Source: Cyanobacteria bacterium FACHB-502 (GTDB lineage: Bacteria > Cyanobacteriota > Cyanobacteriia > Elainellales > Elainellaceae). Taken from it: a stretch of 64,000 nt of DNA. The notes below the pieces were generated by a model. It ran no database searches, was not told the origin of the DNA, and was given only the letters and a program-made list of their open reading frames with translations. Made by a program: the position numbers and the translations under genes. Positions 1-64,000 of this stretch are shown piece by piece. Location: assembly GCA_014695325.1 (NCBI GenBank), contig JACJNZ010000052.1:1-64000 (forward strand), written 5' to 3'. How positions within the stretch are numbered: the first letter of the stretch is position 1; the number at the start of each line of letters is the position of its first letter.

Positions 1-55
1 CTGCCTCGATTGCTTTAGTGCGGAGGTCGTAGCTGTAGGGGGCGGACATGACCAT
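1..55 (-). CDS. IS630-family transposase, N-terminal fragment (runs off left edge)
   Basis: Read on the minus strand from an ATG at 55, with a second ATG at 49, the peptide runs M-V-M-S-A-P-Y-S-Y-D-L-R-T-K-A-I-E-A before the window edge. The SAPYSYDLR..AIE start is the usual beginning of the helix-turn-helix domain of IS630/Tc1-type transposases common in cyanobacteria. Only 18 residues are visible, so neither the catalytic DDE domain nor intactness can be judged. Identity rests on recognising this N-terminal signature. No terminal inverted repeat could be fixed in the adjoining bases. Confidence 0.7.
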   Translation of the reverse strand, partial: MVMSAPYSYDLRTKAIEA

Positions 56-375
56 TTCCCAACTCTCTTCTAGCCTCTATGTTACTGTCCTATCTCTGTT
101 GCGTAGGGCTATAAAATAACGGCTCGACAAGTGCCTTTAATCTTTGTCTTTGCAATTCCTGGTATCGTCCCTTTGGAAGCGCAATGCAGAATGCCGAAGT
201 CGATCACCCCTGTAAGAGTCGTTTTTGCAGGAAAGCTTCCTATGTAGTCACTACAGGAACGCAAAGGGACGCAAGGGGACGCAAGGGGACAATGTTACCT
301 TGACTTGTTTCTGGGTACTCTAAGCCTAAATTCAGCACGGTATCGTCGCTGATCTATATTTCAGGGGAACGTCCC
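56..375. other. Non-coding stretch with 10-bp triple repeat and a palindrome
   Basis: No gene was seen between the transposase start and the small membrane protein. The stretch holds a 13-bp odd palindrome (TGTAGT-C-ACTACA, 243-255) and, right after it, three tandem 10-bp units of the form GCAA(A/G)GGGAC at 261-290. The outer end of the IS630-type element should lie in this region but was not located. The promoter of the downstream small gene is presumably here. Confidence 0.5.
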
Positions 376-588
376 ATGAGCAAGCGTGTGAGCCGACCGT
401 CCCGAAGGGGAAACAGCTTTGCATCAATTTCTGACCCGCAGGCTAAAGAGAAGATTGAGCAATTTCGCCAGGAGCTAGGTCAACAGATCGATCACGCGAT
501 CGATCACCACGAATTCAAGATGGTTTACATCGGCATTGCAACCTTGGTGCTGTTTGCTGGCGTGATTTATGCTGCCTGGAAGTTCTAG
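376..588 (+). CDS. Small single-pass membrane protein, function unknown
   Basis: A 70-residue protein with ATG at 376, preceded by an AGGGGAA ribosome-binding site. The N-terminal third is basic and rich in Ser/Arg. A charged, probably helical middle follows (KEKIEQFRQELGQQID), then a C-terminal hydrophobic segment of about 20 residues (YIGIATLVLFAGVIYAAW). This looks like a tail-anchored or single-pass membrane protein. No family was recognised. It lies 48 bp upstream of devB on the same strand and might be co-transcribed with it, but nothing shows a functional link. Confidence 0.6.
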   Translation: MSKRVSRPSRRGNSFASISDPQAKEKIEQFRQELGQQIDHAIDHHEFKMVYIGIATLVLFAGVIYAAWKF

Positions 589-636
589 AGCCGTTTCCTG
601 AAACTTCCTCAAACAATTTATTACCAATAGGCGATT

Positions 637-1821
637 ATGCAGAAGCAGTTTGCGAGAGTGCAGGGATACTGGCTCGTTTTAGCAATCGGCTGTATGGGAA
701 TGGGAGTCTGGGCAGTTCAGCGGATTGCAGTACCGAGTCGTGCATCTGTCGAAACACCCGTGACCGCTCCTCAGCCGATTCGGGCAGTTGCCACCCTTGG
801 ACGTATTGAGCCGGAAAGCTCGATTATCAAAGTTTCAGTTGCCAACGCCAGGGATAGTCGAGTCAATCGCTTGCTGGTGGCAGAAGGCGATCAGGTTCAA
901 GCCGGGCAGGTGATTGCGATTTTGCAGGGGCTAGAGAAACAGCAGGCTGCGGTGATCGAAGCTGAAAATAGCGTGGCGATCGAGCAGGCAAAGTTGAAGC
1001 AGGTTCAGGCAGGTAGCAGCAATTCCAGTCAGATCCGGGCACAGCAGGCTGCGATTGTCCGACTCCAAGCGGAACTGAACACAGACACCGTCGCGAAACA
1101 GGCATCCCTACGTCGAGCTGAAGTCGAGCTACAAAATGCTCAAACGACTTACAATCGATACGCTCAACTGTTTGAGCAGGGGGCAATTAGCGCAGCGACA
1201 TTAGATGGCTATCGCAGAAACTACCGCACCTCCCAGACCCAAGTGACCGAGGCACAAGCAGAGTTAGCGAATACGATCGCAACCCTCAATGCCCAGATCA
1301 TTCAAGCAAAAGCAACCCTGAACAACTTATCAGAAGTGCGCCCGGTGGATGTTACAGTGCCCCAGGCACAAGTCCGCTATGCCATTAGCAAACTTGCCAG
1401 CGAACAAGCCGAACTTGAAGATTATTATGTTCGCGCTCCGGCCGCCGGACAAATCCTCAAAATTAACACTCAGATTGGCGAGCAGGTTGACTCGGAAGCG
1501 GGTATTGTCGATTTGGGACAAACCGATCGCATGGCAGTCATCGCAGAAGTGTATGAAACTGATGTTCCTAAGATCAAAACTGGGCAACGGGCAACGATCG
1601 CCAGCGAAAATGGTGGCTTTACTGAGGAATTAAAGGGAACGGTCGAACAGATTGGCTTACAGGTAAAAAAGGTAGATATTCTCGACACTGATCCTGCTGC
1701 CAATAGCAATGCACGAGTCGTAGAAGTCAAAATTCGCCTGGATGCTCAATCAAGCGAGCAAGTTGCAGGATTGACCTATATGCAGGTGAGAGTCAAAATT
1801 CACCGGGATAAAGCCGATTGA
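637..1821 (+). CDS. devB: DevB-type ABC exporter membrane fusion (HlyD-like) subunit
   Basis: A 394-residue periplasmic adaptor of the HlyD/DevB family. It has an N-terminal signal-anchor (about residues 10-27), then a biotinyl-lipoyl-like half domain with LLVAEGDQVQAGQVIAIL (about 80-100). A long Gln/Ala-rich coiled coil follows (about 110-250), then the second lipoyl half (VRAPAAGQILKINTQIGEQV) and a beta-barrel region. In the family it joins an inner-membrane DevC/DevA ABC transporter to a TolC-like outer-membrane channel. In heterocystous relatives the complex exports envelope glycolipids; the substrate here is unknown. Gene order devB-devC-devA on one strand supports the call. Confidence 0.88.
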   Translation: MQKQFARVQGYWLVLAIGCMGMGVWAVQRIAVPSRASVETPVTAPQPIRAVATLGRIEPESSIIKVSVANARDSRVNRLLVAEGDQVQAGQVIAILQGLEKQQAAVIEAENSVAIEQAKLKQVQAGSSNSSQIRAQQAAIVRLQAELNTDTVAKQASLRRAEVELQNAQTTYNRYAQLFEQGAISAATLDGYRRNYRTSQTQVTEAQAELANTIATLNAQIIQAKATLNNLSEVRPVDVTVPQAQVRYAISKLASEQAELEDYYVRAPAAGQILKINTQIGEQVDSEAGIVDLGQTDRMAVIAEVYETDVPKIKTGQRATIASENGGFTEELKGTVEQIGLQVKKVDILDTDPAANSNARVVEVKIRLDAQSSEQVAGLTYMQVRVKIHRDKAD

Positions 1822-1824
1822 TCC

Positions 1825-1945
1825 GAACCGTTTCCCTAGCGGGGCAATTCTGCGAGGAAGCGAGCCAATGACGCTCACGCTCAAAGTCACCTATTGACGG
1901 GAAATTGAGGAGGCGATGCAGCACCTTTGACACGCTTGAAGACAC
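1825..1945 (+). repeat. Degenerate copy of the palindromic dispersed repeat (copy A)
   Basis: The devB-devC gap contains a diverged copy of the repeat described at 7804-7940. The core at 1880-1921 reads CTCAAAGTCACCTATTGACG, then GGAAATTGAGGAGGCGATGCAG, aligning with the CAAAGTCCCCCA..TGGGGGATTTAGGGGGCGATGTAG consensus. The upstream AATTCTGCGAGGAAGCGAGCC part aligns with AATTCTAGGRGRAACCGAGC. The copy lies between genes of one operon, so it is probably transcribed. Confidence 0.6.
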
Positions 1946-2021
1946 TTCCTCGTCCGATCGATTGGCAGAAATATACAGCGTTTTCTGCACTTTTCGATAT
2001 TCCACTTTTGCCTCGATACCT

Positions 2022-3200
2022 ATGCAAATTTCTAAACCATTCAAGTTCAGTTTACCGAAGGAAATCCCGCTGGCGTGGTCGCAGTTGTCTCATCAGAAGG
2101 TGCGGCTGCTGGTTGCAATCTCAGGAATTTCGTTTGCAAATATTCTGATTTTTATGCAGCTTGGCTTTCGCGCTACCATGTTCGATGGCGTGACTCGCTT
2201 TCCCGAAAATGTTCAGGGAGATTTGTTTTTAGTGAATCGCAACTCGAAATTTTTGGGTAATCAATCTTTTCCCAAAGATCAGCTTTATCGGGTTAGCGCG
2301 ATCGACGCTATTGAAGCCGCAAAACCGCTTTATTACACGCAAACGTCCTGGGTAAATCCCTGGAATAAGGAAGTCACTGATGTCACTGTGATCGCATTTA
2401 ATCCGGCTCAGCCCGTGATGAACCTCCCTGCGATTAATCAACAGTTGGTGCAAATTGAGCAGCCTGACACGGTGCTGTTCGATCGCAAATCTCTGTCTTC
2501 ACTGGGTTCAGTAGGTCAGGCGTTTGAGCAGGGCGAGACGGTCTCGACGGAGGTAGGCGATCGACAAATTTGGGTCGGTGGGCTATTTTCAATGGGGAGC
2601 AGCCTGTTTAAGCGGGGTCATGTCGTCACCAGTGATCTGAACTATCTGCGTTTGTTTGGTGAAGCGGGTGCGGATAACATTCATGCAGGAGTTTTGACGT
2701 TAGAGCCAGATGCGAATCCGGTTGAAGTCATTGCCCAGCTTCAAACCATCTTGCCAGAAGACGTTGCGATACTCAACCATCAGGAACTCATCGCGCTCGA
2801 AAATCGCTACTGGTCAAATCAGCCGCCTGGAATCATCTTTAACTTTGGAACCATTATGGGTTTTGTGGTAGGGGTGATTATTGTGTACCAGGTGCTTTAT
2901 ACCGACGTAAACGAGCATTTGCCGGAATATGCCACGCTAAAGGCGATCGGCTACTCAGATAATCAACTGCTTGTCGTGGTGTTTCAAGAAGCCATTATTC
3001 TAGCGGTGCTGGGTTTTCTGCCCGGATTTGGCTGCTCGATCGCGCTTTACGGAGTGCTGGGAAATTTAACCCAGCTTGCAGTGGTAATGCGGTTTGATGT
3101 TGCGTTGCAAGTGTTCATTCTCACAGTGCTGATGTGTATGATTTCAGCCGCGATTACAGTTCGCAAATTGCGATCGGCTGATCCCGCAGATGTTTTCTAA
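2022..3200 (+). CDS. devC: DevC-type ABC exporter permease
   Basis: Inner-membrane permease of the DevBCA (MacB/FtsX-like) exporter. I start it at ATG 2022 (MQISKPFKFSLPKEIPLAW), because DevC proteins begin shortly before the IPLAW.QL...R.LVA motif and the upstream in-frame extension lies in repeat sequence; this gives 392 residues. Features are one N-terminal membrane helix (VRLLVAISGISFANILIFMQLGF), a large periplasmic domain (about 50-260), and three C-terminal helices around IIFNFGTIMGFVVGVIIVYQ, EAIILAVLGFLPGFGCSI and ALQVFILTVLMCMISAAI. This is the topology expected for the family. Confidence 0.88.
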   Translation: MQISKPFKFSLPKEIPLAWSQLSHQKVRLLVAISGISFANILIFMQLGFRATMFDGVTRFPENVQGDLFLVNRNSKFLGNQSFPKDQLYRVSAIDAIEAAKPLYYTQTSWVNPWNKEVTDVTVIAFNPAQPVMNLPAINQQLVQIEQPDTVLFDRKSLSSLGSVGQAFEQGETVSTEVGDRQIWVGGLFSMGSSLFKRGHVVTSDLNYLRLFGEAGADNIHAGVLTLEPDANPVEVIAQLQTILPEDVAILNHQELIALENRYWSNQPPGIIFNFGTIMGFVVGVIIVYQVLYTDVNEHLPEYATLKAIGYSDNQLLVVVFQEAIILAVLGFLPGFGCSIALYGVLGNLTQLAVVMRFDVALQVFILTVLMCMISAAITVRKLRSADPADVF

Positions 3201-3263
3201 GTTGTTTTCCTCATTATTCTTTGTTGATTGTCTCGCTCTGTCACTTTCTTCTCAGCATTATTT

Positions 3264-4007
3264 ATGCCACTGTCCGCAATTTCGGTTCGTCAGCTTCATC
3301 ACGTTTATGGAAAAGGCAATCTCCGTAAACCTGTTTTGATCGATATTAATCTCGATATTTTTGCAGGTGAAATTGTCATTCTCACGGGCCCATCTGGAAG
3401 CGGTAAAACGACGCTGTTAAGCTTAATGGGCGGATTGCGATCGGTGCAGGAAGGCAGCTTAAAGGTGCTGGGGCAGGAGCTACAGGGAGCGAAGAAACGC
3501 CAGCTTGTGCAGGTTCGCAGTCGGATTGGCTATATTTTTCAAGCACATAACTTACTCGACTGTTTAACTGCCCAGGAAAATGTCCGAATGTCGCTGCGCC
3601 TGCACCCCGAAATTTCATTTGAGGAACGAACGCGCCGCTGTGTAGAAATGCTGGAAGCCGTTGGGCTGGGTCAGCGCATAAACTACTATCCCGATAGTCT
3701 TTCGGGCGGGCAAAAGCAGCGAGTGGCGATCGCCCGTGCCCTGGTGAGTCAGCCTCAGCTCGTGCTGGCAGATGAACCAACGGCTGCGCTGGATAGTAAA
3801 TCGGGACGGGATGTGGTGGAAATTTTGCAGCGGCTTGCCAAAGAGCAGGGCTGTACGATTCTGCTGGTGACGCATGACAACCGCATTTTGGATATTGCCG
3901 ATCGAATTATTCACATGGAGGACGGTCAGCTTATTCAAAATGTCAGTTCTATTGAAAGTAACAGCTCATCACCAAACTATTCTCCTGCACTGGCTGAATC
4001 TGCCTGA
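3264..4007 (+). CDS. devA: DevA-type ABC exporter ATP-binding protein
   Basis: Cytoplasmic ATPase of the exporter. The ATG at 3264 (MPLSAISVRQLHHVYGKG) is preferred over the upstream TTG at 3228 because the family starts just before the A-loop; this gives 247 residues. Visible motifs are Walker A GPSGSGKTT, Q-loop at IFQAHNLL, signature LSGGQKQR, Walker B LVLADEPTAALD, and H-loop VTHD. It follows devC by 63 bp and closes the operon. Just after the stop are two near-copies of a GGAATCTGCCTGAA-type unit (about 3992-4030). No terminator was clear. Confidence 0.9.
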   Translation: MPLSAISVRQLHHVYGKGNLRKPVLIDINLDIFAGEIVILTGPSGSGKTTLLSLMGGLRSVQEGSLKVLGQELQGAKKRQLVQVRSRIGYIFQAHNLLDCLTAQENVRMSLRLHPEISFEERTRRCVEMLEAVGLGQRINYYPDSLSGGQKQRVAIARALVSQPQLVLADEPTAALDSKSGRDVVEILQRLAKEQGCTILLVTHDNRILDIADRIIHMEDGQLIQNVSSIESNSSSPNYSPALAESA

Positions 4008-4310
4008 ACCTGCCGGAATCTGCCTGAATTGACACTTCGATTAAGCTTTTCAGCCTTAGAAATTGAACCCATTTATTCCTGAAACCGCACGGGTTGCGCC
4101 CTTTCTTAAGGACGAGTCGCCAACTGAATTGCAGATAAAAATCAACCGAAATGCTACTTCAATGCTCATTCTGGGAACTCTGCTGAACAGCAATTTCTCA
4201 ACAACATTGTGCGGCAACTTACTCTTTTCTACTCCTTCAAACTCTTCTAGCAAACGCATTGAAGGAGATGAATTTCACGCTGCTAAACACTATCGGTTAG
4301 GAGATTCCCT

Positions 4311-5363
4311 ATGCTTAAAAACTTTTGGTATGCCGTTGAATTTAGTGCTGCTGTGCGTGACCAGCCCCGACAGGTCCGGCTCATGGGTCAGGATTATGTG
4401 CTATACCGCGATCGCCAGGGGCAGGTGATTGCCTTAATCGATCGCTGTATTCACCGGGGAGCTGCTTTATCAGGTGGATGGGTCGAGGGAGACTGTATTC
4501 GCTGTCCCTATCACGGCTGGCGTTACGCAAGCGACGGCAAGTGTGTGGAAGTGCCTGCGGATCAGACGGGTGTGCCAATTCCGAAGCGGGCAAAGGTCGA
4601 GCCTTTCTCGGTGGAAGAGCGCTACGGATTTATCTGGCTATTTGTGGGCGATTTGCCATCGGAGCAGCGTCCTCCGATTCCTCCGTTTCCAGAGTTTGAT
4701 GATCCGGCATGGCGCAGTGTCAGCGGCGAATATACCTGGAACGCGCACTATACTCGCGTGGTTGAGAGCGGTCTGGATAGCTCCCATGCGCCTTTTGTGC
4801 ATTCCGTGTTCTTTCATCACCGAAATGATGCCGAAGTACCACCCTACGAGGTGCAAATTGATGACTGGACTGCTACGGCTAAAACCATTTCCAAGCCGCC
4901 GAAGCGAGCGGGGCTACTAAAGCTGATTGTGAAGCGCGATCGTCCTTTTTCCAGTGCAACTCTAACGGTTCACCTGCCCAACATTAATCGCATTCACTTG
5001 GACTTTAACTACCGGGGATTTCAATACATTTACTTTGCCAGCAATATTCCGATCGATGAACACACCACTTTAACCAAGTGGATTGGACTGCGAAACTTCC
5101 TGACACAGCCCTGGGCAGACTGGAATTCTCGCAAAAACACCAATGACACTTATTACGAAGACAAGGCTGTGATTGAAAGCCAGGTTCCGAAGGTCGTGCC
5201 GCTCACCGGAGAAATCTTGATTGCTTCGGATAGTCTTCAGCTTGCCTACCGGAAACTGCTGCGGAAATATGTCGAGCAGGGCTGGGCAATCGGGGATTAC
5301 GGAATTCCGACAGGATTGATTGAGACAAACGGGAAACAGGCAGCAGTGGTGACAGCAGGATAG
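4311..5363 (+). CDS. Rieske-type aromatic ring-hydroxylating oxygenase, alpha subunit (first of tandem pair)
   Basis: A 350-residue Rieske non-heme iron oxygenase with a GGAG site before the ATG. The Rieske [2Fe-2S] ligands are C46-I-H48 and C65-P-Y-H68, followed by GWRY. The mononuclear iron site is D156-x2-H159-x4-H164 (LDSSHAPFVH). The position usually occupied by Asn in the E-N-x-x-D motif is Ser153 here (ESGLD), unlike the next gene. Cyanobacterial relatives include pheophorbide a oxygenase-like and VanA-like enzymes, but the substrate cannot be assigned. No ferredoxin or reductase partner is adjacent. The 300 bp upstream hold only spurious frames. Confidence 0.85.
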   Translation: MLKNFWYAVEFSAAVRDQPRQVRLMGQDYVLYRDRQGQVIALIDRCIHRGAALSGGWVEGDCIRCPYHGWRYASDGKCVEVPADQTGVPIPKRAKVEPFSVEERYGFIWLFVGDLPSEQRPPIPPFPEFDDPAWRSVSGEYTWNAHYTRVVESGLDSSHAPFVHSVFFHHRNDAEVPPYEVQIDDWTATAKTISKPPKRAGLLKLIVKRDRPFSSATLTVHLPNINRIHLDFNYRGFQYIYFASNIPIDEHTTLTKWIGLRNFLTQPWADWNSRKNTNDTYYEDKAVIESQVPKVVPLTGEILIASDSLQLAYRKLLRKYVEQGWAIGDYGIPTGLIETNGKQAAVVTAG

Positions 5364-5408
5364 CTCGATCGGTGAAAAAAACGTGCAAGAAAACGCGAAG
5401 GAAAATAG

Positions 5409-6446
5409 ATGATGCTAAAGAATTTTTGGTATGCTGTCGAGCTGAGCCATGAGGTTACTTCAGCCCCAAAGCCGCTGAAACTGATGGGTAAAGAGTATGT
5501 CCTGTATCGGCATCAGGGGCAGGTCGTTGCGCTCGATAATCAGTGCGCTCATCGGGGAGCAAGTTTGGCAATGGGCTGGACAGAAGGAAACTGTATTCGC
5601 TGTCCCTATCATGGCTGGCGCTACGAGGCAGATGGACGGTGCAGTCATATTCCGGCAGATTCAGCTCAAACCCCGATTCCTAAGCGGGCGCGGGTTCAAT
5701 CGTATCCAATCCAGGAGAAATATGATCTGGTCTGGATGTTTGTCGGAGACCTGGATTTGCCTGCCGATCGCCGTCCGCCGATTCCTGACTTTCCCCAGTT
5801 TGAATCTCCAGAGCGGCCCCCCGCTTTTAGCCGCTATACGTTTAACGCCCACTTCACCCGTACTATGGAAAACGGGATTGATGCTGCCCATGCACTGTAT
5901 GTTCATCAAGGGGCGATCGGCACGAGCAAGGCTCCGCAAAACACCCAGATCGAAGACTATGAAGTTGAGATCAGTGAGTATGAAATGACGGCGAGCCTGG
6001 AGATCAAGGTGAATCGTTTAAATGGCCTGATGCGGTTTGTGATGCAACAAGACGACCCCGATGCGCGGAAAGGTTATCGGTTTGCTCTGCCCAATATCAC
6101 TTACTCTTCGGTGCAATTTGGTCGCTTTAAGTTAGAAAGCATTCTCGCTCACATTCCGGTCGATGACACCACAACGATCGTCAAGTCAGTCAATATTCGT
6201 AACTTCCTGAACAATATGCCGATTCTTGATCATTGGCTCGATCGCCATACGGCGCAGGTCGGCAATAACATTTTGCAGGAAGACGATGTGGTGGTGAAAA
6301 CCCAGTTTCCTCGCTATGCACCCTACAACGAAATGGGACGCGAACTGCTAGTCGCTTCAGATGCAACCCTGATCGCTTACCGCAAACTGCTGAAAAAATA
6401 TGCCGATCACCCTGTGATTCTGGAGCAGCCGGAAATCATGGTTTAG
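5409..6446 (+). CDS. Rieske-type aromatic ring-hydroxylating oxygenase, alpha subunit (second of tandem pair)
   Basis: A 345-residue paralogue of the preceding gene, 45 bp downstream, with GAAGGAAAA as a likely ribosome-binding site. ATGs at 5409 and 5412 are both possible. Rieske ligands are C46-x-H48 and C65-x2-H68. The iron site is the canonical E-N-G-I-D-A-A-H-A-L-Y-V-H (N155, D158, H161, H166). Both proteins begin with LKNFWYAVE and share the MG(K/Q)(E/D)YVLYR block, so they arose by duplication. An MFS exporter follows on the same strand. The natural substrate is not visible from sequence. Confidence 0.87.
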   Translation: MMLKNFWYAVELSHEVTSAPKPLKLMGKEYVLYRHQGQVVALDNQCAHRGASLAMGWTEGNCIRCPYHGWRYEADGRCSHIPADSAQTPIPKRARVQSYPIQEKYDLVWMFVGDLDLPADRRPPIPDFPQFESPERPPAFSRYTFNAHFTRTMENGIDAAHALYVHQGAIGTSKAPQNTQIEDYEVEISEYEMTASLEIKVNRLNGLMRFVMQQDDPDARKGYRFALPNITYSSVQFGRFKLESILAHIPVDDTTTIVKSVNIRNFLNNMPILDHWLDRHTAQVGNNILQEDDVVVKTQFPRYAPYNEMGRELLVASDATLIAYRKLLKKYADHPVILEQPEIMV

Positions 6447-6538
6447 GCGGCTGTTTGAGAAGAGGGCAGTGTAAGAGATTTAACACTGCTCAAACATTCT
6501 CGAATCAGTATTTTTCTTTTCCCTACGTGAGTTAATTT

Positions 6539-7762
6539 ATGTCTTCAAGTCCTCTCCCAGCAAAGGCACTTTCGATGCCTCGACTGCTGTTTATTTTCAT
6601 CACCATTTTGATCGACAAATTAGGGGAAAGTTTGATTTTTCCGATTTTACCCTTTCTGGTTGAACGGTTTCGATCGGATGCGTTTACGCTTGGTCTTTTA
6701 GCATCATCGTTTGCGATCGCTCAATTTATTGCCAGTCCCATTATTGGCGGATTGTCCGATCGCTATGGGCGTCGTCCGATTTTGCTTGTATGTGTTTTGG
6801 GAACAGCAGTTTCGTATTATCTATTCGGTTTTGCGGCAAGTTTGTGGATGCTATTTTTCTCTCGTGTGGTAGATGGAATCACGGGCGGAGTGGCGGCGAC
6901 AGCTCAAGCCTACATTGCCGATATTTCCTCGCCGGAAGATCGAGCGAAAAACTTCGGTTTAACAGGTGCAGCGTTTGGGCTAGGCTTCACGCTGGGTCCA
7001 GCATTGGGAGGTGTGCTGGCAAATATTAACCTGAATTTGCCTGTGTTTGTCGCAGGAACGATCGCTTTACTAAACTTCTGCCTGGGCTGGTTCGTCCTGC
7101 CAGAGTCGCTGGACAAAGAGCATCGCCGTCCTTTTACACGGCAAGATCTCAATCCCATCAGCCAATTGATCGATTTACTCAAAAATCCTCGGATTCAGGG
7201 ACTGCTGATTGCGTTCTTTATCTTTAACTTCGCGTTTGCGGGTTTTAGCAGTATTTTTGTGCTGTTCCTCAACGATCGCTACGGGTGGGGACCGAGTCAG
7301 GCAGCCGCCGTCTTTTTCTTTATTGGCATTGTCTCAACCGTGGTGCAAGGAGGGCTAATTCGTTCTCTGCTACCGCGCTTTGGCGAGTCTAAGCTGGCGA
7401 TCGGGGGGCTGGGGCTAGTGGCGATCGCCTTTGGCGGCATTGTTTTGATTCCGGCAAGGGGTCCGATTCTCGTGCCTGCGCTATACACAACTCAAGCTCT
7501 GTTGGCATTAGGCGTGGGGCTAATTATTCCTTCATTGCGGGGTCTGATCTCAAACCGCGTCTCGGATCAGGAGCAGGGCAAAACGCTGGGGGGCAACCAG
7601 GCACTCCAGAGTGTTGCGACGATTCTGGGTCCGCTATGGGCAGGCTGGGTGTTTGATCATTCTGGTGTGCTGTCACCCTTCTGGACGGGAGCATTTTTCA
7701 TGCTGATTGCGATCGGGTTTACCCTGATGAATTTGCCGCGTCGCCTGTCTGTTTCGTCCTGA
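6539..7762 (+). CDS. MFS transporter, DHA1/TetA-like drug:H+ antiporter family
   Basis: A 407-residue integral membrane protein with 12 predicted helices. The MFS motif A between helices 2 and 3 is GGLSDRYGRRP. Motif C-like glycines lie in GAAFGLGFTLGPALGG (helix 5 region), which is typical of the drug-proton antiporter-1 (TetA-like) branch. Position 93 bp downstream of the Rieske pair suggests a possible functional unit, with oxidation of a compound followed by efflux, but there is no proof of co-transcription. Substrate unknown. Confidence 0.82.
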   Translation: MSSSPLPAKALSMPRLLFIFITILIDKLGESLIFPILPFLVERFRSDAFTLGLLASSFAIAQFIASPIIGGLSDRYGRRPILLVCVLGTAVSYYLFGFAASLWMLFFSRVVDGITGGVAATAQAYIADISSPEDRAKNFGLTGAAFGLGFTLGPALGGVLANINLNLPVFVAGTIALLNFCLGWFVLPESLDKEHRRPFTRQDLNPISQLIDLLKNPRIQGLLIAFFIFNFAFAGFSSIFVLFLNDRYGWGPSQAAAVFFFIGIVSTVVQGGLIRSLLPRFGESKLAIGGLGLVAIAFGGIVLIPARGPILVPALYTTQALLALGVGLIIPSLRGLISNRVSDQEQGKTLGGNQALQSVATILGPLWAGWVFDHSGVLSPFWTGAFFMLIAIGFTLMNLPRRLSVSS

Positions 7763-7803
7763 TTTATCCAGCCTGCTTGAGACGTTGTTTAACAAAATTA
7801 TCA

Positions 7804-7940
7804 TGATTCCTCGAACTGCTCCCCGCACGGGCTAATTCTAGGGGAGCCGAGCTAACTCCGCTTACATTCAAAGTCCCCCAGCATTGGGGGATTTAGGGGG
7901 CGATGTAGGAGATTGGATACCTTTAAAGCGTCCTCTGGTT
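7804..7940 (+). repeat. Palindromic dispersed repeat (copy B, near-consensus)
   Basis: One of the best-preserved copies of the repeat family in this window. The core at 7867-7908 has a perfect inverted repeat (TCCCCCA-GCAT-TGGGGGA), followed by TTTAGGGGGCGATGTAGGAG. The left part includes CCCCGCACGGG and AATTCTAGGGGAGCCGAGC. Related copies are near 1825, 8011, 22014, 22128, 39911, 51131 (minus), 51250 and 58101 (minus, inside menC). It could fold as a strong hairpin in RNA or single-stranded DNA. Confidence 0.8.
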
Positions 7941-8010
7941 GATCCAGCTTGACTTAAAGAATGTTTAAGGATATTTGGCAAGCTATCGCTGTGATCTGAA
8001 CTGCCCCAGA

Positions 8011-8078
8011 ACTCCCTAACGCTGAAGGAAACCGAGCCTCCTTCCAATTTCAAAGATTCCCAGAGATGGAATTTTTTT
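8011..8078 (+). repeat. Partial degenerate copy of the dispersed repeat (copy H)
   Basis: The segment CTAACGCTGAAGGAAACCGAGCC followed by TTTCAAAGATTCCCAGAGATGGAATTTT aligns with the AGGAGGAACCGAGCC...CTCAAAGTCCCCCA consensus, but its palindrome has lost most of its G/C pairs. It lies only about 70 bp after copy B, in the gap upstream of the APC permease. Confidence 0.5.
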
Positions 8079-8126
8079 GCTTTTTGCGGATAAAGATTCC
8101 ATTGTTTTTATTTTCTATTGTCCTCG

Positions 8127-8166
8127 CTTTACCAATCTTTGCTTTACCAATCTTTGCTTTACATTG
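8127..8166 (+). repeat. 15-bp tandem repeat, about 2.6 copies
   Basis: The unit CTTTACCAATCTTTG occurs twice without mismatch (8127-8141, 8142-8156) and is followed by a partial third copy (CTTTACATTG). It lies in the AT-rich upstream region of the permease gene. No protein is encoded here. Confidence 0.8.
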
Positions 8167-8570
8167 TTTTTGATTTAATCGTGTCCTTCAACTTAAGTTA
8201 ATCGCCCAGCATAAACCCTGGTTACTAACGGCTTAATTTCGATCGCCTGGTTTAAAAAGTTCGCTTAATGCCGATCGCTGCCTCGGATTAGAATTTCGAT
8301 TTAGATTTAAGCCAAACGAAATATGACTTTCTATTCTTTTATCTCTACTCTTTTATAGATGACAGATTAAACGCTGGCTGATAAAGCTTTTGCACCTGAA
8401 AATGAACGATGAACCTTCCCTTCAACTTATCTATTAAAGCAGATAAATTTGTTAGTAAAAATAACCAGCTTGCAGTTAATTAGCAATCCCTTATACTGAT
8501 AAAACATTAATAAAGAAGCAGGATCGGAATAAGTCTCATTTTCAAAATTGTTAAAAGGTAATTGACTTTT

Positions 8571-9917
8571 ATGGAAACTCAGACGAATGCTGTAGAAACT
8601 CAAGCTGATGCAACTAAACTGAAGCGCGTCTTTGGTTTGCCAACCCTAATTATCTACGGAGTTGGCGATATTCTTGGAGCTGGAATTTATGCAGTTGTTG
8701 GCAAAATTGCAGGACTTTCTGGCACTCTGGTTTGGGCTTCGTTTCTCGTTGCAATGGTCGTTGCTGCGCTTACCGCGTTGAGCTATGCCGAACTGGGCAG
8801 CCGCATTCCGCAAAGCGGAGGAGTTGCCTGCTTTGTCAACCGGGCATTTCGCACAGATTGGCTTTCAGTTCTAGTGGGCTGGTTAATGTTTTGTACCTGC
8901 CTGGTGTCGATGGCAACCCTCTCAAAGGCGTTTGCAGGCTATCTGAATGCTTTTATTCCTGTTATTCCTGACTGGTTCATTATTCTCGCTTTGTTTTCAG
9001 TACTAGCGTTTGTGAACTTTAGGGGAATGCAGGAGTCTTCTGCCCTTAATATTTTTTGTACGACGCTGGAAGTTTCAGGACTGCTGATCGTCGTTCTGGT
9101 TTCGGTTTTGTTTCTGCTAGGCAACGGGGCAACCGCTCAAGCTCTGCCCATCGCTTCGGCTCCCTCTGGGCAAACAGTAGGCTGGTTAGCTGTGGTGCAG
9201 GGTGCGGCTCTGGCGTTCTATGCCTTTGTAGGGTTTGAGGACATTGTAAATGTGGCAGAGGAAGTCAAAAATCCAGAACGCAATCTGCCTAGAGCAATTC
9301 TGCTGGCCCTGGCAATTGCCGGAGGGGTGTATATCCTGGTGTCCTGGCTGGCGGTTCAGGTGATCAGTCCCTCGGAGTTAGCTGCTTCCAATGCGCCGCT
9401 ATTAGATGTGGTTCGTCAGGCACAGCCGAATTTTCCTTCGGTCATTTTTACTGTCATTGCTTTGTTTGCCGTACTCAATACTGCCCTGCTCAACTTCATT
9501 ACGGCATCTCGACTGCTTTATGGAATGGCGCGGGAAGGGCTGCTGCCTGCCTGGTTGGGTAAACTTCATCGGAGCAGACAAACGCCCTATCGTACGCTGA
9601 TTGTGATTCTGCCGATCGCGATTTTCCTGGCACTCTCCGGTACGCTGCAATTCCTGGCAGGAACGACAGCAACATTAATTCTGGCAATGTTTTGTCTGGT
9701 CAACCTCTCGCTGCTGATCATTAAGCGTCGTGAACCGCGATCGAACGGATTTCGAGTGCCTTTGCCGATACCCGCCCTCGCGCTGCTGTTGAACCTGATC
9801 CTGGTTGCCTTTGCCTCGCGAGAAAGTCACATTCTGGCATTGGCGTTTGTAGGCATAGGGGTGCTTTTGATTGGCATTCAGAGTGCGGTGAAAAAACAGC
9901 GATCGCACAGCCTTTAA
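8571..9917 (+). CDS. APC-superfamily amino acid permease
   Basis: A 448-residue integral membrane transporter of the amino acid-polyamine-organocation superfamily. Start is ATG 8571, with an AAAGGT site upstream; an in-frame TTG at 8562 is the alternative. The TM1 signature IYGVGDILGAGIYAVVGK carries the unwound GAGIY substrate-binding motif. TM6 contains AFYAFVGFEDIVNVAEEVKNPERNLP, the conserved stretch typical of basic/neutral amino acid permeases. About 12 hydrophobic segments are visible. Substrate is not assignable. The 800-bp upstream gap holds dispersed repeats and AT-rich sequence. It is a monocistronic-looking gene. Confidence 0.85.
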   Translation: METQTNAVETQADATKLKRVFGLPTLIIYGVGDILGAGIYAVVGKIAGLSGTLVWASFLVAMVVAALTALSYAELGSRIPQSGGVACFVNRAFRTDWLSVLVGWLMFCTCLVSMATLSKAFAGYLNAFIPVIPDWFIILALFSVLAFVNFRGMQESSALNIFCTTLEVSGLLIVVLVSVLFLLGNGATAQALPIASAPSGQTVGWLAVVQGAALAFYAFVGFEDIVNVAEEVKNPERNLPRAILLALAIAGGVYILVSWLAVQVISPSELAASNAPLLDVVRQAQPNFPSVIFTVIALFAVLNTALLNFITASRLLYGMAREGLLPAWLGKLHRSRQTPYRTLIVILPIAIFLALSGTLQFLAGTTATLILAMFCLVNLSLLIIKRREPRSNGFRVPLPIPALALLLNLILVAFASRESHILALAFVGIGVLLIGIQSAVKKQRSHSL

Positions 9918-10350
9918 CGCTCGATGAATTGATGATGAATCGATCAAGACGGATACGCTAATTTCGTTTGTTCATCCCTGGTTTCTGGGTTGATGTTTTG
10001 TCTTTCATTAATAAGAACATCGGTTGATACTTTTCGGTAGTCCTCTCTTCCTTCTTCCTTTAGAAAGAGGAATTTAGACTTTGCTTATGACAAAACAGTA
10101 CTGTTTGTCACGCTCGTTCATTCTGTTCGTTTATTTTGGCTGCGATCGGCTCACTGCCTATTAAGGGATTTAGTGTTGTATCGCTCAACGGATGGATGTG
10201 AAAGGATTTATATGAAAGGATAGTTTTAGAAATATTAACAGAAATAGCGCAATCGCTTATGCAATATCGCCTGCTTGATATTTGCGATCGGGCATTTTTT
10301 TAGTGCCTTTTCTGCTTGCTTAAGCTTGTCACAGATGCTGCTGAACAAGA
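9918..10350. other. Intergenic region, no gene seen
   Basis: 433 bp between the permease and the RTX-type gene. It contains a weak hairpin near 10260-10286 (GCAATATC / GATATTTGC) followed by GATCGGGCATTTTTTT, which could act as a terminator or leader structure. Otherwise it is AT-rich upstream sequence without a recognisable promoter or reading frame. Confidence 0.4.
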
Positions 10351-12171
10351 ATGGCTTCTCAACTTAGAACTTACTTTGTTGGCAACAGCGTTACCGATAC
10401 CATTAACCAGGCTGGATTGGATGCGTTGTCAGAAAGCGGTGGAGACGATTTGATCTGGGGCAGACACGTCATTCCCGGTGCGCCCCTAAGCTGGATCTGG
10501 GAACACCCTAATAATGGATTTCAGCAGCAGCCCTACGGCTATTATCCTAGTGCGCTTGGTAACTATCAGTGGGATGCGCTGTCGCTTCAGCCGTTCGATC
10601 GCTCGGTTCTGGGAGGTCAGGGAAACCCGCAGCAGGGCGACTTGCAGATGGCGAGTAATTTCATCAATCTTGCCCGGCAAAATAGCCCCAATCTTCAGGT
10701 CTACCTTTACCAGCGATGGCCCCGCAAATCGAGCCGCAATCCGAACCCCACCGCAGCCGATTGGGATGCTCTCTGGCAGGCAACTTACGGCGTAGAGACA
10801 TCGGGGAACAATAATGAGTCGCGCAGTTATTTTGAGCGGCTGCAAACTCGCCTACAGGAGGCGTTTCCCGATCTAAAGCCAATTCGGCTTGTGCCGGTGG
10901 GCGAAGTTCTGTTTCAGCTTAATCAAAAGATGCAGAGTGGGCAGGTTCCGGGCTATTCCAGCATTTGGGATCTGTATGTCGATAATATTCATCTCAATAA
11001 TATTGGGTCATACATTGTAGGAGCGACTTATTACGCCACGCTGTTTGGCGGCGATCTTACAAAACTGCCGATTCCTGTCCAATATTCCCTCAATCGTCCA
11101 GAGCAAAGCCGTCCAATCCCCATCAGTCCAGAGCTTGAATCGATTATTGAGCAGACTGTTCAAAGTGTGGTTGGCGTTGCTGCTCCGCCGATCGCCTCTG
11201 TTACCGAAGGTCAAGCCGGGGTTCGCCCTCCGACGGTGGCTCCTGAGCTTCCTGCTGTATCGATCGTCGATGTTGCTGCAATCGAAGGACGCGATTCTAC
11301 AGCAGCGATTACGGTGAGTTTGTCTAAAGCAGGGACTCAGCCAATTACCATCCGCTACAGCACCGCAGACGGAACGGCTCAAGCAGGCAGCGATTATGCT
11401 CCAATCAGCGGCACGATCGCCTTTGCGCCCGGTCAAACCACCCAAACGATCGCACTGCCCATTCTGAACGATAACGTGCCCGAAGCTGATGAAACCCTGA
11501 CCCTGACGCTGAGCAATGCCAACAACGGTGCGATTCTGGACGCTGAGGCGACGGTCACGATTAGCGATACCCTAGCGGCGACGGTCAGCACAACCCTGCC
11601 TAAAGCAATGGAAAGCCTGCGGCTCATGGGAACTACCCCTATTAGCGGCATCGGCAACGCGAGGAACAATGCCATCACGGGTAACGCAGGCAACAATCGG
11701 CTGCTGGGAAAAGCAGGTCGCGATGTTCTCGCGGGTGAAGCGGGAGCTGATCGGCTACTGGGTCAATCCGGAATGGATACGCTCATTGGGGGTGCAGGAA
11801 ATGACATTCTTACAGGCGGGCGCCAATCCGATCGCTTTTGGTTTGGTGCGGGTGTGCCGTTTGCCGAGATAGGTCTGGATCGCGTTACTGATTTCGTCTC
11901 CAAACGCGATCGCATTGGCTTAAGTCAACCCACGTTTAGCCGACTTCAAAGCGACATAGGACGTGGATTTCAGAGCAAAAGCGAGTTTGCGATCGTGAAC
12001 TCCGACCGGGCAGCAGCGCAGCAATCCGCTCTGATTGTCTACAACAGCAGAAATGGCAGCCTGTTTTACAACGAAAATGGCAGCACAGCCGGATTTGGCG
12101 AGGGCGGGAAGTTTGCCTTGCTGCAAGGGTCGCCAACGCTGAGGGTGCGTGATTTTGTGATTCAGGGCTAG
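10351..12171 (+). CDS. Secreted SGNH-hydrolase / Calx-beta / RTX-repeat protein
   Basis: A 606-residue multidomain protein. Residues 1-240 resemble an SGNH hydrolase: block I is reduced to GNSVT (Ser13), and the C-terminal block VDNIHLNNIG supplies the D..H pair. Residues about 305-410 form a Calx-beta domain (TVSLSKAGTQPITIRYSTADGT..., GSDYAPISGTI, PEADETLTLTLSNA). Residues about 435-500 carry RTX-like calcium nonapeptides (AGNNRLLGKAGRDVL, GGAGNDILTGGRQSDRF), followed by the DRVTDF-type C-terminal module. There is no N-terminal signal peptide, which fits type I secretion by a C-terminal signal. The substrate, probably a carbohydrate ester, is inferred only from the fold. Confidence 0.75.
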   Translation: MASQLRTYFVGNSVTDTINQAGLDALSESGGDDLIWGRHVIPGAPLSWIWEHPNNGFQQQPYGYYPSALGNYQWDALSLQPFDRSVLGGQGNPQQGDLQMASNFINLARQNSPNLQVYLYQRWPRKSSRNPNPTAADWDALWQATYGVETSGNNNESRSYFERLQTRLQEAFPDLKPIRLVPVGEVLFQLNQKMQSGQVPGYSSIWDLYVDNIHLNNIGSYIVGATYYATLFGGDLTKLPIPVQYSLNRPEQSRPIPISPELESIIEQTVQSVVGVAAPPIASVTEGQAGVRPPTVAPELPAVSIVDVAAIEGRDSTAAITVSLSKAGTQPITIRYSTADGTAQAGSDYAPISGTIAFAPGQTTQTIALPILNDNVPEADETLTLTLSNANNGAILDAEATVTISDTLAATVSTTLPKAMESLRLMGTTPISGIGNARNNAITGNAGNNRLLGKAGRDVLAGEAGADRLLGQSGMDTLIGGAGNDILTGGRQSDRFWFGAGVPFAEIGLDRVTDFVSKRDRIGLSQPTFSRLQSDIGRGFQSKSEFAIVNSDRAAAQQSALIVYNSRNGSLFYNENGSTAGFGEGGKFALLQGSPTLRVRDFVIQG

Positions 12172-12949
12172 CGCAAAAAAAATTCCCGAACACCAAAATG
12201 GAGTCCAGGAAATTGAAATCAGGGTGCATCTACCACTCCCTCTTTCCCTGGAAGTGACTGCCCGTCCGGAAAATTTGACCCAGATTTTTAGCTTAGTTTT
12301 TAGTTTTAGCCCAATCTCGATTTCCCGGAAAGACAATTTTGCAGCCTGCTTGAAAAGCTCAAATCTCGCCGTAACTTTTTTGCGTGGGCTGCGTCTTAGG
12401 GTTCAGTAGCTGGATCGAGTATCCTACAGACTGCGATCGGAATAGGACGGGGCTTAGACCAGATCTGCCTTGGAACTGTTCTGGCAGACCTGTATTGGGA
12501 TAGATTCGATCTGGATTGCTGAACTCTCCTGGGCAATGCTCAGGCAGACGAACAATGGATGAAAACGGAGTGGATGAAAACAGAGCGCGATTCGAGCTTT
12601 TTTATACCTCTATCCCCGCTAAGTAAGGTAGCGATTATCCTTCTGGCGATCTGCGAAGCGGACGGCTAGAACGAGCGGAAATTGAAGCAGCTCACCAGGA
12701 TTTATTTCCTGATTGGTTTGCAAGTTTGATGAACTTCGCTTGTAAGCGTCTGATTTTCGCTAGGCTAGCAAATGTTGTGTTTATCAGGGGCTCTGAGCTT
12801 GCCTTTCGCCGATGTGCTGTTCCGCCTCCTGGGTTCAGTCTTTTGTCGATCGTCCGATTTACTGTTTTGTCCATTGTTCAGTCCATCGAGGTTCAGCCCT
12901 CAGAGAGCCGCAGATTCAGTTGAGCGATTAGCAGGAGCGCACGGGTAAG
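12172..12949. other. Long intergenic region, no convincing gene
   Basis: 778 bp separate the RTX protein from the CHAT gene. Short frames (for example 12726-12923) lack family resemblance and good start sites. A tandem repeat of about 15 bp (GGATGAAAACGGAGT / GGATGAAAACAGAGC) occurs near 12554-12583. Promoter elements for the CHAT gene are expected near 12850-12930, but none can be assigned with confidence. Confidence 0.4.
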
Positions 12950-15583
12950 GTGACTCAGGAATTTCATGTGTCTGTAACCCCAGTAGGGAACAATGAGTAT
13001 CTGGTTCGGACAGAGCGAGTTGCGCCAGGAGTGCCGCTTGCGGAAGAACAATTTGTTTTGCCCCTGGAGTCGTGGCTGACTCAAGCGCGTCAGCTCATGA
13101 ACGATCCGCTCGTGGGCATTTTGCAGGGCGAACGGGCATTTATAACCAACCCGGAACACCCCAGTGTTTTGCAGCCGTCGCTTAGTCTAGTGGAGCTGGG
13201 ACAGCAGCTTTATCATCATTTGTTTCAAGGCACGTTGCGCGATAGCTGGCTGATGGCTCAGGGGGTTGCTCAAAACCGTCGTCAGGCATTGCGACTGCGA
13301 CTGGGGCTGAAGGGCGATCGCCTGCCCCGCCTGCCTTGGGAAGTGCTGTATGGCTCTGATGTGCCGATCGAGCGAATGCGGCAAAACCAGGCTGCGCCCC
13401 GTCCTTTGGCAACCGGAATTCAGGTCATTTTCTCGCGCTATCGTCCGGGCACTCGTCTGGCGGAAGAAGGGGGGTCGCTGATGCTAGAACCGGGTCAGCC
13501 GCTCAAAATTCTTATGGTGGTTGCCTCGCCGAGCGATCGCGAGCAGTTGCAGCTTTATCGGGAAGCTACCCAGCTTCAGCAAGAGCTGCGGATGCCGTCC
13601 ACGCTGCCTTCGGAGCCAGAAATTCAGCTTACGATCTTGAGTCAGCCTGGACGGGAAGAGCTAACGCAGGCACTCGAACAGGGTCAGTTTCAGGTGCTTC
13701 ACTATGCGGGACACAGTGATGTCAGCGCGGGCGGCGGTTCGCTGTATCTGGTAAATAATCGTACCGGGCTCACCGAACTGATGAGCGGCGACGACCTGGC
13801 GGGCTTGCTGGTGAATAACGGCATTCGTCTGGCGGTGTTTAATTCCTGTCGCGGCGCGTATCTGCCCACCGAAACCGATCCCGCAATGGGGCGAAATCTG
13901 GAACAAAACCTGGCAGAGGCATTGGTCAGTCGGGGAATTCCTTCGGTGCTGGCAATGGCAGAGCAGATTCCCGATGAAGTGGCTTTGAATCTGACCCGCC
14001 TGTTCTATCGCAACCTGAAGCAGGGCTACCCGATCGATCTCAGCCTCAGCCGCGCCAGGCAGGGCTTAATTTCATCCTATGGCTCGAATCAGTTTTACTG
14101 GGCACTGCCGATTCTCTATCTGCATCCAGAGTTTGACGGCTACCTGACTCCCACCGATCGATCACAGGAGGACCCCGCCGATCGCCTGCTGTTTACGCCG
14201 CCCACCTATGAGGTGTTTCCGCTGCCGCCTGGCGAAGAAGCAATTTTTCCGCCTGCGCTGCTTGTTAATGCAGAACCCGTTGCTTCGCCGTTTCCCGAAG
14301 AAGTCATCGCAGCCGACGAAGCCGACATGATTGCTCAGGCAGTCCTCGCCGAAGATGCAGACTGGCTGGACGCGCTCGACGATGCGGGAGCGGTTGACGA
14401 CGATGATTTTGCAGTGGCAGACATGATCCGGCAGCTTATTCCGCCTACGCCAAGCGAGACTCCAGTTGCTCCGCCTGCGGTTTCAACGCCCCCGATCGCT
14501 CCAGCAGCGTCCACCATTCGCCCGACTCCTCCGGCTGTTCCGAGTCATCGCACCCCGCCCCCTGCAAAGGTTGCTGTTCCCAAAGCACTTGTCACGCCCG
14601 ACTCCGCTGAGCTTACTGCTCCTGACCCGCCTGGAGACTCCCTCAGCGAACCCAGCAGACAGACCCCCACCGAACAGGTTCACACCGAACAGATTCCAGG
14701 GGGGCAGGTTCACACCGAGCAAAGCTACCAGCGACGCACTACTGCCCGTCAACGGCAAAATAAAGCGATCGTCCTACCCCTGGTTGGGGCTGCCGGAGCG
14801 ATCGGGCTGGCGATCGTCGGATTTTGGGCAGTGCCTCAGATTGTCTCGCAGTTTCAAAGCAGGGTGAGTGAGACAACCGCTACCAATCCCCCGACGCTCC
14901 AGGCGGAACTCGCCGCAAAATCAACTCCTGACCTGAAGCAGCTTGCGATCGATAGCTTTACGCAAAACCGCTACAATCGCGGTCAGCAGGCAGTTGAGGC
15001 GTTGCTCGATCGCGGTGCTTTTACCGAAGCCGAAGCCGCGCTTGCCAGCATTCCAGTCGATCGCCGCAATGATGCTACGACTCACTTCCTACAAGGTCGC
15101 TTAGCATGGCAGGCTGCTAAACAGGGCAACAGTCAATATAGCGTTGCCAATGCCCGCCAGAGCTGGGAAAAAGCAGTTGCCGCCGATTCAGACAATGCGC
15201 TTTACTATGAGGCGATCGGCTTTGCCGACTACGAAGCGGGAAAACCAGAGCAGGCGATTCAGTCCTGGGTGCGGGCACTCTCGCTTCAGGAACAGCCAGC
15301 TGCCCAGGAAACCTCAACCGCAGCTCGGCCTGCCCTAAACGATCGCATCTTAACCAGCTACGCTGGAATTGCCCTCGCGCTCTGGAAAACCTCAACTAAC
15401 CCCGATACCGCCCAGCCCGGAGAACTGCTCAGCAAAGCCGTTAAAACCTATCAAATGGTTTCAACCATGAACCCACAGCAGTTCCAGCCCAATGCCCTCA
15501 GCCAAAACTGGCTCTGGACACCGATCGCGATTCGGGATTGGCAGACGCTAGGGGCAGCGACACCGGAGGCAAATGGAGGGTAA
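12950..15583 (+). CDS. CHAT-domain (caspase-like) protein with transmembrane and TPR-like C-terminal half
   Basis: An 877-residue protein starting with GTG 12950, with AGGAG at 12933. Residues about 90-410 form a CHAT (caspase HetF Associated with TPRs) domain. The putative catalytic pair is His255 (HYAGHSD) and Cys300 (NSCRGAY), so the protease dyad is preserved. Residues about 430-600 are a Pro/Ala/Asp-rich, probably disordered linker. A membrane helix lies at about 604-628 (IVLPLVGAAGAIGLAIVGF). The C-terminal 250 residues contain helical repeats resembling TPRs (ARQSWEKAVAADSDNALYYEAIGFADYEAGKPEQAIQ). A stand-alone, membrane-tethered CHAT protein is a candidate signalling or stress protease; no partner is adjacent. 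Confidence 0.85.
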   Translation: MTQEFHVSVTPVGNNEYLVRTERVAPGVPLAEEQFVLPLESWLTQARQLMNDPLVGILQGERAFITNPEHPSVLQPSLSLVELGQQLYHHLFQGTLRDSWLMAQGVAQNRRQALRLRLGLKGDRLPRLPWEVLYGSDVPIERMRQNQAAPRPLATGIQVIFSRYRPGTRLAEEGGSLMLEPGQPLKILMVVASPSDREQLQLYREATQLQQELRMPSTLPSEPEIQLTILSQPGREELTQALEQGQFQVLHYAGHSDVSAGGGSLYLVNNRTGLTELMSGDDLAGLLVNNGIRLAVFNSCRGAYLPTETDPAMGRNLEQNLAEALVSRGIPSVLAMAEQIPDEVALNLTRLFYRNLKQGYPIDLSLSRARQGLISSYGSNQFYWALPILYLHPEFDGYLTPTDRSQEDPADRLLFTPPTYEVFPLPPGEEAIFPPALLVNAEPVASPFPEEVIAADEADMIAQAVLAEDADWLDALDDAGAVDDDDFAVADMIRQLIPPTPSETPVAPPAVSTPPIAPAASTIRPTPPAVPSHRTPPPAKVAVPKALVTPDSAELTAPDPPGDSLSEPSRQTPTEQVHTEQIPGGQVHTEQSYQRRTTARQRQNKAIVLPLVGAAGAIGLAIVGFWAVPQIVSQFQSRVSETTATNPPTLQAELAAKSTPDLKQLAIDSFTQNRYNRGQQAVEALLDRGAFTEAEAALASIPVDRRNDATTHFLQGRLAWQAAKQGNSQYSVANARQSWEKAVAADSDNALYYEAIGFADYEAGKPEQAIQSWVRALSLQEQPAAQETSTAARPALNDRILTSYAGIALALWKTSTNPDTAQPGELLSKAVKTYQMVSTMNPQQFQPNALSQNWLWTPIAIRDWQTLGAATPEANGG

Positions 15584-15793
15584 AAGGTTGAATGAATGGA
15601 GGGGTGAGTGAGCGGATGAGGGAGTAAAGAGATAAGGGAGTAAAGAGATAAGGGGATGGGGAGATGGGGAGATCAGGGAATAGGGAGATTTGAACGACTT
15701 TGTGTGAATCGATCGCTGCCAAACTCCAACTTCACTAGACCTCTTCTAAACTCCATCCCTACAACTCCCCCACTCATCCACCCATCCACCCAT
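15584..15793. repeat. Purine-rich and pyrimidine-rich tracts between convergent genes
   Basis: After the CHAT stop codon the plus strand is a G/A tract (15590-15690) of units such as GGAGTAAAGAGATAAGG and GGGGAGATGGGGAGAT. It is followed by a C/T tract with CCACTCATCCACCCATCCA (15765-15797) running into the end of prmC. The two tracts are partly complementary, so the region can form a long imperfect hairpin between convergent genes. Similar low-complexity tracts are at 23519-23565 and 60900-60976. Confidence 0.6.
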
Positions 15794-16705
15794 TCACCTG
15801 CGATACGCCAGCGCAAACCGCTCAACCCCCGCCAGATCGGGATGAATCTGAATTCCAACATAGTTTCCCTGCGCTTTCAACAGAGCGGTAACGGCTTCTG
15901 CCTGACCTGCCATCATTTCGATTAGCCATAGTCCGCCCGATCGCAGATAGGTAGGAGCGGTTTCGACTAAAAGACGAATTGCATCGAGTCCGTCTGTGCC
16001 GCCATCGAGGGCAAGGTGGGGTTCGTGCTGGCTGACTTCGGGCTGCAAATCAGGGATCATGGGCTGCGGGATGTAGGGTGGGTTGGATACCATGCCGCTG
16101 AGCTTGCCTTTCAGGTCCGTGAGTGGCTCGAACCAAGAACCGCGATAAAACTGAATTCGATCGCTAAAGCCGCACTGTTTTGCGTTTTCCTGAGCCACAG
16201 CTAGAGCGGCTTCGCTAAAGTCTACGGCATGAATTTGAGCAGCCGGAAAGCTGTCGGCTAAACCAATCGCGATCGCCCCGCTTCCGGTTCCCAAATCTGC
16301 CCAGTGTTCCTTGGCTAAGCCAAAATTGGGCGCGATTCCATCGGCGGAGCAAGCCGCAGCCTGCGCTAAATCAATCAGAATTTCGGTTTCTGGGCGGGGA
16401 ATCAGGACGGCAGGCGTCACATGCAGCAGGAACTGTCGCCAGGGTGCAACCCCTGCAAGATACTGCACGGGAACTCGCTCGGTTAATCGCTGCTGCCATC
16501 GATCGCTGAGGGTCTCCAGGGGCACTTTGAGCGCGAGCGTTTGGGATGTGTAAGTTTCTAGGCGCAAGCTGAGGCGATCGAGTCCGGCAAGTTCTTGCAG
16601 AAGCCAATCGACTTCCTGGGGAGAAATTCCGGCGGCGATCGCCTGCTGTTTTGCGGTTTGCTGCCATTGCCACAGGGCGCTCCCAGAAACCTGAAAAGAA
16701 GGCAT
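15794..16705 (-). CDS. prmC: Peptide chain release factor N5-glutamine methyltransferase
   Basis: A 303-residue SAM-dependent methyltransferase of the HemK/PrmC family, which methylates the Gln of the GGQ motif in release factors RF1/RF2. Visible features are an N-terminal helical domain, the PvqYL motif (RVPVQYLAGVAPWRQF), the TEILID motif (RPETEILIDLA), SAM motif I DLGTGSGAIAIGLA, and the catalytic NPPY (SNPPYIPQ), all in expected order and spacing. ATG at 16705 is the natural start. The gene is preceded by a terminator-like hairpin, so it probably has its own promoter or receives read-through from tic22. Confidence 0.93.
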   Translation of the reverse strand: MPSFQVSGSALWQWQQTAKQQAIAAGISPQEVDWLLQELAGLDRLSLRLETYTSQTLALKVPLETLSDRWQQRLTERVPVQYLAGVAPWRQFLLHVTPAVLIPRPETEILIDLAQAAACSADGIAPNFGLAKEHWADLGTGSGAIAIGLADSFPAAQIHAVDFSEAALAVAQENAKQCGFSDRIQFYRGSWFEPLTDLKGKLSGMVSNPPYIPQPMIPDLQPEVSQHEPHLALDGGTDGLDAIRLLVETAPTYLRSGGLWLIEMMAGQAEAVTALLKAQGNYVGIQIHPDLAGVERFALAYRR

Positions 16706-16725
16706 AGATTACGCACTAATACGAT

Positions 16726-16750
16726 AAAAGGGCGCAAAATCAATGCGCCC
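16726..16750 (-). terminator. Rho-independent terminator downstream of tic22
   Basis: Read on the minus strand: GGGCGCA (16750-16744), a 7-nt loop, TGCGCCC (16736-16730), then TTTT. The 7-bp GC-rich stem is perfect. It lies 50 bp after the tic22 stop and just before the prmC start, separating the two genes. Confidence 0.75.
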
Positions 16751-16799
16751 CAGCGGAGACAAAACTCGAATTCACTTCAATCCAATAAACCCGATGGGC

Positions 16800-17642
16800 T
16801 TACCGGCGAGGCTGAGCGGGTTGCGCCTGTCGCTGCTGTCCTCCCTGCTGCCCCTGTCGCTGCTGCCCTTGCTGCCCCTGCCCACCCTGGGGCTGAAGCG
16901 ATCGAACAAATTCCACGCTGTCTCTAGGCGGAACCAGCAAAATCTGATTCAGTTCTTCGTTCTCGCTGGCTTGCAAGGTTTGGATCAGTCCTTCCAGGTT
17001 GACGACCTGAACCTGCATACCGTTCGCTAGCTCAGGCTGACTTTGCTGAAGGCGAGTCAAAACGGCTTGCAGCTCGGCTCTATCAAAGAACATGGGAATC
17101 ACCTGCTGATTGCCCTGCTGAATTGTCAGGTAGCCACGATTCTGACCACTGGACTGCGCCACAAAAATTGGCACTCCCTCAAATTCGTTAACGGTTTGTC
17201 CGCCTTCTCTCAAAATCGTCATTGCCGCGTCAACCTGCTGCTGGGCCGGGATAAAGGCAAAACGAAGCTGCTGGTCTTGCGGAGTCTGACCCGATCGCTC
17301 GGTTTCAGCGATTTGATAGATATCGGCAAGGGATACGGGAACCACCCGAACACCCTGTGCAACCTGAGGATTGCGGGTCTTAAGATCGTTCAGAAACCGC
17401 TCGGCATCCTGACGGTTAATAAAAACCCCGGCGACAGGACCGCGATTTTCCCCTTCGGTCGGCGAGGCAACCAGAGGGGCGCCCTGCTCATTTGCCAGGG
17501 TAAATACGGGGACGGGACGCAAGCGTTCCATCACCTGTTCGGCGGTTAAAGCCAGCACTCGCGCTGTGCCAGCCCAAAATGAACCGATTAGCACACTACT
17601 GACTAGACTTAGCGTTGCACTCCAACGAATGACTGACTTCAT
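16800..17642 (-). CDS. tic22: Tic22-like periplasmic protein
   Basis: A 280-residue protein beginning at ATG 17642, chosen because CAGGAGTTTTT precedes it and a typical signal peptide follows (MKSVIRWSATLSLVSSVLIG...ARVLA). The longer in-frame upstream extension lacks these. The body has Tic22-family features: VPVFTLANEQGAPLV, VAGVFINRQDAERFL and IPMFFDRAELQAVL, i.e. two related halves. The C-terminus is a low-complexity Gln/Gly/Arg tail (about 245-280). Cyanobacterial Tic22 is a periplasmic chaperone-like protein linked to outer-membrane biogenesis. The gene ends in a clear terminator. Confidence 0.82.
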   Translation of the reverse strand: MKSVIRWSATLSLVSSVLIGSFWAGTARVLALTAEQVMERLRPVPVFTLANEQGAPLVASPTEGENRGPVAGVFINRQDAERFLNDLKTRNPQVAQGVRVVPVSLADIYQIAETERSGQTPQDQQLRFAFIPAQQQVDAAMTILREGGQTVNEFEGVPIFVAQSSGQNRGYLTIQQGNQQVIPMFFDRAELQAVLTRLQQSQPELANGMQVQVVNLEGLIQTLQASENEELNQILLVPPRDSVEFVRSLQPQGGQGQQGQQRQGQQGGQQRQAQPAQPRR

Positions 17643-18297
17643 AAAAACTCCTGTGATGACGCGAGCATTCAGCAAAAAGGTGGGTGAATGATTCTGCAAA
17701 TAACTCTGCAATAACTCTGCATTAGCGTTGCCCAGCGTTGTGCTGTCTGCATCTGTCGCTTTGAGGTAAAAAACACTCAGTCGATCGCTTGACCCAACCA
17801 CTCAGCAGACGAGAATCTTGACCAGAGCGGGCAAAAGAAAGAGAGAAATCAATAGACTGTTTAGCGACCAACGCGACTCGCAGAATAGATTGGCACAATT
17901 TCAAGCAATAGGCAACCGTCCGCCTGTTGTTTCCAATAGAACAAGCTTATTCCAACGCTTCATCCTGCTTGACTTCCTTCGATCGTCCAAAGTTCCGGAT
18001 TGAGAGAAGCTGCTGATTTTCGCTAAAGTTAAAGTTTATTCTGCAAGCCCAGGTTGAAGCGATTGCCCCACCCCAAGATTTGAAGCGTCGTGCTTGTGTC
18101 TCGAACTTGTTTTCAGAACTGCCCTACGCCCCTCTATTTTGGGGAATTCGTCTGAGAAATTCGTCTGGGAAATTCGCTGTCATCCTGAATCGCGCAGTTC
18201 AACAATTTCTTACTTCCTTTCCGCCTTCAGCCCCGATTCTCCAGGTTTTCGCTACGATCGTTTATCACGTTGATCCTCTTTTTGCTTGAAAAATCTT
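17643..18297. other. Divergent upstream region, no gene seen
   Basis: 655 bp between the divergently transcribed tic22 and the binding-protein lipoprotein gene. Small open frames exist (for example 17818-18003) but have no recognisable family or ribosome-binding site. Promoters for both flanking genes should lie here. No operator, riboswitch or repeat of the dispersed family was recognised. Confidence 0.4.
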
Positions 18298-19665
18298 ATG
18301 AAGCGTTTGAATAAGCCCTCTAAATTCAATCGATCGAATTTATTAAAACGGCTCGGAGGTGGCGGTGCGGCGGCTCTGATGCTGTCGATAACGGCTTGTG
18401 GCTCTGTGCCGCAAAATACTAGCCAGTCTCCTGAAGCGGGTTCCAGCCCGAGCGCAGCAACTACTGCCGGAGCCAGCGTAGAAGGGCAACTCAAGATTGG
18501 AACGCTGCTGCCCATCACAGGTGATTTGGCGCAGTATGGCACAACCATGCAGGACAGCGTAAATTTGCTGGGCGAGACGGTAAACGCATGTGGTGGCGTG
18601 TTGGGTAAGCCTGTGCAGATTGTTTCTGAAGATGACCAGACTGATCCCGCAGCAGGGGCGGCAGGCATGACCAAGCTGGCAGAAGTCGATAAGGTGGCAG
18701 GTGTAGTCGGCGCGGCAGGCAGCGCGGTTTCGAGTGCGGCAGTCGATATTGCTGTGCGAAACCAGGTGGTGCAAATTTCGCCTTCCAGCACCAGCCCCAC
18801 TTTTACCGATCGTGCCAAGAAAGGTGAATTCAACGGCTTTTGGTTCCGTACCGCGCCGCCCGATACCTTTCAGGGAGATGCTCTGGCGCAATTGGCACAG
18901 CAGCAGGGCGCAAAGGAAGTTGCAGTCCTGGCGATTAACAACGATTACGGCAACGGTCTGATCGATTCCTTTATTCCTGCATTCAAAGAGCTAGGCGGCA
19001 CGGTAACGAACGAATCCAGTCCAACGAAGTACGCTCCCGACGCGACTACGTTTGACTCAGAACTGCGGGCAGCGTTCAACGGCAATCCGGATGCGATCGT
19101 CATGGTTGCCTATCCTGAAACGGGCAGCATCATTCTAAAGCAAGCCCAAGAGCAAGGACTGCTCGACGGTAACACCAAAATCCTGATGTCGGACGGCATG
19201 AAGACCGATAAACTTGCTGAACTGTCCGGCAAAACGGCAGATGACAAGTTCATTGTATCGGGCGGATTGGGAACTGCTCCCAGCGCAGGTGGTCCGGCGA
19301 TCGATCAGTTCAGCGACGCATATCAAAATAAATTTAACCGTGCGCCGAACGTTTACGATCCCAACTCCTGGGACGCTGCTGCTGTGATCGCGCTGGCAGC
19401 CGAAGCCGCAAAAGCGACGACGGGAGCTGCCATTAAAGATCAAATTCGTGCAGTGACGAGCGGCGACGGTGAAAAAGTCACGGATGTCTGTCAGGGACTC
19501 GCGCTGCTGCGGGAAGGCAAACCGATCAATTACGAAGGAGCCAGCGGCACGGTTGACTTTAACCCCGAAGGTGATGTAGTCGGCAGCTACGATGTCTGGA
19601 CGATCGCCGATGACGGCAAGCTTCAGGTGCAGTCCAAGATTGAAGTGGCCGGCAGCGACTCGTAG
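18298..19665 (+). CDS. Amino acid/amide ABC transporter substrate-binding lipoprotein (HAAT family, LivK-like)
   Basis: A periplasmic-binding protein of type 1 fold, 455 residues from ATG 18298; TTG 18286 would add four. The N-terminus is basic, followed by a hydrophobic stretch and lipobox SITAC, so the mature protein is probably a lipoprotein. Matching blocks include LKIGTLLPITGDLAQYG, VQIVSEDDQTDPAAG, VVGAAGSAVSSAAVDIA, QISPSSTSPTFT and NDYGNGLIDSF. Relatives bind branched-chain or neutral amino acids, amides or urea (LivK, NatB, UrtA), and ligand cannot be told here. The permease and ATPase genes are not adjacent. Confidence 0.85.
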   Translation: MKRLNKPSKFNRSNLLKRLGGGGAAALMLSITACGSVPQNTSQSPEAGSSPSAATTAGASVEGQLKIGTLLPITGDLAQYGTTMQDSVNLLGETVNACGGVLGKPVQIVSEDDQTDPAAGAAGMTKLAEVDKVAGVVGAAGSAVSSAAVDIAVRNQVVQISPSSTSPTFTDRAKKGEFNGFWFRTAPPDTFQGDALAQLAQQQGAKEVAVLAINNDYGNGLIDSFIPAFKELGGTVTNESSPTKYAPDATTFDSELRAAFNGNPDAIVMVAYPETGSIILKQAQEQGLLDGNTKILMSDGMKTDKLAELSGKTADDKFIVSGGLGTAPSAGGPAIDQFSDAYQNKFNRAPNVYDPNSWDAAAVIALAAEAAKATTGAAIKDQIRAVTSGDGEKVTDVCQGLALLREGKPINYEGASGTVDFNPEGDVVGSYDVWTIADDGKLQVQSKIEVAGSDS

Positions 19666-19736
19666 CCGATCGCCTCACGGCTTTTAATCGGAATCGGAGC
19701 GAGGCGCAAATTCTCCGCCTGGCTCAGCTCAATATC

Positions 19737-19790
19737 CTGATACTGTCTGATTCTGATACTGTCTGATTCTGATACTGTCTGATTCTGATG
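19737..19790 (+). repeat. 16-bp tandem repeat, 3.4 copies
   Basis: The unit CTGATACTGTCTGATT is repeated exactly at 19737-19752, 19753-19768 and 19769-19784, with a partial fourth (CTGATG). It is located between the binding-protein stop codon and its likely terminator. Perfect identity of the copies implies recent slippage or unequal exchange. Confidence 0.9.
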
Positions 19791-19803
19791 TTGTTAAAAA
19801 CTT

Positions 19804-19846
19804 CCCCTTATTCTCTTGTTCCAGGGAATGAGGGGGTTTTTGCAGG
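19804..19846 (+). terminator. Probable Rho-independent terminator of the binding-protein gene
   Basis: CCCCTTATTC (19804-19813) pairs with GAATGAGGGG (19826-19835) with one mismatch across a 12-nt loop, and GTTTTTG follows. It lies 140 bp after the lipoprotein stop codon, just beyond the tandem repeat. Confidence 0.65.
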
Positions 19847-20132
19847 GGCGCTGCCTGGATTCCCAAAGATCGCCACACAACCGGACTGATTCCCGACAGG
19901 AGCATCTGGGAGAACCTGATTTTGGAACCCCATCAGGAGGCGAGTTTTTCCCAGAATGGGCTGCAGCGGAAGGCTACCCAAGCAGTATGGGATCGATCTG
20001 ATCAAATCCTTTGATATGCCCTGTCCTTGGCCGGATGCAACAGTGCGGCTGCTGTCGGGCAGCAATATGCCAAAGCGGGTGCTGACGCGTGAGCCTAAGC
20101 GATTCTTGCTAGCCAGCCCCTATGCGGCTTAG
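19816..20132 (+). pseudogene. Possible frameshifted remnant of a small gene
   Basis: Two overlapping plus-strand frames look protein-like in sequence: one ends at 20001 (FFPEWAAAEGYPSSMGSI) and the other, from about 19956 to 20132, reads DLIKSFDMPCPWPDATV...ASPYAA. Together they could be one gene with a single frameshift near 20000. No family was recognised and neither frame has a good ribosome-binding site. This is a weak suggestion; the 300 bp might simply be non-coding. Confidence 0.25.
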
Positions 20133-20173
20133 CTTGGGCGCACTGAATATAAAAACTAAAAAATATGAAAACT

Positions 20174-20213
20174 AAAAAAGCTGTAGGGACGATCCGCAAA
20201 CCGCCCTTACAGC
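20174..20213 (-). terminator. Rho-independent terminator of hemA
   Basis: On the minus strand, GCTGTAAGGGC (20213-20203) pairs with CCCTACAGC (20188-20180) with a small bulge, followed by TTTTTTAGTTTT. It lies 95 bp beyond the hemA stop codon. Confidence 0.75.
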
Positions 20214-20307
20214 CCCTGGAAATTCTTCTACAACAGTATTAGTTTTTGTACTGTTGTCTTTTGTTGTTTTTGTACTGTTTTTGTACGGTGCGTCGATCGC
20301 CTTGCCG

Positions 20308-21597
20308 CTACGCCTTGTTAGAAGCAGGCTCCTCCAGGTTAAACAGCGATCGCAGCGTTTGCATTGCCCGTCGTCGGGCGTCGATGTCCTGCTGTGCCCG
20401 GAGCTGCACCATCGGGTCGTGCAGAATCTTGTTGACGATGCCGCGCGTCAATGCCTCGATTACTTCTTGATGCTTTTCGGCAAACTCAGAGCCTAAGCGA
20501 GACAGGGCTTTTTCGAGTTCCTGAGCGCGGATGGCTTCAACTTTATCGCGCAGCTCGCTGATCGTTGCCACCGTTTCGAGCGATCGCCACCACAGGTCAA
20601 ACGCAGCCACTTCTTCATCAAGAATGTTCTCGGCTTCCAGTGCCATCTGGCGGCGGCTTTCCTGGTTCTGAGCAACCACGGCTTTCAGGTCATCCACGTT
20701 AAACACCTGCACATGTGCCAGATCGTTGACATCAGCATCAACGTTGCGCGGCACCGAAATATCGAAGAGCTTCAGGCCACGGAGAGGATCAAGGGTGGCT
20801 TCCAGCTTGGCGCGATCGATCAGCGGTTCGGTGGCTGCAGTCGCCGTGAAAACCAGATCAGAGTTCGCAAGCACCTGCATCATTTCATCCAGCAAATGCA
20901 GGCGAATACTAGCTTCTTTGAACTGCTGCGCCAGTTCTTTAGCAGAGTCGAGCGATCGGTTAACGATCGAAATCTGGGTTGCGCCCTTTGAGAGCAAATG
21001 CTGCACCACTAGACGCGACATCTTTCCGGCTCCCAAAACGGCAACGCGACAGGTGGGGAGGTGCTGCACTTTGATTTGTGCCAGCTCCACCGCCGCGGAA
21101 CTAATCGAAACAGCTCCGGTGCCAATGCTGGTTTCCGTCCGCACTCGCTTTCCAGCCGTAATTGCTTGATTAAACAAACGGTTGAGAATCCGCCCGATTC
21201 CGTTATACTGCTGCCCGGTTTTTTGCGTATGCTTAACCTGAGCTAAGATTTGCCCCTCGCCCAGCACTAGGCTGTCTAGCCCCGCCGACACTCGCATCAG
21301 GTGCATTACCGCATCGTCGTGCAGCAGGATAAACAGATAGGGACGCAACTGCGACACCGGGATTTTGCCGTGTTCTGAGAGAAACTGCATGACTTCTCGC
21401 ACACCCTGCTCGGTTTCGCTGGTAACGACATAAACCTCCAGGCGGTTACAGGTGCTGAGAATGGTCGCTTCCTCAATATGGGGAAAGCTGCGAAGATGGG
21501 CAATGGCTGCCTCCATTTGAGGCGTTGGAATGCTTAGCTTTTCGCGCACCTCGACTGGCGCAGTTCGATGACTCAGACCCACAACAACAATGTTCAT
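20308..21597 (-). CDS. hemA: Glutamyl-tRNA reductase
   Basis: A 429-residue enzyme reducing Glu-tRNA(Glu) to glutamate-1-semialdehyde with NADPH, the committed step of tetrapyrrole (heme, chlorophyll, bilin) synthesis. Start at ATG 21597 follows GGGAGG; the frame extends four codons further but without reason to use them. Key features: the N-terminal catalytic domain with [13 protein letters not shown] and nucleophile Cys50 in [14 protein letters not shown]-binding motif VLGAGKMS; the DISVPRNVD block; and the C-terminal dimerisation helix. It is transcribed in the same direction as glpX, about 770 bp downstream, matching the glpX-hemA neighbourhood found in many cyanobacteria. Confidence 0.96.
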
Positions 21598-21981
21598 TCT
21601 TCCTCCCAAGGCTCTTTTTTTATGCTAGCTAAATAGATAAAGATTCCGGGACAAAATTTCATCTCGGAAAACCATCTAAGCGGCTCAAAATCAATCTAGA
21701 TGTCACAATTGTTTGCGTAAGCTGTCATGAATAAGTGAGCGAAATGCCCAATTATCAACTTAAAAAAGTCTACCAATTGAGTGTAACGAGTTAGAGGATG
21801 CGCCGTCTGAAAATCGGGAGAATGGGGTAAATTTTTGTGAATGAGGCTGGAGAGAGCGATCGAACAAAATCTGCTGTAGCTCACGAAAACCCTATAACCC
21901 ACTCAGCTTCTACCAGCTCCTACTGCTTACCCACAACCATTCTTGGGAGCGTTCCAAGTGTTGCAGCCTCCTAAATTCTCC

Positions 21982-22126
21982 GGCGTTGCTGAATTGGAGT
22001 ATGACTAGCCCCCCTAGCCCCCCCAATTTTGGAGGAAACTGATCCTCAAAGTCCCCCAGCATTGGGGGATTTATGGGGCGATACAGGGTCTCAAGCTGTG
22101 TCTTCATACTTCGATTTAGCAACGCC
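21982..22126. mobile_element. MITE-like element with 23-bp terminal inverted repeats
   Basis: The left end GGCGTTGCTGAATTGGAGTATGA differs from the inverted right end (22104-22126) at only three of 23 positions. The 145-bp element has no coding capacity and carries a near-consensus copy of the palindromic dispersed repeat. The GGCGTTGCT ends resemble those of cyanobacterial DDE transposons (family judgement from memory). No clear target-site duplication was seen. It lies in the glpX-hemA gap. Confidence 0.65.
22014..22090 (+). repeat. Palindromic dispersed repeat (copy C)
   Basis: The core at 22045-22086 is almost identical to the core of copy B: CAAAGTCCCCCAGCATTGGG, then GGATTTATGGGGCGATACAGG. 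It is preceded by CAATTTTGGAGGAAACTGATC, which corresponds to the AATTCTAGGRGRAACCGA part. It lies wholly within the inverted-repeat-bounded element 21982-22126. Confidence 0.75.
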
Positions 22127-22127
22127 A

Positions 22128-22210
22128 GTTTTCCCTAAATCGGAGACTCTACGCATCGGGGCAGGCTTCACTTTCCCAAAAGCTGGGAGGTTAGGGAGCC
22201 AAGCTGGAGC
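22128..22210 (+). repeat. Possible degenerate copy of the dispersed repeat (copy I)
   Basis: CTTCACTTTCCCAAAAGC then TGGGAGGTTAGGGAGC aligns loosely with CTCAAAGTCCCCCAGCATTGGGGGATTTAGGGGGC. It begins immediately after the inverted-repeat-bounded element. The match is weak, and the palindrome is reduced to about CCCA/TGGG. Confidence 0.35.
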
Positions 22211-22258
22211 AATTTGAACATGAATCGAGCGGGGTGTACGGGGTAGCACAAAAACCAT

Positions 22259-22289
22259 TAAAAAAAGGGACGATCGCTTCGCCCCCTTA
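22259..22289 (-). terminator. Probable terminator of glpX
   Basis: On the minus strand, AAGGGGGCG and CGTCCCTT form an imperfect GC-rich hairpin followed by seven T residues (22266-22260 on the plus strand as A). It lies about 80 bp after the glpX stop codon and beyond the short tandem repeat. Confidence 0.55.
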
Positions 22290-22297
22290 TCAAACAG

Positions 22298-22330
22298 TTT
22301 TCAGACTGTTTTCAGACTGTTTTCAGACTG
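22298..22330. repeat. 11-bp tandem repeat, 3 exact copies
   Basis: TTTTCAGACTG is repeated at 22298-22308, 22309-22319 and 22320-22330, followed by TTTTTAAC. It lies between the glpX stop codon and its probable terminator. Confidence 0.9.
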
Positions 22331-22367
22331 TTTTTAACAGATTGTGGATGACTCGCGAAATTATCCT

Positions 22368-23405
22368 CTATCGCAGTTGCAGCGACTTTGGAGCATCAAA
22401 CAAGTGAACTGTATCCACAAACCGAGCCGTCTTCGACTGGTTAGAAATCACCAGGCTATGCGTTCTTGCGCCACCGTGGAAGAATCGCACCCCATCCATC
22501 AGGGTTCCAGGGGTAATGCCGCTTGCCGCAAACAGAACCGTCTGACCCGATGCGAGTTCCTCGGCTTCGTAGATCCGATCGGGGTCAGTGATGCCCATTT
22601 CTGACAGACGCGCAATGTTTGACTCTTTGCTTTCGCCGATCAGCCCGGTCTTCACCACTGCCGGGTCATAAATAAGCTGTCCCTGGAAGTGTCCGCCCAA
22701 GCAGCGCATCGCTGCCGCCGAGATAACGCCTTCGGGAGCTGCCCCGATGCCCATCAGCGCGTGGGTGTTTGTTCCAGAGAAAGCGCAGGAGATCGCCGCC
22801 GAGACGTCACCGTCGCTGATTAGCCGCACTCTTGCCCCCGCTTCCCGGATTTCCCGAATCAGGTCATTGTGACGATCGCGCTTCATCACCACGACCACCA
22901 GTTCATCAATGGCACGATCGAGACATTCTGCCAGGATCTTCAGGTTTTCAGTGGGCGATTTGCGAATGTCTACTTTGCCTTTTGCCACAGGCGGAGCTGC
23001 CAGCTTATTCATATAAAAGTCGGGGGCTGCAAACAGTCCACCCTTCTCCGAAATTGCCAGCACTGCCATTGAACCGGGCTGCCCATAAGCGCAAAGGTTT
23101 GTGCCTTCGCAGGGGTCAACGGCAATGTCGATTTCAATCAGCTCGTCTGGATTGCAGTAGGTTTTCGCGTCTTCACGGGTGCAAATGCCCACTTCTTCAC
23201 CGATATAGAGCATGGGCGCATCGTCCCGCTCTCCCTCGCCGATCACAATGCGACCGCGCATGTGGATTCTGTTCATGCGTTCGCGCATCGCTTCCACGGC
23301 AACCTGATCGGCTCCGTGCTTATCGCCCTTTCCCATCATCCGGGCAGAGGCGATCGCTGCTTGCTCAACAACTTCAATGATCTCTAAACCAAGTGTAGCT
23401 TCCAC
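22368..23405 (-). CDS. glpX: Class II fructose-1,6-bisphosphatase / sedoheptulose-1,7-bisphosphatase
   Basis: A 345-residue GlpX-type phosphatase. In cyanobacteria this enzyme hydrolyses both FBP and SBP in the Calvin cycle and is redox- and AMP-sensitive. The start is GTG 23405, giving [21 protein letters not shown], the standard N-terminus. Conserved blocks include [21 protein letters not shown], the metal site [11 protein letters not shown], and [13 protein letters not shown]. The full family length is present. hemA lies downstream on the same strand; a probable terminator and a mobile-like element separate the two, so they are likely independent transcription units. Confidence 0.95.
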
Positions 23406-23518
23406 CGGATAAACCCTCCCGACTGCTGATGTGGCTCACAAATTTGCCTCAAAAAGGCATAATCTGCCTTAGCTTAAAAGTCTATCAGAGTGGGGATCAC
23501 GTGACTAGAGAGGAAAAG

Positions 23519-23565
23519 AATGGAGGGGTGGATGAGGGGTGAGGGGATGGGGAGATAGGGGTGTT
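23519..23565. repeat. Purine-rich simple-sequence tract
   Basis: Imperfect repetition of GGGGTGGATGAGGGGTGAGG and GGGATGGGGAGATAGGGG between the divergent glpX and SRAP genes. It has the same composition and motifs as the tracts at 15590-15690 and, in inverted orientation, 60900-60976. Confidence 0.6.
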
Positions 23566-23693
23566 AGGCTAAACTATTCAGCCTTGCTGTACAGCCTTTT
23601 TGATTGCATATGCGCTAGAACTCAAAGCAAAAGGAAAACTTGACGCGCAATCCGCCCGATCGAGGCGTGGAAGAAAAAGAGGGGCAGAAAATA

Positions 23694-24419
23694 ATGTGTG
23701 GACGCTACACCCTGGCTCAAGCCGCCGATCGCCTTGCCGAAGCTTTTGATCTGGACGATGATGTGCCATCAATGCCGTTTCGCTACAACATTGCACCGAC
23801 GCAGGCAGTTCCTGTAGTTCGGGCGATCGGACAATCCCCCCAGCTTGACTTGCTTCATTGGGGACTGATTCCCTCCTGGTCAAAGGACCCAACCATTGGG
23901 TTTCGCCTGATTAATGCTAGAGCAGAAACGCTCACCGAGAAACCATCTTTTCGGGCTGCCTTTCGCCGCCGTCGCTGTTTGATTCCTGCGGATGGCTTTT
24001 ATGAGTGGCAGCAGGTAGAACGCAAAAAACAGCCCTATTACTTTTGCCGCGATGGTCATCAGCCCTTTGCCTTTGCGGGACTGTGGGAACATTGGGAAAG
24101 CGCAGACGGCGAAATTGAATCCTGCACGATCGTCACGACAGAGGCGAATCACCTGCTGCGATCGATCCACCATCGGATGCCCGTCATCCTCCAGCCCGAA
24201 GACTATGAGCAATGGCTCGATCCGCAAGTTCAGGAGGGCGATCGCCTGCAACATCTTTTATATCCAGACGAAGATAAAACCTTTATCCGCTATCCTGTCA
24301 GCACAAAGGTCAACCGTCCTCAAAACGATACCCTACAGTGTATCGAGCCAATTTCACTCGAAGAAACAGACAGCGAGGTAGATTCAGCAAAGGCAAACGA
24401 TATCGTCCAGCCCCATTAG
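23694..24419 (+). CDS. SRAP-family abasic-site shield protein (YedK/HMCES-like)
   Basis: A 241-residue SOS response-associated peptidase family protein. Start is fixed at ATG 23694 because the family needs Cys at position 2 (MCGRYTL), exposed after Met removal to form a thiazolidine link with abasic sites in single-stranded DNA. Other active-site blocks are present: YNIAPTQAVPVV, NARAET, GFYEWQ and the C-terminal HHRMPVIL histidine. The protein protects and processes AP sites at replication forks. The C-terminus has a short acidic tail (TDSEVDSAKAND). No lexA or umuDC neighbours are seen. Confidence 0.92.
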   Translation: MCGRYTLAQAADRLAEAFDLDDDVPSMPFRYNIAPTQAVPVVRAIGQSPQLDLLHWGLIPSWSKDPTIGFRLINARAETLTEKPSFRAAFRRRRCLIPADGFYEWQQVERKKQPYYFCRDGHQPFAFAGLWEHWESADGEIESCTIVTTEANHLLRSIHHRMPVILQPEDYEQWLDPQVQEGDRLQHLLYPDEDKTFIRYPVSTKVNRPQNDTLQCIEPISLEETDSEVDSAKANDIVQPH

Positions 24420-25081
24420 CAAATTTCATTAGTAAGTTCTATTAGTAAATCCTATTAACGACCTACATTGACAGAAATGCGATTCAAGCCTAATTCATAA
24501 AGGCGGTCGAAACTTTGCAGGTCAATCAAAAGTTAATTGAATAATTATAAAAAATTAAATTGCAGCAGCTCAAGTTTCAATTTGCTAGTTAATTATAGAT
24601 ATTAAGATAGGAAATTAATATTGCAAAAAATATTATAAAGTAGATTATGGATAGTAGGCCATAAAACCAATATACGCTTTCAGTTTTACAACCAGAATAA
24701 ATTTGGTGGAATTAAAACAAGAAACATTAATAATAAAGATGAGTACGTTTAGCTCAAGATTTAACGAAGAAGCATTTAACCCTGATTTTTAAGACACGAC
24801 AATCAGTACAGCTCGTTGATTTTGAACGAAATTTGCCAGCCGGAAATTTGGGCAAAGCAACTGTTGCCTTAGTTTAGATCGATCGTGTAAAACTAGCATT
24901 CACTCTGGAATGAATGATCCAACTGCTATCCCAACGGTAAATCTAACAGCAGCACCGCTGGCATTTAAGCAACCTCCTGTAAGCAGTGCAACTTTGATCT
25001 GTTTGAATAGACTTCATCTAATGTCACTTAAGCAGTAAACATGGGAACTCTAAGCCCAATTAGGCTGCACATTGAGAGATT
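24420..25081. other. AT-rich intergenic region, no gene seen
   Basis: 662 bp, clearly more AT-rich than its surroundings (especially 24530-24740). There is no recognisable reading frame, RNA motif or dispersed repeat. It probably holds the promoter and a long leader of the downstream GGDEF-EAL gene. The shift in base composition could mark laterally acquired DNA, but this alone is weak evidence. Confidence 0.4.
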
Positions 25082-27673
25082 ATGGCAACTGCTGCAAAAC
25101 GACAGAGATCCAGGATACGTGTACCACTTCGTTTAATCTTAGTCGTACCCTTTGTCCTGCAAATCTCCATTGCCGTAGGGCTGACAGGGTGGCTCTCGTT
25201 CCGTAATGGCAAGCTCGCCGTCAACGATCTGGCAAATCAGCTCATGACTGAAATCGACGATCGAATCATCCAGCAGGCAAGTAATTACCTCAAAACTCCC
25301 CACGAAATTGCTGCTCTCAATCGCAGTGCTGTCCAATCAAACCTTCTCAATCTCAATAACTTTGAAGACACTGGACATTACTTCTGGCATCAAGTTCAAA
25401 TTTCGGGTGTGGATTATGTTGCTTTCGGAGCAGCAAATGGAGAATACATTGGTGCTGGTTATGTAAATCAGAAAGGTCGAGTGATTGATGAAGTTTCAAA
25501 GATGCGAACTGGCAATCATTTGTATTCCTATACGACCGATCAACAGGGAAACCGTAACCGTATTGTTCAAACGATTAAAAATTGGGATCATCGTCTAGAA
25601 GCAGGCTACCGCGATATTGTTCAAGCCAATAAGCCAATTTGGAGCCAGGTTTATCAGGGGAATGATGGCTCTGGAACGCTATCTATCTCAGCGGGTCGTC
25701 CAATTTATAACGCCGCAGGAAAGCTTTTGGGAGTTTTAAGCGTAGACTTACGCCTTACGACGCTGAGCAATTTCCTGCACAATCTCAATATTGGACAAAA
25801 CGGCAAGGCATTTATTCTTGAACGCAATGGTTTCTTGGTTGCAAGCTCCGCAAACGAACCGTTGGTTGTTAAGCAAGGGGAAAGAACAGAACGACTGCTG
25901 GCAACCCAGAGTCGCGATCCCTTAATTCAAAATACTGCTAAATATTTAGTCAATCGATTTGGTAGTTTTGCAACACTGCAAACTACGACTCTATTTAACA
26001 TGAATATTGCTGGAGAGCAAGAATTTGTAAAAATTACCCGGTTCACAGATGATTTTGGTCTAGATTGGTTCATTGTGATTGTTGTTCCCGAAACAGATTT
26101 TACAGCGCAAATCCAAGCCAATACTTACACCACAATTTTGCTATGTTTGCTTGCCCTGATGATTGCGATCGCAATGGGCTTAACCACCTCGCATTACTTG
26201 ATTTATCCGATTCAAAGAATGATTGGTGCGGCTAAAGCCTTATCCGAGGGAAAGTGGAAACAGCAGGTTCCTGAATCAAAACTGCAAGAAGTTGGGCTAC
26301 TTGCCAATGCATTTAACAGCATGGCGCAGCAGCTACAGGAGTCTTTTAGTGAATTACACTATTCTGCCTATCATGATGGCTTGACCCATTTAATAAATCG
26401 AGCAGCATTTATTGAACACTTAGAAAAATCAATTGCTAAACAGCAACACAATGCTGAATCTTTATTTGGAATTTTGTTCCTTGATCTGGATAGCTTTAAG
26501 CTCGTTAACGATAGTTTAGGACACCTGATTGGAGATGAACTACTGATTGCTGTGAGTCGCAGAATTCAGGAGTGCTTGCCTGACAGTGCTGTGGCAGCCA
26601 GATTGGGAGGAGATGAATTTATCATTTTGCTCCGAGACATTGTTGACTTGGAGGAAGTAGCGAGGGTTGCAAAACAAATCTCTAAAGTATTGACTCATCC
26701 CTTCAATTTAAAGGGATATGAAGTTTTTACAAGTGCCAGCATCGGCATTGTTTTAAGTACAACGCAACAAGCGAAGCCAGAAGACTTTCTAAGAGATGCG
26801 GATATTGCCATGTATCATGCTAAATCTCAAGGTAAAGCTCGTTATGAAGTGTTTGATTCCCTGATGCACACCCGCAGCAAAGAACGATTGCAGCTCGAAA
26901 CAGATTTGAGACACGCGATCGAGAAAGGACGGTTTGAAATTTATTACCAGCCCATTATCTCTTCAAAATCTCATACCATTGTAGGCTTTGAAGCGTTAGT
27001 CAGATGGCACCATCCCACGAGGGGAATGATTTCTCCGAATCAATTTATTCCTGTAGCTGAGGAGACTGGCTTAATTGTGCAGCTTGGTCAATGGGTGTTG
27101 TTGGAAGCCTGCCGTCAAATGTCGCTCTGGCAACTTCGCTATCCCGAAAGCTGTTCCTTATTTTTAAGCGTTAATCTATCGGTTAGGCAACTGCTTCAGC
27201 CTGATCTGCTAGAACAGATTATGCAGATTTTGCGAGACACTCAGTTTGATCCAAACCTATTAAAACTAGAAGTTACTGAAAGCACAATTATCAATAATAT
27301 GGAGGTTGCTGGCTCTAAGCTAGAGAGTCTGCGAAAAGAAGGAATTCAAATTAGTATTGATGATTTTGGTACAGGCTATTCATCGCTTAGCCAGCTACAT
27401 CATTTGCCGATTAGCATTCTTAAGATCGATCGCTCCTTTGTGCGCCAGATGATGCACGACGAAGGATGTTTTGAAATTACAAAAACAGTGATCCTTCTCG
27501 CGCAAGGCTTGGGTATCGACGTGATTGCGGAAGGCGTTGAAACGCAAGAACAATTTAAAAAATTACAGCGACTCGGCTGTGAATTTCATCAGGGATACTT
27601 GTTTTTTCCTGCCCTGCCTGCCGCAGAAACAGAGGAACTGTTTTGTTCACAGCTTCTTAAGCTTGGCTGTTGA
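25082..27673 (+). CDS. Membrane cyclic-di-GMP protein: dCache-HAMP-GGDEF-EAL
   Basis: An 863-residue sensor. An N-terminal membrane helix (about 17-38) precedes a periplasmic dCache-type domain (about 45-345; contains DYVAFGAANGEYIGAG and GRPIYNAAGKLLGVLSVDL). A second helix lies at about 352-375 and a HAMP linker at about 376-425. The diguanylate cyclase domain has intact GGDEF at 509-513 (RLGGDEFIILL). The phosphodiesterase domain has intact EAL at 637-639 (GFEALVRWHHP), plus DDFGTGYSS. Both catalytic signatures are preserved, so either or both activities are possible. The neighbouring DNA is AT-rich, and the stop codon overlaps the remnant of a transporter gene. Confidence 0.9.
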   Translation: MATAAKRQRSRIRVPLRLILVVPFVLQISIAVGLTGWLSFRNGKLAVNDLANQLMTEIDDRIIQQASNYLKTPHEIAALNRSAVQSNLLNLNNFEDTGHYFWHQVQISGVDYVAFGAANGEYIGAGYVNQKGRVIDEVSKMRTGNHLYSYTTDQQGNRNRIVQTIKNWDHRLEAGYRDIVQANKPIWSQVYQGNDGSGTLSISAGRPIYNAAGKLLGVLSVDLRLTTLSNFLHNLNIGQNGKAFILERNGFLVASSANEPLVVKQGERTERLLATQSRDPLIQNTAKYLVNRFGSFATLQTTTLFNMNIAGEQEFVKITRFTDDFGLDWFIVIVVPETDFTAQIQANTYTTILLCLLALMIAIAMGLTTSHYLIYPIQRMIGAAKALSEGKWKQQVPESKLQEVGLLANAFNSMAQQLQESFSELHYSAYHDGLTHLINRAAFIEHLEKSIAKQQHNAESLFGILFLDLDSFKLVNDSLGHLIGDELLIAVSRRIQECLPDSAVAARLGGDEFIILLRDIVDLEEVARVAKQISKVLTHPFNLKGYEVFTSASIGIVLSTTQQAKPEDFLRDADIAMYHAKSQGKARYEVFDSLMHTRSKERLQLETDLRHAIEKGRFEIYYQPIISSKSHTIVGFEALVRWHHPTRGMISPNQFIPVAEETGLIVQLGQWVLLEACRQMSLWQLRYPESCSLFLSVNLSVRQLLQPDLLEQIMQILRDTQFDPNLLKLEVTESTIINNMEVAGSKLESLRKEGIQISIDDFGTGYSSLSQLHHLPISILKIDRSFVRQMMHDEGCFEITKTVILLAQGLGIDVIAEGVETQEQFKKLQRLGCEFHQGYLFFPALPAAETEELFCSQLLKLGC

Positions 27674-28492
27674 AGTTAACTGCAAAACCCTGGATAGGTA
27701 TAATCAGCAGCTCTCTGGCTTCCTGGAGTCTCTTTCTGTTTCTGCCGTTCTTTAGCTCTCATCTGGTTTGGGAAATGCCGCTGCTCCAAGTCGTTGCGGT
27801 TGCTCTGCTGACAGGTGCTCTCATTCAAATTAGCCAGGTTTTCTACTTTGAGGCTCTTTCTTACAGTGAAGCCAGCATTGTTGCTGCTTACTGGAACATT
27901 ACCCCGATCGTTTTACCGATCGCTAGTTTTCTGCTGTTTGGCAAAGTTTTTCAGTTTCGTCATTATTTGGGCATTGCGACTTTGATTACGGCATCCGTTA
28001 GCTTGTGCTTAGCCAACGCTAATTTTGAAGCCCGCTGGAAATCATTTTATCTGATGATTTTTGCCTGCTGCGTACAAGCAGCAGCTTTATTGTTAGAAGA
28101 ATATATTTTTGGTCATAGCTCTTTTTTTGTAGGTTATCTACTTGCCACAGTTGGTATTATTATCAGCGGCATATTACCGCTTTTGATTCCTTCGCGTTTT
28201 TTGAGGCACTTGCAAGGATACAGGATAGCATTCCTGTTTTGTTTGTGATTGAATTTTTGTGATTGAATTCATGAATTTAGTTGCGCTATTGCTCAGCCAG
28301 CGGGCGATCGCGCTAGGGATTCCATCACTGGTTGCAGCAGTTGAAACCATTATTCCAGCCTACCTCTTTATATTTTCAGTGGGGCTACATCGATTCAATC
28401 TGCTGCTAGGTGATCTCAGAGTTTTACATTGCCTACGTTTGAAGTTGCTGCTGCTGGGCGGAATGATGGCAGGCGTTGTATTGGTTTCTTGA
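27670..28492 (+). pseudogene. Disrupted EamA/DMT-family transporter
   Basis: Two consecutive frames encode a drug/metabolite transporter-like protein with about eight hydrophobic helices. Frame one (to 28248) contains LIQISQVFYFEALSYSEASI and AAYWNITPIVLPIASFLLFG. The second (28259-28492) continues with IEFMNLVALLLSQRAIALG. Two lesions explain the split. One is a single-base loss in the T-run near 28198, after which the other frame reads EALARIQDSIPVLFVIE. The other is an exact 14-bp tandem duplication (28242-28255 and 28256-28269). The first 40-60 residues are also absent; the surviving coding region abuts the stop codon of the GGDEF-EAL gene. Almost certainly non-functional, although sequencing error could account for the T-run lesion alone. 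Confidence 0.8.
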
Positions 28493-28665
28493 AGGGCGGT
28501 TCAAAAGCTCCGCTGAATCGCCGAACTGCCCCCGCTCTAATCTATTCTTCTTATCTATTCTTAAGAGATTCAGGTCTTTCCCAAGATTGATGCAGACAAA
28601 GACTGAGATCTGTACAAATTGGGTATTTGTGGACTGTTGCTCAGTTCAACTACCCGGATAAGCCC

Positions 28666-31158
28666 ATGTCTCTTGCGAACCCTTCCTATTTCAAGCAGCT
28701 ATCGCTTAAGTTTAAGTTCTTCCTTGGTTCGCTGTTTTATCTCACTTACGCGCCCAAAGCCTACCTTTATTCCAGGTCGCGCGATCGGTTAGAGCAACAG
28801 ATTCCGCTCCCACCCATCACTGACACCTTTGAGCAACCGGGAAAGCTGGTTCGGGCGGAGTCGAATGATCGCGGTGCCCAGTTTTATTTTGAACAGGCAG
28901 AGCTAGAAGTTTCTTTTCTCACGCCCGACTTTGTTCGCCTCACTTGGCAGCCCGGGCTCTTGCCAATTCCCTACGCCATCCACCAGCACGACTGGGCAGA
29001 AGTTTCAACCCGATGCGAACAAACCGAAGCAGGCTGGACGGTAACCAGTGAGCGTTTGCAAGTCAGTGTGGCGATCGATGGCAGCGTTACCTTCTCTGAT
29101 AGTTCGGGGCGAGTGCTGCGTGAAGAAATGCCGCCCAAGCATCCGGGCGAAGGCTGGAGCCATCAAGTGAAGCTGCGTCCAGAAGAGCATATTTATGGAC
29201 TGGGAGAGCGATCGGCTCCGCTGAATCTCCGTACGCTCAAGCCTGTGAATAAGAAAGACGAACGAACGCAGCAAGAGGATACCACGCTCGAACCGCCTTC
29301 CTACCGAATGTGGAACTACGATGCGGCGGGGATGTATGGCGTAGGATCTGACCCGATGTATCTTTGCATTCCGCTTCAGATGAGTTTGCACCAGGAAGGC
29401 TGCTATCTCGTCTTCTACGAAAATTCCTTTGATGCCACCTTTCAGTACGAAGATGTTGCAACGATTTCCTTTGAAGGCGGTGCATTGCGCTATTACTTAA
29501 CGGCTGGAACTCCGGCGCAGAACATCGAACGCTACACCGAACTCACTGGACGATCGCCGATTCCGCCCAAGTGGGCATTGGGCTATCACCAGTCGCGCTG
29601 GGGCTACCGCACCGAAGCCGCTGTCATGGAGACCGTCCAGAAATTTGAAGAGCTGGATTTGCCGCTGAGTGCCGTTCACATGGATATCGATGTGCAGGTG
29701 GGCTATCGGGCATTCACGATCGACCCAGAGCGGTTTCCTAACACGCAGGAATTTATGCGATCGCTGCTGGACAAAGGCGTGCGCTTTATCACGATCCTTA
29801 ATCCGGGCGTGAAATACAGCCGAGACAGCAACCTATTTTTAGAAGGGCAACTGCTGAATCTGTTTTGTCGGCGACAGGATGGCGAATTGGTCGTGGCTCC
29901 GGTGTGGCCCGGCTGGTGCGTTTTTCCTGACTTCACGAATCCGAAAGCGCGGCACTGGTGGAGCCGTCAATATGAATATTTGCTTGACGTGGGGGTGGCA
30001 GGCTTCTGGCACGATATGAATGAACCCGCTGCTTTTATTGCCTGGGGCGATCGATCGCTTCCGCCCAGAGCCACGCTGCACAATATGGAAGGCAGAGGCG
30101 GTGACCATCGCGAAGCGCACAACGTGTATGGCTATCTTCAGGCAAAGGCAGCCTACGAAAGTCTGGGCGGCTATCGTCCTCATCTGCGTCCGTTTATTGT
30201 GTCACGGGCAGGCTGGGCAGGGCTTCAGCGTTATTCCTGGACGTGGACGGGCGATATCGAATGCACCTGGGACTGTTTGAAAATTACAATTTCTACGGTT
30301 CTCAACCTGGGATTGTCCGGCATTCCCTATTCCGGTCCTGATATTGGCGGCTTTCAGGGAAATCCGAGTGCAGAGCTGTATCTGCGCTGGTTTCAGCTTG
30401 CTACGTTTGTCACGTTTTATCGATCGCACTGCTCCAACAACGTTGAATATCGCGCCCCCTGGACTTACGGCGAACCCTATCTGGGCATTCTGCGGCAGTT
30501 TCTGAAGCTGCGCTATAAGCTACTGCCCTATTTCTATACGCTGTCGTGGGAATCGAACCAGAAAGGCTATCCGCTGCTGCGTCCTTTGTTCTGGGCTGAT
30601 TCAACTGATGCCGATTTGTGGGCGATCGACGATGCCTTTTTGCTGGGCGATAACCTGCTGATTTGTCCGGCACTCGCGGAGGGCGAACGGGAGCGATCGG
30701 CAACGTTACCCCAAGGACGCTGGTATCACTTCTGGGACGATCGGGCGATCGAGGGAGGAACTCGCGTCATGTTACCCGCCCCGCTAGAGCAAATCCCCGT
30801 TTTGGTGAAGGCAGGAACGGTGTTGCCCATGGAGGAGAAAAAGCAAATGACGCTGCACCTTTATCCGCCGACAGCAGGCTCCTCAGACAGCGTTCTTTAT
30901 ACCGATGCCGGAGATGGTTACGGAGAGTTCCGGTGCGATCGGTTCAGCCTGATCCGCAGTGAAAATAGTTTAGAACTAGTGCGCCAGGGTGAAGGCGAGT
31001 TTCCGTTTCCCTACGATCGCTGGCGGATTCAGGTTCACGGCATGACGGTGCAGGAAGTTCAAATCAACGGTGAATCAGTTTCTCATCAAGAAAACGAACT
31101 AGAGTGCGATTCTTATTTCCAGCACGTTCGCTTTAATGGAATCTTTCAGGAACCATGA
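28666..31158 (+). CDS. Glycoside hydrolase family 31 alpha-glucosidase
   Basis: An 830-residue GH31 enzyme, probably releasing glucose from alpha-glucosides. Start is at ATG 28666 (MSLANPSYFKQ); an upstream TTG would add 13 residues. The N-terminal beta-sandwich (about 50-270) precedes the catalytic barrel with the nucleophile Asp450 in FWHDMNEPAAF. The acid/base is Asp530 in WTWTGDIECTW, preceded by SRAGWAGLQRYSW. C-terminal beta domains follow. There is no signal peptide, so it is probably cytoplasmic and acts on internal maltodextrin- or glucosylglycerol-type compounds (inference). An SDR gene starts 13 bp after the stop codon, which indicates an operon. Confidence 0.92.
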   Translation: MSLANPSYFKQLSLKFKFFLGSLFYLTYAPKAYLYSRSRDRLEQQIPLPPITDTFEQPGKLVRAESNDRGAQFYFEQAELEVSFLTPDFVRLTWQPGLLPIPYAIHQHDWAEVSTRCEQTEAGWTVTSERLQVSVAIDGSVTFSDSSGRVLREEMPPKHPGEGWSHQVKLRPEEHIYGLGERSAPLNLRTLKPVNKKDERTQQEDTTLEPPSYRMWNYDAAGMYGVGSDPMYLCIPLQMSLHQEGCYLVFYENSFDATFQYEDVATISFEGGALRYYLTAGTPAQNIERYTELTGRSPIPPKWALGYHQSRWGYRTEAAVMETVQKFEELDLPLSAVHMDIDVQVGYRAFTIDPERFPNTQEFMRSLLDKGVRFITILNPGVKYSRDSNLFLEGQLLNLFCRRQDGELVVAPVWPGWCVFPDFTNPKARHWWSRQYEYLLDVGVAGFWHDMNEPAAFIAWGDRSLPPRATLHNMEGRGGDHREAHNVYGYLQAKAAYESLGGYRPHLRPFIVSRAGWAGLQRYSWTWTGDIECTWDCLKITISTVLNLGLSGIPYSGPDIGGFQGNPSAELYLRWFQLATFVTFYRSHCSNNVEYRAPWTYGEPYLGILRQFLKLRYKLLPYFYTLSWESNQKGYPLLRPLFWADSTDADLWAIDDAFLLGDNLLICPALAEGERERSATLPQGRWYHFWDDRAIEGGTRVMLPAPLEQIPVLVKAGTVLPMEEKKQMTLHLYPPTAGSSDSVLYTDAGDGYGEFRCDRFSLIRSENSLELVRQGEGEFPFPYDRWRIQVHGMTVQEVQINGESVSHQENELECDSYFQHVRFNGIFQEP

Positions 31159-31171
31159 ATGGAGTCGGCAA

Positions 31172-31963
31172 ATGACAACAGCCTTGATCACCGGAGCCTC
31201 GGCGGGAATTGGCGCAGCCTTTGCGCGAGAATTGGCAGCGCGTCAGACCCACCTGGTGCTGGTGGCTCGATCGCAAGACAAACTGCAAGACCTTGCCAAC
31301 TCACTCAAAAATCAGCATCAGATTCAAGTCGATATCATTGCTCAGGATTTGACCGAACCGAACGCGACAGAAACCATTTTTCAAACCGTGCAGCAGATTG
31401 GACGACCGATCGATCTGCTGATCAACAATGCTGGAATTGGTGATTATGGAGATTTCGCCGAAAGCGATCGAATGCTGCAGCTAAAAATGGTGCAGCTAAA
31501 TATTGAGACGATCGTGGATCTCACCCATCGATTTTTGCCCGGAATGCGGCAGCGTCGAACCGGCGGTGTTATCAATATGTCGTCGGTGGCAGGGTTTCAG
31601 TCTATGCCCTATTTCTCAATTTATGCGGCAACAAAAGCGTTTCTTCTTAGCTTTAGCGAAGCCCTGTGGGCAGAAAATCACAGTTACGGCGTACACGTCT
31701 TAGCGGTTTGTCCCGGACCTGCTGGCATCCATTTTTTCAAAGAAGCAGGATTTCCACCGCTCCTGGTTAATGTAGCAGAAAAAATTGATACACCTATTGA
31801 AACGGTGGTGCGAGATGCCCTGAAAGCATTTGAAAAACGGGAATCGATCGTGATTCCTGGGAATCCGCTCAATCCAATTCTGGCAACGCTGCCCCGGTTC
31901 TTACCACGAGAAGCCGTTTCTCGCTTTTGGGGACTGGTATTGGGAAGTAATACTGGCAAATGA
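31172..31963 (+). CDS. Short-chain dehydrogenase/reductase (DltE/YqjQ-like)
   Basis: A 263-residue classical SDR. ATG 31172 (MTTALITGASAGIGAAFA) follows GGAGTCGGCAA. The cofactor-binding motif is TGASAGIG, the NAG motif is LLINNAGIGDYG, the catalytic Ser lies in MSSVAGF, and Tyr/Lys are in YAATK. An Arg after the second beta strand (VARSQDK) suggests NADP(H). The C-terminus ends with a hydrophobic/basic patch seen in membrane-associated SDRs. Substrate unknown. It is co-directional with and 13 bp from the GH31 gene. It is convergent with a small membrane protein gene. Confidence 0.88.
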   Translation: MTTALITGASAGIGAAFARELAARQTHLVLVARSQDKLQDLANSLKNQHQIQVDIIAQDLTEPNATETIFQTVQQIGRPIDLLINNAGIGDYGDFAESDRMLQLKMVQLNIETIVDLTHRFLPGMRQRRTGGVINMSSVAGFQSMPYFSIYAATKAFLLSFSEALWAENHSYGVHVLAVCPGPAGIHFFKEAGFPPLLVNVAEKIDTPIETVVRDALKAFEKRESIVIPGNPLNPILATLPRFLPREAVSRFWGLVLGSNTGK

Positions 31964-31999
31964 AAATCTGGCAAATGAGAATCGGAGCGTAATGGATGC

Positions 32000-32230
32000 T
32001 TATCGAGGCTGATCGCCTCTTTGGATGCACTGCATACAAACATTGAACAGAACGAACACAGAGACAACTTCGATCGGAATTTGCAATACGGGGGGAGACG
32101 CAATTAGCCCAGCCAGAATAAAAGCTGAACCCACAAAAACAGAGACAATCAGAATTACCTCATCGTCAAACAGGTTTAGTCCAGCCCAGAAAGTGCCAAA
32201 CCCGAGTATCCAGAAGATGAAATACTTCAT
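32000..32230 (-). CDS. Small membrane protein of unknown function
   Basis: A 76-residue hydrophobic protein with three likely helices (YFIFWILGFGTFWAGLNLF, VILIVSVFVGSAFILAGLI and IPIEVVSVFVLFNVCMQCI). It ends in a short Cys-Arg-rich tail (CMQCIQRGDQPR). It reads like a conserved cyanobacterial hypothetical rather than a chance frame, since helices, acidic loop (DDE) and tail are well ordered. The ribosome-binding site at the ATG is weak. It is convergent with the SDR gene, 37 bp apart. Confidence 0.55.
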   Translation of the reverse strand: MKYFIFWILGFGTFWAGLNLFDDEVILIVSVFVGSAFILAGLIASPPVLQIPIEVVSVFVLFNVCMQCIQRGDQPR

Positions 32231-32312
32231 AGGTTGATGTATCAGTGAATCAACACGCTGATATCAGCAGAATACTTTAAGGTATCACAAGGAATTACAG
32301 TTTTTTGTCTTG

Positions 32313-32406
32313 TTACAGCGTTCTTCACTCCCGTAAGGTATGGGGGGTGTGGGGGCTTTCTCGCCGTACAGGGTTCCGCCCCTGCCCCCCATTTTTTGTA
32401 CTTCAA
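32313..32406 (+). repeat. 94-bp dispersed repeat, left copy of an inverted pair
   Basis: This 94-bp sequence starts TTACAGCG and ends TTGTACTTCAA. It matches the reverse complement of 38406-38499 with four mismatches and no gaps. Internally it has GGGGGTGTGGGGG facing CCCCTGCCCCCC, plus a short CAGGG/CCCTG hairpin, so it is palindromic and GC-rich. It lies about 57 bp beyond the stop codon of the membrane hydrolase gene. A plus- or minus-strand frame through it is coincidental. Confidence 0.9.
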
Positions 32407-32463
32407 TCGTCTGAACAAGGTTGTATCTGATGTCATCTCAATCGAGTCATCCATAAAACTGGC

Positions 32464-34029
32464 TCAGCCTGACAGCGGAAACCCAGCTGCTAACACCCAG
32501 CCAAAAAACAGCGCGCTCGCGATCGACGAGATCCAGGCTTCATCGAGCGATGCCACCACAAACGACAGCACGGCAATCAGCGGCGGAAACAGCGGCAGCA
32601 GCAAAAACACAAACCCTAGCTCTGGCAAGAAATTCAGCGTTAGTACAAAGCCACCGATGAGAATTGCACTCTGGGCAAACCACCAGGCAAATCGCTCTCC
32701 GTTTCCCGCGCCCTGCTGAGCAATCCCAGAAGCCAGAAACCAGGGCAGACAGGCGAGCGCAAACGGTAGCCATACCTGAAGCCGAGTTGGAATTAACCAC
32801 CATTGCAGCCAGACCACCTGCGCCATGGCCCCAAACGCAAACCATAGCAGCACAAATAGTCCGAAACCGATCGCGATCCGTCGCCCGCTCAGCCGAGGAA
32901 TTCGTCCCAGCAAAGCCAGCCAGATACTTCCGGCAATCAAAAACCAGAGTCCGATCGCCCCGCCAACCTGCACGCCGCCCAAACTTTGCAGATTGATTCG
33001 GGAATTCAGCAGCACCAGTCCCGCAACACCCGGCAGGGGAGCCAGCAGCAGTCCCCCCCATCGCTTAATCGCAGAGATTTTCATGCGATCAGGTTCAAAC
33101 CAGCCTGCCACCGTGGGAGCCACTGCCCCAATCAGCAGCAGTCCGCCCAGCAAATGCAAACCATACCACGCCATCCGCCGATCGCGATAAGGGCTGGAAT
33201 GGGTCTGGTTAAACGTGGCATCCAGCCAGCGCACCGCAGACTCGTGACTGCGATCGCTAAACAAAATCGTGATGTGCTCGACATTGGGCACGATAACTAG
33301 TTCTCGCGCCGTTCCTGCGGCAAAGTTTTTGTTTTCACCGCCACCGGTCTGCAAAATTCGCTCGGCATTACTGATAAACCTGCCTTCCCAACTTCCTGCC
33401 TGCATTTGCAAATTTCGGGGAGCCTGGGGCGTTACGGCTGCCCCTGTGGGAGAAACAGCGATCGTGGCTGCAAATCGATCAAGATTTTGAATTCCGGCAG
33501 ACATGGCAATGCCGCTGCCCATCGAGTGACCCAGGACTGCCAGCCGCGTGCGATCGACTTCTGGCTGTTCGAGCAGTGCCCTCAACCCCACATCCAAATT
33601 GGACTGGAGGTCGTATCGCTGCAATCGATTCGGATTTGCACCGTGTCCGTCAAAGTCCCAGAGCATCACAGCATAGCCGGCGTGAGCCAGCACATGAGCA
33701 TAGCCCAACATGAGCTGTTTGGAACCTGCATAACCATGCGCCACCAGCACACCCGGCACTGAATTTGCCCCTGAATCTGCCTGTGCCGGAGCAACATAAA
33801 TCAAGGGAATGTTTTCCTGCTCCAGGGTTCGCACGACCAATCCACTCCGCGCTGCAACAATATTCCACCAGGACAGCACAATAAGCGCGATCGCCCCAAT
33901 CAATAGCCCTAGCTGAAATCGCTTCAATCTCCTGTCTCCCGGTTTCGATCGATCTGCCGCTATTATTTCAACAATCCAGCGATCGGGCGCATCACTCCAA
34001 GGGCAGCATCCGAGATGGCTACCGGGCAA
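32464..34029 (-). CDS. Alpha/beta hydrolase fused to a multi-helix membrane domain
   Basis: A protein of up to 521 residues. After a membrane helix ([19 protein letters not shown]), an alpha/beta-hydrolase domain spans about 60-290. Its oxyanion region is [12 protein letters not shown], the nucleophile elbow GHSMGSG, an acid-containing strand [10 protein letters not shown], and the catalytic His is in VEHITILF. The C-terminal 220 residues hold about seven hydrophobic helices. The TTG at 34029 overlaps the end of the upstream GST gene by 11 bp, implying translational coupling, but no ATG exists nearby and the true start is uncertain. The function may be lipid or peptide ester hydrolysis at the membrane. 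A 94-bp repeat lies just downstream. Confidence 0.75.
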
Positions 34030-35218
34030 AAAGAGCCGGGTCTTGATCGCGCCGATGCTTGAGCATAATCGGAATCCCCTGACGATCGCCTACTAGAGCA
34101 GCCGTTGCCTCCAGTGCCTCTCTCAGCCGCTTTGCTGCATAAATGGACATATCGCGAGGCACATTAATTCGATCGCGCAAATACCGCAAGGCAGCATCCG
34201 ATCCAGGTGGTGGAACACAATCTTCGCCCGTCATCATCCGGGTTAAGGCACAGCGTAACGCCTGATCAAAGAGCGCATCGTCGGCAGGGTTCACGCGAAT
34301 AATATTGGCACGATGCTTAATCACGCGATAAAGAGCTTCCTGACGAGCGTTTCCCGGCTCTGGATAAGTTACATCCGGCAGGCCAAACCAGGATCCGTTG
34401 TCTACTCGATGCTTGTTGATCAGCATTTGCGGCTCCCCGTTTTCCCAGCAACCGCCCATCTGAGGAGGCAAATCATGAGCGTGGGTATGAAAGTCGCTTT
34501 GCGTACCGCGATAGGTCGATCGGCTCTCCATCGCATCAAACCAGGCACTCAGGCTGGGATTCGATCGCAGCGAGTAGCCTTTGTAGTAATAAAGGCTGGC
34601 ATTCATGCGTTCGACGTAGGGTGTGAAGATCATATCTGCCGTGCCAAACTCTTCCAGAAAATAAGGACCGGGCGTACTTGCCAGCGCAAACTCAACCTTA
34701 TCCACAATTCCGGTAAACTGCTCTCGGCTATGTTGTTCCTGCCGGGCTGACGTTGATGGATAGCAGAGCCAGCCGCACCAGGCACGAAACAGCAATCGCT
34801 CCAGGCGGCGCAGGGGAATGACCCGGGGGTCTTCCATACCCTTTCCTAAAGAACCAAAAGCGCGTTCCAGGGCAAGTAAAATATCATCGCTTTCGGTGAT
34901 CAGCCGTCCGTCTAACTCCAGCGCGGGCAGCATCCCGGAAGGCACTTTGCGCTTGTACCAGCTTTCCTTTTCCCCGTAACAAAACATCGTCACTTTCTCG
35001 ATGCGGTAGGGAATTTGCTTTTCCTCAAGCCACAGCCAAACCTTCTGGCAGTAGGGACACCAGGCATGATTGTCGCGATAAAGCGTCACCCGCACATCGG
35101 ACTCGGAATGACCAAACAACCGCAGCCGCGCCTGAGCATTGGTTGGACCATTGACCGTATCAATTTGAAAGTCGGTAAGGGCTTCGAGTTCTGTCCAGTT
35201 TAGGGGGGCAAGGGTCAT
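34019..35218 (-). CDS. Glutathione S-transferase family protein (glutaredoxin-like CPYC N-domain)
   Basis: A 399-residue protein. The thioredoxin-fold N-domain carries [20 protein letters not shown], resembling omega/glutaredoxin-like GSTs. It is followed by the cis-Pro segment [13 protein letters not shown] and the ESDDI glutathione-binding motif. A helical GST C-domain follows. About 150 further residues at the C-terminus are an unusual extension (contains [22 protein letters not shown]). ATG 35218 is used. The overlap with the downstream hydrolase gene suggests a two-gene operon. Role unknown; a thiol-transferase or lyase is plausible. Confidence 0.82.
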
Positions 35219-35544
35219 GCGATCGACTGTCCTAGGATACGCTCAAGGCTTTCAGTCTATCAGAAGCCAATCCTTCCCTGTCCTGGCTCTCCTTTCGTTA
35301 CAGGAAGGCAAAGCATTTAGCCAATGTGACCTTTCGAGTTCTTCTTCCGATGCTGCAATCGGGTAGAAGTTTCATAACCCTGTTGCTGTCAGCATCCAAT
35401 TGTTATCAAACCCCGCTTTTCGGTTGCGATAAATAGCACGCATCGCATTTGGATTGTCGCTTGGCTTAACTTTAATTTGGCAAAAGGAAACTCATCCCTA
35501 GTAGGCTAGAAAAGCTGACTTTTTGGTTTACCACTGCTCGATTC
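35219..35544. other. Divergent promoter region, nothing specific seen
   Basis: 325 bp between the divergent GST gene and a hypothetical gene. The sequence has no dispersed repeats. No confident promoter or operator motif was recognised. Confidence 0.35.
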
Positions 35545-36048
35545 ATGCAAAAAACTAAAGCTTTCGCAATCCTGGTTTCTGTTCCAGAAATGCACCTGAT
35601 ATCTGGTTTAGAAGCGATCGCTGCCCAACTGGATTCTGAGGATCTGCCGCCTGATCAGCTCCCTAAAGTGGCGTTTGGCAGCATGGATTTTGAGCTGTTT
35701 GGGGAGATCGAGAAGCTGCGGGGCGGGAAGGCGATCGAAGTGTTCATTCATGCTGCTGATGCCAAGGGAGACCAGCCCCTCAACCCAGAAGTGACCTGGC
35801 GGGGATGGTATGTAGGGTATGTTGCCTCCCGTCGCGGTCGCTATCCCGGCAAATCGATCTATCGCCCCCCATCGACTGCGACTGATCCCCCAACCTGGGC
35901 AGTCTTTTGGGAGGCGCAGGAATTAGAGCAGCTCAAGAAGCCAATTGCGATCGGCCACCTGCGAGGGAAAGGGAAGAAAACTAGTCTCCAAGCTCGCTTT
36001 ATTCCAGAAAGCCCCGTTTTAATTGAATATCCCGCTATCCGGCAGTAG
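35545..36048 (+). CDS. Conserved hypothetical protein
   Basis: A 167-residue soluble protein with ATG 35545. It has a low-hydrophobicity, mixed alpha/beta composition and a central WRGWYVGYVASRRGRYPG block, with basic residues near the C-terminus (RGKGKKTSLQARF). It lacks a signal peptide or membrane segment. I do not recognise the family, though composition and codon use look genuine. It is convergent with the metal-transporter permease gene. Confidence 0.6.
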   Translation: MQKTKAFAILVSVPEMHLISGLEAIAAQLDSEDLPPDQLPKVAFGSMDFELFGEIEKLRGGKAIEVFIHAADAKGDQPLNPEVTWRGWYVGYVASRRGRYPGKSIYRPPSTATDPPTWAVFWEAQELEQLKKPIAIGHLRGKGKKTSLQARFIPESPVLIEYPAIRQ

Positions 36049-36176
36049 TTTAATTTGCGCTGCAAGGAATGTACAGTACATTGCTGCCCACGATGGCAAT
36101 TCTGAATTAGTGGCAGGAGTGGCTGCACGACCAGGTCTTCAACGACTCTGACCAGCAAGCAACCGTGTGAATCGAT

Positions 36177-37472
36177 CTACATCACGGTAGCTCTGGGCGA
36201 TCGTTGCATTCCCAGAAACCCAGCCAGTGAGAGCAGCACTAAGGGAACTCCCAACACCCACCGCTGCCGCCGTCGCGCTGCATTTCGCAGTTCTCGCTGC
36301 ACAAATTTCTCTCCGTTTCGCATCTCGTGAAACGACATGGTATAGGAGGAGATGCGGCGCAGTTCTCGATCGCTCAATCCTTCTCCCTGCCAGCGGCTCT
36401 GACGTTCGATTTGATCGAGTCGGGCAATTTCAGACTGCCAGCGATCGGACCCTAACCCCGCCTGCTGAAGGTCATTTTGTTCGTCGGAACTCAGGAACGC
36501 CTGCCGCAACGCTGGATAACAAGTTTCCAGCCAATCCAGTAAGGGCTGATCAGCATTGGGATTCAGGGTTAACCAGATGCCAGAAGCAAGGGCGATCGTG
36601 AGAAGGCTGGTAATTCCCCAAGAGCCTGCCTGCTTCAGAATTTGCAGCCGCGCTGAACTAAAAATAAACGGTCTCAGGAGTGCTGTCAGTGCCAGGATGC
36701 CGCCAAACACACAGACAATCGTGGCTCCTGTGGGCAGATTGCCGACAAACGACAGGCTTAATCCGACGCTGCTGGATAAGGTGCCAATCGCCCAGCCGAT
36801 CAGCAGTTTCGGCAAAATCCGATCGCTGTAGAGTGCGCCGATCGCCGCCGGAATAATCAGAAAGCAAAACACCAGCAGCACCCCTGCAATGGCAACCGAA
36901 CTCGTCACCACCACGCCAAAGGAAACATAAAACAAAAAATCCCACAGCCACAGCCGCAAGCCTGCCTGTTTCGCCAAATCGGGCTGAAAAGAAATTAGCA
37001 ACAACGGTTTGCGAACAAACCAGTGAAACAAGCCGACTGCGCTGTAGAGCAGCACAACTTTCAGCAAGTCTGTCTCAGTGACGGTGAGGATGCTGCCAAT
37101 CAACATTTGCTTGATATGCTCTGCGCCCTGCGGGGACTGATCCACCAGCAAAAACGCTGCCGCTGCCGATACCACATACACCACGCCAATAAAGGTTTCC
37201 TGTGAAACGCGCCCAGTCCAGCTTCGGCTAAAGCTGAGGACGATCGCACCACCGATCGTAAATGCCAGCGAGTAGCCGTAAGCCGCGATCGATTGTGGGT
37301 AGTAGCCCAGCAGAAAGGCAACCGTTGCGCCCAGTGCTGAGATCTGGGCCAGTGCCAAATCGACAAAAATAATGTTGCGGCTGAGAACGTGAATGCCCAG
37401 ATAGGTATGGATGCCTGTCAGAACCAGGGCAACCAGAAACGGAATCGTCAATAATTGCAGCCAATCAGCCAT
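36177..37472 (-). CDS. Metal ABC transporter permease (ZnuB/MntB-like) with C-terminal extension
   Basis: A 431-residue ABC-3 family permease. The first about 290 residues hold the usual seven to nine helices, with typical blocks GIHTYLGIHVLSRNIIFVDLALAQISALG and SVAIAGVLLVFCFLIIPAAIG. Beyond that is an extra about 140-residue region: one helix, a charged segment with SSDEQNDLQQAGLGSDRWQ, and a final helix (WVLGVPLVLLSLAGFLG). Such an extension is not usual for ZnuB. It overlaps the upstream binding-protein gene by 8 bp, so translation is coupled. The ATPase gene is not present in this operon. Confidence 0.85.
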   Translation of the reverse strand: MADWLQLLTIPFLVALVLTGIHTYLGIHVLSRNIIFVDLALAQISALGATVAFLLGYYPQSIAAYGYSLAFTIGGAIVLSFSRSWTGRVSQETFIGVVYVVSAAAAFLLVDQSPQGAEHIKQMLIGSILTVTETDLLKVVLLYSAVGLFHWFVRKPLLLISFQPDLAKQAGLRLWLWDFLFYVSFGVVVTSSVAIAGVLLVFCFLIIPAAIGALYSDRILPKLLIGWAIGTLSSSVGLSLSFVGNLPTGATIVCVFGGILALTALLRPFIFSSARLQILKQAGSWGITSLLTIALASGIWLTLNPNADQPLLDWLETCYPALRQAFLSSDEQNDLQQAGLGSDRWQSEIARLDQIERQSRWQGEGLSDRELRRISSYTMSFHEMRNGEKFVQRELRNAARRRQRWVLGVPLVLLSLAGFLGMQRSPRATVM

Positions 37473-38397
37473 GTGATCCCCCCAGTGCCGCTAGCAGTGC
37501 ACTGATGTTGTAGTCGAACAGGGAAAAATAATCGTATGCTTGGGGAATTGCGCCAATCGATGAAACCAGCATCACAACAGGAACTCTGGTTTTGCTGCTG
37601 AGTAAGCGCGGAATGCGATCAGACTCGTAGGGTTCGCGGATAATGACGGCAACCTGCTGATCTTTGATTTCTCGCAGCAGGGCAGCGATATGGGTAGGGC
37701 TAGGCGGAATTCCAGGTTTGGCTTCGATAAAGTCCAGCAGATTCAACCGGAAGCGACGTGCCAGGTAGGGCCAGCTATTGTGATAGGCGACAATCGCCTG
37801 ACCGCGAAAGGGAGCAAGCTGCTGTTCCCAGGTCGTTAGCCGCTCCTGCAACTGAGCCAAAAAGCGCGCTCGATTGGCTTCATACAAGGCGGCATGGTTA
37901 GGATCAATGCGCTCCAGCCCTTCCAGGATGCCGCCTGTAATCACCTCAGCATTTGCTGGATCAAGCCAGTAGTGCGGATTTCCAGCACCGTGATTGTGAC
38001 CGTCGATCGGGGCAATACTGGTCGATCGCACTTCCAGGAGAGGGATTCCGACAGAGGCATCAACATAGCCCACTCCGCCCCGCTGAATTTCCCGGTTTCC
38101 GGTTTCTGCCAGCAGCGAATCGATCCACAGGTCATGATCTAAGCCAACTTTCACGACCATCTGTGCGCTTTTGAGCATCTGAAAGTCACCCGGACGCGGC
38201 TCAAAACTGTGGGGATCTTGGGCAGGAAGGGCGATACTTGTGACTGTTACGCGATCGCCGCCCACGACCTCCACTAAACTTTTCAAATCCGTTGTGGTCG
38301 TTACTACCTGCAGAGGTGTGCTATCTGCCCAGGCAGGCATCATCCAACCCAGGCAGAAGATAAGCAGGTAAACGGCTCCAAACCAGAATCGTGTCAT
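37465..38397 (-). CDS. znuA: Metal (Zn/Mn) ABC transporter substrate-binding protein
   Basis: A 310-residue cluster 9 (TroA/ZnuA) binding protein. ATG 38397 starts a clean signal peptide (MTRFWFGAVYLLIFCLGWMM...AWA). The metal-binding His residues are in DPHSFEPRPGDF, a short His-containing loop GHNHGAGNPHYW, and VAYHNSWPYLARRF, with Glu/Asp in the C-domain (IREPYESDRIP). Zinc is favoured by the loop, but manganese cannot be excluded; the gene symbol is therefore tentative. It is the first gene of the operon with the permease. The 94-bp repeat lies only 8 bp upstream of the start codon and thus forms part of the leader. Confidence 0.85.
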   Translation of the reverse strand: MTRFWFGAVYLLIFCLGWMMPAWADSTPLQVVTTTTDLKSLVEVVGGDRVTVTSIALPAQDPHSFEPRPGDFQMLKSAQMVVKVGLDHDLWIDSLLAETGNREIQRGGVGYVDASVGIPLLEVRSTSIAPIDGHNHGAGNPHYWLDPANAEVITGGILEGLERIDPNHAALYEANRARFLAQLQERLTTWEQQLAPFRGQAIVAYHNSWPYLARRFRLNLLDFIEAKPGIPPSPTHIAALLREIKDQQVAVIIREPYESDRIPRLLSSKTRVPVVMLVSSIGAIPQAYDYFSLFDYNISALLAALGGSHG

Positions 38398-38405
38398 TTG
38401 TTTAT

Positions 38406-38499
38406 TTGAAGTACAAAAAATGGGGTGCAGGGGCAGAACCCTGTACGGCGAGAAAGCCCCCACACCCCCCGTACCTTACGGGAGTGAAAAACGCTGTAA
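38406..38499 (-). repeat. 94-bp dispersed repeat, right copy, abutting znuA start
   Basis: The reverse complement of 32313-32406 with four differences over 94 bp (about 96% identity). It ends 8 bp before the znuA ATG and starts 15 bp from the stop codon of the amidase gene, so it fills the whole intergenic space. Depending on where transcription starts, it could act as the znuA leader hairpin or as a terminator for the upstream amidase gene. There is no visible ribosome-binding site between repeat and ATG. Confidence 0.9.
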
Positions 38500-38514
38500 T
38501 CTACAAAGCGTTAA

Positions 38515-39882
38515 TCAGCTTTTTACCCAAACGCTCTTCGGCAATACACAGGAGAGCCCCTTCTCTTCTGCATCCATTTTGCTAATCCGGCAGTCCATTT
38601 GCACACTTGCCAGGCCGTAGGCATCCAGCTCAGATAAGCCTTTCTCCTGCTGCAAAAGCTGAATCATTGCCATGGATGCGTTCGCCATGACCTGATTCAG
38701 ATCGGAACCGCGATCGGAGGTGACAAAATATTCAGCGTTGCTGCTGGTCGGATAATCAACCGGCCTAGCTGCTCGCGGATTTTTCGGATTCAGACAGTGA
38801 ATGCCGCGTACTCGATTCACAACCTGCGAAATGCGACAGTCCGAAACTCTGGGCATCAATTCCGCCGCCGCTTCCAACGTGATGCTGCGCTGTTCCGCCA
38901 GGAATTTCACCGTTTCTGTTTTTGCCATCTCCAGTGCCGTGTCCAGACTTTGATCTAAGCCGATCGTAATCCAGTCCGTTGGCGTTTCACCGCGCGGCAT
39001 CGTCAGGCTTTGTCCTTTAATCACCGAAACGTTTAGCACCAGTTCTTTGAATGCGGTTTCCAGTGCGGTCAGGTTAATTTCGCCGTTGCCCTGTGCAGCA
39101 TGCGAATCCCCGGTCCAGAGCAGTGCCCCGTCGACAAACACAGGAATATAGAGCGTTGTGCCTGCGGTGAGATCGCGAATGTCCAGGTTTCCGGCGTAGG
39201 GTCCGGGGGGAACGGTGCTATATTCTCCGGCTTCTGCCCGCGCCACCCCGATCGTCCCCGGAAAGGGTTCTAGCGGAATTTCGATTTCTGGCGTAAACTT
39301 CGCAACCTTCTGCTCCATATCCAGATACAGATACTTCACCTGTCCATTCTGGAAGCGATCGGGAAACAAGCCGAACAGCCCGGGCAGGTTAAAATTTGCC
39401 GCATAGGCGCGGGGCACAACTCTGAGGATATCTACCTTCAGCACATCCCCTGGCTTTGCATCACGAACATAGATTGGACCTGTAACCGTATGCGGTCCCC
39501 GTCCCGGAAAATCGGTTCGCAGCTTTTTCAGTTCGTCTACGGTTTTACCAGGAACGACCTGATTGTGGGAGTGCATCATCGTCTCCACCACAACGGTATC
39601 CCCAGAATCAATTTCCATCACGGGAGGTTGAGCATTGTTAAACCATCCCCATTGGGTTGTTTCTAAGGTTGCGGGCAGCAAATGCACCTTGCCAGGATAA
39701 GATGCGTCCGTTGTTCGCAGCAGCGCAATTGTCGCTTTTGCATCCATTTCTTGCACCTGCTGAGCATAGGCAGCCGTAGCAAAAATGACGGCAAACACCG
39801 CTAGCCCTAAACTGAGCCATTTTAACCGCAGCGACTTCCAGCTATCTCGCAATTGTGCGATCGATTTTTGAATGTTTTGCAT
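38515..39882 (-). CDS. Exported acetamidase/formamidase-family protein
   Basis: A 455-residue member of the FmdA/AmdA family. ATG 39882 is fixed by a perfect AAGGAGGT site 5 bp upstream. Unlike ordinary cytoplasmic formamidases it begins with an N-terminal hydrophobic segment ending in AYAQQ (LSLGLAVFAVIFATAAYAQQ), so it is probably exported. Family blocks are MEIDSGDTVVVETMMHSHN, VRDAKPGDVLKVDIL and WTGDSHAAQGNGEI. A long C-terminal part has two copies of a DCRIS motif (SDCRISQVVNR and MDCRISKMDAE). The substrate is uncertain. It is downstream of cynS and a two-component system, suggesting a role in nitrogen scavenging. Confidence 0.85.
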   Translation of the reverse strand: MQNIQKSIAQLRDSWKSLRLKWLSLGLAVFAVIFATAAYAQQVQEMDAKATIALLRTTDASYPGKVHLLPATLETTQWGWFNNAQPPVMEIDSGDTVVVETMMHSHNQVVPGKTVDELKKLRTDFPGRGPHTVTGPIYVRDAKPGDVLKVDILRVVPRAYAANFNLPGLFGLFPDRFQNGQVKYLYLDMEQKVAKFTPEIEIPLEPFPGTIGVARAEAGEYSTVPPGPYAGNLDIRDLTAGTTLYIPVFVDGALLWTGDSHAAQGNGEINLTALETAFKELVLNVSVIKGQSLTMPRGETPTDWITIGLDQSLDTALEMAKTETVKFLAEQRSITLEAAAELMPRVSDCRISQVVNRVRGIHCLNPKNPRAARPVDYPTSSNAEYFVTSDRGSDLNQVMANASMAMIQLLQQEKGLSELDAYGLASVQMDCRISKMDAEEKGLSCVLPKSVWVKS

Positions 39883-39910
39883 CAATACCTCCTTACTCCA
39901 CACTCACGAT

Positions 39911-40035
39911 GATTCCTGTAATCCGAACCGCCCCCTATATTCCCCTAAGCCTGGGGAAAAGTGTGCTTCCCTGCGGGTTCCAAAGTCTCCCAATCCTGGG
40001 TATTGCGGGAGCAATGTAGAAGATTTGCTACTTTT
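39911..40035 (+). repeat. Degenerate copy of the dispersed repeat (copy D)
   Basis: The segment TCCAAAGTCTCCCAATCCTG then GGTATTGCGGGAGCAATGTAG (39979-40020) matches the repeat core with a weakened palindrome. The left half has CCCCTAAGCCTGGGG and CTTCCCTGCGGG, comparable to parts of copies B and G. It is situated between the small membrane gene and the amidase gene. Confidence 0.55.
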
Positions 40036-40068
40036 TAACTATCTTCAACTATCCTTTCAACCTTTCTT

Positions 40069-40251
40069 CTAGAACAAACGATGCAAAATCGCAACAGTAC
40101 CAGATAAAACCTGTCCTAAACCAATCAACGCCAGCACCATCATAATAAACTGAAACCAATTCCTTGCGGGATCAAATTCTATGTCCGATCGCCTATCCTG
40201 ATTCGTTCTCGTTGATGTTTTGATTGGCATTCTCATGCGTGTTCTTACCAC
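40069..40251 (-). CDS. Small single-pass membrane protein downstream of cyanase
   Basis: A peptide of 53-60 residues: GTG at 40251 would overlap the cynS stop codon, while ATG at 40236 or 40230 would start just after it. The N-terminal half is basic and polar ([18 protein letters not shown]). The C-terminal half is one hydrophobic helix ([22 protein letters not shown]). Tight coupling to cynS and sensible membrane-protein architecture favour a real gene, but the family is not recognised. Confidence 0.45.
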
Positions 40252-40694
40252 TTCTTATAGGGCAGAAACTTACCGTTCATAATCACCTTTACTCGATCGC
40301 CCTTTGGATCTTCTTCTTTCTCAATATTCAGGGTGAAGTCGATCGCGCTCATAATGCCATCACCAAACTTCTCGTGAATGATTTCTTTCATCGGCATTCC
40401 GTAGACCTGCATGATTTCGTAGAAGCGATAAATCAGCGGGTCGGTTGGGACGATCGGACCCAAACCCTTTGCGGGATACGCCATCAGTTCTGTCGCAATG
40501 TCGCTGCCTAAACCCAATGCTTCTACAAGTTTGCTGGCTTCTTCTGCCGATGCGCTTGCCTGCCGATAAATCACAGCAGCAATCCAAACTTCATTGCGCC
40601 CGACAACCTGCTCTAACTCAGCAAAACTGATTCCCTTTTCGGCTTTTGCTGCCAGAAGTTTTTGCGTAATCATCGGAATTTCTACATCAGACAT
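40245..40694 (-). CDS. cynS: Cyanate hydratase (cyanase)
   Basis: A 149-residue enzyme converting cyanate plus bicarbonate to ammonia and CO2. ATG 40694 follows GAGGAG. The N-terminal helical DNA-binding-like domain is seen ([29 protein letters not shown]). The catalytic C-domain contains [17 protein letters not shown] (Arg/Glu of the active site), [18 protein letters not shown] (Ser), and ends in FLPYKKW. Usually cyanobacterial cynS follows the cynABD transporter; here it is instead next to an exported amidase homologue and a two-component system, which may control it. Confidence 0.95.
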
Positions 40695-41304
40695 TGATCT
40701 TCTCCTCAATCATTTGGACAACAATTTGGAATAGAAATAGCATCAAGGGTGCTTCCTGGGGATGGACATCTGGACTCTCATCGGGATATCCCACTTCTAC
40801 AGTTGATTGAATCCAAAATTCTTTTCGTGATTCAGTTCACTGCCTGAATGCGGGACTTTTCAACCGCGATCATCGATCATTGCCGCTGGCGTCTGAGGCA
40901 TACTTTCCCAAAACTCCCAGTGGTCTTGGGACAAATGATTACCGCTACAGGGACACTCAGCCTTTGCCGTCAAGTCAATTCCTTGCAAACCTGTCATGGC
41001 AGTGAATGAGTAAGAATAAGTGAATGCAGTATCCACCGCAGCGGGAACGATACGAGTTAAAGAATTTCGAGCAGCCCCTGAAGGATATTCAAACAGGTAA
41101 TGAAAGGGGACTCATGAAAACTTTTTGGGAAAAATAGGATTTTTTTTAGATCTTTTTTAGATAATAAATTGATGCATAGAGTAATACTTAGAAAAGCTAA
41201 AAAAGCTACAAAACGAATTTCAGGAAAAAACAGCCAGGCAGCATACTTTACCTCACCTGAATGTATTGTTCAAAACAGAAATAAAGCTATTTTTCAGACA
41301 GAAA
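40695..41304. other. Upstream region of cynS, no gene seen
   Basis: 610 bp between the regulator gene and cynS. A T-rich direct repeat (TTTTTTTAGATCTTTTTTAGAT, 41143-41163 region) and AT-rich sequence lie near the 3' end of the regulator. A reading frame at 41169-41396 overlaps the regulator's end and is not convincing. No GTA-N8-TAC (NtcA) site was found by eye. Confidence 0.35.
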
Positions 41305-42090
41305 TTAGCTTACCTGCGTCTCTAGCCCAGGCACAGGTGTACTCTGCCGCCACACTTGTGGGGAAACGCCGTGAATCTGCCGGAACTGCCGAATAAAGTA
41401 GCTTGCATCTCGATAGCCGATCGCCTGAGCAATTTCCGCGATCGATTGCGCGGTGTCGGTTAGGAGATGACGTGCCTGCACCATGCGCCGCTCGGTAATC
41501 CACTGCTTTACAGTGCGTCCAGTTTGATCCTGCACCAGCGTCGTCAGATAAGCCGGGGAATAGCCTGCTGCCTGCGCCACATCCGACAGGCTAATCGCCG
41601 AGTGATAGTGCGCTTCAATGAACTGAAAGACTTCGCGCAATTTCGGACAGGTCGGGAACAGCGTTGGTTGGTTTGCCAAATGGGCAGGCAGGGTAGCGTG
41701 GCTATACCAAGCTTTGAGTGCGTCCCGCCGCTCGAGCCGAATCGTGATTGCCGCCAGAAATTGCTCGATCGTGCAGGGCTTGGTCAGATAGTCGTCCGCT
41801 CCCAGTTCCATCCCGCACCGCAAATCTGCCATCGTTACCTTTGCTGTAAGGAAGATGAACGAAATCATTGCCGTTGCTGGATGCTGACGTAGTTGGGACA
41901 ACACTGCATAGCCGTCCAAGTCGGGCATCATAATATCGCATACGATCAGATCAGGTACATGAATTTGAGCGAGCTTGACCCCGATCGCACCCCCTTCTGC
42001 GCCTAACGCCCAAAACCCCTCGAACGTGAGACAGCGCACAAAGAGTTCACGAGTTTGCGCTTCATCTTCAATCACCAAAATCTTTTTCAT
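41305..42090 (-). CDS. Response regulator with AraC-type DNA-binding domain
   Basis: A 261-residue regulator. Start is at ATG 42090 (MKKILVIEDEAQTRELFVR), where the receiver domain must begin; longer upstream frames are discarded. The receiver (about 1-120) has the acidic pair EDE, phospho-acceptor Asp in VCDIMMPDLDG and the Lys in YLTKPC. The C-terminal AraC/XylS double helix-turn-helix spans about 165-261 (SLSDVAQAAGYSPAYLTTLVQDQTG and SIAEIAQAIGYRDASYFIRQFR). It is divergent from a histidine kinase gene, its probable partner. It lies upstream of cynS on the same strand, a reasonable target. Confidence 0.9.
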   Translation of the reverse strand: MKKILVIEDEAQTRELFVRCLTFEGFWALGAEGGAIGVKLAQIHVPDLIVCDIMMPDLDGYAVLSQLRQHPATAMISFIFLTAKVTMADLRCGMELGADDYLTKPCTIEQFLAAITIRLERRDALKAWYSHATLPAHLANQPTLFPTCPKLREVFQFIEAHYHSAISLSDVAQAAGYSPAYLTTLVQDQTGRTVKQWITERRMVQARHLLTDTAQSIAEIAQAIGYRDASYFIRQFRQIHGVSPQVWRQSTPVPGLETQVS

Positions 42091-42278
42091 CGCGACACCG
42101 AATATAATATTGACCGAATCGCACCAACTCACCTCAAGCGGTTCCCGCATCTTTGCACGATCGGTTCTCTAGTTCTAGATAAGAGATCAATCGAAAATTT
42201 TTGGTGTCATAGAATACCGCAAATCGATCGTCGGATAGAATTGGCTTGAATCTCAGTCGGAATCAGCACAACAGGATA

Positions 42279-43508
42279 ATGCCGCAATCTCACTGGCTGA
42301 CCTCACCGCATTCCCCAACCCTCACTGATCTAATCTTGAATGCGATCGGGGAGGGGGTGTATGGCGTTGATCTGGAAGGCAAAGCGACGTTTGTCAATCC
42401 AGCAGCAGCTCAAATGATTGGATGGCGCAGCGAAGAACTTTTGGGACGATCGATGCACGAAGTTCTACATCATTCCCACGCGGATCACTCCTGTTATCCC
42501 AAAACCCAATGCCCAATCTATGCTGCCTTTAAAGATGGCACGGTGCATCGCGTTACTAACGAAGTGTTTTGGCGAAAAGATGGAACTTGGTTTCCAGTGG
42601 AATATATCAGTACACCGATTCGGGACGATCGAGGACAGCTAATTGGGGCAGTGGTGACGTTTCGAGAAATTACCGAGCGCAAATGGGCAGAAGCAATTTT
42701 GCACCAAATGAACGAAGAACTTGAACAAAAAGTGCGAGAACGAACGGCAAAACTGCGGCAGGCAAACGAGCAGCTTAAATCCTTGAACGAGCAGCAATCC
42801 CGCCTGGTGGCGATGGTGTGTCACGAGTTCCGTAATCCACTAAACAACATCCTGCTGGCGGTTTCCTCGCTCGATCGCTATACGCATTATCTAACTGCAG
42901 CTCAAAAGACAGAATATCTCCAGAGTATTCAAACTAACGTCGATCGCATGACCTCTATCATTGACGATATTCTTGTGATTGGCAAAGCAGAAGCCAATCG
43001 CTTAACGCCGAATTTCAAAGCGATCGATCTAGTTCCGTTCTGTCGCAGATTAAGTCAGGAAATGCAAGCTGGAACTCAACATACAATTGATTTTGTCTGC
43101 CGTCATTCGTCTTTAATGACTGAAATTGATGAGAAAATTCTGCGGCTTATCCTGACCAACCTGTTATCGAATTCAATTCGTTACTCGCCCCACTGTCAGC
43201 AGATCCAGTTCAAGCTGATGCGTCAAAAGCAGCAAATTACATTTCAAATTCAGGACTGGGGGATTGGCATTCCCCCGGAAGATCAGCCCTACCTGTTTGA
43301 GCCATTTTATCGGGGGCGAAACGCCAGTAATATTCCGGGAACTGGGTTGGGATTGAGTATCGTCAAGCAACTCGTCGATCTTCACCAAGGTAAATTACAG
43401 GTTAAAACTCGACCCGGAAAAGGGACAACAGTTCGAGTGCTGCTTGATGTGAGGCAAATCCCGATAAATTTTTCCGCTGCAAGTCCAGCCAGATCGATCA
43501 AGTTTTGA
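42279..43508 (+). CDS. PAS-domain hybrid-free sensor histidine kinase
   Basis: A 409-residue cytoplasmic kinase from ATG 42279 (a TTG at 42246 would add 11). A PAS domain (about 15-140; AIGEGVYGVDLEGKATFVNPAA) contains a Cys/His-rich insert (HHSHADHSCYPKTQCPIY) that may bind metal or haem. A coiled coil follows (about 145-180). The H-box is MVCHEFRNPLNNIL, the N-box LTNLLSNSIRYSP, G1 DWGIGIPPED and G2 GTGLGLSIV. No membrane helices are present. Divergent arrangement with the AraC-type response regulator (about 190 bp apart) marks a two-component pair. Confidence 0.9.
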   Translation: MPQSHWLTSPHSPTLTDLILNAIGEGVYGVDLEGKATFVNPAAAQMIGWRSEELLGRSMHEVLHHSHADHSCYPKTQCPIYAAFKDGTVHRVTNEVFWRKDGTWFPVEYISTPIRDDRGQLIGAVVTFREITERKWAEAILHQMNEELEQKVRERTAKLRQANEQLKSLNEQQSRLVAMVCHEFRNPLNNILLAVSSLDRYTHYLTAAQKTEYLQSIQTNVDRMTSIIDDILVIGKAEANRLTPNFKAIDLVPFCRRLSQEMQAGTQHTIDFVCRHSSLMTEIDEKILRLILTNLLSNSIRYSPHCQQIQFKLMRQKQQITFQIQDWGIGIPPEDQPYLFEPFYRGRNASNIPGTGLGLSIVKQLVDLHQGKLQVKTRPGKGTTVRVLLDVRQIPINFSAASPARSIKF

Positions 43509-43870
43509 TCAGATAGGGAGTGGTTTTCCAGCAGCACTGCTGCGATCGCCCCTGGCTGAATAATGTGGCATTAGAGCGACTGTTTAATCACCCGATCGCT
43601 ACTAGGCTGAATCGGTCGCACATTCGCGGGAAAGAGCGCGGCAAATTGCTGTACCTGTTCGGTCGAGACCTCGGTTTCAAGGCAGGATGCGGTTTTACGA
43701 TCGATTCTGCAAAAAGCACGACTGCTTGCCGATCTGTACCAGGCACAGGCTAAAGAACAGGCACAAGCTAAAGGACGAGGGGGCTGCGGCAGTTTTCTAA
43801 AAACTAACTTACGGGAGACGATAAACAACTGGACGATCGCTAAGCTTAGAACAGCGTTCAATAGCTCCCG
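43509..43870. other. Intergenic region with ambiguous protein-like frames
   Basis: 362 bp. On the minus strand a frame (43571-43861) ends with a plausible stretch, SCLETEVSTEQVQQFAALFP. On the plus strand another reads ARLLADLYQAQAKEQAQAKG, based on an 18-bp direct repeat (CAGGCACAGGCTAAAGAA / CAGGCACAAGCTAAAGGA, 43739-43774). Neither matches a family I recognise. This may be a decayed gene. Confidence 0.3.
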
Positions 43871-44305
43871 ATGACTTCCTACTTACCCTCTCAGCATCGT
43901 CGCAAAGAAATCCTACGGGGCATTCTTGCCGTATCGCTGGTGATTGTTGGCATCACGCATTTTTTGAGACCGGAGCAATACGCCCGCATTGTGCCGCCCC
44001 CGTTTCCACCTTTTGCATCGGTTTATCTGAGTGGAGTCTTTGAAATTTTGGGAGGACTCGGCTTATTGGTTCCGGTCTTGAGTGTGACGGCTGCTTGGGG
44101 CATAGTTGCTTTGTTCATCGGCGTTTTTCCTGCGAACCTCTACATGACGTTCCATTTGATTAAAATCGACGGCATTCCCCAAAGCCCAGTTTTGTATTGG
44201 GCAAGGTTGCCGTTGCAAGCCGTATTGATTGCTTGGGCATATTGGTACACGCGCAATCCCCAGGGACAGATGGGCGCGTCAGCCGTTGCCCAGAAACCGG
44301 ATTGA
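43871..44305 (+). CDS. DoxX-family-like membrane protein
   Basis: A 144-residue protein with four predicted helices (ILRGILAVSLVIVGITHFL, VYLSGVFEILGGLGLLVPV, WGIVALFIGVFPANLYMTF and LPLQAVLIAWAYWY). The GvFEilGGlGLL block in helix 2 is typical of the DoxX/DoxD-like family. The cellular role of these proteins is mostly unknown, with some links to redox stress. ATG 43871 is used. No operon partner is seen. Confidence 0.75.
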   Translation: MTSYLPSQHRRKEILRGILAVSLVIVGITHFLRPEQYARIVPPPFPPFASVYLSGVFEILGGLGLLVPVLSVTAAWGIVALFIGVFPANLYMTFHLIKIDGIPQSPVLYWARLPLQAVLIAWAYWYTRNPQGQMGASAVAQKPD

Positions 44306-44394
44306 TGCGGTGAATAAAAATTGCTCAGAAAATTGCTCAAGTACCGCTATCTGCTTGAATGATTAGTTGAATGATGGGTCGAATGATTGCGGTT

Positions 44395-44415
44395 GCTTCG
44401 CAGTTTCCCGAAGGG
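44395..44415 (-). repeat. Variant of the 25-nt EGETASHR-coding element
   Basis: On the minus strand this reads CCCTTCGGGAAACTGCGAAGC. It shares the GGGAAACTGC core and GAAG/CTTC inverted arms with the exact repeats at 51014-51038 and 60081-60105, but the arm order is changed. It is intergenic, upstream of the HtrA-type gene. The relation is tentative. Confidence 0.35.
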
Positions 44416-44458
44416 TTAATCGCCCAACTCACTCCCTCAATTATCCCTTCAGACTTCA

Positions 44459-45664
44459 ATGATTATGCTGCTTAAAACATCGACTTTATTCTCAATTCTT
44501 TTTGCGGTGGCTAGCGTATCAGGCTGTGCTTCACTTCAAGGCAATCGCAACACCCAGCAACCTGCAACTTCTGCTGCCCCTACTGCTATATCGCCTGCTG
44601 CCCCTACTGCTGCATTGCCTGCTGCCTCTACTGCTGCATCATCGTCTCCTGCGCTTCCAGCGGATATCGGTGCCGTTGCAACCGTTGCAAAACAGGTCGG
44701 ACCCGCGGTGGTGCAAATCAATACATCTCGCACCGTCAGAGAATCGGTCAATGACTTTGGTTTAGATGAGTTTTTTGGCAGACGAGCCCCGCGCCAAGGA
44801 CAGGTGCAGCAGGGAACAGGATCAGGCTTTATTACCACCGCAGACGGGCAGGTGATTACCAATGCTCACGTCGTTGCCGATGCTGACACTGTAACGGTGG
44901 TGCTCAACGATGGACGGAATTATTCAGGGCGCGTCGTCGGCACTGATCCCATCAGCGATCTTGCTGTCATTGATATTGATGCAGATAATCTCCCGACGGT
45001 TTCCTTAGGCGATTCTGATGCTTTGGTTCCAGGACAAATTGCAATTGCGATCGGGAATCCGCTGGGACTGAGCAATACGGTGACGCAGGGCATTGTCAGT
45101 GCAACCGAGCGATCAGTCGCTGAAATTGGCATCGCGGATAAACGCATCAACTTTCTGCAAACCGACGCTGCCATCAATCCAGGAAATTCAGGTGGACCAT
45201 TGCTAAATGCCGCCGGACAAGTGATCGGAGTCAATACGGCGATTATTCAGGGCGCACAGGGCATTGGATTTGCCATTCCCATCAATACGGTGAAGCAGGT
45301 ATCTCAGCAACTTGTGACGCAAGGACGAGTAGATTACCCCTACATCGGCATTCAGATGGCGGAACTCACGCCAGAGCTGCGATCGCGAATTAATGGGAGT
45401 GACGTTGGCTTTCAGGTGACGCAAGACCAGGGCATCATTGTTCTAAAAGTGCTGCCAGACTCTCCAGCGGCTCGTGCCGGGCTCCGTGCAGGTGATGTAA
45501 TCGTTGCTGTAAATGGAAATTCAATTGAAAACGTGGATCAAATTCAACAGCAGGTGGATGCTACCGGAATTAACAATACAATGCAGCTTACTGTAAATCG
45601 AAACGGCAATACGCAGCAAGTCACAGTTCGTCCAGAAGCGTTGCCTGCTCAGCAGCCTGGCTAA
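44459..45664 (+). CDS. HtrA/Deg-family serine protease (HhoA-like) lipoprotein with PDZ domain
   Basis: A 401-residue trypsin-like protease of family S1C. N-terminal signal with lipobox SVSGC suggests a lipoprotein facing the periplasm. A Ser/Ala/Pro linker (about 30-65) is built from a 27-bp tandem repeat in DNA. The catalytic triad is His in TNAHVVAD, Asp in ISDLAVID and Ser in NPGNSGGPL. One PDZ domain follows (about 285-390; PYIGIQMAEL, RAGLRAGDVIVAVNG). Cyanobacteria have three such proteases (HtrA, HhoA, HhoB) for envelope protein quality control. Which one this is cannot be settled, though lack of a second PDZ fits all. Confidence 0.9.
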   Translation: MIMLLKTSTLFSILFAVASVSGCASLQGNRNTQQPATSAAPTAISPAAPTAALPAASTAASSSPALPADIGAVATVAKQVGPAVVQINTSRTVRESVNDFGLDEFFGRRAPRQGQVQQGTGSGFITTADGQVITNAHVVADADTVTVVLNDGRNYSGRVVGTDPISDLAVIDIDADNLPTVSLGDSDALVPGQIAIAIGNPLGLSNTVTQGIVSATERSVAEIGIADKRINFLQTDAAINPGNSGGPLLNAAGQVIGVNTAIIQGAQGIGFAIPINTVKQVSQQLVTQGRVDYPYIGIQMAELTPELRSRINGSDVGFQVTQDQGIIVLKVLPDSPAARAGLRAGDVIVAVNGNSIENVDQIQQQVDATGINNTMQLTVNRNGNTQQVTVRPEALPAQQPG

Positions 45665-45904
45665 TTAAGCTGGATCAAGTTCGCTACATCAGGCATCAAT
45701 AAAAGCGCGCTGCACTTCGGATACGTCCCTGTCCTGACATCGACGTTCAACTCGTTGCACCGTCCATCTTAGGCAAGTTCTCAACCTGTCACACTACCAA
45801 TCTCCTTTGATTGATCCGTCCGATTAGATGGAGAAAGCACAACGGGGATGGTGCTTCATTCACTTCACCTGAATGATCTCCGATTCAGGCGCTAGACAGG
45901 GACT

Positions 45905-47197
45905 ATGTTGAGAAGATTTCGACGATCGCTGCGACAATTTTTGACTCGGACTCGATCGATCAACAAGCAGCCACTGAATACAGTGAGCTTGATTGTCATC
46001 GTTCTGATTGACATTTTCATCCTGGTCAACGTTTTCACTGGGCTTCACGACATTAGCCGGTGGACGCTGAATCCCGATGAAGCTTATCCCTGCTATTCAG
46101 AGTGGCGCGACTACCGAACTTCAACACTGGATAATAAGGAGCTGGATAATAAGGACTTTGAGAAAATTCGGAGCATCACGGCAGATGAGAATGCTGACCC
46201 TGCTCTGGTTGGATTACCACAGTCGCTGAGCGTTCAGGAGCAATATCAACAGATCAATCAAGGACGACTCGGCAGTGTTTCATCGACTTGTTTGAGCTTT
46301 GCTGAACTCAAAGACCGGATTGATAATTCTGAGAACCAGCAATTGACGAAAGCGATCGACCAAAAACAAAGTAGCATCGAAAATCTAGAAAATTCCAATC
46401 GAACCATTCGCACTCAATATGATTCGACCCTGCTCGAACAAATTGCAGGACAGAATCGCAATCAATCGATTAATGCTGTTGGGGCAGACAGAGCCAGAGC
46501 ACAGCTCAACAAAAACAATCAGCAAATTGCTCAACTCAAAGGTGAGATTGTAAAACTCAAAAGTCAGCTGGTTGCGAAACCCGAAAGCGTTGAGTTTCTT
46601 AAGTTTCTTAGAAATGATGCAGCGTTCAACGAAGCCGATCGCGGCTATCAAAGAGCATCATTTTGGTATCCCAGCATCCAACTGACGTTTCAAGCCCTGT
46701 TCCTTTTACCACTGTTGGCGGGCGCGGGTCTGGTCTACCGATTTGCCCATCGTAAACGCTACGGGCTGGTTGCGCTCATCAGCTGGCATCTGCTGATTAT
46801 TTTCTTTATTCCGCTGATCCTGAAAATCTTTCAGTTTCTGCAAGTTGGCGCACTGTTTAGTTTTTTGTTCGATGTCATTAGTACCATCTTTGGCGGATTA
46901 CTGTTTCTAATTAGCTATGCTTACATTTTGCTCATTCCGATCGCAGGCTTTGTCTTAATCAAATTCTTCCAAAAAATTGCGGTTCGCACCAAACTTCCAC
47001 CTTCCTCACTAGTGCAGCAGTCCCGCTGTTTGAACTGTACAAGAACCTTAAAGCACAACGAAGGTTACTGTCCACACTGCGGCTATCATCAACATCTAGA
47101 CTGTCACAACTGCCATCAGCCAACCTACAAGCACTTACCTTACTGTCGCAACTGTGGAGCAGAGCAAGATCTAGGTCGAGCGAGTAGCAGTACATAA
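45905..47197 (+). CDS. Membrane protein with coiled coil and C-terminal double zinc ribbon
   Basis: A 430-residue protein. A membrane helix (about 26-47; VSLIVIVLIDIFILVNVFTG) precedes a large extracytoplasmic region containing a Gln/Asn-rich coiled coil (about 130-235). Three to four helices follow (about 258-360). The cytoplasmic tail has two zinc ribbons: CLNCTRTLKHNEGYCPHCG and CHNCHQPTYKHLPYCRNCG. In the N-terminal region a 15-bp duplication (CTGGATAATAAGGA) encodes LDNKELDNKD. I do not recognise the family as a whole; a membrane-embedded sensor or assembly factor is possible. Confidence 0.7.
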   Translation: MLRRFRRSLRQFLTRTRSINKQPLNTVSLIVIVLIDIFILVNVFTGLHDISRWTLNPDEAYPCYSEWRDYRTSTLDNKELDNKDFEKIRSITADENADPALVGLPQSLSVQEQYQQINQGRLGSVSSTCLSFAELKDRIDNSENQQLTKAIDQKQSSIENLENSNRTIRTQYDSTLLEQIAGQNRNQSINAVGADRARAQLNKNNQQIAQLKGEIVKLKSQLVAKPESVEFLKFLRNDAAFNEADRGYQRASFWYPSIQLTFQALFLLPLLAGAGLVYRFAHRKRYGLVALISWHLLIIFFIPLILKIFQFLQVGALFSFLFDVISTIFGGLLFLISYAYILLIPIAGFVLIKFFQKIAVRTKLPPSSLVQQSRCLNCTRTLKHNEGYCPHCGYHQHLDCHNCHQPTYKHLPYCRNCGAEQDLGRASSST

Positions 47198-47674
47198 ACA
47201 ATTCGATTGTGCATCAGAGGATGGTGGGACAGGTAAAGTAGAGGAACATCCACTTGTACGAATTCCGGATGAGATGTATCCACAAACACTACCCTCAAAT
47301 TGAGTAGCGAGATCTGACAGTTTCACTCCGGCACAGCCAGCGCAGAAACCACGAATAAATCCTCCACGAATTCCTTGTTCAGGTTTTCGTAGGAGAATGT
47401 TGTCTAAAACAATACCTGAACTCTGTAGAAACCGTTTCAGACCTTTCTAGTTCTTCAGATTGCAGCACTAGGGTACGAGCGCATTAGCATTCGCGTCAGC
47501 GATCGCGCACAATCACAAAATTTTTATAAAAAATGGTATTTGAAATTGCCTGTCAATTGACGGAACATGAGGCGATCAAGCAAGTCAACGCCCATGAAGG
47601 TACTTACCTCAAATTACTTACCTGAAATTGTCCTGGTGTTACCAAAGCTTAAGCAGATGCCCTGACATTCTAAG
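47198..47674. other. Intergenic region with an unassigned minus-strand open stretch
   Basis: 477 bp. On the minus strand there is a stop-free stretch of about 88 codons (about 47450-47185) without a good start codon. It reads, for example, LDNILLRKPEQGIRGGFIRG and contains a Cys-rich part. It may be a remnant of a gene, or chance. Otherwise nothing is recognised. Confidence 0.3.
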
Positions 47675-47935
47675 TCAGTGACCGATCATCCAGGGTCGCT
47701 CTCCTGCATGGCTTCTGACTCTTGAAGGTTCCTGTGCTTTCTCTCGCGTAACGACCTGAGGCTCCCGATTCTCATGCTTTAGCCGCAGCGAACCTGATAG
47801 CAGAGCCGGTGGCGAAAAGATGCGTTTGGCGACCTTCTCGCAGTCAGGGCACTGAGCGGGTGCATTACACTCTGCCATCGTGCGCCATTCGTCGAATACA
47901 CCGCATTCATCGCAGCGAAACTCATAGAGGGGCAT
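47675..47935 (-). CDS. fmdB: FmdB-family zinc ribbon protein
   Basis: An 86-residue protein beginning MPLYEFRCDECG at ATG 47935, the standard FmdB start. Four cysteines form a zinc ribbon (C8-x2-C11 and CPDCEKV with the preceding CNAPAQC). The family was first described beside formamidase in Methylophilus as a putative regulator of the amidase gene. Here it lies 130 bp downstream of the formamidase gene on the same strand. The C-terminal third is polar and probably disordered. Confidence 0.88.
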   Translation of the reverse strand: MPLYEFRCDECGVFDEWRTMAECNAPAQCPDCEKVAKRIFSPPALLSGSLRLKHENREPQVVTREKAQEPSRVRSHAGERPWMIGH

Positions 47936-48065
47936 ACTGTATTCTCCAACGTTTTGGATAAGCTGCAATTGGTTTTTCTCTGCGTCAGGCAGGGTTCTAC
48001 TGCTGCTTAAAGAGAACGAATTGTTCAGCCGAAGGATGCTGTTGATCCGCCTTCTTACCTAACTA

Positions 48066-49271
48066 TCAAACAGGCAAAATGTTTTTGTCGAAAATTTCGG
48101 TTGGAATTGCCAGGGTACAGCAAGCATTGGGAATATCGACAATCCCACTTATTCGCCCCTCGACTGGCGCACAGCTTAACAGCAGGTAAGCCTGCTCTCC
48201 GGTATAGCCAAACTTCTTGAGATATTCGATCGCATTCAGGCAAGCCCGCCGATAAGCAATATGCACATCCATATAGTATTGCTTGCCTGTGAATTCATCG
48301 ACCGAGATGCCCTCAAACACCAGATACTCCGAATAGCGGGGTTCAACGGGACCAGGCTTAAAGATCGGATTGGTCATGCCATATTTTTCAACGCCACCCT
48401 TGATCAGATCCACATGCAGGTCGATAAAGCCTGACATCTCGATCGCCCCACAAAAGGAGATTTCACCGTCCCCCTGCGAGAAGTGAATGTCGCCCATCGA
48501 CAGTTTTGCGCCTTCCACATAAACCGGGAAATAAATGCGCGTGCCTCGCGACAAGTTCTTGATGTCGCAGTTGCCCCCATGTTCGCGCGGCGGTACGGTT
48601 CGGGCAGCTTCAGCCGCAACTCGCTCATACTCAGACTTAGGCAGCGTTCCCAAAATCGCATTTTGGGGATTGGGCAATGCGGCAAGGACGGGCTGGTCGC
48701 CTGAAAGTCCTGCCCCATAGGTGCGGCGATCGGGAGCTGTCTTCACCAGTTCTGCTTCGCGCTGGTTCCACTTCGCTAACAGTTCATGGGAAGGGGCACA
48801 GCCAATTAAGCCGGGATGGGTAATGCCTGCGAAGCGAACGCCAGGGATGTGGCGAGAGGAGGTATAAATGCCCTGAAAATCCCAAATCGCTTTTGCTGGA
48901 TTGGGAAAGTGATCGGTGAGAAAGCCACCCCCGTTTTTTTTGTCGAAAATACCGGTAAAGCCCCATTCATCGCCCTGGAGTGCACCGATATCGAGCAGGT
49001 CTACCACGAGAATATCGCCCGGTTGCGCTCCATTTACCCAGATCGGACCACTCAAGACGTGAACAACCGTCAAGTCAACATCGCGGATATCATCTGGACT
49101 ATCATTATTTTTGATTTGTCCATCAGTCCAGTCCTTGCATTCAATCCGAAACACATCACCAGGATTGACAGACGCCACAGCAGGAATATCAGGATGCCAG
49201 CGGTTGTGACCGGGAAGTTCCTGCTGATCTATTGGCTTCGTGAGGTCAACTTTGAAAAGTGTTTTTGGCAT
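48066..49271 (-). CDS. fmdA: Formamidase (FmdA/AmiF acetamidase-formamidase family)
   Basis: A 401-residue cytoplasmic enzyme hydrolysing formamide to formate and ammonia. ATG 49271 (MPKTLFKVDLTKP) matches the usual N-terminus. Key blocks are PGHNRWHPDIPAVASVNPGD, the GWVNGAQPGD-like segment, AGITHPGLIGCAPS, GDIHFSQGDGEISFCGAIEM and the C-terminal LLSCAPVEGRISGIVDIPNA. Together with fmdB downstream it forms an amide-nitrogen operon. A frameshifted ureF remnant lies immediately upstream. A second, exported homologue is at 38515-39882. Confidence 0.92.
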   Translation of the reverse strand: MPKTLFKVDLTKPIDQQELPGHNRWHPDIPAVASVNPGDVFRIECKDWTDGQIKNNDSPDDIRDVDLTVVHVLSGPIWVNGAQPGDILVVDLLDIGALQGDEWGFTGIFDKKNGGGFLTDHFPNPAKAIWDFQGIYTSSRHIPGVRFAGITHPGLIGCAPSHELLAKWNQREAELVKTAPDRRTYGAGLSGDQPVLAALPNPQNAILGTLPKSEYERVAAEAARTVPPREHGGNCDIKNLSRGTRIYFPVYVEGAKLSMGDIHFSQGDGEISFCGAIEMSGFIDLHVDLIKGGVEKYGMTNPIFKPGPVEPRYSEYLVFEGISVDEFTGKQYYMDVHIAYRRACLNAIEYLKKFGYTGEQAYLLLSCAPVEGRISGIVDIPNACCTLAIPTEIFDKNILPV

Positions 49272-49341
49272 AGTCCCGTTCAGTTTAAGCAACGAAGTGG
49301 TGAACAAAGATTGAGACAAATATTAAGGCGATTGAAGACAC

Positions 49342-49643
49342 TTAAGTAGTGAACAATCGTTGAGAAAAACGATGATGAGATATTTGAGCAATGTCAATGT
49401 AGGTGTACATGACCATAGGTCATCTAAATTGGCTAAAACTGCATTCTGGGCTACCGTTTCTAAATCTGGAGCGATCGCCGCTAGAGTTTGCTGAGCCGTC
49501 ATATGCCCCAGTACGCCGAGTCGAGTCCCTGCGCCCAGTAATCCCGCCGTAAAGCTGTGCAGGAAGGCGAAAACAGTATCAGTCTTGGTTAACTGAGCCG
49601 CCTGTCCAACCAGCGCAAAGACGATTGCGTGCGCACAAACCAT
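49342..49643 (-). pseudogene. Fragment of urease accessory protein UreF, frameshifted
   Basis: The minus strand encodes a stretch with UreF C-terminal features: HAIVFALVGQAAQ..., FAFLHSFTAGLLGAGTRLGV, LGHMTAQQTLAAI and LDDLWSCTP. Near 49405 the frame must shift by one base; then YIDIAQISHHRFSQRLFTT and a stop (49342-49344) follow, the expected DI...RHE...RLFRS end of UreF. About the first half of the gene is missing. I conclude it is a decayed ureF; the match is from memory of the family, not alignment. Upstream, 49644-49780 shows no further UreF sequence. Confidence 0.55.
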
Positions 49644-49783
49644 CCCTGCAACCGCAACAAGCTACCAAAGTGTCGTTTAAAGGGCGCGTCATCAAACCTA
49701 ATCACGCAAATTGGGTGGTGATGTTCCAGCAGTTCTTCTAGAGTCATTCGGTTTAATCGTCATTCGATTAAAGTCATTCCGTT

Positions 49784-50242
49784 TTATGCGGTTTCATACA
49801 ATTGGCGGTGACGATCGGCAAGCCTGAGATAGTCCGGGTCATTTTTGGCAAGCTGCCACTTCTCGTAAAAAATCCGGGCAGACTCGGCTTTGATCGGGTC
49901 TTCCTCACGCGGCAATACCGTCTTGCTGTCCTTTGCATACTTCCGCCCAGATTTGTGATTCGCATAGCGGCGCGACCGAGTGTAGCCCATCTGCAAAAAC
50001 TTCCGCGCCATATCCATTCCCACAAAATCTTCCTGCGCCTTGTAATCCAAAAATCGCTGATAAATTGCCTCCGCCGACTGACGCGCAATCTCCGGGGTTT
50101 TAAACTTCCAGTCCGGCAAAATCTCGCTCTTGTAGGGTTCAACCATCAAAACACCCTGCTCTCCGCGACCAATTCGATAAAGTTCTGGGTGCTGGCGGAA
50201 GTCGATCGTTTTGTAGTCGAGGGAGTAGTTGAATTCGAGCAT
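49784..50242 (-). CDS. DUF4385 family protein
   Basis: A 152-residue protein. ATG 50242 (MLEFNYSLDYKTIDFRQHPELY) is where the family begins. Conserved-looking blocks are YRIGRGEQGVLMVEPYKSEI, DFVGMDMARKFLQMGYTRSR and RYANHKSGRKY, so this is DUF4385 of unknown function. Polar and basic, no membrane segment. Just past the stop are three spaced GTCATTC(G/C) units at about 16-bp intervals (49743-49790). Confidence 0.85.
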   Translation of the reverse strand: MLEFNYSLDYKTIDFRQHPELYRIGRGEQGVLMVEPYKSEILPDWKFKTPEIARQSAEAIYQRFLDYKAQEDFVGMDMARKFLQMGYTRSRRYANHKSGRKYAKDSKTVLPREEDPIKAESARIFYEKWQLAKNDPDYLRLADRHRQLYETA

Positions 50243-50547
50243 GGGGGAGTGGGTGAGAGTTTTTGGTTTTGGCAATCGAGCAATCAGGGGCGATCGAATC
50301 ACTTTTCTATTGATTTACCCTTTCTTATCCCTTGCTTGTCTTCTCCCTAAATGCCTGTCCCAGCAAAACATCCGCCTCACAACCCCTACTTTCTGCCAGC
50401 GCTATCACTATCGCTCTCCGACTGCCTTCCCCAACCTCATTTCCCTGCCATGCCTCAAAAAACAAACTTAAAAAAACTACACGATCTATCTTTAGGAGGA
50501 TGACTTGTGCCACAGTGTTGGTGATCTTTGCTTACCCTTCCTTTACC

Positions 50548-51072
50548 ATGCAGCCTATTTCTCCCCAGTACTATCTTGCCCAGGTGAATACTGCCCGGTT
50601 ACGCGCTTCGCTGGATACGCCGGAGATGGCAGATTTTGTTGCTCAAATTGAGGGAATTAATGCGATCGCTGACGAAGACCCTGGGTTTGTCTGGCGGCTT
50701 CGGAGTGAGGGCGCAAATGATGCCACAAGTATTCGTGCGTTTGATGATGACCAAATCCTGATTACGCTAACAGTCTGGAAATCGGTTGAAGCATTATCGA
50801 ACTATGTTTATCGGGGCGCACACGGAGGAATTATGCGCGATCGACGGAAATGGTTTGAACGGCTAGATCAGCCCATTCTTGCGCTCTGGTGGATTCCGGT
50901 CGGGCATTTACCCACGATCGAAGAAGCTAAAGAACGGCTTGCCTATCTTCAGCAACACGGTTCTACACCGTTTGCTTTCTCGTTTGGAAAATCCTTTCCC
51001 AGCCCCGACTGCCTTGAAGGGGAAACTGCTTCGCATCGCATTCCAGTTACAGCAAGCGGCGCAGAATTGTAG
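50548..51072 (+). CDS. DUF3291 family protein with short repeat-derived C-terminus
   Basis: A 174-residue protein. ATG 50548 (MQPISPQYYLAQVNTARLR) is chosen because DUF3291 proteins start near the YYLAQVN motif; the in-frame upstream extension is low-complexity and probably untranslated. Other family blocks are FVWRLRSEGAND, DQILITLTVWKSVEALSNYV and MRDRRKWFERLDQPILALWW. Residues 157-164 (EGETASHR) are encoded by a 25-nt repeat that also lies in menE, so the natural C-terminus was altered by the element. Function unknown; the fold is related to dimeric alpha-beta-barrel monooxygenases (inference). Confidence 0.85.
   Translation: MQPISPQYYLAQVNTARLRASLDTPEMADFVAQIEGINAIADEDPGFVWRLRSEGANDATSIRAFDDDQILITLTVWKSVEALSNYVYRGAHGGIMRDRRKWFERLDQPILALWWIPVGHLPTIEEAKERLAYLQQHGSTPFAFSFGKSFPSPDCLEGETASHRIPVTASGAEL
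51014..51038 (+). repeat. 25-nt coding repeat, copy 1 (in DUF3291 gene)
   Basis: Exact 25-bp match with 60081-60105. The sequence begins TTGAAGGGGAAACTGC and ends TTCGCATCG; it has inverted GAAG...CTTC arms. In this gene it is read as EGETASHR near the C-terminus, in the same frame as in menE. It resembles the class of very small mobile repeats (about 20-27 nt) known from cyanobacterial genomes. Confidence 0.85.
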
Positions 51073-51082
51073 CGGTTCAGCA

Positions 51083-51112
51083 TCGCGATTATTGAGTTCG
51101 CGATTATTGAGT
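51083..51112 (+). repeat. 15-bp tandem duplication
   Basis: TCGCGATTATTGAGT occurs at 51083-51097 and again at 51098-51112 without mismatch, just after the DUF3291 stop codon and before dispersed-repeat copies E and F. Confidence 0.85.
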
Positions 51113-51130
51113 TTGAGCGATGTTCCAGCC

Positions 51131-51235
51131 TCTGCATTGCCCCCGCTATTTTCCTTCCTGACCCCAAACGTTGGGGGATTCTGAGCGTCAGAAAAGGCTC
51201 GGTTCCTCCTAGAATTGGGGGCTGGAACGTGCTTT
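51131..51235 (-). repeat. Palindromic dispersed repeat (copy E)
   Basis: Reads on the minus strand as CAATTCTAGGAGGAACCGAG, then CCTTTTCTGACGCTCAGAATC, then CCCCAACGTTTGGGG, then ...GGGGGCAATGCAGAGG. All four parts match the consensus order of the family. It faces copy F (51250-51325), so the two form an inverted pair. Confidence 0.75.
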
Positions 51236-51249
51236 AAAGTCCTTGCAGT

Positions 51250-51325
51250 CCCAATTCCTGAATGCTGAAGAACCTTTGACCCCTGCAAAGTCCCCCGATC
51301 TTGGGGGATTTAGGAGGCTTAAAGG
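51250..51325 (+). repeat. Palindromic dispersed repeat (copy F)
   Basis: The core at 51285-51319 is close to consensus: GCAAAGTCCCCCGATCTTGG, then GGGATTTAGGAGGC. The preceding AATTCCTGAATGCTGAAGAACC corresponds to the diverged left part. It lies between the DUF3291 and creatininase genes, at the convergent 3' ends. Confidence 0.75.
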
Positions 51326-51469
51326 ACTTTGCAATTTAGCCGTTTAGAGTTTCAAAACATGCCATAAGAGACAGTTCGGTAAAGAGCATCGGTAAAGATC
51401 GATCGAAATCGAATAAGTTGAGAAAGTTCCTTGTACAGAACTTGTACAGAATCTCGCTCAAGCCCTTCC

Positions 51470-52282
51470 TTAAGGCGACTTCCAGGATTTTGGCTGCTGA
51501 AACCGATAAATATCCTGAATCGCCTGTACCCAGCCTTCCGCCAAAGATGCCAGAATTCGATCGCCTTTCTCGGCGGTTGCGGTAAGCGGATCACCAATCA
51601 CACCCGATCGGCTTAAGTCACGGGTCGTCCAGGCAAAGGGCAGCTTTCCTTCGATGCTGAGTAGGCTCCCTTGCGGAAGTTCTGCGGGGTACTCGGCAAC
51701 GGCATCTTGCATTCGCACTTGATCAGGCAACAGCGACAGCAACAGACTAGTTTCGGCATCCCCAGCATGAATTCCCAGTTCGGCTTCTTTGGGAGTCAGC
51801 AGTTCCAGCGCAATATTGGGCACGTTCCAGACGAAGCAGGGAAACACCATAAAATCTTCGTGTTTTTGATGCAGATCGCGGGCAACAATTTCGAGGATCT
51901 GGGGTTGTCCACCGTGCCCGTTCACAAACACCAGCTTGCGAAAGCCCGATCGATAAAGGCTTTCTCCCACTTCCATCAGCATCGTGATGAGCGTTTGAGC
52001 CGAAAGGGTAATTGTGCCGGGAAAGTGCCAGTGTTCGTTTGATTTGCCGTAATGCAGCGTGGGCAGTGCGTAAGCAGGAATTTCCTCATCGAGCTTTGAT
52101 AGGGTTCTGCCAACAACTGCCGTACTAATTGCGGCATCTACAATCAGCGGTAAATGGGGTCCATGCTGCTCGATCGCCCCGATCGGCTGAATCAGGACAA
52201 CGTTATCCTTATCGGGCATTGCCTGAATTGTGGTCCAGGTTAGATAAGGAAAGAACCGTTCTGGAGGAATGTATCCGTGCAT
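51470..52282 (-). CDS. Creatininase-family amidohydrolase
   Basis: A 270-residue metal-dependent amidohydrolase of the creatininase family. Metal-ligand motifs are present: Glu/His in IGAIEQHGPHLP, the following Asp in LIVDAAIS, His in VNGHGGQ, and Glu in HAGDAETS. Substrates of family members include creatinine, formamide intermediates of riboflavin/F420 synthesis and small peptides, so the reaction cannot be fixed. ATG 52282 is used. It is convergent with the DUF3291 gene and the nearest amide-metabolism gene in addition to fmdA, which could be chance. Confidence 0.85.
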   Translation of the reverse strand: MHGYIPPERFFPYLTWTTIQAMPDKDNVVLIQPIGAIEQHGPHLPLIVDAAISTAVVGRTLSKLDEEIPAYALPTLHYGKSNEHWHFPGTITLSAQTLITMLMEVGESLYRSGFRKLVFVNGHGGQPQILEIVARDLHQKHEDFMVFPCFVWNVPNIALELLTPKEAELGIHAGDAETSLLLSLLPDQVRMQDAVAEYPAELPQGSLLSIEGKLPFAWTTRDLSRSGVIGDPLTATAEKGDRILASLAEGWVQAIQDIYRFQQPKSWKSP

Positions 52283-53064
52283 GGAAGGAAGGTTACACCA
52301 AATTACACCCGTATTTTATTAATGATGGCATGACCCGATGTGTTCGCTGAAGAACTTTATGTTTTATACAAGCAGTGAATCAATTTGGGGAGATAGTGGG
52401 GAACTAGGAACACCGATCGTATTTCTATTGAATTTCCTCTGCTGACTCGGTCACAGCCTAAAGCTTTGCGGCTCTCTCATCAAATCCTTAGTTTCTTCAT
52501 ATTTTCTTGTTGAGCAGAGATTGCTTGAAGGTGGGGTCTACTAGTAAAAAATGAATATAGCCCAATTACGTTCGTCACGAATAATTCGATACATTTGCAG
52601 ACCCCCTACTGCTATCCAATTTACTGGAGTCTGTCATGTCATTCGACAACGTTACTACAAAGCATTGCTTACTGCACTGGCTTTTGTGTATTTACACTGG
52701 CGTAAGCTGAAAAAATAAAGCAAATATGCTTTGCAAAAACTACCTAGGCGTCCAGTATATTATTTCTGTTTTTGTGAAACACAGGTTAAGGCGGGCAGGC
52801 ACGGAGAATTTGAGTCCGAGATCCTATAGTTTAGCGAGTCTCCTTAAAGCAATTCAGTGCAAGTTGCATAGTGCACCACTTAGCCTGATCTTGACTTGGG
52901 TGACTCATCAACGAGTGGCACTCGCACCACAAAAACTTGTCAAAGGCTTCAGGTTTCGCTCGATTGGCGTGAGTTCGTAAAGCAGAGAAGTTTTTTCAGG
53001 GTAATTCACTAATTTAGGTTGAATTCAGCCCTTCAAATCACTTACCAGCACGGGGTTTAATACT
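52283..53064. other. Long intergenic region, nothing recognised
   Basis: 782 bp between the divergent creatininase and glycosyltransferase genes. Short frames (for example 52726-52980) lack recognisable domains. Base composition is AT-rich around 52380-52730. No dispersed-repeat copies or RNA motifs were seen. Confidence 0.35.
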
Positions 53065-54159
53065 ATGCATTGGACTGTTGCGGCTTCGTTTATTCACGAT
53101 CTTAATTTGACGACCTCTACCTGGCTGACCCCCTTTGTGAAGAACCACCAGCATCACTTCACGATCATCCCTCGCTGCGTACCCCTTGCGAGCTGGCACA
53201 CCCGCAAATCCTCGGTGACAGACTTGAAGGAATGGATGGATCATTGGTTCCAGGCAAGCGACGCCCTCCACAGAACACATGGAGGTGTGATTACCGTTTT
53301 TCCGCAACTTGCCGCAGCTGTAGCGATGCAAAAGCATTTACTCCGCAAAGATGCCCCGGTCGTGGCATGGATGTACAATGTGGGGACTTGTTCTTCGGGA
53401 GTGCGTCGTCTACTCGCTCAAAAAAGCAGTCAAGCGATCGATCGCTTTGTCGTTCATACGCAACGTGAGCGGCAGATTTACAGCGATTGGCTGGAACTGC
53501 CCATTGAGCGGTTTGAGTTTGTTCCTTATCAGGTTCCAGAAATTCCGGTAACTTATGAGGAAAACACCGCTCAGCCGTTCATTGCAGCACTGGGGTCTGC
53601 CCATCGGGATTTTCCTGCCTTATTTGAAGCGGTCAAAACCCTCAACATCCCGACGATTGTGGCTGCTAGCAAGCGATCGCTAGAAGGAATCAGCGTGCCT
53701 TCGCAAGTGCAAACCCCGTTTGATATTGGCAAACAAGACTGTCTGCGTCTAGCTCAAGAAGCTCGAATCAGTGTGGTACCCATGGTGCCCAATGAGCAAA
53801 TCACCGCCGCCGGACAAGTCACCATTGTTGAGGCAATGCGGATGGGTCGGGCACTGATTGCCACACGCTGCAACGGGGCAGAGGATTACATTATTGACGG
53901 AGAGACGGGTTTGCTCGTGGAGCCACACTCTGTTAAAGATTTAACCGATGCCATTCAAAAGCTGTGGGAAGATCACGAATTGCGGAATCGCCTGGGTCAA
54001 AATGCAATGCGCTACGCGGCTGAACACTTCTCTAATGAAGCGGCTGGTGCAGCATTAGATCGAATTCTCACTGAGGTCGCCAATCAAGTTGGTGAAAGAA
54101 GCGTCGCTGCGTCCACGGAAACCAGTAGTGTAATGTCGCTGAGACTGGCTCAGCCATAA
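53065..54159 (+). CDS. Glycosyltransferase family 4-like protein
   Basis: A 364-residue GT-B fold enzyme. The C-terminal half carries the nucleotide-sugar-binding pattern PMVPNEQITAAGQVTIVEAM then RMGRALIATRCNGAEDYI and DGETGLLVEPHSVKDLTDAI, the E-x7-E type signature of GT4. The N-terminal half is diverged (MHWTVAASFIHDLNLTTSTW). There is no membrane anchor. Target sugar and acceptor are unknown. It is monocistronic, with a good terminator downstream. Confidence 0.82.
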   Translation: MHWTVAASFIHDLNLTTSTWLTPFVKNHQHHFTIIPRCVPLASWHTRKSSVTDLKEWMDHWFQASDALHRTHGGVITVFPQLAAAVAMQKHLLRKDAPVVAWMYNVGTCSSGVRRLLAQKSSQAIDRFVVHTQRERQIYSDWLELPIERFEFVPYQVPEIPVTYEENTAQPFIAALGSAHRDFPALFEAVKTLNIPTIVAASKRSLEGISVPSQVQTPFDIGKQDCLRLAQEARISVVPMVPNEQITAAGQVTIVEAMRMGRALIATRCNGAEDYIIDGETGLLVEPHSVKDLTDAIQKLWEDHELRNRLGQNAMRYAAEHFSNEAAGAALDRILTEVANQVGERSVAASTETSSVMSLRLAQP

Positions 54160-54181
54160 CCGGTGACTGGTTCAAATTAGG

Positions 54182-54247
54182 GCGTTGCTGAGTTGAAGAG
54201 ATACATCGCGGTGTTTGGTGGTGAGCCATTCCATCGTTTAGCAACGC
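54182..54247. repeat. Short element with GCGTTGCT(G/A)A inverted ends
   Basis: GCGTTGCTGA (54182-54191) is mirrored by TTAGCAACGC (54238-54247), one mismatch in 10. The ends match those of the 145-bp element at 21982-22126, so this 66-bp segment is possibly a shorter relative. It lies between the glycosyltransferase stop codon and its terminator. Confidence 0.5.
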
Positions 54248-54260
54248 TAAAACGAAAAAG

Positions 54261-54292
54261 GACTCCTCTATCAGGGGGAGTCTTTCTGTTTA
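54261..54292 (+). terminator. Rho-independent terminator of the glycosyltransferase gene
   Basis: GACTCC (54261-54266) pairs with GGAGTC (54277-54282) over a 10-nt loop, followed by TTTCTGTTT. It is 100 bp after the stop codon. Confidence 0.7.
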
Positions 54293-54441
54293 CAGATATA
54301 TTCTTTTGCCAGATGACCAAATCGGGCTTCATTCCACGCGGGCAGTATTGTTAAGCGGGCGGAAGAATCTTCTAATTTGCGTATTTTTTTTAGCTTGGAT
54401 CATCAAAGCATTCCCCAAAAGGTCTACCCAACCGTCAGCGT

Positions 54442-55065
54442 TTATTTCTTCGAGTTTTTGCCTTTGTTCTTTTTGCCTTTCTTTTTCTTATGTTTTTGTT
54501 TGGGTTCTTCTGAGTTCACTGCAGCAACGCCAGCAAGCACAGCCTGAGTTGTATTCATCGCGCTATTAATCCAGCTATCTAGATTTGGAGCAGCCGTACT
54601 CAAGTTTTCTTTGGTTTCAGTGACAACATCACGCACCAGCGTAGCAACCGCTTGTTTTGGGTCGTTTGAGGAGGCTTGCAGCACGGCGATCGCTTCATTT
54701 AGACGCGGGGTAGCTTCCTCTACAGCCGCTCGCACCGTTTTAAGAATGTCCTGCATCCCAGGCTTGATCTGGGTAACGCGATCGCTTACCGCGCCAGCAA
54801 CGGTGGCAACGGGCTTATTTTCTAACTCAGCGCCTATCGGCTTAGCGTTCATCGGCAAATCTGATTTGGCTTCCTCAGAATGATCACCCGCTGCGTCGGA
54901 TTGTGCATTAGATCGGAAAAGACGCTCAAGCACTTGCTGCACAATTTCAGTCACCAGTGTGGTCAGGAGTGCGACGGCAATTCCGTTGAGTCGTCCGCCC
55001 AACAAGCCGTTATTTTGCGATTCAGTAGATTGGTTTTTTTTCTTCGATTTCTTTTTAGAAGTCAT
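54442..55065 (-). CDS. Hypothetical protein with Lys-rich ends
   Basis: A 207-residue protein with a strongly basic N-terminus (MTSKKKSKKKNQ) and C-terminus (KQKHKKKKGKKNKGKNSKK). Between them is an amphipathic/hydrophobic segment (GIAVALLTTLVTEIVQQVLERLF, about 28-50). A long helical Ala/Thr/Val-rich region follows (about 85-180), as in YtxH- or apolipoprotein-like proteins. No family was recognised. Basic tails could bind nucleic acid or the membrane surface. ATG 55065 is used. Confidence 0.6.
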   Translation of the reverse strand: MTSKKKSKKKNQSTESQNNGLLGGRLNGIAVALLTTLVTEIVQQVLERLFRSNAQSDAAGDHSEEAKSDLPMNAKPIGAELENKPVATVAGAVSDRVTQIKPGMQDILKTVRAAVEEATPRLNEAIAVLQASSNDPKQAVATLVRDVVTETKENLSTAAPNLDSWINSAMNTTQAVLAGVAAVNSEEPKQKHKKKKGKKNKGKNSKK

Positions 55066-55237
55066 TTTTATTCTTATGGATCTTTCTATGTTTGAGTCAT
55101 CTAAATTAACGAATTTAGCCTGTCACCTGCGTCTATAGAAGGAATGAAGCGTTCTATTAACTAAGACAGAGTAAGATAAAGAACATCTGTATCTCGACCG
55201 ATTCACCCTTAATTAATGCTTTCGCACCCCAAACCGA

Positions 55238-56584
55238 ATGCTTGACCTGATGAAGCTTGCCCGCCAGATGCAGGGCATTGGTCAACACCTGACCCAGGAA
55301 GCCACCGCTGCCCGTCAACGGTTAGAGCTGGCAGAACAGCTTTTAGCGCAAGCCCGCGATCGACAGGAAGAATTGCTGGCTCTGCAAACTCAGTGGCGCG
55401 ATCGATTGGGGTTTACAGCAGCGGAACCTGTGGAACCGCTCGATACGCGAGTTAGCATTGCGCCTGCCCCAGCCCTTCACAGCGTCATCGCCACAGACGG
55501 GTCGCAAATTGCCCCCAGCCATCACGAAATTGCCTACTGCTATTTGATCAACGTTGGGCGAATTGTGCTGCACTATGGGCAAAATCGCCATCCGTTGCTG
55601 GATAGCCTGCCGGAGGTGTTTTATCGCCCGGAGGATCTTTATGTGTCGCGGCAGTGGGGCATCCGCACCGAGGAGTGGATGGGCTATCAACGCACGGTGT
55701 CCGAAGTGGAAACCCTGGCAGAGCTAGCAATTCATCAGTTTGCAGATTCAGAGCTTGCAGATTCAGAGCTTGCAAATTCCCAGTTCACTAATTCCCAGAT
55801 TGCAGATTCCCATCTCGCAAATTCGTCTGCTGGGATTGCCGCAGTTTCTACCGCGATCGACTCTGCCAGCGATTCATCTAGCCATCAGCTTTCGATTCCC
55901 TATGCAGTTCCTGAAGTGCCGCCACGTCTGGCAATGGTAGACGGTTCGCTGATTTACTGGTTTCTGGAAGCTCTGCCCACGGAAGCTCGCGATCGACTCT
56001 TGCCTCCCATTTTGACCGCCTGGGATCGACTGCGATCGAAACAGGTTCCGCTAGTGGGCTATCTCAGCGCAGCACGAAGCGGAGAAGCACTCAACTTTCT
56101 GCGGTTCCATACCTGTCCTTTTCCGGCTCCCGACTGTCACACCTTTTGTCCGGGTGCGACTGAAACGGCTCCCTGCCAGGTGTTTGCTCCGCTTCGGGAT
56201 ACGGCTCTCTGGGGGTTGCTGCTTGAACCGGGTCAGCGGGGGGCACTCTGGCGCAGCTCTGCCAAGATTCTGGAATGGTACGGCGATCAGGCAATTTACT
56301 TTTGCTATGTCAACGTAGGTTCTGAAATTGCGCGGGTGGAGTTTCCTGCCTGGGTTGCCGAAAATCCGACTTTGCTGGAAACTGCCCTCAGTCTGACTTT
56401 AACCCAGGTGCAAAAAGGCTACGGCTATCCGGTTGCCCTGGCAGAAGCACATAATCAGGCGGTCGTGCGTGGGGGCGATCGTGCCCGGTTTTTCGCATTA
56501 CTGGAACAACAAATGATTCGATCGGGCTTGCAAAATATTGGAACTTCTTACAAAGAAGCTCGAAAGCGAGGCAGCATTGCCTGA
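55238..56584 (+). CDS. NurA-domain nuclease-like protein
   Basis: A 448-residue protein of the NurA family (5'-3' nucleases; in archaea working with HerA in end resection). The metal-binding Asp is in VIATDGSQIAP (about 86-96), with a second Asp in AMVDGSLIYWF and further conserved blocks (PLVGYLSAARSGE and FCYVNVGSEIARVEFPAWV). A coiled coil precedes the nuclease core. Between residues about 168-196 there is a 15-bp tandem array encoding ADSEL-ADSEL-ANSQF-TNSQI-ADSHL-ANS, an unusual insertion. No HerA gene is adjacent. Confidence 0.85.
   Translation: MLDLMKLARQMQGIGQHLTQEATAARQRLELAEQLLAQARDRQEELLALQTQWRDRLGFTAAEPVEPLDTRVSIAPAPALHSVIATDGSQIAPSHHEIAYCYLINVGRIVLHYGQNRHPLLDSLPEVFYRPEDLYVSRQWGIRTEEWMGYQRTVSEVETLAELAIHQFADSELADSELANSQFTNSQIADSHLANSSAGIAAVSTAIDSASDSSSHQLSIPYAVPEVPPRLAMVDGSLIYWFLEALPTEARDRLLPPILTAWDRLRSKQVPLVGYLSAARSGEALNFLRFHTCPFPAPDCHTFCPGATETAPCQVFAPLRDTALWGLLLEPGQRGALWRSSAKILEWYGDQAIYFCYVNVGSEIARVEFPAWVAENPTLLETALSLTLTQVQKGYGYPVALAEAHNQAVVRGGDRARFFALLEQQMIRSGLQNIGTSYKEARKRGSIA
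55741..55825 (+). repeat. 15-bp tandem repeat inside the NurA-domain gene
   Basis: Units of the form TGCA(G/A)ATTC(A/C)(G/C)AG(C/T)T at 55741-55755, 55756-55770, 55771-55785, 55786-55800 and 55801-55815, plus a partial sixth. The first two are identical; later ones have diverged. As 15 is divisible by three the frame is kept. Confidence 0.85.
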
Positions 56585-56598
56585 ACGTTGAATCTTAT

Positions 56599-56824
56599 TC
56601 GCGATCGCCCGAGAGCCAGCACAAACATTTTGACAATCTCTTCATGCGGTGGATACTTGATCAGACTCAAAAAATCCGCCTTGATTCGATCGAGCCACTG
56701 TGCCTCTACCGCTTCGCTCGCTGCAGCAGGCTATTGCCATTCGCCAAAAAATCGGGTTCCTGACCTATTGCAGGTCAAACTGTTGCTCAACGTCACCCAG
56801 CTCCAGATCATTTGCAGAAGCAAT
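56599..56824 (-). pseudogene. Remnant of a restriction-nuclease-like family protein
   Basis: Minus-strand peptide pieces in three frames line up with the N-terminal region of a PD-(D/E)XK family common in cyanobacteria (often annotated as type I restriction R-subunit-like). The pieces are ASANDLELGDVEQQFDLQ-stop-VR, then in another frame RFFGEWQ-stop, then AVEAQWLDRIKADFLSLIKY and PPHEEIVKMFVLAL. The family reads FxLQxVxxxxFFxEWQ...LDRVKxxFLxLxxYPPxxEExVKMxVL. At least two stop codons and two frameshifts are present. Family match is from memory. Confidence 0.55.
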
Positions 56825-57018
56825 TTGGACGATCGCTCACCCGAATGGAGGACTAGCTTTCGTGTATTGGGTGAGTCCGATCGATTTCTTTCACTCGATC
56901 GCTAATATAGAAAACAAGGGAGTAAAAGACCGCTATACTCTCTGAAAATGCGATTCACAAAGCCATAACCTGAACGCAATAACGCTGACCTATTCGATAT
57001 CGTTTGCAGGGCTAAACT

Positions 57019-57672
57019 ATGACCTCCTACGCCACTTCCACCGCACGATCGGATCTGAGTGAACTGAGACGGCTCAAGAGCTTGCTGCCGCCGGAACTGA
57101 AGAGCTGGGTAACGGTTGAAGCTTCAACGGCTGTCAATCCGGTACTGATCACCAGTGAGGAAATTGGAAAAGACCAGATCGAAGTGCAAATCGACCTGGT
57201 AAAGTGGGATCAGTTGGCACTGGATCAGCGCAATCTGCTGTTCTGGCATGAGGTTGCCCGCGTTCAGAACGATACAATTCCCCGTGACGGCTGGGAGATG
57301 GCAGCTCTGGCGATCGGTCTGGGCGGTGCAGTGGGCGAACTCTGGGTACAAGATGGCTTGCTGCTGATACTGGCATTGGCACTGTGCGGTGTTTCGGGCT
57401 GGCGGCTCTACGTTCGCAACAATGGGGAAAAGACGCTTCAAGAAGCAATCCAGGCAGACGAAAAAGCGATCGCCCTGGCAACCCGATTTGGCTACACGCT
57501 TCCTAATGCCTACAAGAGTTTAGGCAGTGCACTGAAAGTTTTAATCGAGCAAACGCCGAAGAAAAAGCAGCGGAAACGCTATGAGCAGCGGCTCGACGCA
57601 CTGAAAAAGAGTGCCGCCAAAGCGAAAGAGCGGGCTAAGGGTAGCCGCACCGAAATGGCAGACGGTTACTAA
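57019..57672 (+). CDS. DUF3318 family membrane protein
   Basis: A 217-residue cyanobacterial protein. It has a soluble N-terminus (RLKSLLPPELKSWVTVEAS...), a conserved DQRNLLFWHEVARVQNDTIP block, and one or two central helices (MAALAIGLGGAVGELWVQDGLLLILALALCG split by a short turn). A basic C-terminal coiled region follows (KKKQRKRYEQRLDALKKSAAKAKERAKG). The HEVARVQN motif recalls a zinc-peptidase HExxH but lacks the second His. Function unknown. It lies 24 bp upstream of menC, perhaps co-transcribed. Confidence 0.82.
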   Translation: MTSYATSTARSDLSELRRLKSLLPPELKSWVTVEASTAVNPVLITSEEIGKDQIEVQIDLVKWDQLALDQRNLLFWHEVARVQNDTIPRDGWEMAALAIGLGGAVGELWVQDGLLLILALALCGVSGWRLYVRNNGEKTLQEAIQADEKAIALATRFGYTLPNAYKSLGSALKVLIEQTPKKKQRKRYEQRLDALKKSAAKAKERAKGSRTEMADGY

Positions 57673-57695
57673 GCTTCAGGTAGGCGGTTTCTCCT

Positions 57696-58829
57696 GTGGC
57701 TGTTTATTCCTTTGAGTGGCGGCGATATCGGCGATTGTTTCGTCAGCCGCTCCGAACTCACCACGGCAGTTGGTCGGAGCGTGAGGGAATTATCGTGCGT
57801 TTGCAGCATAATAATCAGCAAATGGGCTGGGGCGAAATTGCCCCGATTTCCTGGTTTGGCAGTGAGACAATCGATCAAGCGATCGAGTTTTGCCAGTCGT
57901 TGAAGGGACAGATAACCGAGGAGCAAATTGCTGAAATTCCGAATCAATTACCTGCCTGTCAGTTTGGGCTGGAGTCTGCTCTGGAAACGCTGGGGTGTGG
58001 GGCGATCGATACTGCCTCGCGATTGAATTTGCCTTGCAGTGTGCTGTTGTCGCCGGAGGCAGTGCTTGCGGATGAGACGAAATTGGAGCAGGGCGAGGAG
58101 TCTTACATCAGATCCCTCAATCCCTTAATGCTGGAAAACTTTGAGATTCAAAATGAGCGGCTCGGTTCCTTCCAGCCTAGGGGGGCATCCCTGCGGGGCA
58201 AGCACTCTTCTAGAATCCTGTCTGAATTTGGCGAACCCGAACTCACGTTTAAGTGCAAAATTGGCGTGCAGGCAATCGATCGCGAAATGGCTCAGCTCGA
58301 TCGCCTGCTCAAAGTTCTTCCTGAACAAGCAAAATTGCGGCTTGATGCGAACGGGGGATTGAGCGAAACAGAGGCTTATCGTTGGTTGGAATGGTGCGAT
58401 TGTCATTCCCAGAACCCGCCGCAAATCGAGCTAATTGAACAGCCGCTTTCGCCCGATCAATTTGAGCAAATGCAGCAGCTTAATCAGCAGTTTCACACAC
58501 CGATTGGGCTGGATGAGTCCGTAGCGACGATCGATCAGCTTCAGGACTGCTATCGGCAGGGATGGCGGGGCATTTTTGTGATCAAGCCTGCCATTGCTGG
58601 ATCTCCCTCGCGGCTGCACCAGTTTTGCCAGGAGTATCAGCCGGATGTCATCTGGTCTTCTGCCCTGGAAACGACGATCGGGCGACGCTACATCGAAGAT
58701 TTTCTGATTCCTTCCACCCAACTCACAAAGCGATCGATCGGATTTGGGGTGGATCAGTGGTTTGCAGATGACTGGGGAAAGCAGGAAGCGGATTTGCTCT
58801 GGCGTGATTTGGCAGAGGTCGGCTCATGA
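57696..58829 (+). CDS. menC: o-Succinylbenzoate synthase, with in-frame repeat insertion
   Basis: A 377-residue enolase-superfamily enzyme dehydrating SHCHC to OSB in phylloquinone synthesis. GTG 57696 begins AVYSFEWRRYRRLF. Catalytic residues are intact: K-x-K at 186-188 (TFKCKIG), metal ligands in RLDANGG, ELIEQP and GLDES, and Lys in FVIKPAI. It is about 50 residues longer than usual. The excess (about residues 136-175) is a copy of the palindromic dispersed repeat inserted in frame just before the K-x-K strand. Its stop overlaps the menE start (ATGA), so both are translated together. Confidence 0.92.
   Translation: MAVYSFEWRRYRRLFRQPLRTHHGSWSEREGIIVRLQHNNQQMGWGEIAPISWFGSETIDQAIEFCQSLKGQITEEQIAEIPNQLPACQFGLESALETLGCGAIDTASRLNLPCSVLLSPEAVLADETKLEQGEESYIRSLNPLMLENFEIQNERLGSFQPRGASLRGKHSSRILSEFGEPELTFKCKIGVQAIDREMAQLDRLLKVLPEQAKLRLDANGGLSETEAYRWLEWCDCHSQNPPQIELIEQPLSPDQFEQMQQLNQQFHTPIGLDESVATIDQLQDCYRQGWRGIFVIKPAIAGSPSRLHQFCQEYQPDVIWSSALETTIGRRYIEDFLIPSTQLTKRSIGFGVDQWFADDWGKQEADLLWRDLAEVGS
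58101..58220 (-). repeat. Palindromic dispersed repeat (copy G) inside menC
   Basis: Read on the minus strand: GGAAGGAACCGAGCCGCTC, TCAAAGTTTTCCAGCATTAA, GGGATTGAGGGATCTGATGTAAG. This follows the family consensus (GGAGGAACCGAGCC...CTCAAAGTCCCCCAGCATTGGGGGATTTAGGGGGCGATGTAG) in order and spacing. On the coding strand it gives IRSLNPLMLENFEIQNERLG then SFQPRGASLRGKHSSRIL, which has no counterpart in other MenC proteins. The length keeps the frame. Confidence 0.8.
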
Positions 58830-60361
58830 GGCTAGATCTGCTAGAAACCCTGAAGCAGCAATCGAATCAGCAGCGGTTGATCGGCTTGGACGGAGCGGAG
58901 TTAGTCGATCGAGCAGAACAGCGATTTCAGATGCTCACGCAGCTTGATCAGGCGAATCCAACGGTGTTGCTGGCAGAGCCTGAGCCGATCGATTTTCTGG
59001 CAGGATTTGTTGCAGCCGTGGCAGCAGAATGTCCGGTATTTCTGGGAAACCCGCAGTGGGCGGAGGCAGAGTGGAAGAGTGTGTTATCTCTGGTTCAGCC
59101 TGCTTGCGTTTGGATCTCTGGACAGCATGATTCCCCGTTGCTTGTGAGTCATCAGAAGCCGCAGTTTCCAACAGGCACGATGGGAAGCAGTTCTTCCCCT
59201 GGGATTATCGGCATTCCCACAGGCGGATCATCGGGGCAGATTCGCTTCGCGCTGCACACCTGGGAAACATTAACGGCTTCCGTAGCAGGCTTTCGAGCCT
59301 ATTTTCAAATCGATTGCTCCAAAGAGAGCACTACTTCGGAGCGCGTCAATTCTTGCTGTGTGCTGCCGCTGTTTCATGTGAGCGGATTGATGCAGTTTAT
59401 GCGATCGTTCTGCTCGGGTGGCAAGTTTGCCCTGTTTGCCTCCAAGGACTTAGCACAGCAAATTCAGCACATTGACCCTGCTGAGTTTTTCATTTCCCTC
59501 GTTCCCACCCAGCTTCAGCGATTACTGCAAAATCCCGCTAACCTCGACTGGCTCTCACAATTTCAAATGATAATGCTGGGCGGTGCGCCTGCCTGGCCAG
59601 ATCTGCTGGAAACGGCTCGATCGCATCAACTGCGAATTGCCCTTACCTACGGCATGACTGAAACCGCTTCTCAGGTTGTTGCCCTGAAGCCAGAGGAGTT
59701 TTTGCAGGGGCGATTACCCCAAAGGGGGAGCTGCTTTGCACCGGGATGCGGTCAAGTATTACCCCACGCTCAGGTGACGGTGCGCGATCCGCAGGGAAAC
59801 CCAGTCGAACCCGGACAAAGCGGAATTATCACCATTCGTGCCGCCTCCCTCTGTCGTGGCTATCTTCCTGCTCAGCCCAACTCTCAGCTTGAGCAAACCC
59901 AGCAGCTTGTCACCGATGACCTGGGCTATTTTGACTCAGCAGGCTATCTGCACCTGATCGGACGCAACAGCCAGAAGATTATCACAGGCGGCGAAAATGT
60001 CTTTCCGGCAGAAGTCGAAGCCGCGATTCGCCAAACGGGTTTAGTGCAGGATGTCTGCGTGATTGGACTACCCGATTCTTTTGAAGGGGAAACTGCTTCG
60101 CATCGTGCCTGGGGTGAAGTCGTGACTGCGCTGATTGTTCCTGTTTCAGGCCTCGTTCCAGACTTCTCGATTTCGACCCTCGAAGCAGCCCTTCAGCTCA
60201 AGCTCAGCCGCTATAAACAGCCCAAAAAATGGCTTATTGTCGATCGCATTCCGCGCAATTTGCAGGGCAAGCTCAATTACGAGCAGCTAAAACAAATCGC
60301 CCTTCATCCTGCAACGGGTGCAGTAAATAGAGGGCGATCGACAGACGATGAATGCATCTAA
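58826..60361 (+). CDS. menE: 2-Succinylbenzoate-CoA ligase
   Basis: A 511-residue ANL-superfamily adenylate-forming enzyme activating OSB to OSB-CoA. Signature motifs are the P-loop IGIPTGGSSGQIRFALHTW, the A5-like YGMTETASQV, DDLGYFDSAGYL-HLIGRNSQKIITGGENV, and the C-terminal Lys in IPRNLQGKLNYEQ. ATG 58826 overlaps the menC stop. Residues 420-427 (EGETASHR), between LPDSF and AWGEVV, come from the 25-nt repeat. A second odd stretch, PQRGSCFAPGCG (about 297-308), may be a degenerate copy. Both lie in surface loops, so activity is probably kept. Confidence 0.93.
   Translation: MRLDLLETLKQQSNQQRLIGLDGAELVDRAEQRFQMLTQLDQANPTVLLAEPEPIDFLAGFVAAVAAECPVFLGNPQWAEAEWKSVLSLVQPACVWISGQHDSPLLVSHQKPQFPTGTMGSSSSPGIIGIPTGGSSGQIRFALHTWETLTASVAGFRAYFQIDCSKESTTSERVNSCCVLPLFHVSGLMQFMRSFCSGGKFALFASKDLAQQIQHIDPAEFFISLVPTQLQRLLQNPANLDWLSQFQMIMLGGAPAWPDLLETARSHQLRIALTYGMTETASQVVALKPEEFLQGRLPQRGSCFAPGCGQVLPHAQVTVRDPQGNPVEPGQSGIITIRAASLCRGYLPAQPNSQLEQTQQLVTDDLGYFDSAGYLHLIGRNSQKIITGGENVFPAEVEAAIRQTGLVQDVCVIGLPDSFEGETASHRAWGEVVTALIVPVSGLVPDFSISTLEAALQLKLSRYKQPKKWLIVDRIPRNLQGKLNYEQLKQIALHPATGAVNRGRSTDDECI
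60081..60105 (+). repeat. 25-nt coding repeat, copy 2 (in menE)
   Basis: Identical over 25 bp to 51014-51038 and read in the same frame as EGETASHR. In MenE proteins the usual sequence passes straight from GxPDP(x)WGEVV, so about 9-10 residues have been added here by the element. Confidence 0.85.
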
Positions 60362-60470
60362 CTGCTAAATCGATAATTTGTGAAATCGCTAACTTGTGAC
60401 CCGATAATCTAGGAATCGATAACCAGGCTCACTGCAGACAGAATTCTACAGGATATATTCTGTAGGAGTG

Positions 60471-60824
60471 CTACGAGAAAGACTTGCCGCAGCCACAGGT
60501 TTGATTAGCGTTGGGATTGGTGAACTGGAAGCCGCCGCCAATCAGCGCATCGCTGTAGTCCAGCATCAAGCCGTAGAGGTACAGCATACTCTTAGGATCG
60601 CAAACGACCTTAAACCCATCGTAGTCATACACTTCGTCGTTATCGCGGATGTTGTTGGGGTCTTCAAAGTCCATTGTGTAGGACATTCCCGAACAGCCAC
60701 CTTGCCGCACACCGACCCGCAGGCACAGATCTTTTCCCTGCCTGTCTCGCAGTGCCATGACATGGCGGAGGGCGGATTCGCTCATTAGGATGCCTCCTCG
60801 CTGTTGAGGTGCTGCTTGTGTCAT
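60471..60824 (-). CDS. IscA/SufA-type iron-sulfur carrier protein
   Basis: A 117-residue A-type carrier. The three conserved Cys residues are present: the first in [16 protein letters not shown] and the C-terminal pair in [11 protein letters not shown]. Length and spacing fit the family, with ATG 60824 as start. Such proteins accept Fe-S clusters or iron and pass them to apoproteins; in cyanobacteria several paralogues exist, so a specific name (sufA or iscA) is not given. It is convergent with menE, about 110 bp apart. Confidence 0.92.
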
Positions 60825-60899
60825 GTGTTTGAGACTCCCTTGCTGTTGCAGTCTACTACTCCTTACTCTATTCTATCGCTGCTTCAGCAAACTCCTCCA

Positions 60900-60976
60900 A
60901 TCCCCATCAAACTAACCCCACTCATCCATTCACTCATCCACTCATCTACCCATCCACTCATCTGCCCATTCACCCA
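60900..60976. repeat. Pyrimidine-rich simple-sequence tract
   Basis: Imperfect repetition of CCACTCATCCATTCA, CTCATCTACCCATCCA and CATCTGCCCATTCACCCA between the iscA-type gene and the DUF6930-like gene. It is the reverse complement style of the tracts at 15590-15690 and 23519-23565. The rest of the 440-bp gap (60825-61265) has no recognised gene. Confidence 0.6.
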
Positions 60977-61265
60977 GCTTTGCGATACTTTGCGATCGCC
61001 AAGACCCCTGACTTTTATAGATTAAAGCTAGCAGCCCATGCACTCAACCACGAAACCTCACTCAACCCCAATGCCAAACGATTATCCTAATGATAAGCAG
61101 CATTCTAGAAGCACAAACTTCCCGTTTACCGGGAGTAAACCCCGCTAGAATGGCTGAAATCCATCCGTTGCTTCCGTAACTAATCGAAAGGCTGGTTGAA
61201 GCACTTGTCGAGAAAACGGTAGGCAATGCTGCATCTGTCTGTCCCGTCTTGTGGTGAGTTTGGCT

Positions 61266-62906
61266 ATGACTGCTCTGAATCGCTCTACCCGTCGTCGGTT
61301 GCAACAATTGCGCCAGATTCCCAGCGTGTGGGAAGGCGATCGACGGTCATTGCTGCCAGAGTTTGGGGTCACGTCGCTTGACAATCCAGGACGCAAAGCA
61401 AATCACTGCATTCTGTGGGTGGACGGCACAGAAGGGATGGTGCGGGCAATGGACATGGTTTCCGGAGAGGTCGGACACGAGGCGATCGTGCGAACGCTGC
61501 TTCAGGCAATGGAATATCCGCAAGGTTCAGCCCTGCCTGCCCGTCCTCAAAAAATTGTGGTGCGCGATCGAGAGATTCAGTTTTTTCTCAGAGGTGTGCT
61601 GCAAGAGCTGGATATCACGATCGAATACGCGCCCGAACTACCAATCATTGACGAGATTTTTGAGGGGTTGCAGTCTGCGGTCAAGCCCCAGCCGCCTCAA
61701 CTTCCGCCGGAACACGAAGCCACCATTCTCGAAGCAACTGCTGATATCTGGCAGGATGCTCCCTGGGAAGTGCTGGACGAGGAAAAGATTATCTCGGTTG
61801 AAATCACAGGCGCAGATGTCGGGACTCTCTATGTCTCGATTCTGGGCATGCTGGGCATGGAGTACGGGCTGCTGATGTATCGATCGATCGACTCACTGAA
61901 GCAGTTTCGTCAGCGGGTGCTGGCTGCCGGAGACTCGCCCGAAGGTTTGGAAGAAGCGTTTCTGGAACAGGATTGTCTGTTTGTCACCTTTGAGCAGGAC
62001 GGCAACCTTCGTCCGGACGAAGAATCGCCTGCGGCAGCAGAGTTTTATGCCCAGGCAGGCGTCACGCCTACGTTTGGCAACCTGCACCCGCTAGAAGGAA
62101 TGCGTCCCATTCTGCATGAAGAAGAAGCCATTACCGTTCTCGTTGCGCTGAAGGCACTGCACCGATTCTTTCAAAAGTCGCTCTCTCGTTTAGAACAGGA
62201 AGACTTTCCTTCTGTTTCAGGAAACTATCGCATCCCGAATCCCACGCACCCCGACCAAAAGATATCGGTCAAGGTAGCAACGCTGCCCAACCTCGCGGAT
62301 GAACTATCGGAAATGACGATCGCCGCTGGATTTCCCGACGAAGATTTTCCGTTTGGTGCGCCGCCGCTGCTAAACAATCATCTAGTGCCGTCTGAATCCT
62401 TCTACAGCCTAGGCGCGATGTCCTGGGATGTGCTGGAGCTCTTGCGGAGCAGCGTTAAGTTTTATCAGGAAGCTGGGGCAGAGTTTCCGACTGATGCTGA
62501 TGGGTTTCCCGTGATCTTGATCCAAACTTCTCGCCCCAAAGCCGCCGAACTGATCGAAGCGATCAAAACTGCAGGCGGACTGAAGGCAATTTGCTTTAAC
62601 CCCGGCGAAGACCCCTTTTCGGAAGAGCGATACGATTTGGGCGTGCTGCAAACCCAGGACGACGAACTCCACCTGTTTGGCGAGTTTCACGAAAATGACT
62701 CAGTTCACATCCAGGCCCGCAAAAAGTGGGATCAACGCTGCAAGAAAACGAAGGGCTACTGTGGCTTGATTATTGCTAGAGGACTCAAGGGTGCATCGAG
62801 CGGCAACCCGCAGTTCAACGACATGATGGCTCTGTTTGAAACGCGCTGCATCGCCGCACAGGATTTGGGATTGGGGGAGCTTCAGTTAATTCCGTATTTA
62901 GAGTAG
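61266..62906 (+). CDS. DUF6930-like conserved cyanobacterial protein
   Basis: A 546-residue soluble protein from ATG 61266 (MTALNRSTRRRLQQLRQIPS). The N-terminal part (about 1-130) contains CILWVDGTEGMVRAMDMVSG and reads like the DUF6930 domain of cyanobacteria (from memory). The middle (about 155-330) has WEVLDEEKIISVEITGADVG and LGMLGMEYGLLMYRSIDSLK. The C-terminal part has WDVLELLRSSVKFYQEAG and a GLIIARGLKGASSGNPQFND block. No catalytic motif is evident and the function is unknown. It lies upstream of psaD on the same strand, 150 bp apart. Confidence 0.75.
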   Translation: MTALNRSTRRRLQQLRQIPSVWEGDRRSLLPEFGVTSLDNPGRKANHCILWVDGTEGMVRAMDMVSGEVGHEAIVRTLLQAMEYPQGSALPARPQKIVVRDREIQFFLRGVLQELDITIEYAPELPIIDEIFEGLQSAVKPQPPQLPPEHEATILEATADIWQDAPWEVLDEEKIISVEITGADVGTLYVSILGMLGMEYGLLMYRSIDSLKQFRQRVLAAGDSPEGLEEAFLEQDCLFVTFEQDGNLRPDEESPAAAEFYAQAGVTPTFGNLHPLEGMRPILHEEEAITVLVALKALHRFFQKSLSRLEQEDFPSVSGNYRIPNPTHPDQKISVKVATLPNLADELSEMTIAAGFPDEDFPFGAPPLLNNHLVPSESFYSLGAMSWDVLELLRSSVKFYQEAGAEFPTDADGFPVILIQTSRPKAAELIEAIKTAGGLKAICFNPGEDPFSEERYDLGVLQTQDDELHLFGEFHENDSVHIQARKKWDQRCKKTKGYCGLIIARGLKGASSGNPQFNDMMALFETRCIAAQDLGLGELQLIPYLE

Positions 62907-63058
62907 CTGATTCCGGATTTAGAGTAAATGACCTGAGACAACCGCGCTCCCTCAGCCTGTTCCACTCTCTCTAAAGAACTATTACAGTTCCATACAAAAT
63001 TGAGAATGTGAAAAGGGTCGAATGATAGGATGCGTGAAAAATGTTCAGAGAAACGTTC

Positions 63059-63487
63059 ATGACAGAAACTCTTACTGGACAAACTCCTATCTTCGGCGGC
63101 AGCACGGGCGGACTGCTCACGGCTGCGTTTGAAGAAGAAAGATACGCCATCACCTGGACTAGTCCGCAAGAACAGGTGTTTGAAATGCCTACTGGTGGGG
63201 CTGCGGTAATGCGGCAGGGTGATAACCTGCTGTATTTTGCCCGGAAAGAGCAATGTATCGCTCTCGGTGCGCAGTTCCGCAACAAGTTCAAGCCCAAGAT
63301 GGACAACTTCAAAATCTACCGAATCTATGCGAACGGCGAGATCCAGTATCTCCACCCGTCGGATGGAGTCTTCCCTGAGAAGGTGAACCAGGGACGGACT
63401 TACTTCGGTAAGAACGATCGCAGTATCGGTCAAAATCCTGAAGCTGCATCACTCAAGTTCACGGGCAAAAACACCTACGATTCGTAG
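63059..63487 (+). CDS. psaD: Photosystem I reaction centre subunit II
   Basis: A 142-residue stromal subunit of photosystem I forming the ferredoxin-docking site with PsaC and PsaE. ATG 63059 ([20 protein letters not shown]) matches the conserved start. The whole length is typical: [39 protein letters not shown], the basic [20 protein letters not shown] loop, and the C-terminal [18 protein letters not shown]. It is followed by a strong terminator, so it is transcribed alone or with the upstream gene. Confidence 0.98.
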
Positions 63488-63515
63488 CGTTGCATTCACC
63501 GAAAGATAAATTTGG

Positions 63516-63540
63516 GAGCAGATTCGTCTGCTCTTTTTTT
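63516..63540 (+). terminator. Rho-independent terminator of psaD
   Basis: A perfect 7-bp stem GAGCAGA (63516-63522) / TCTGCTC (63527-63533) closed by a TTCG tetraloop and followed by seven T. It lies 28 bp after the psaD stop codon and is the clearest intrinsic terminator in the window. Confidence 0.95.
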
Positions 63541-63657
63541 GTTTCTTCTAATTTGAAACCATAGGAAGCCGAGTTTTCTGCAGCATTAGCGGCTAGAAGT
63601 TTAAGTGACGATCGCAACTGTTCAAACCGCTTCCCCCACGCTACCAAAGTTTCAATC

Positions 63658-64000
63658 CTATAGAAAAATTTCTGGATCAATGCGATGGTTTACACACCAT
63701 TCGTTTACCTTTGCTTGAATCTGTGCAGCTTGATTCGCAGCAAGATCTTGCTGCCATTGTCTAAGCTTTCCCGATCGAATGTGATTGATGTGCAGCAGAA
63801 TTTCTCGATCGTAGTAATCAAACAGGTTTCGACGAATCCCTCGTTCCAGAGCGACTCAAACGGCTTTTCCTGCTGCTTCAAATACGAGGCAAAGACATCT
63901 CGAATATCGCAGTAGATGGAAATCCCTTTTGCATTGTTTTGTCTGAATTCTGCTGCGATCGTCTCACAGCACGTTGCTGATCCCATGTATGAATTTTGAA
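63658..64000 (-). pseudogene. Decayed sulfotransferase-like gene, runs off right edge
   Basis: Minus-strand pieces in three frames form one protein: FKIHTWDQQRAV at the window edge, then NNAKGISIYCDIRDVFASYL and KQQEKPFESLWNEG, then IRRNLFDYYDREILLHINHI and RSGKLRQWQQDLAANQ to a stop at 63658-63660. KIHTWD and YxDIRDVxxS are typical of PAPS-dependent sulfotransferases. Each frame change needs one extra G (near 63952 and 63860). The conserved Arg before DIRDV is Cys (TGC for CGC). The N-terminal half is outside the window. Confidence 0.55.

Follow-up and report, generated by a model that had tools for sequence, protein, structure and literature searches.

The repeat in front of znuA

In the window, i.e., the whole analysed stretch of 64,000 nucleotides, a znuA-like metal-uptake gene is preceded by a repeat that lies between its start codon and the stop codon of an amidase gene. 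The question is what this repeat is and what it does to the genes on either side. A sequence-only reading had placed a 94-bp copy 15 bp from the amidase stop codon and 8 bp from the znuA ATG, and both distances are exact. That is, the repeat covers 38406-38499 on the minus strand, which leaves 38500-38514 (15 bp) between it and the amidase stop codon (38515-38517), and 38398-38405 (8 bp) between it and the znuA ATG, which begins at 38397. The respective features are as follows.

36177-37472, minus strand: znuB-like permease (PF00950, domain match) with a C-terminal extension, overlapping znuA by 8 bp
37465-38397, minus strand: znuA-like metal-binding protein (PF01297, domain match), N-terminus aligned with orthologs
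38515-39882, minus strand: acetamidase/formamidase-family protein (PF03069, domain match) with a signal-peptide-like N-terminus
38398-38514, minus strand: whole spacer from amidase stop codon to znuA ATG (117 bp), i.e., element plus short flanks; absent in the same-genus genome G001
38406-38498, minus strand: body of the MITE; its left end is at 38498, its right end is lacking (from aligned family copies)
38485-38498, minus strand: left terminal inverted repeat TACAGCGTTTTTCA (from end-pattern search and end comparison)
38422-38468, minus strand: 13-bp GC-rich hairpin, arms 38456-38468 and 38422-38434 (predicted fold)
38415-38420, minus strand: TTTTTT tract after the hairpin, with one A between (from the sequence)
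38500-38517, minus strand: weak candidate for a mirrored vestige of another left end, in which case the amidase stop codon would be part of it (11-nt local match)
32314-32425, plus strand: second copy of the same MITE in the window, two-ended, inverted relative to the znuA copy

The signal-peptide-like N-terminus suggests that the amidase is exported. ZnuB-like proteins (430-487 aa) extend well past their ABC-3 domain match, and no ABC ATPase is found among the six proteins scanned at the locus. Upstream of the amidase, at 40245-40709, lies what we take to be a cyanase-like protein; a protein similar to this product is found at the same place before the amidase in G001.

The inverted partner of the 94-nt repeat is located at 32313-32406 and is 96% complementary to it. 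The similarity is far beyond chance: the partner has an E-value of 1.4e-37, and a third copy at another place in the genome one of 1.4e-34. The length of 94 bp describes only the stretch common to both window copies, not the full element. The two copies (32313-38499) are inverted and 6 kb apart, such that recombination between them could invert the znuA-znuB segment.

A dispersed family with IS630-type ends

With the 117-bp spacer as query, 37 places are matched in its own genome at E-values up to 10, many of the weaker ones being pieces of shorter variants or chance matches. At E-values up to 1e-4, matches are present in 6 of 60 genomes (own genome included). G001 holds at least 14 of them (14 of 52 candidates scored), and those in G007 and G009 comprise the core only.

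We searched for both ends of the element, allowing up to two mismatches. The left-end pattern has 25 sites in the own genome and 18 in G001 (backward-read controls: 8 and 3), the right-end pattern 16 and 24 sites, respectively (controls: 0 and 1). Combining both ends yields at least 32 two-ended copies of 74-170 bp among the fetched loci, 15 of them in the own genome (77-128 bp) and 17 in G001; this count leaves out copies with one worn end, e.g., the znuA copy. Complete copies of the own genome consist, with small variations, of TACAGCGTTTTTCACT, a GC-rich core, ATTTTTTGTACTTCA and then TGAACAAGGCTGTA. The znuA copy retains the left end, departs from the family after TTCAA and has lost the right end. 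The 11-nt match of 38500-38517 to the left end is equalled by 24 of 2000 shuffles, and the predicted fold has this stretch base-paired to the left end.

The family has the size and copy number of a MITE, i.e., it is shorter than about 200 bp, dispersed and multi-copy, and carries no transposase gene. It also has terminal inverted repeats: the left and right consensus ends of the own-genome copies match inversely at 12 of 14 nt, a score equalled by 1 of 2000 shuffles. A 1034-bp IS of the same genome (G000:C93:3647-4680), reached via the right-end pattern, has two overlapping frames for a transposase with a DDE_3 domain (E-value 2.1e-32). Its ends agree with the MITE consensus ends at 12 of the outer 14 nt, and both have a common inner GTAC block at the same spacing. 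Neither the right-end similarity (over 30 nt) nor the left-end similarity (over 28 nt) is reached by any of 2000 shuffles. Given this match to an IS630-family (DDE_3) IS of the same genome, the spacer element is very probably an IS630-type MITE.

IS630 elements insert at TA, with ISY100 given as an example (PMC2170065). TA borders nearly all two-ended copies of our family, but the search pattern itself contained TA. The znuA site shows neither the right end nor a TA duplication. In the one alignment to a potential empty site (L013 vs. G001) the flanks have diverged, and the two sides of the left window copy have their matches on separate G001 contigs; no clean empty site with a single TA was found at either place. 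Among 33 elements, 8 lie between direct repeats of at least 7 nt (7-16 nt), with about 1 (1.0) expected from permuted pairs; seven of these eight pairs, from copies of the own genome and G001, belong to the znuA-spacer family and one to another. A TA-only duplication does not explain such repeats, which could mean longer duplications in some copies.

Probable insertion into a compact operon

ZnuA orthologs with 62-83% identity are found in G001, G006, G055 and Leptolyngbya sp. FACHB-321. A MAG labelled Proteobacteria carries one that is less similar (41%). The element is absent from the amidase-znuA junction in the relatives examined. In G001, the amidase TAG is directly followed by the znuA ATG (0 bp). 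The junction measures 6 bp in G055, is a 4-bp overlap in Leptolyngbya sp. FACHB-321, and is a 4-nt overlap in the MAG (L123) if TTG is its start. Only the G006 junction is spaced (about 96 bp), with its own, different hairpin; a second independent mobile insertion was rejected there, the spacer being single-copy in that genome. That is, the two genes overlap or are at most 6 bp apart in 4 of 5 orthologous loci, which makes it most likely that a compact amidase-znuA-znuB operon was interrupted by the element. We consider an insertion into a formerly compact operon very probable. The gene arrangement further suggests that amidase, znuA and znuB share one transcript.

The amidase/ZnuA-like/ZnuB-like cassette (36177-39882 in the window) recurs in the MAG labelled Proteobacteria.

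Signals and structure in the leader

The sequence-only reading had noted that the position of the repeat leaves no room for a conventional promoter or Shine-Dalgarno site, and that no Zur-box-like palindrome is visible. Our scans agree. No sigma-70-like promoter is found on either strand in 38000-40300 (2.2 expected by chance), and no Shine-Dalgarno-like motif precedes the znuA ATG. At the junction, no palindrome is within three mismatches of four Zur patterns, scanned with no chance control. The same scan lists a site with three mismatches before the amidase, at about 40221-40235, which is not found in the respective upstream stretch of G001, and one inside the operon. As znuA is apparently operon-internal in most orthologous loci, the absence of an own promoter or Zur box is expected rather than odd.

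Read in operon direction, the element provides a 13-bp GC stem, one A, TTTTTT and then 17 nt up to the znuA ATG. The best hairpin adjoining the T tract has an energy of -32.4 kcal/mol. The minus strand of the element folds better than 199 of 200 shuffles; for the whole leader, 2 of 200 shuffles fold as well (z-score -3.2). In the minimum-energy structure of the leader, early znuA codons are base-paired to part of the start region, which is open only in the centroid structure.

A GC stem followed directly by a T tract is the form of a Rho-independent terminator, and the earlier suggestion that the hairpin terminates amidase transcription holds as a prediction, given the 13-bp GC stem and A-TTTTTT in operon direction. 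A simple terminator scan does not list the hairpin; its loop limit is 3-8 nt, compared to a loop of about 21 nt here. Family-wide, a hairpin adjoins the T tract in 29 of 33 copies (-3.9 to -42.1 kcal/mol, counted without a shuffled control) and is lacking at the tract in the other 4/33. TTTTTT is unbroken in 17/33 copies and interrupted in 16/33. Two other copies are not unusually stable: 19 of 200 shuffles fold as well for the left window copy and 113 of 200 for that of locus L023.

The stable stems predicted in the transcript are also compatible with an RNA processing site, i.e., RNases could cut or protect the hairpin such that the amidase and znuAB messages differ in stability. Transcripts containing Correia elements are reported to be cut by RNase III, and ERIC to have effects via RNase E (PMC10969869). 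With just 13 bp, the stem ahead of the T tract is short, however, and we rate this possibility as quite improbable.

Even less credence can be given to a regulated leader, i.e., to the element acting as a promoter or metal-responsive switch for znuA. In its favour are the location directly upstream of a metal-uptake gene and the fold statistics of the leader (z-score -3.2). Against it, the same transposon sequence also stands beside other genes, there is no Zur-like palindrome at the junction, and no Rfam family matches the spacer at the gathering score. The proposal of a dedicated leader controlling znuA translation, with zinc or manganese as signal, was thus dropped. The same applies to a promoter carried by the element, for which there is no sigma-70-like match and only 17 nt between the T run and the ATG. 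Since this distance is too short for a promoter and none was found, znuA transcripts should have crossed the hairpin.

Predicted consequences for the operon

The reading that we favour, with somewhat better than even confidence, is that transposition brought in a terminator that is constitutive and probably partial, with termination inferred from its form. According to this model, a truncated copy of an IS630-type MITE would have transposed into the stop-start junction of the compact amidase-znuA-znuB operon. RNA polymerase coming from the amidase would meet the terminator-like hairpin, and znuAB would depend on read-through, its transcript level being a reduced share of the amidase level that does not respond to metals. 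With the stop-start contact lost, ribosomes could no longer pass directly from the amidase to znuA, and znuA translation would start on the AU-rich stretch after the hairpin. Whether the predicted partial termination is real in vivo we regard as an even call. A precedent for reduced downstream expression is provided by BIMEs, some of which, when located inside operons, are described as attenuators (PMC3049150).

Next, we asked how the copies are oriented relative to their neighbouring genes. With regard to the T run, both neighbours are co-directional for 12 of the 33 copies and opposed for 12, with 6 divergent and 3 convergent contexts. Genes were called by a simple codon-usage script and one copy lies inside a called frame, so single assignments may be wrong. 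Genes that end within 60 bp of a copy do so six times on the input side of the terminator and six times on the other (hand count). Thus, we observe no preferential placement after genes in terminating orientation (12 vs. 12), which counts against selection of the element as a terminator.

We also compared the evolutionary rates of the downstream genes. Relative-rate tests with three outgroups show no significant acceleration of znuA or znuB. With G055 as outgroup, znuA gives the largest chi-square (2.67; 16 changes on the own-genome side, 8 on the G001 side); the other two outgroups give 9 vs. 12 and 10 vs. 6 changes. Relaxed selection on znuA after the insertion was therefore rejected as a candidate, the rate difference not being significant. 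Pairwise dN/dS values are 0.138 (znuA), 0.080 (znuB) and 0.055 (amidase, without its start codon). Since ZnuA and ZnuB lack significant acceleration, silencing is unlikely to be complete, or it is very recent; the intact, not significantly accelerated proteins fit read-through better than silencing.

Both observations, i.e., the absence of orientation bias and the intact, not significantly accelerated znuA and znuB, also speak for a neutral passenger that polymerase would read through, leaving the operon co-transcribed and changing only the spacing. The title of the original Chunjie paper likewise has a MITE residing in an operon without disturbing it. Against this alternative stand the GC stem, with six T behind it as read along the operon, and the loss of the stop-start contact, and we consider it unlikely. 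We keep the partial terminator as the best reading. The insertion event explains the puzzling znuA leader, and the own genome and G001 form a natural with/without pair in which one could measure how a MITE hairpin affects a compact operon. The spacer element itself is ordinary: a neat instance of a familiar type of event and not a new regulatory leader.

A GC core shared by differently ended elements

The more interesting side finding is that the GC core is shared by MITEs with other ends (79.6-95.9% identity). Among 12 further G001 loci that were read, nine (L136-L144) have the ends of a second family, and three (L145, L146, L147) are hybrids that combine a left end of the second type with the right end of the znuA-spacer family. 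In four elements of G009 (L061, L065, L067, L069), the GC core is located within TTAGTAC-type ends.

A survey of the class (291 genomes, three candidates scored per genome) with the full-length query gives matches at E-values up to 1e-8 in 17 genomes (own genome included). Ten of them show the core only and G023 the left end only. In G009, G118 and G157 the match comprises the core together with the left end, complete or in part; in the own genome, G001 and G013 it spans nearly the whole query.

On this basis, it is conceivable, if speculative and rather doubtful, that the GC hairpin of roughly 50 bp moves as an independent cassette between differently ended MITE families across cyanobacteria and uncouples operon genes via terminator-like hairpins, the znuA junction being one such event. 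If true, one structural module would be reused by several transposon families, which would matter more than the znuA insertion.

Two further observations concern other parts of the window. Another dispersed repeat, of TCAAAGTCCCCCAGCATTGGGGGATTTAGG type, is present in four 42-nt copies (69-100% identity) at 1881, 7868, 22046 and 51285. The Rfam family NsiR1 (nitrogen stress-induced RNA 1) matches at 12176-12235 with 54.5 bits.

Comparison with known systems

In a literature search on MITEs, terminators and cyanobacteria, with subscription journals mostly outside its coverage, no title among the matches listed describes the znuA-spacer element. A text search with four core strings likewise has no title on a cyanobacterial repeat among the matches listed.

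Within cyanobacteria, MITEs of Anabaena sp. 90 are the subject of PMC3542288, and Nezha, resembling our element in being a cyanobacterial MITE, is presented with ISNpu3-like elements as proposed mover (PMC3049150). ISY100 of Synechocystis (IS630/Tc1/mariner) is a cyanobacterial IS630-type element with short imperfect inverted repeats and TA duplication. It differs from the IS of our genome (1034 bp, two overlapping frames) in its length of 947 bp and its single 282-aa transposase (PMC2170065).

The Chunjie MITE of Geobacter uraniireducens shares the location in an uptake operon (PMC10969869) and is longer (178-235 bp). According to that review, it disrupts a phosphate uptake operon; the title of the original report states that the operon is undisturbed.

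Closest in shape is SPRITE of Streptococcus pneumoniae, a small dispersed repeat with the form of a Rho-independent terminator (PMC3049150). It is cited for the notion that MITEs might conceivably act as such terminators (PMC10969869). SPRITE is described as AT-rich and enriched close to gene 3' ends, with no recognised IS relative (PMC3049150), whereas our element has IS630 ends and shows no orientation bias.

Closest in kind is RUP, also of S. pneumoniae, which we liken to our element by description. RUP is 107 bp long, intergenic and has TA at its ends, and these resemble the ends of an IS630-family IS in its own genome, with IS630-Spn1 as its proposed mover (PMC2229807). Besides the different host, that review gives no functional motif for RUP, whereas the znuA-spacer element carries a GC core with a T tract.
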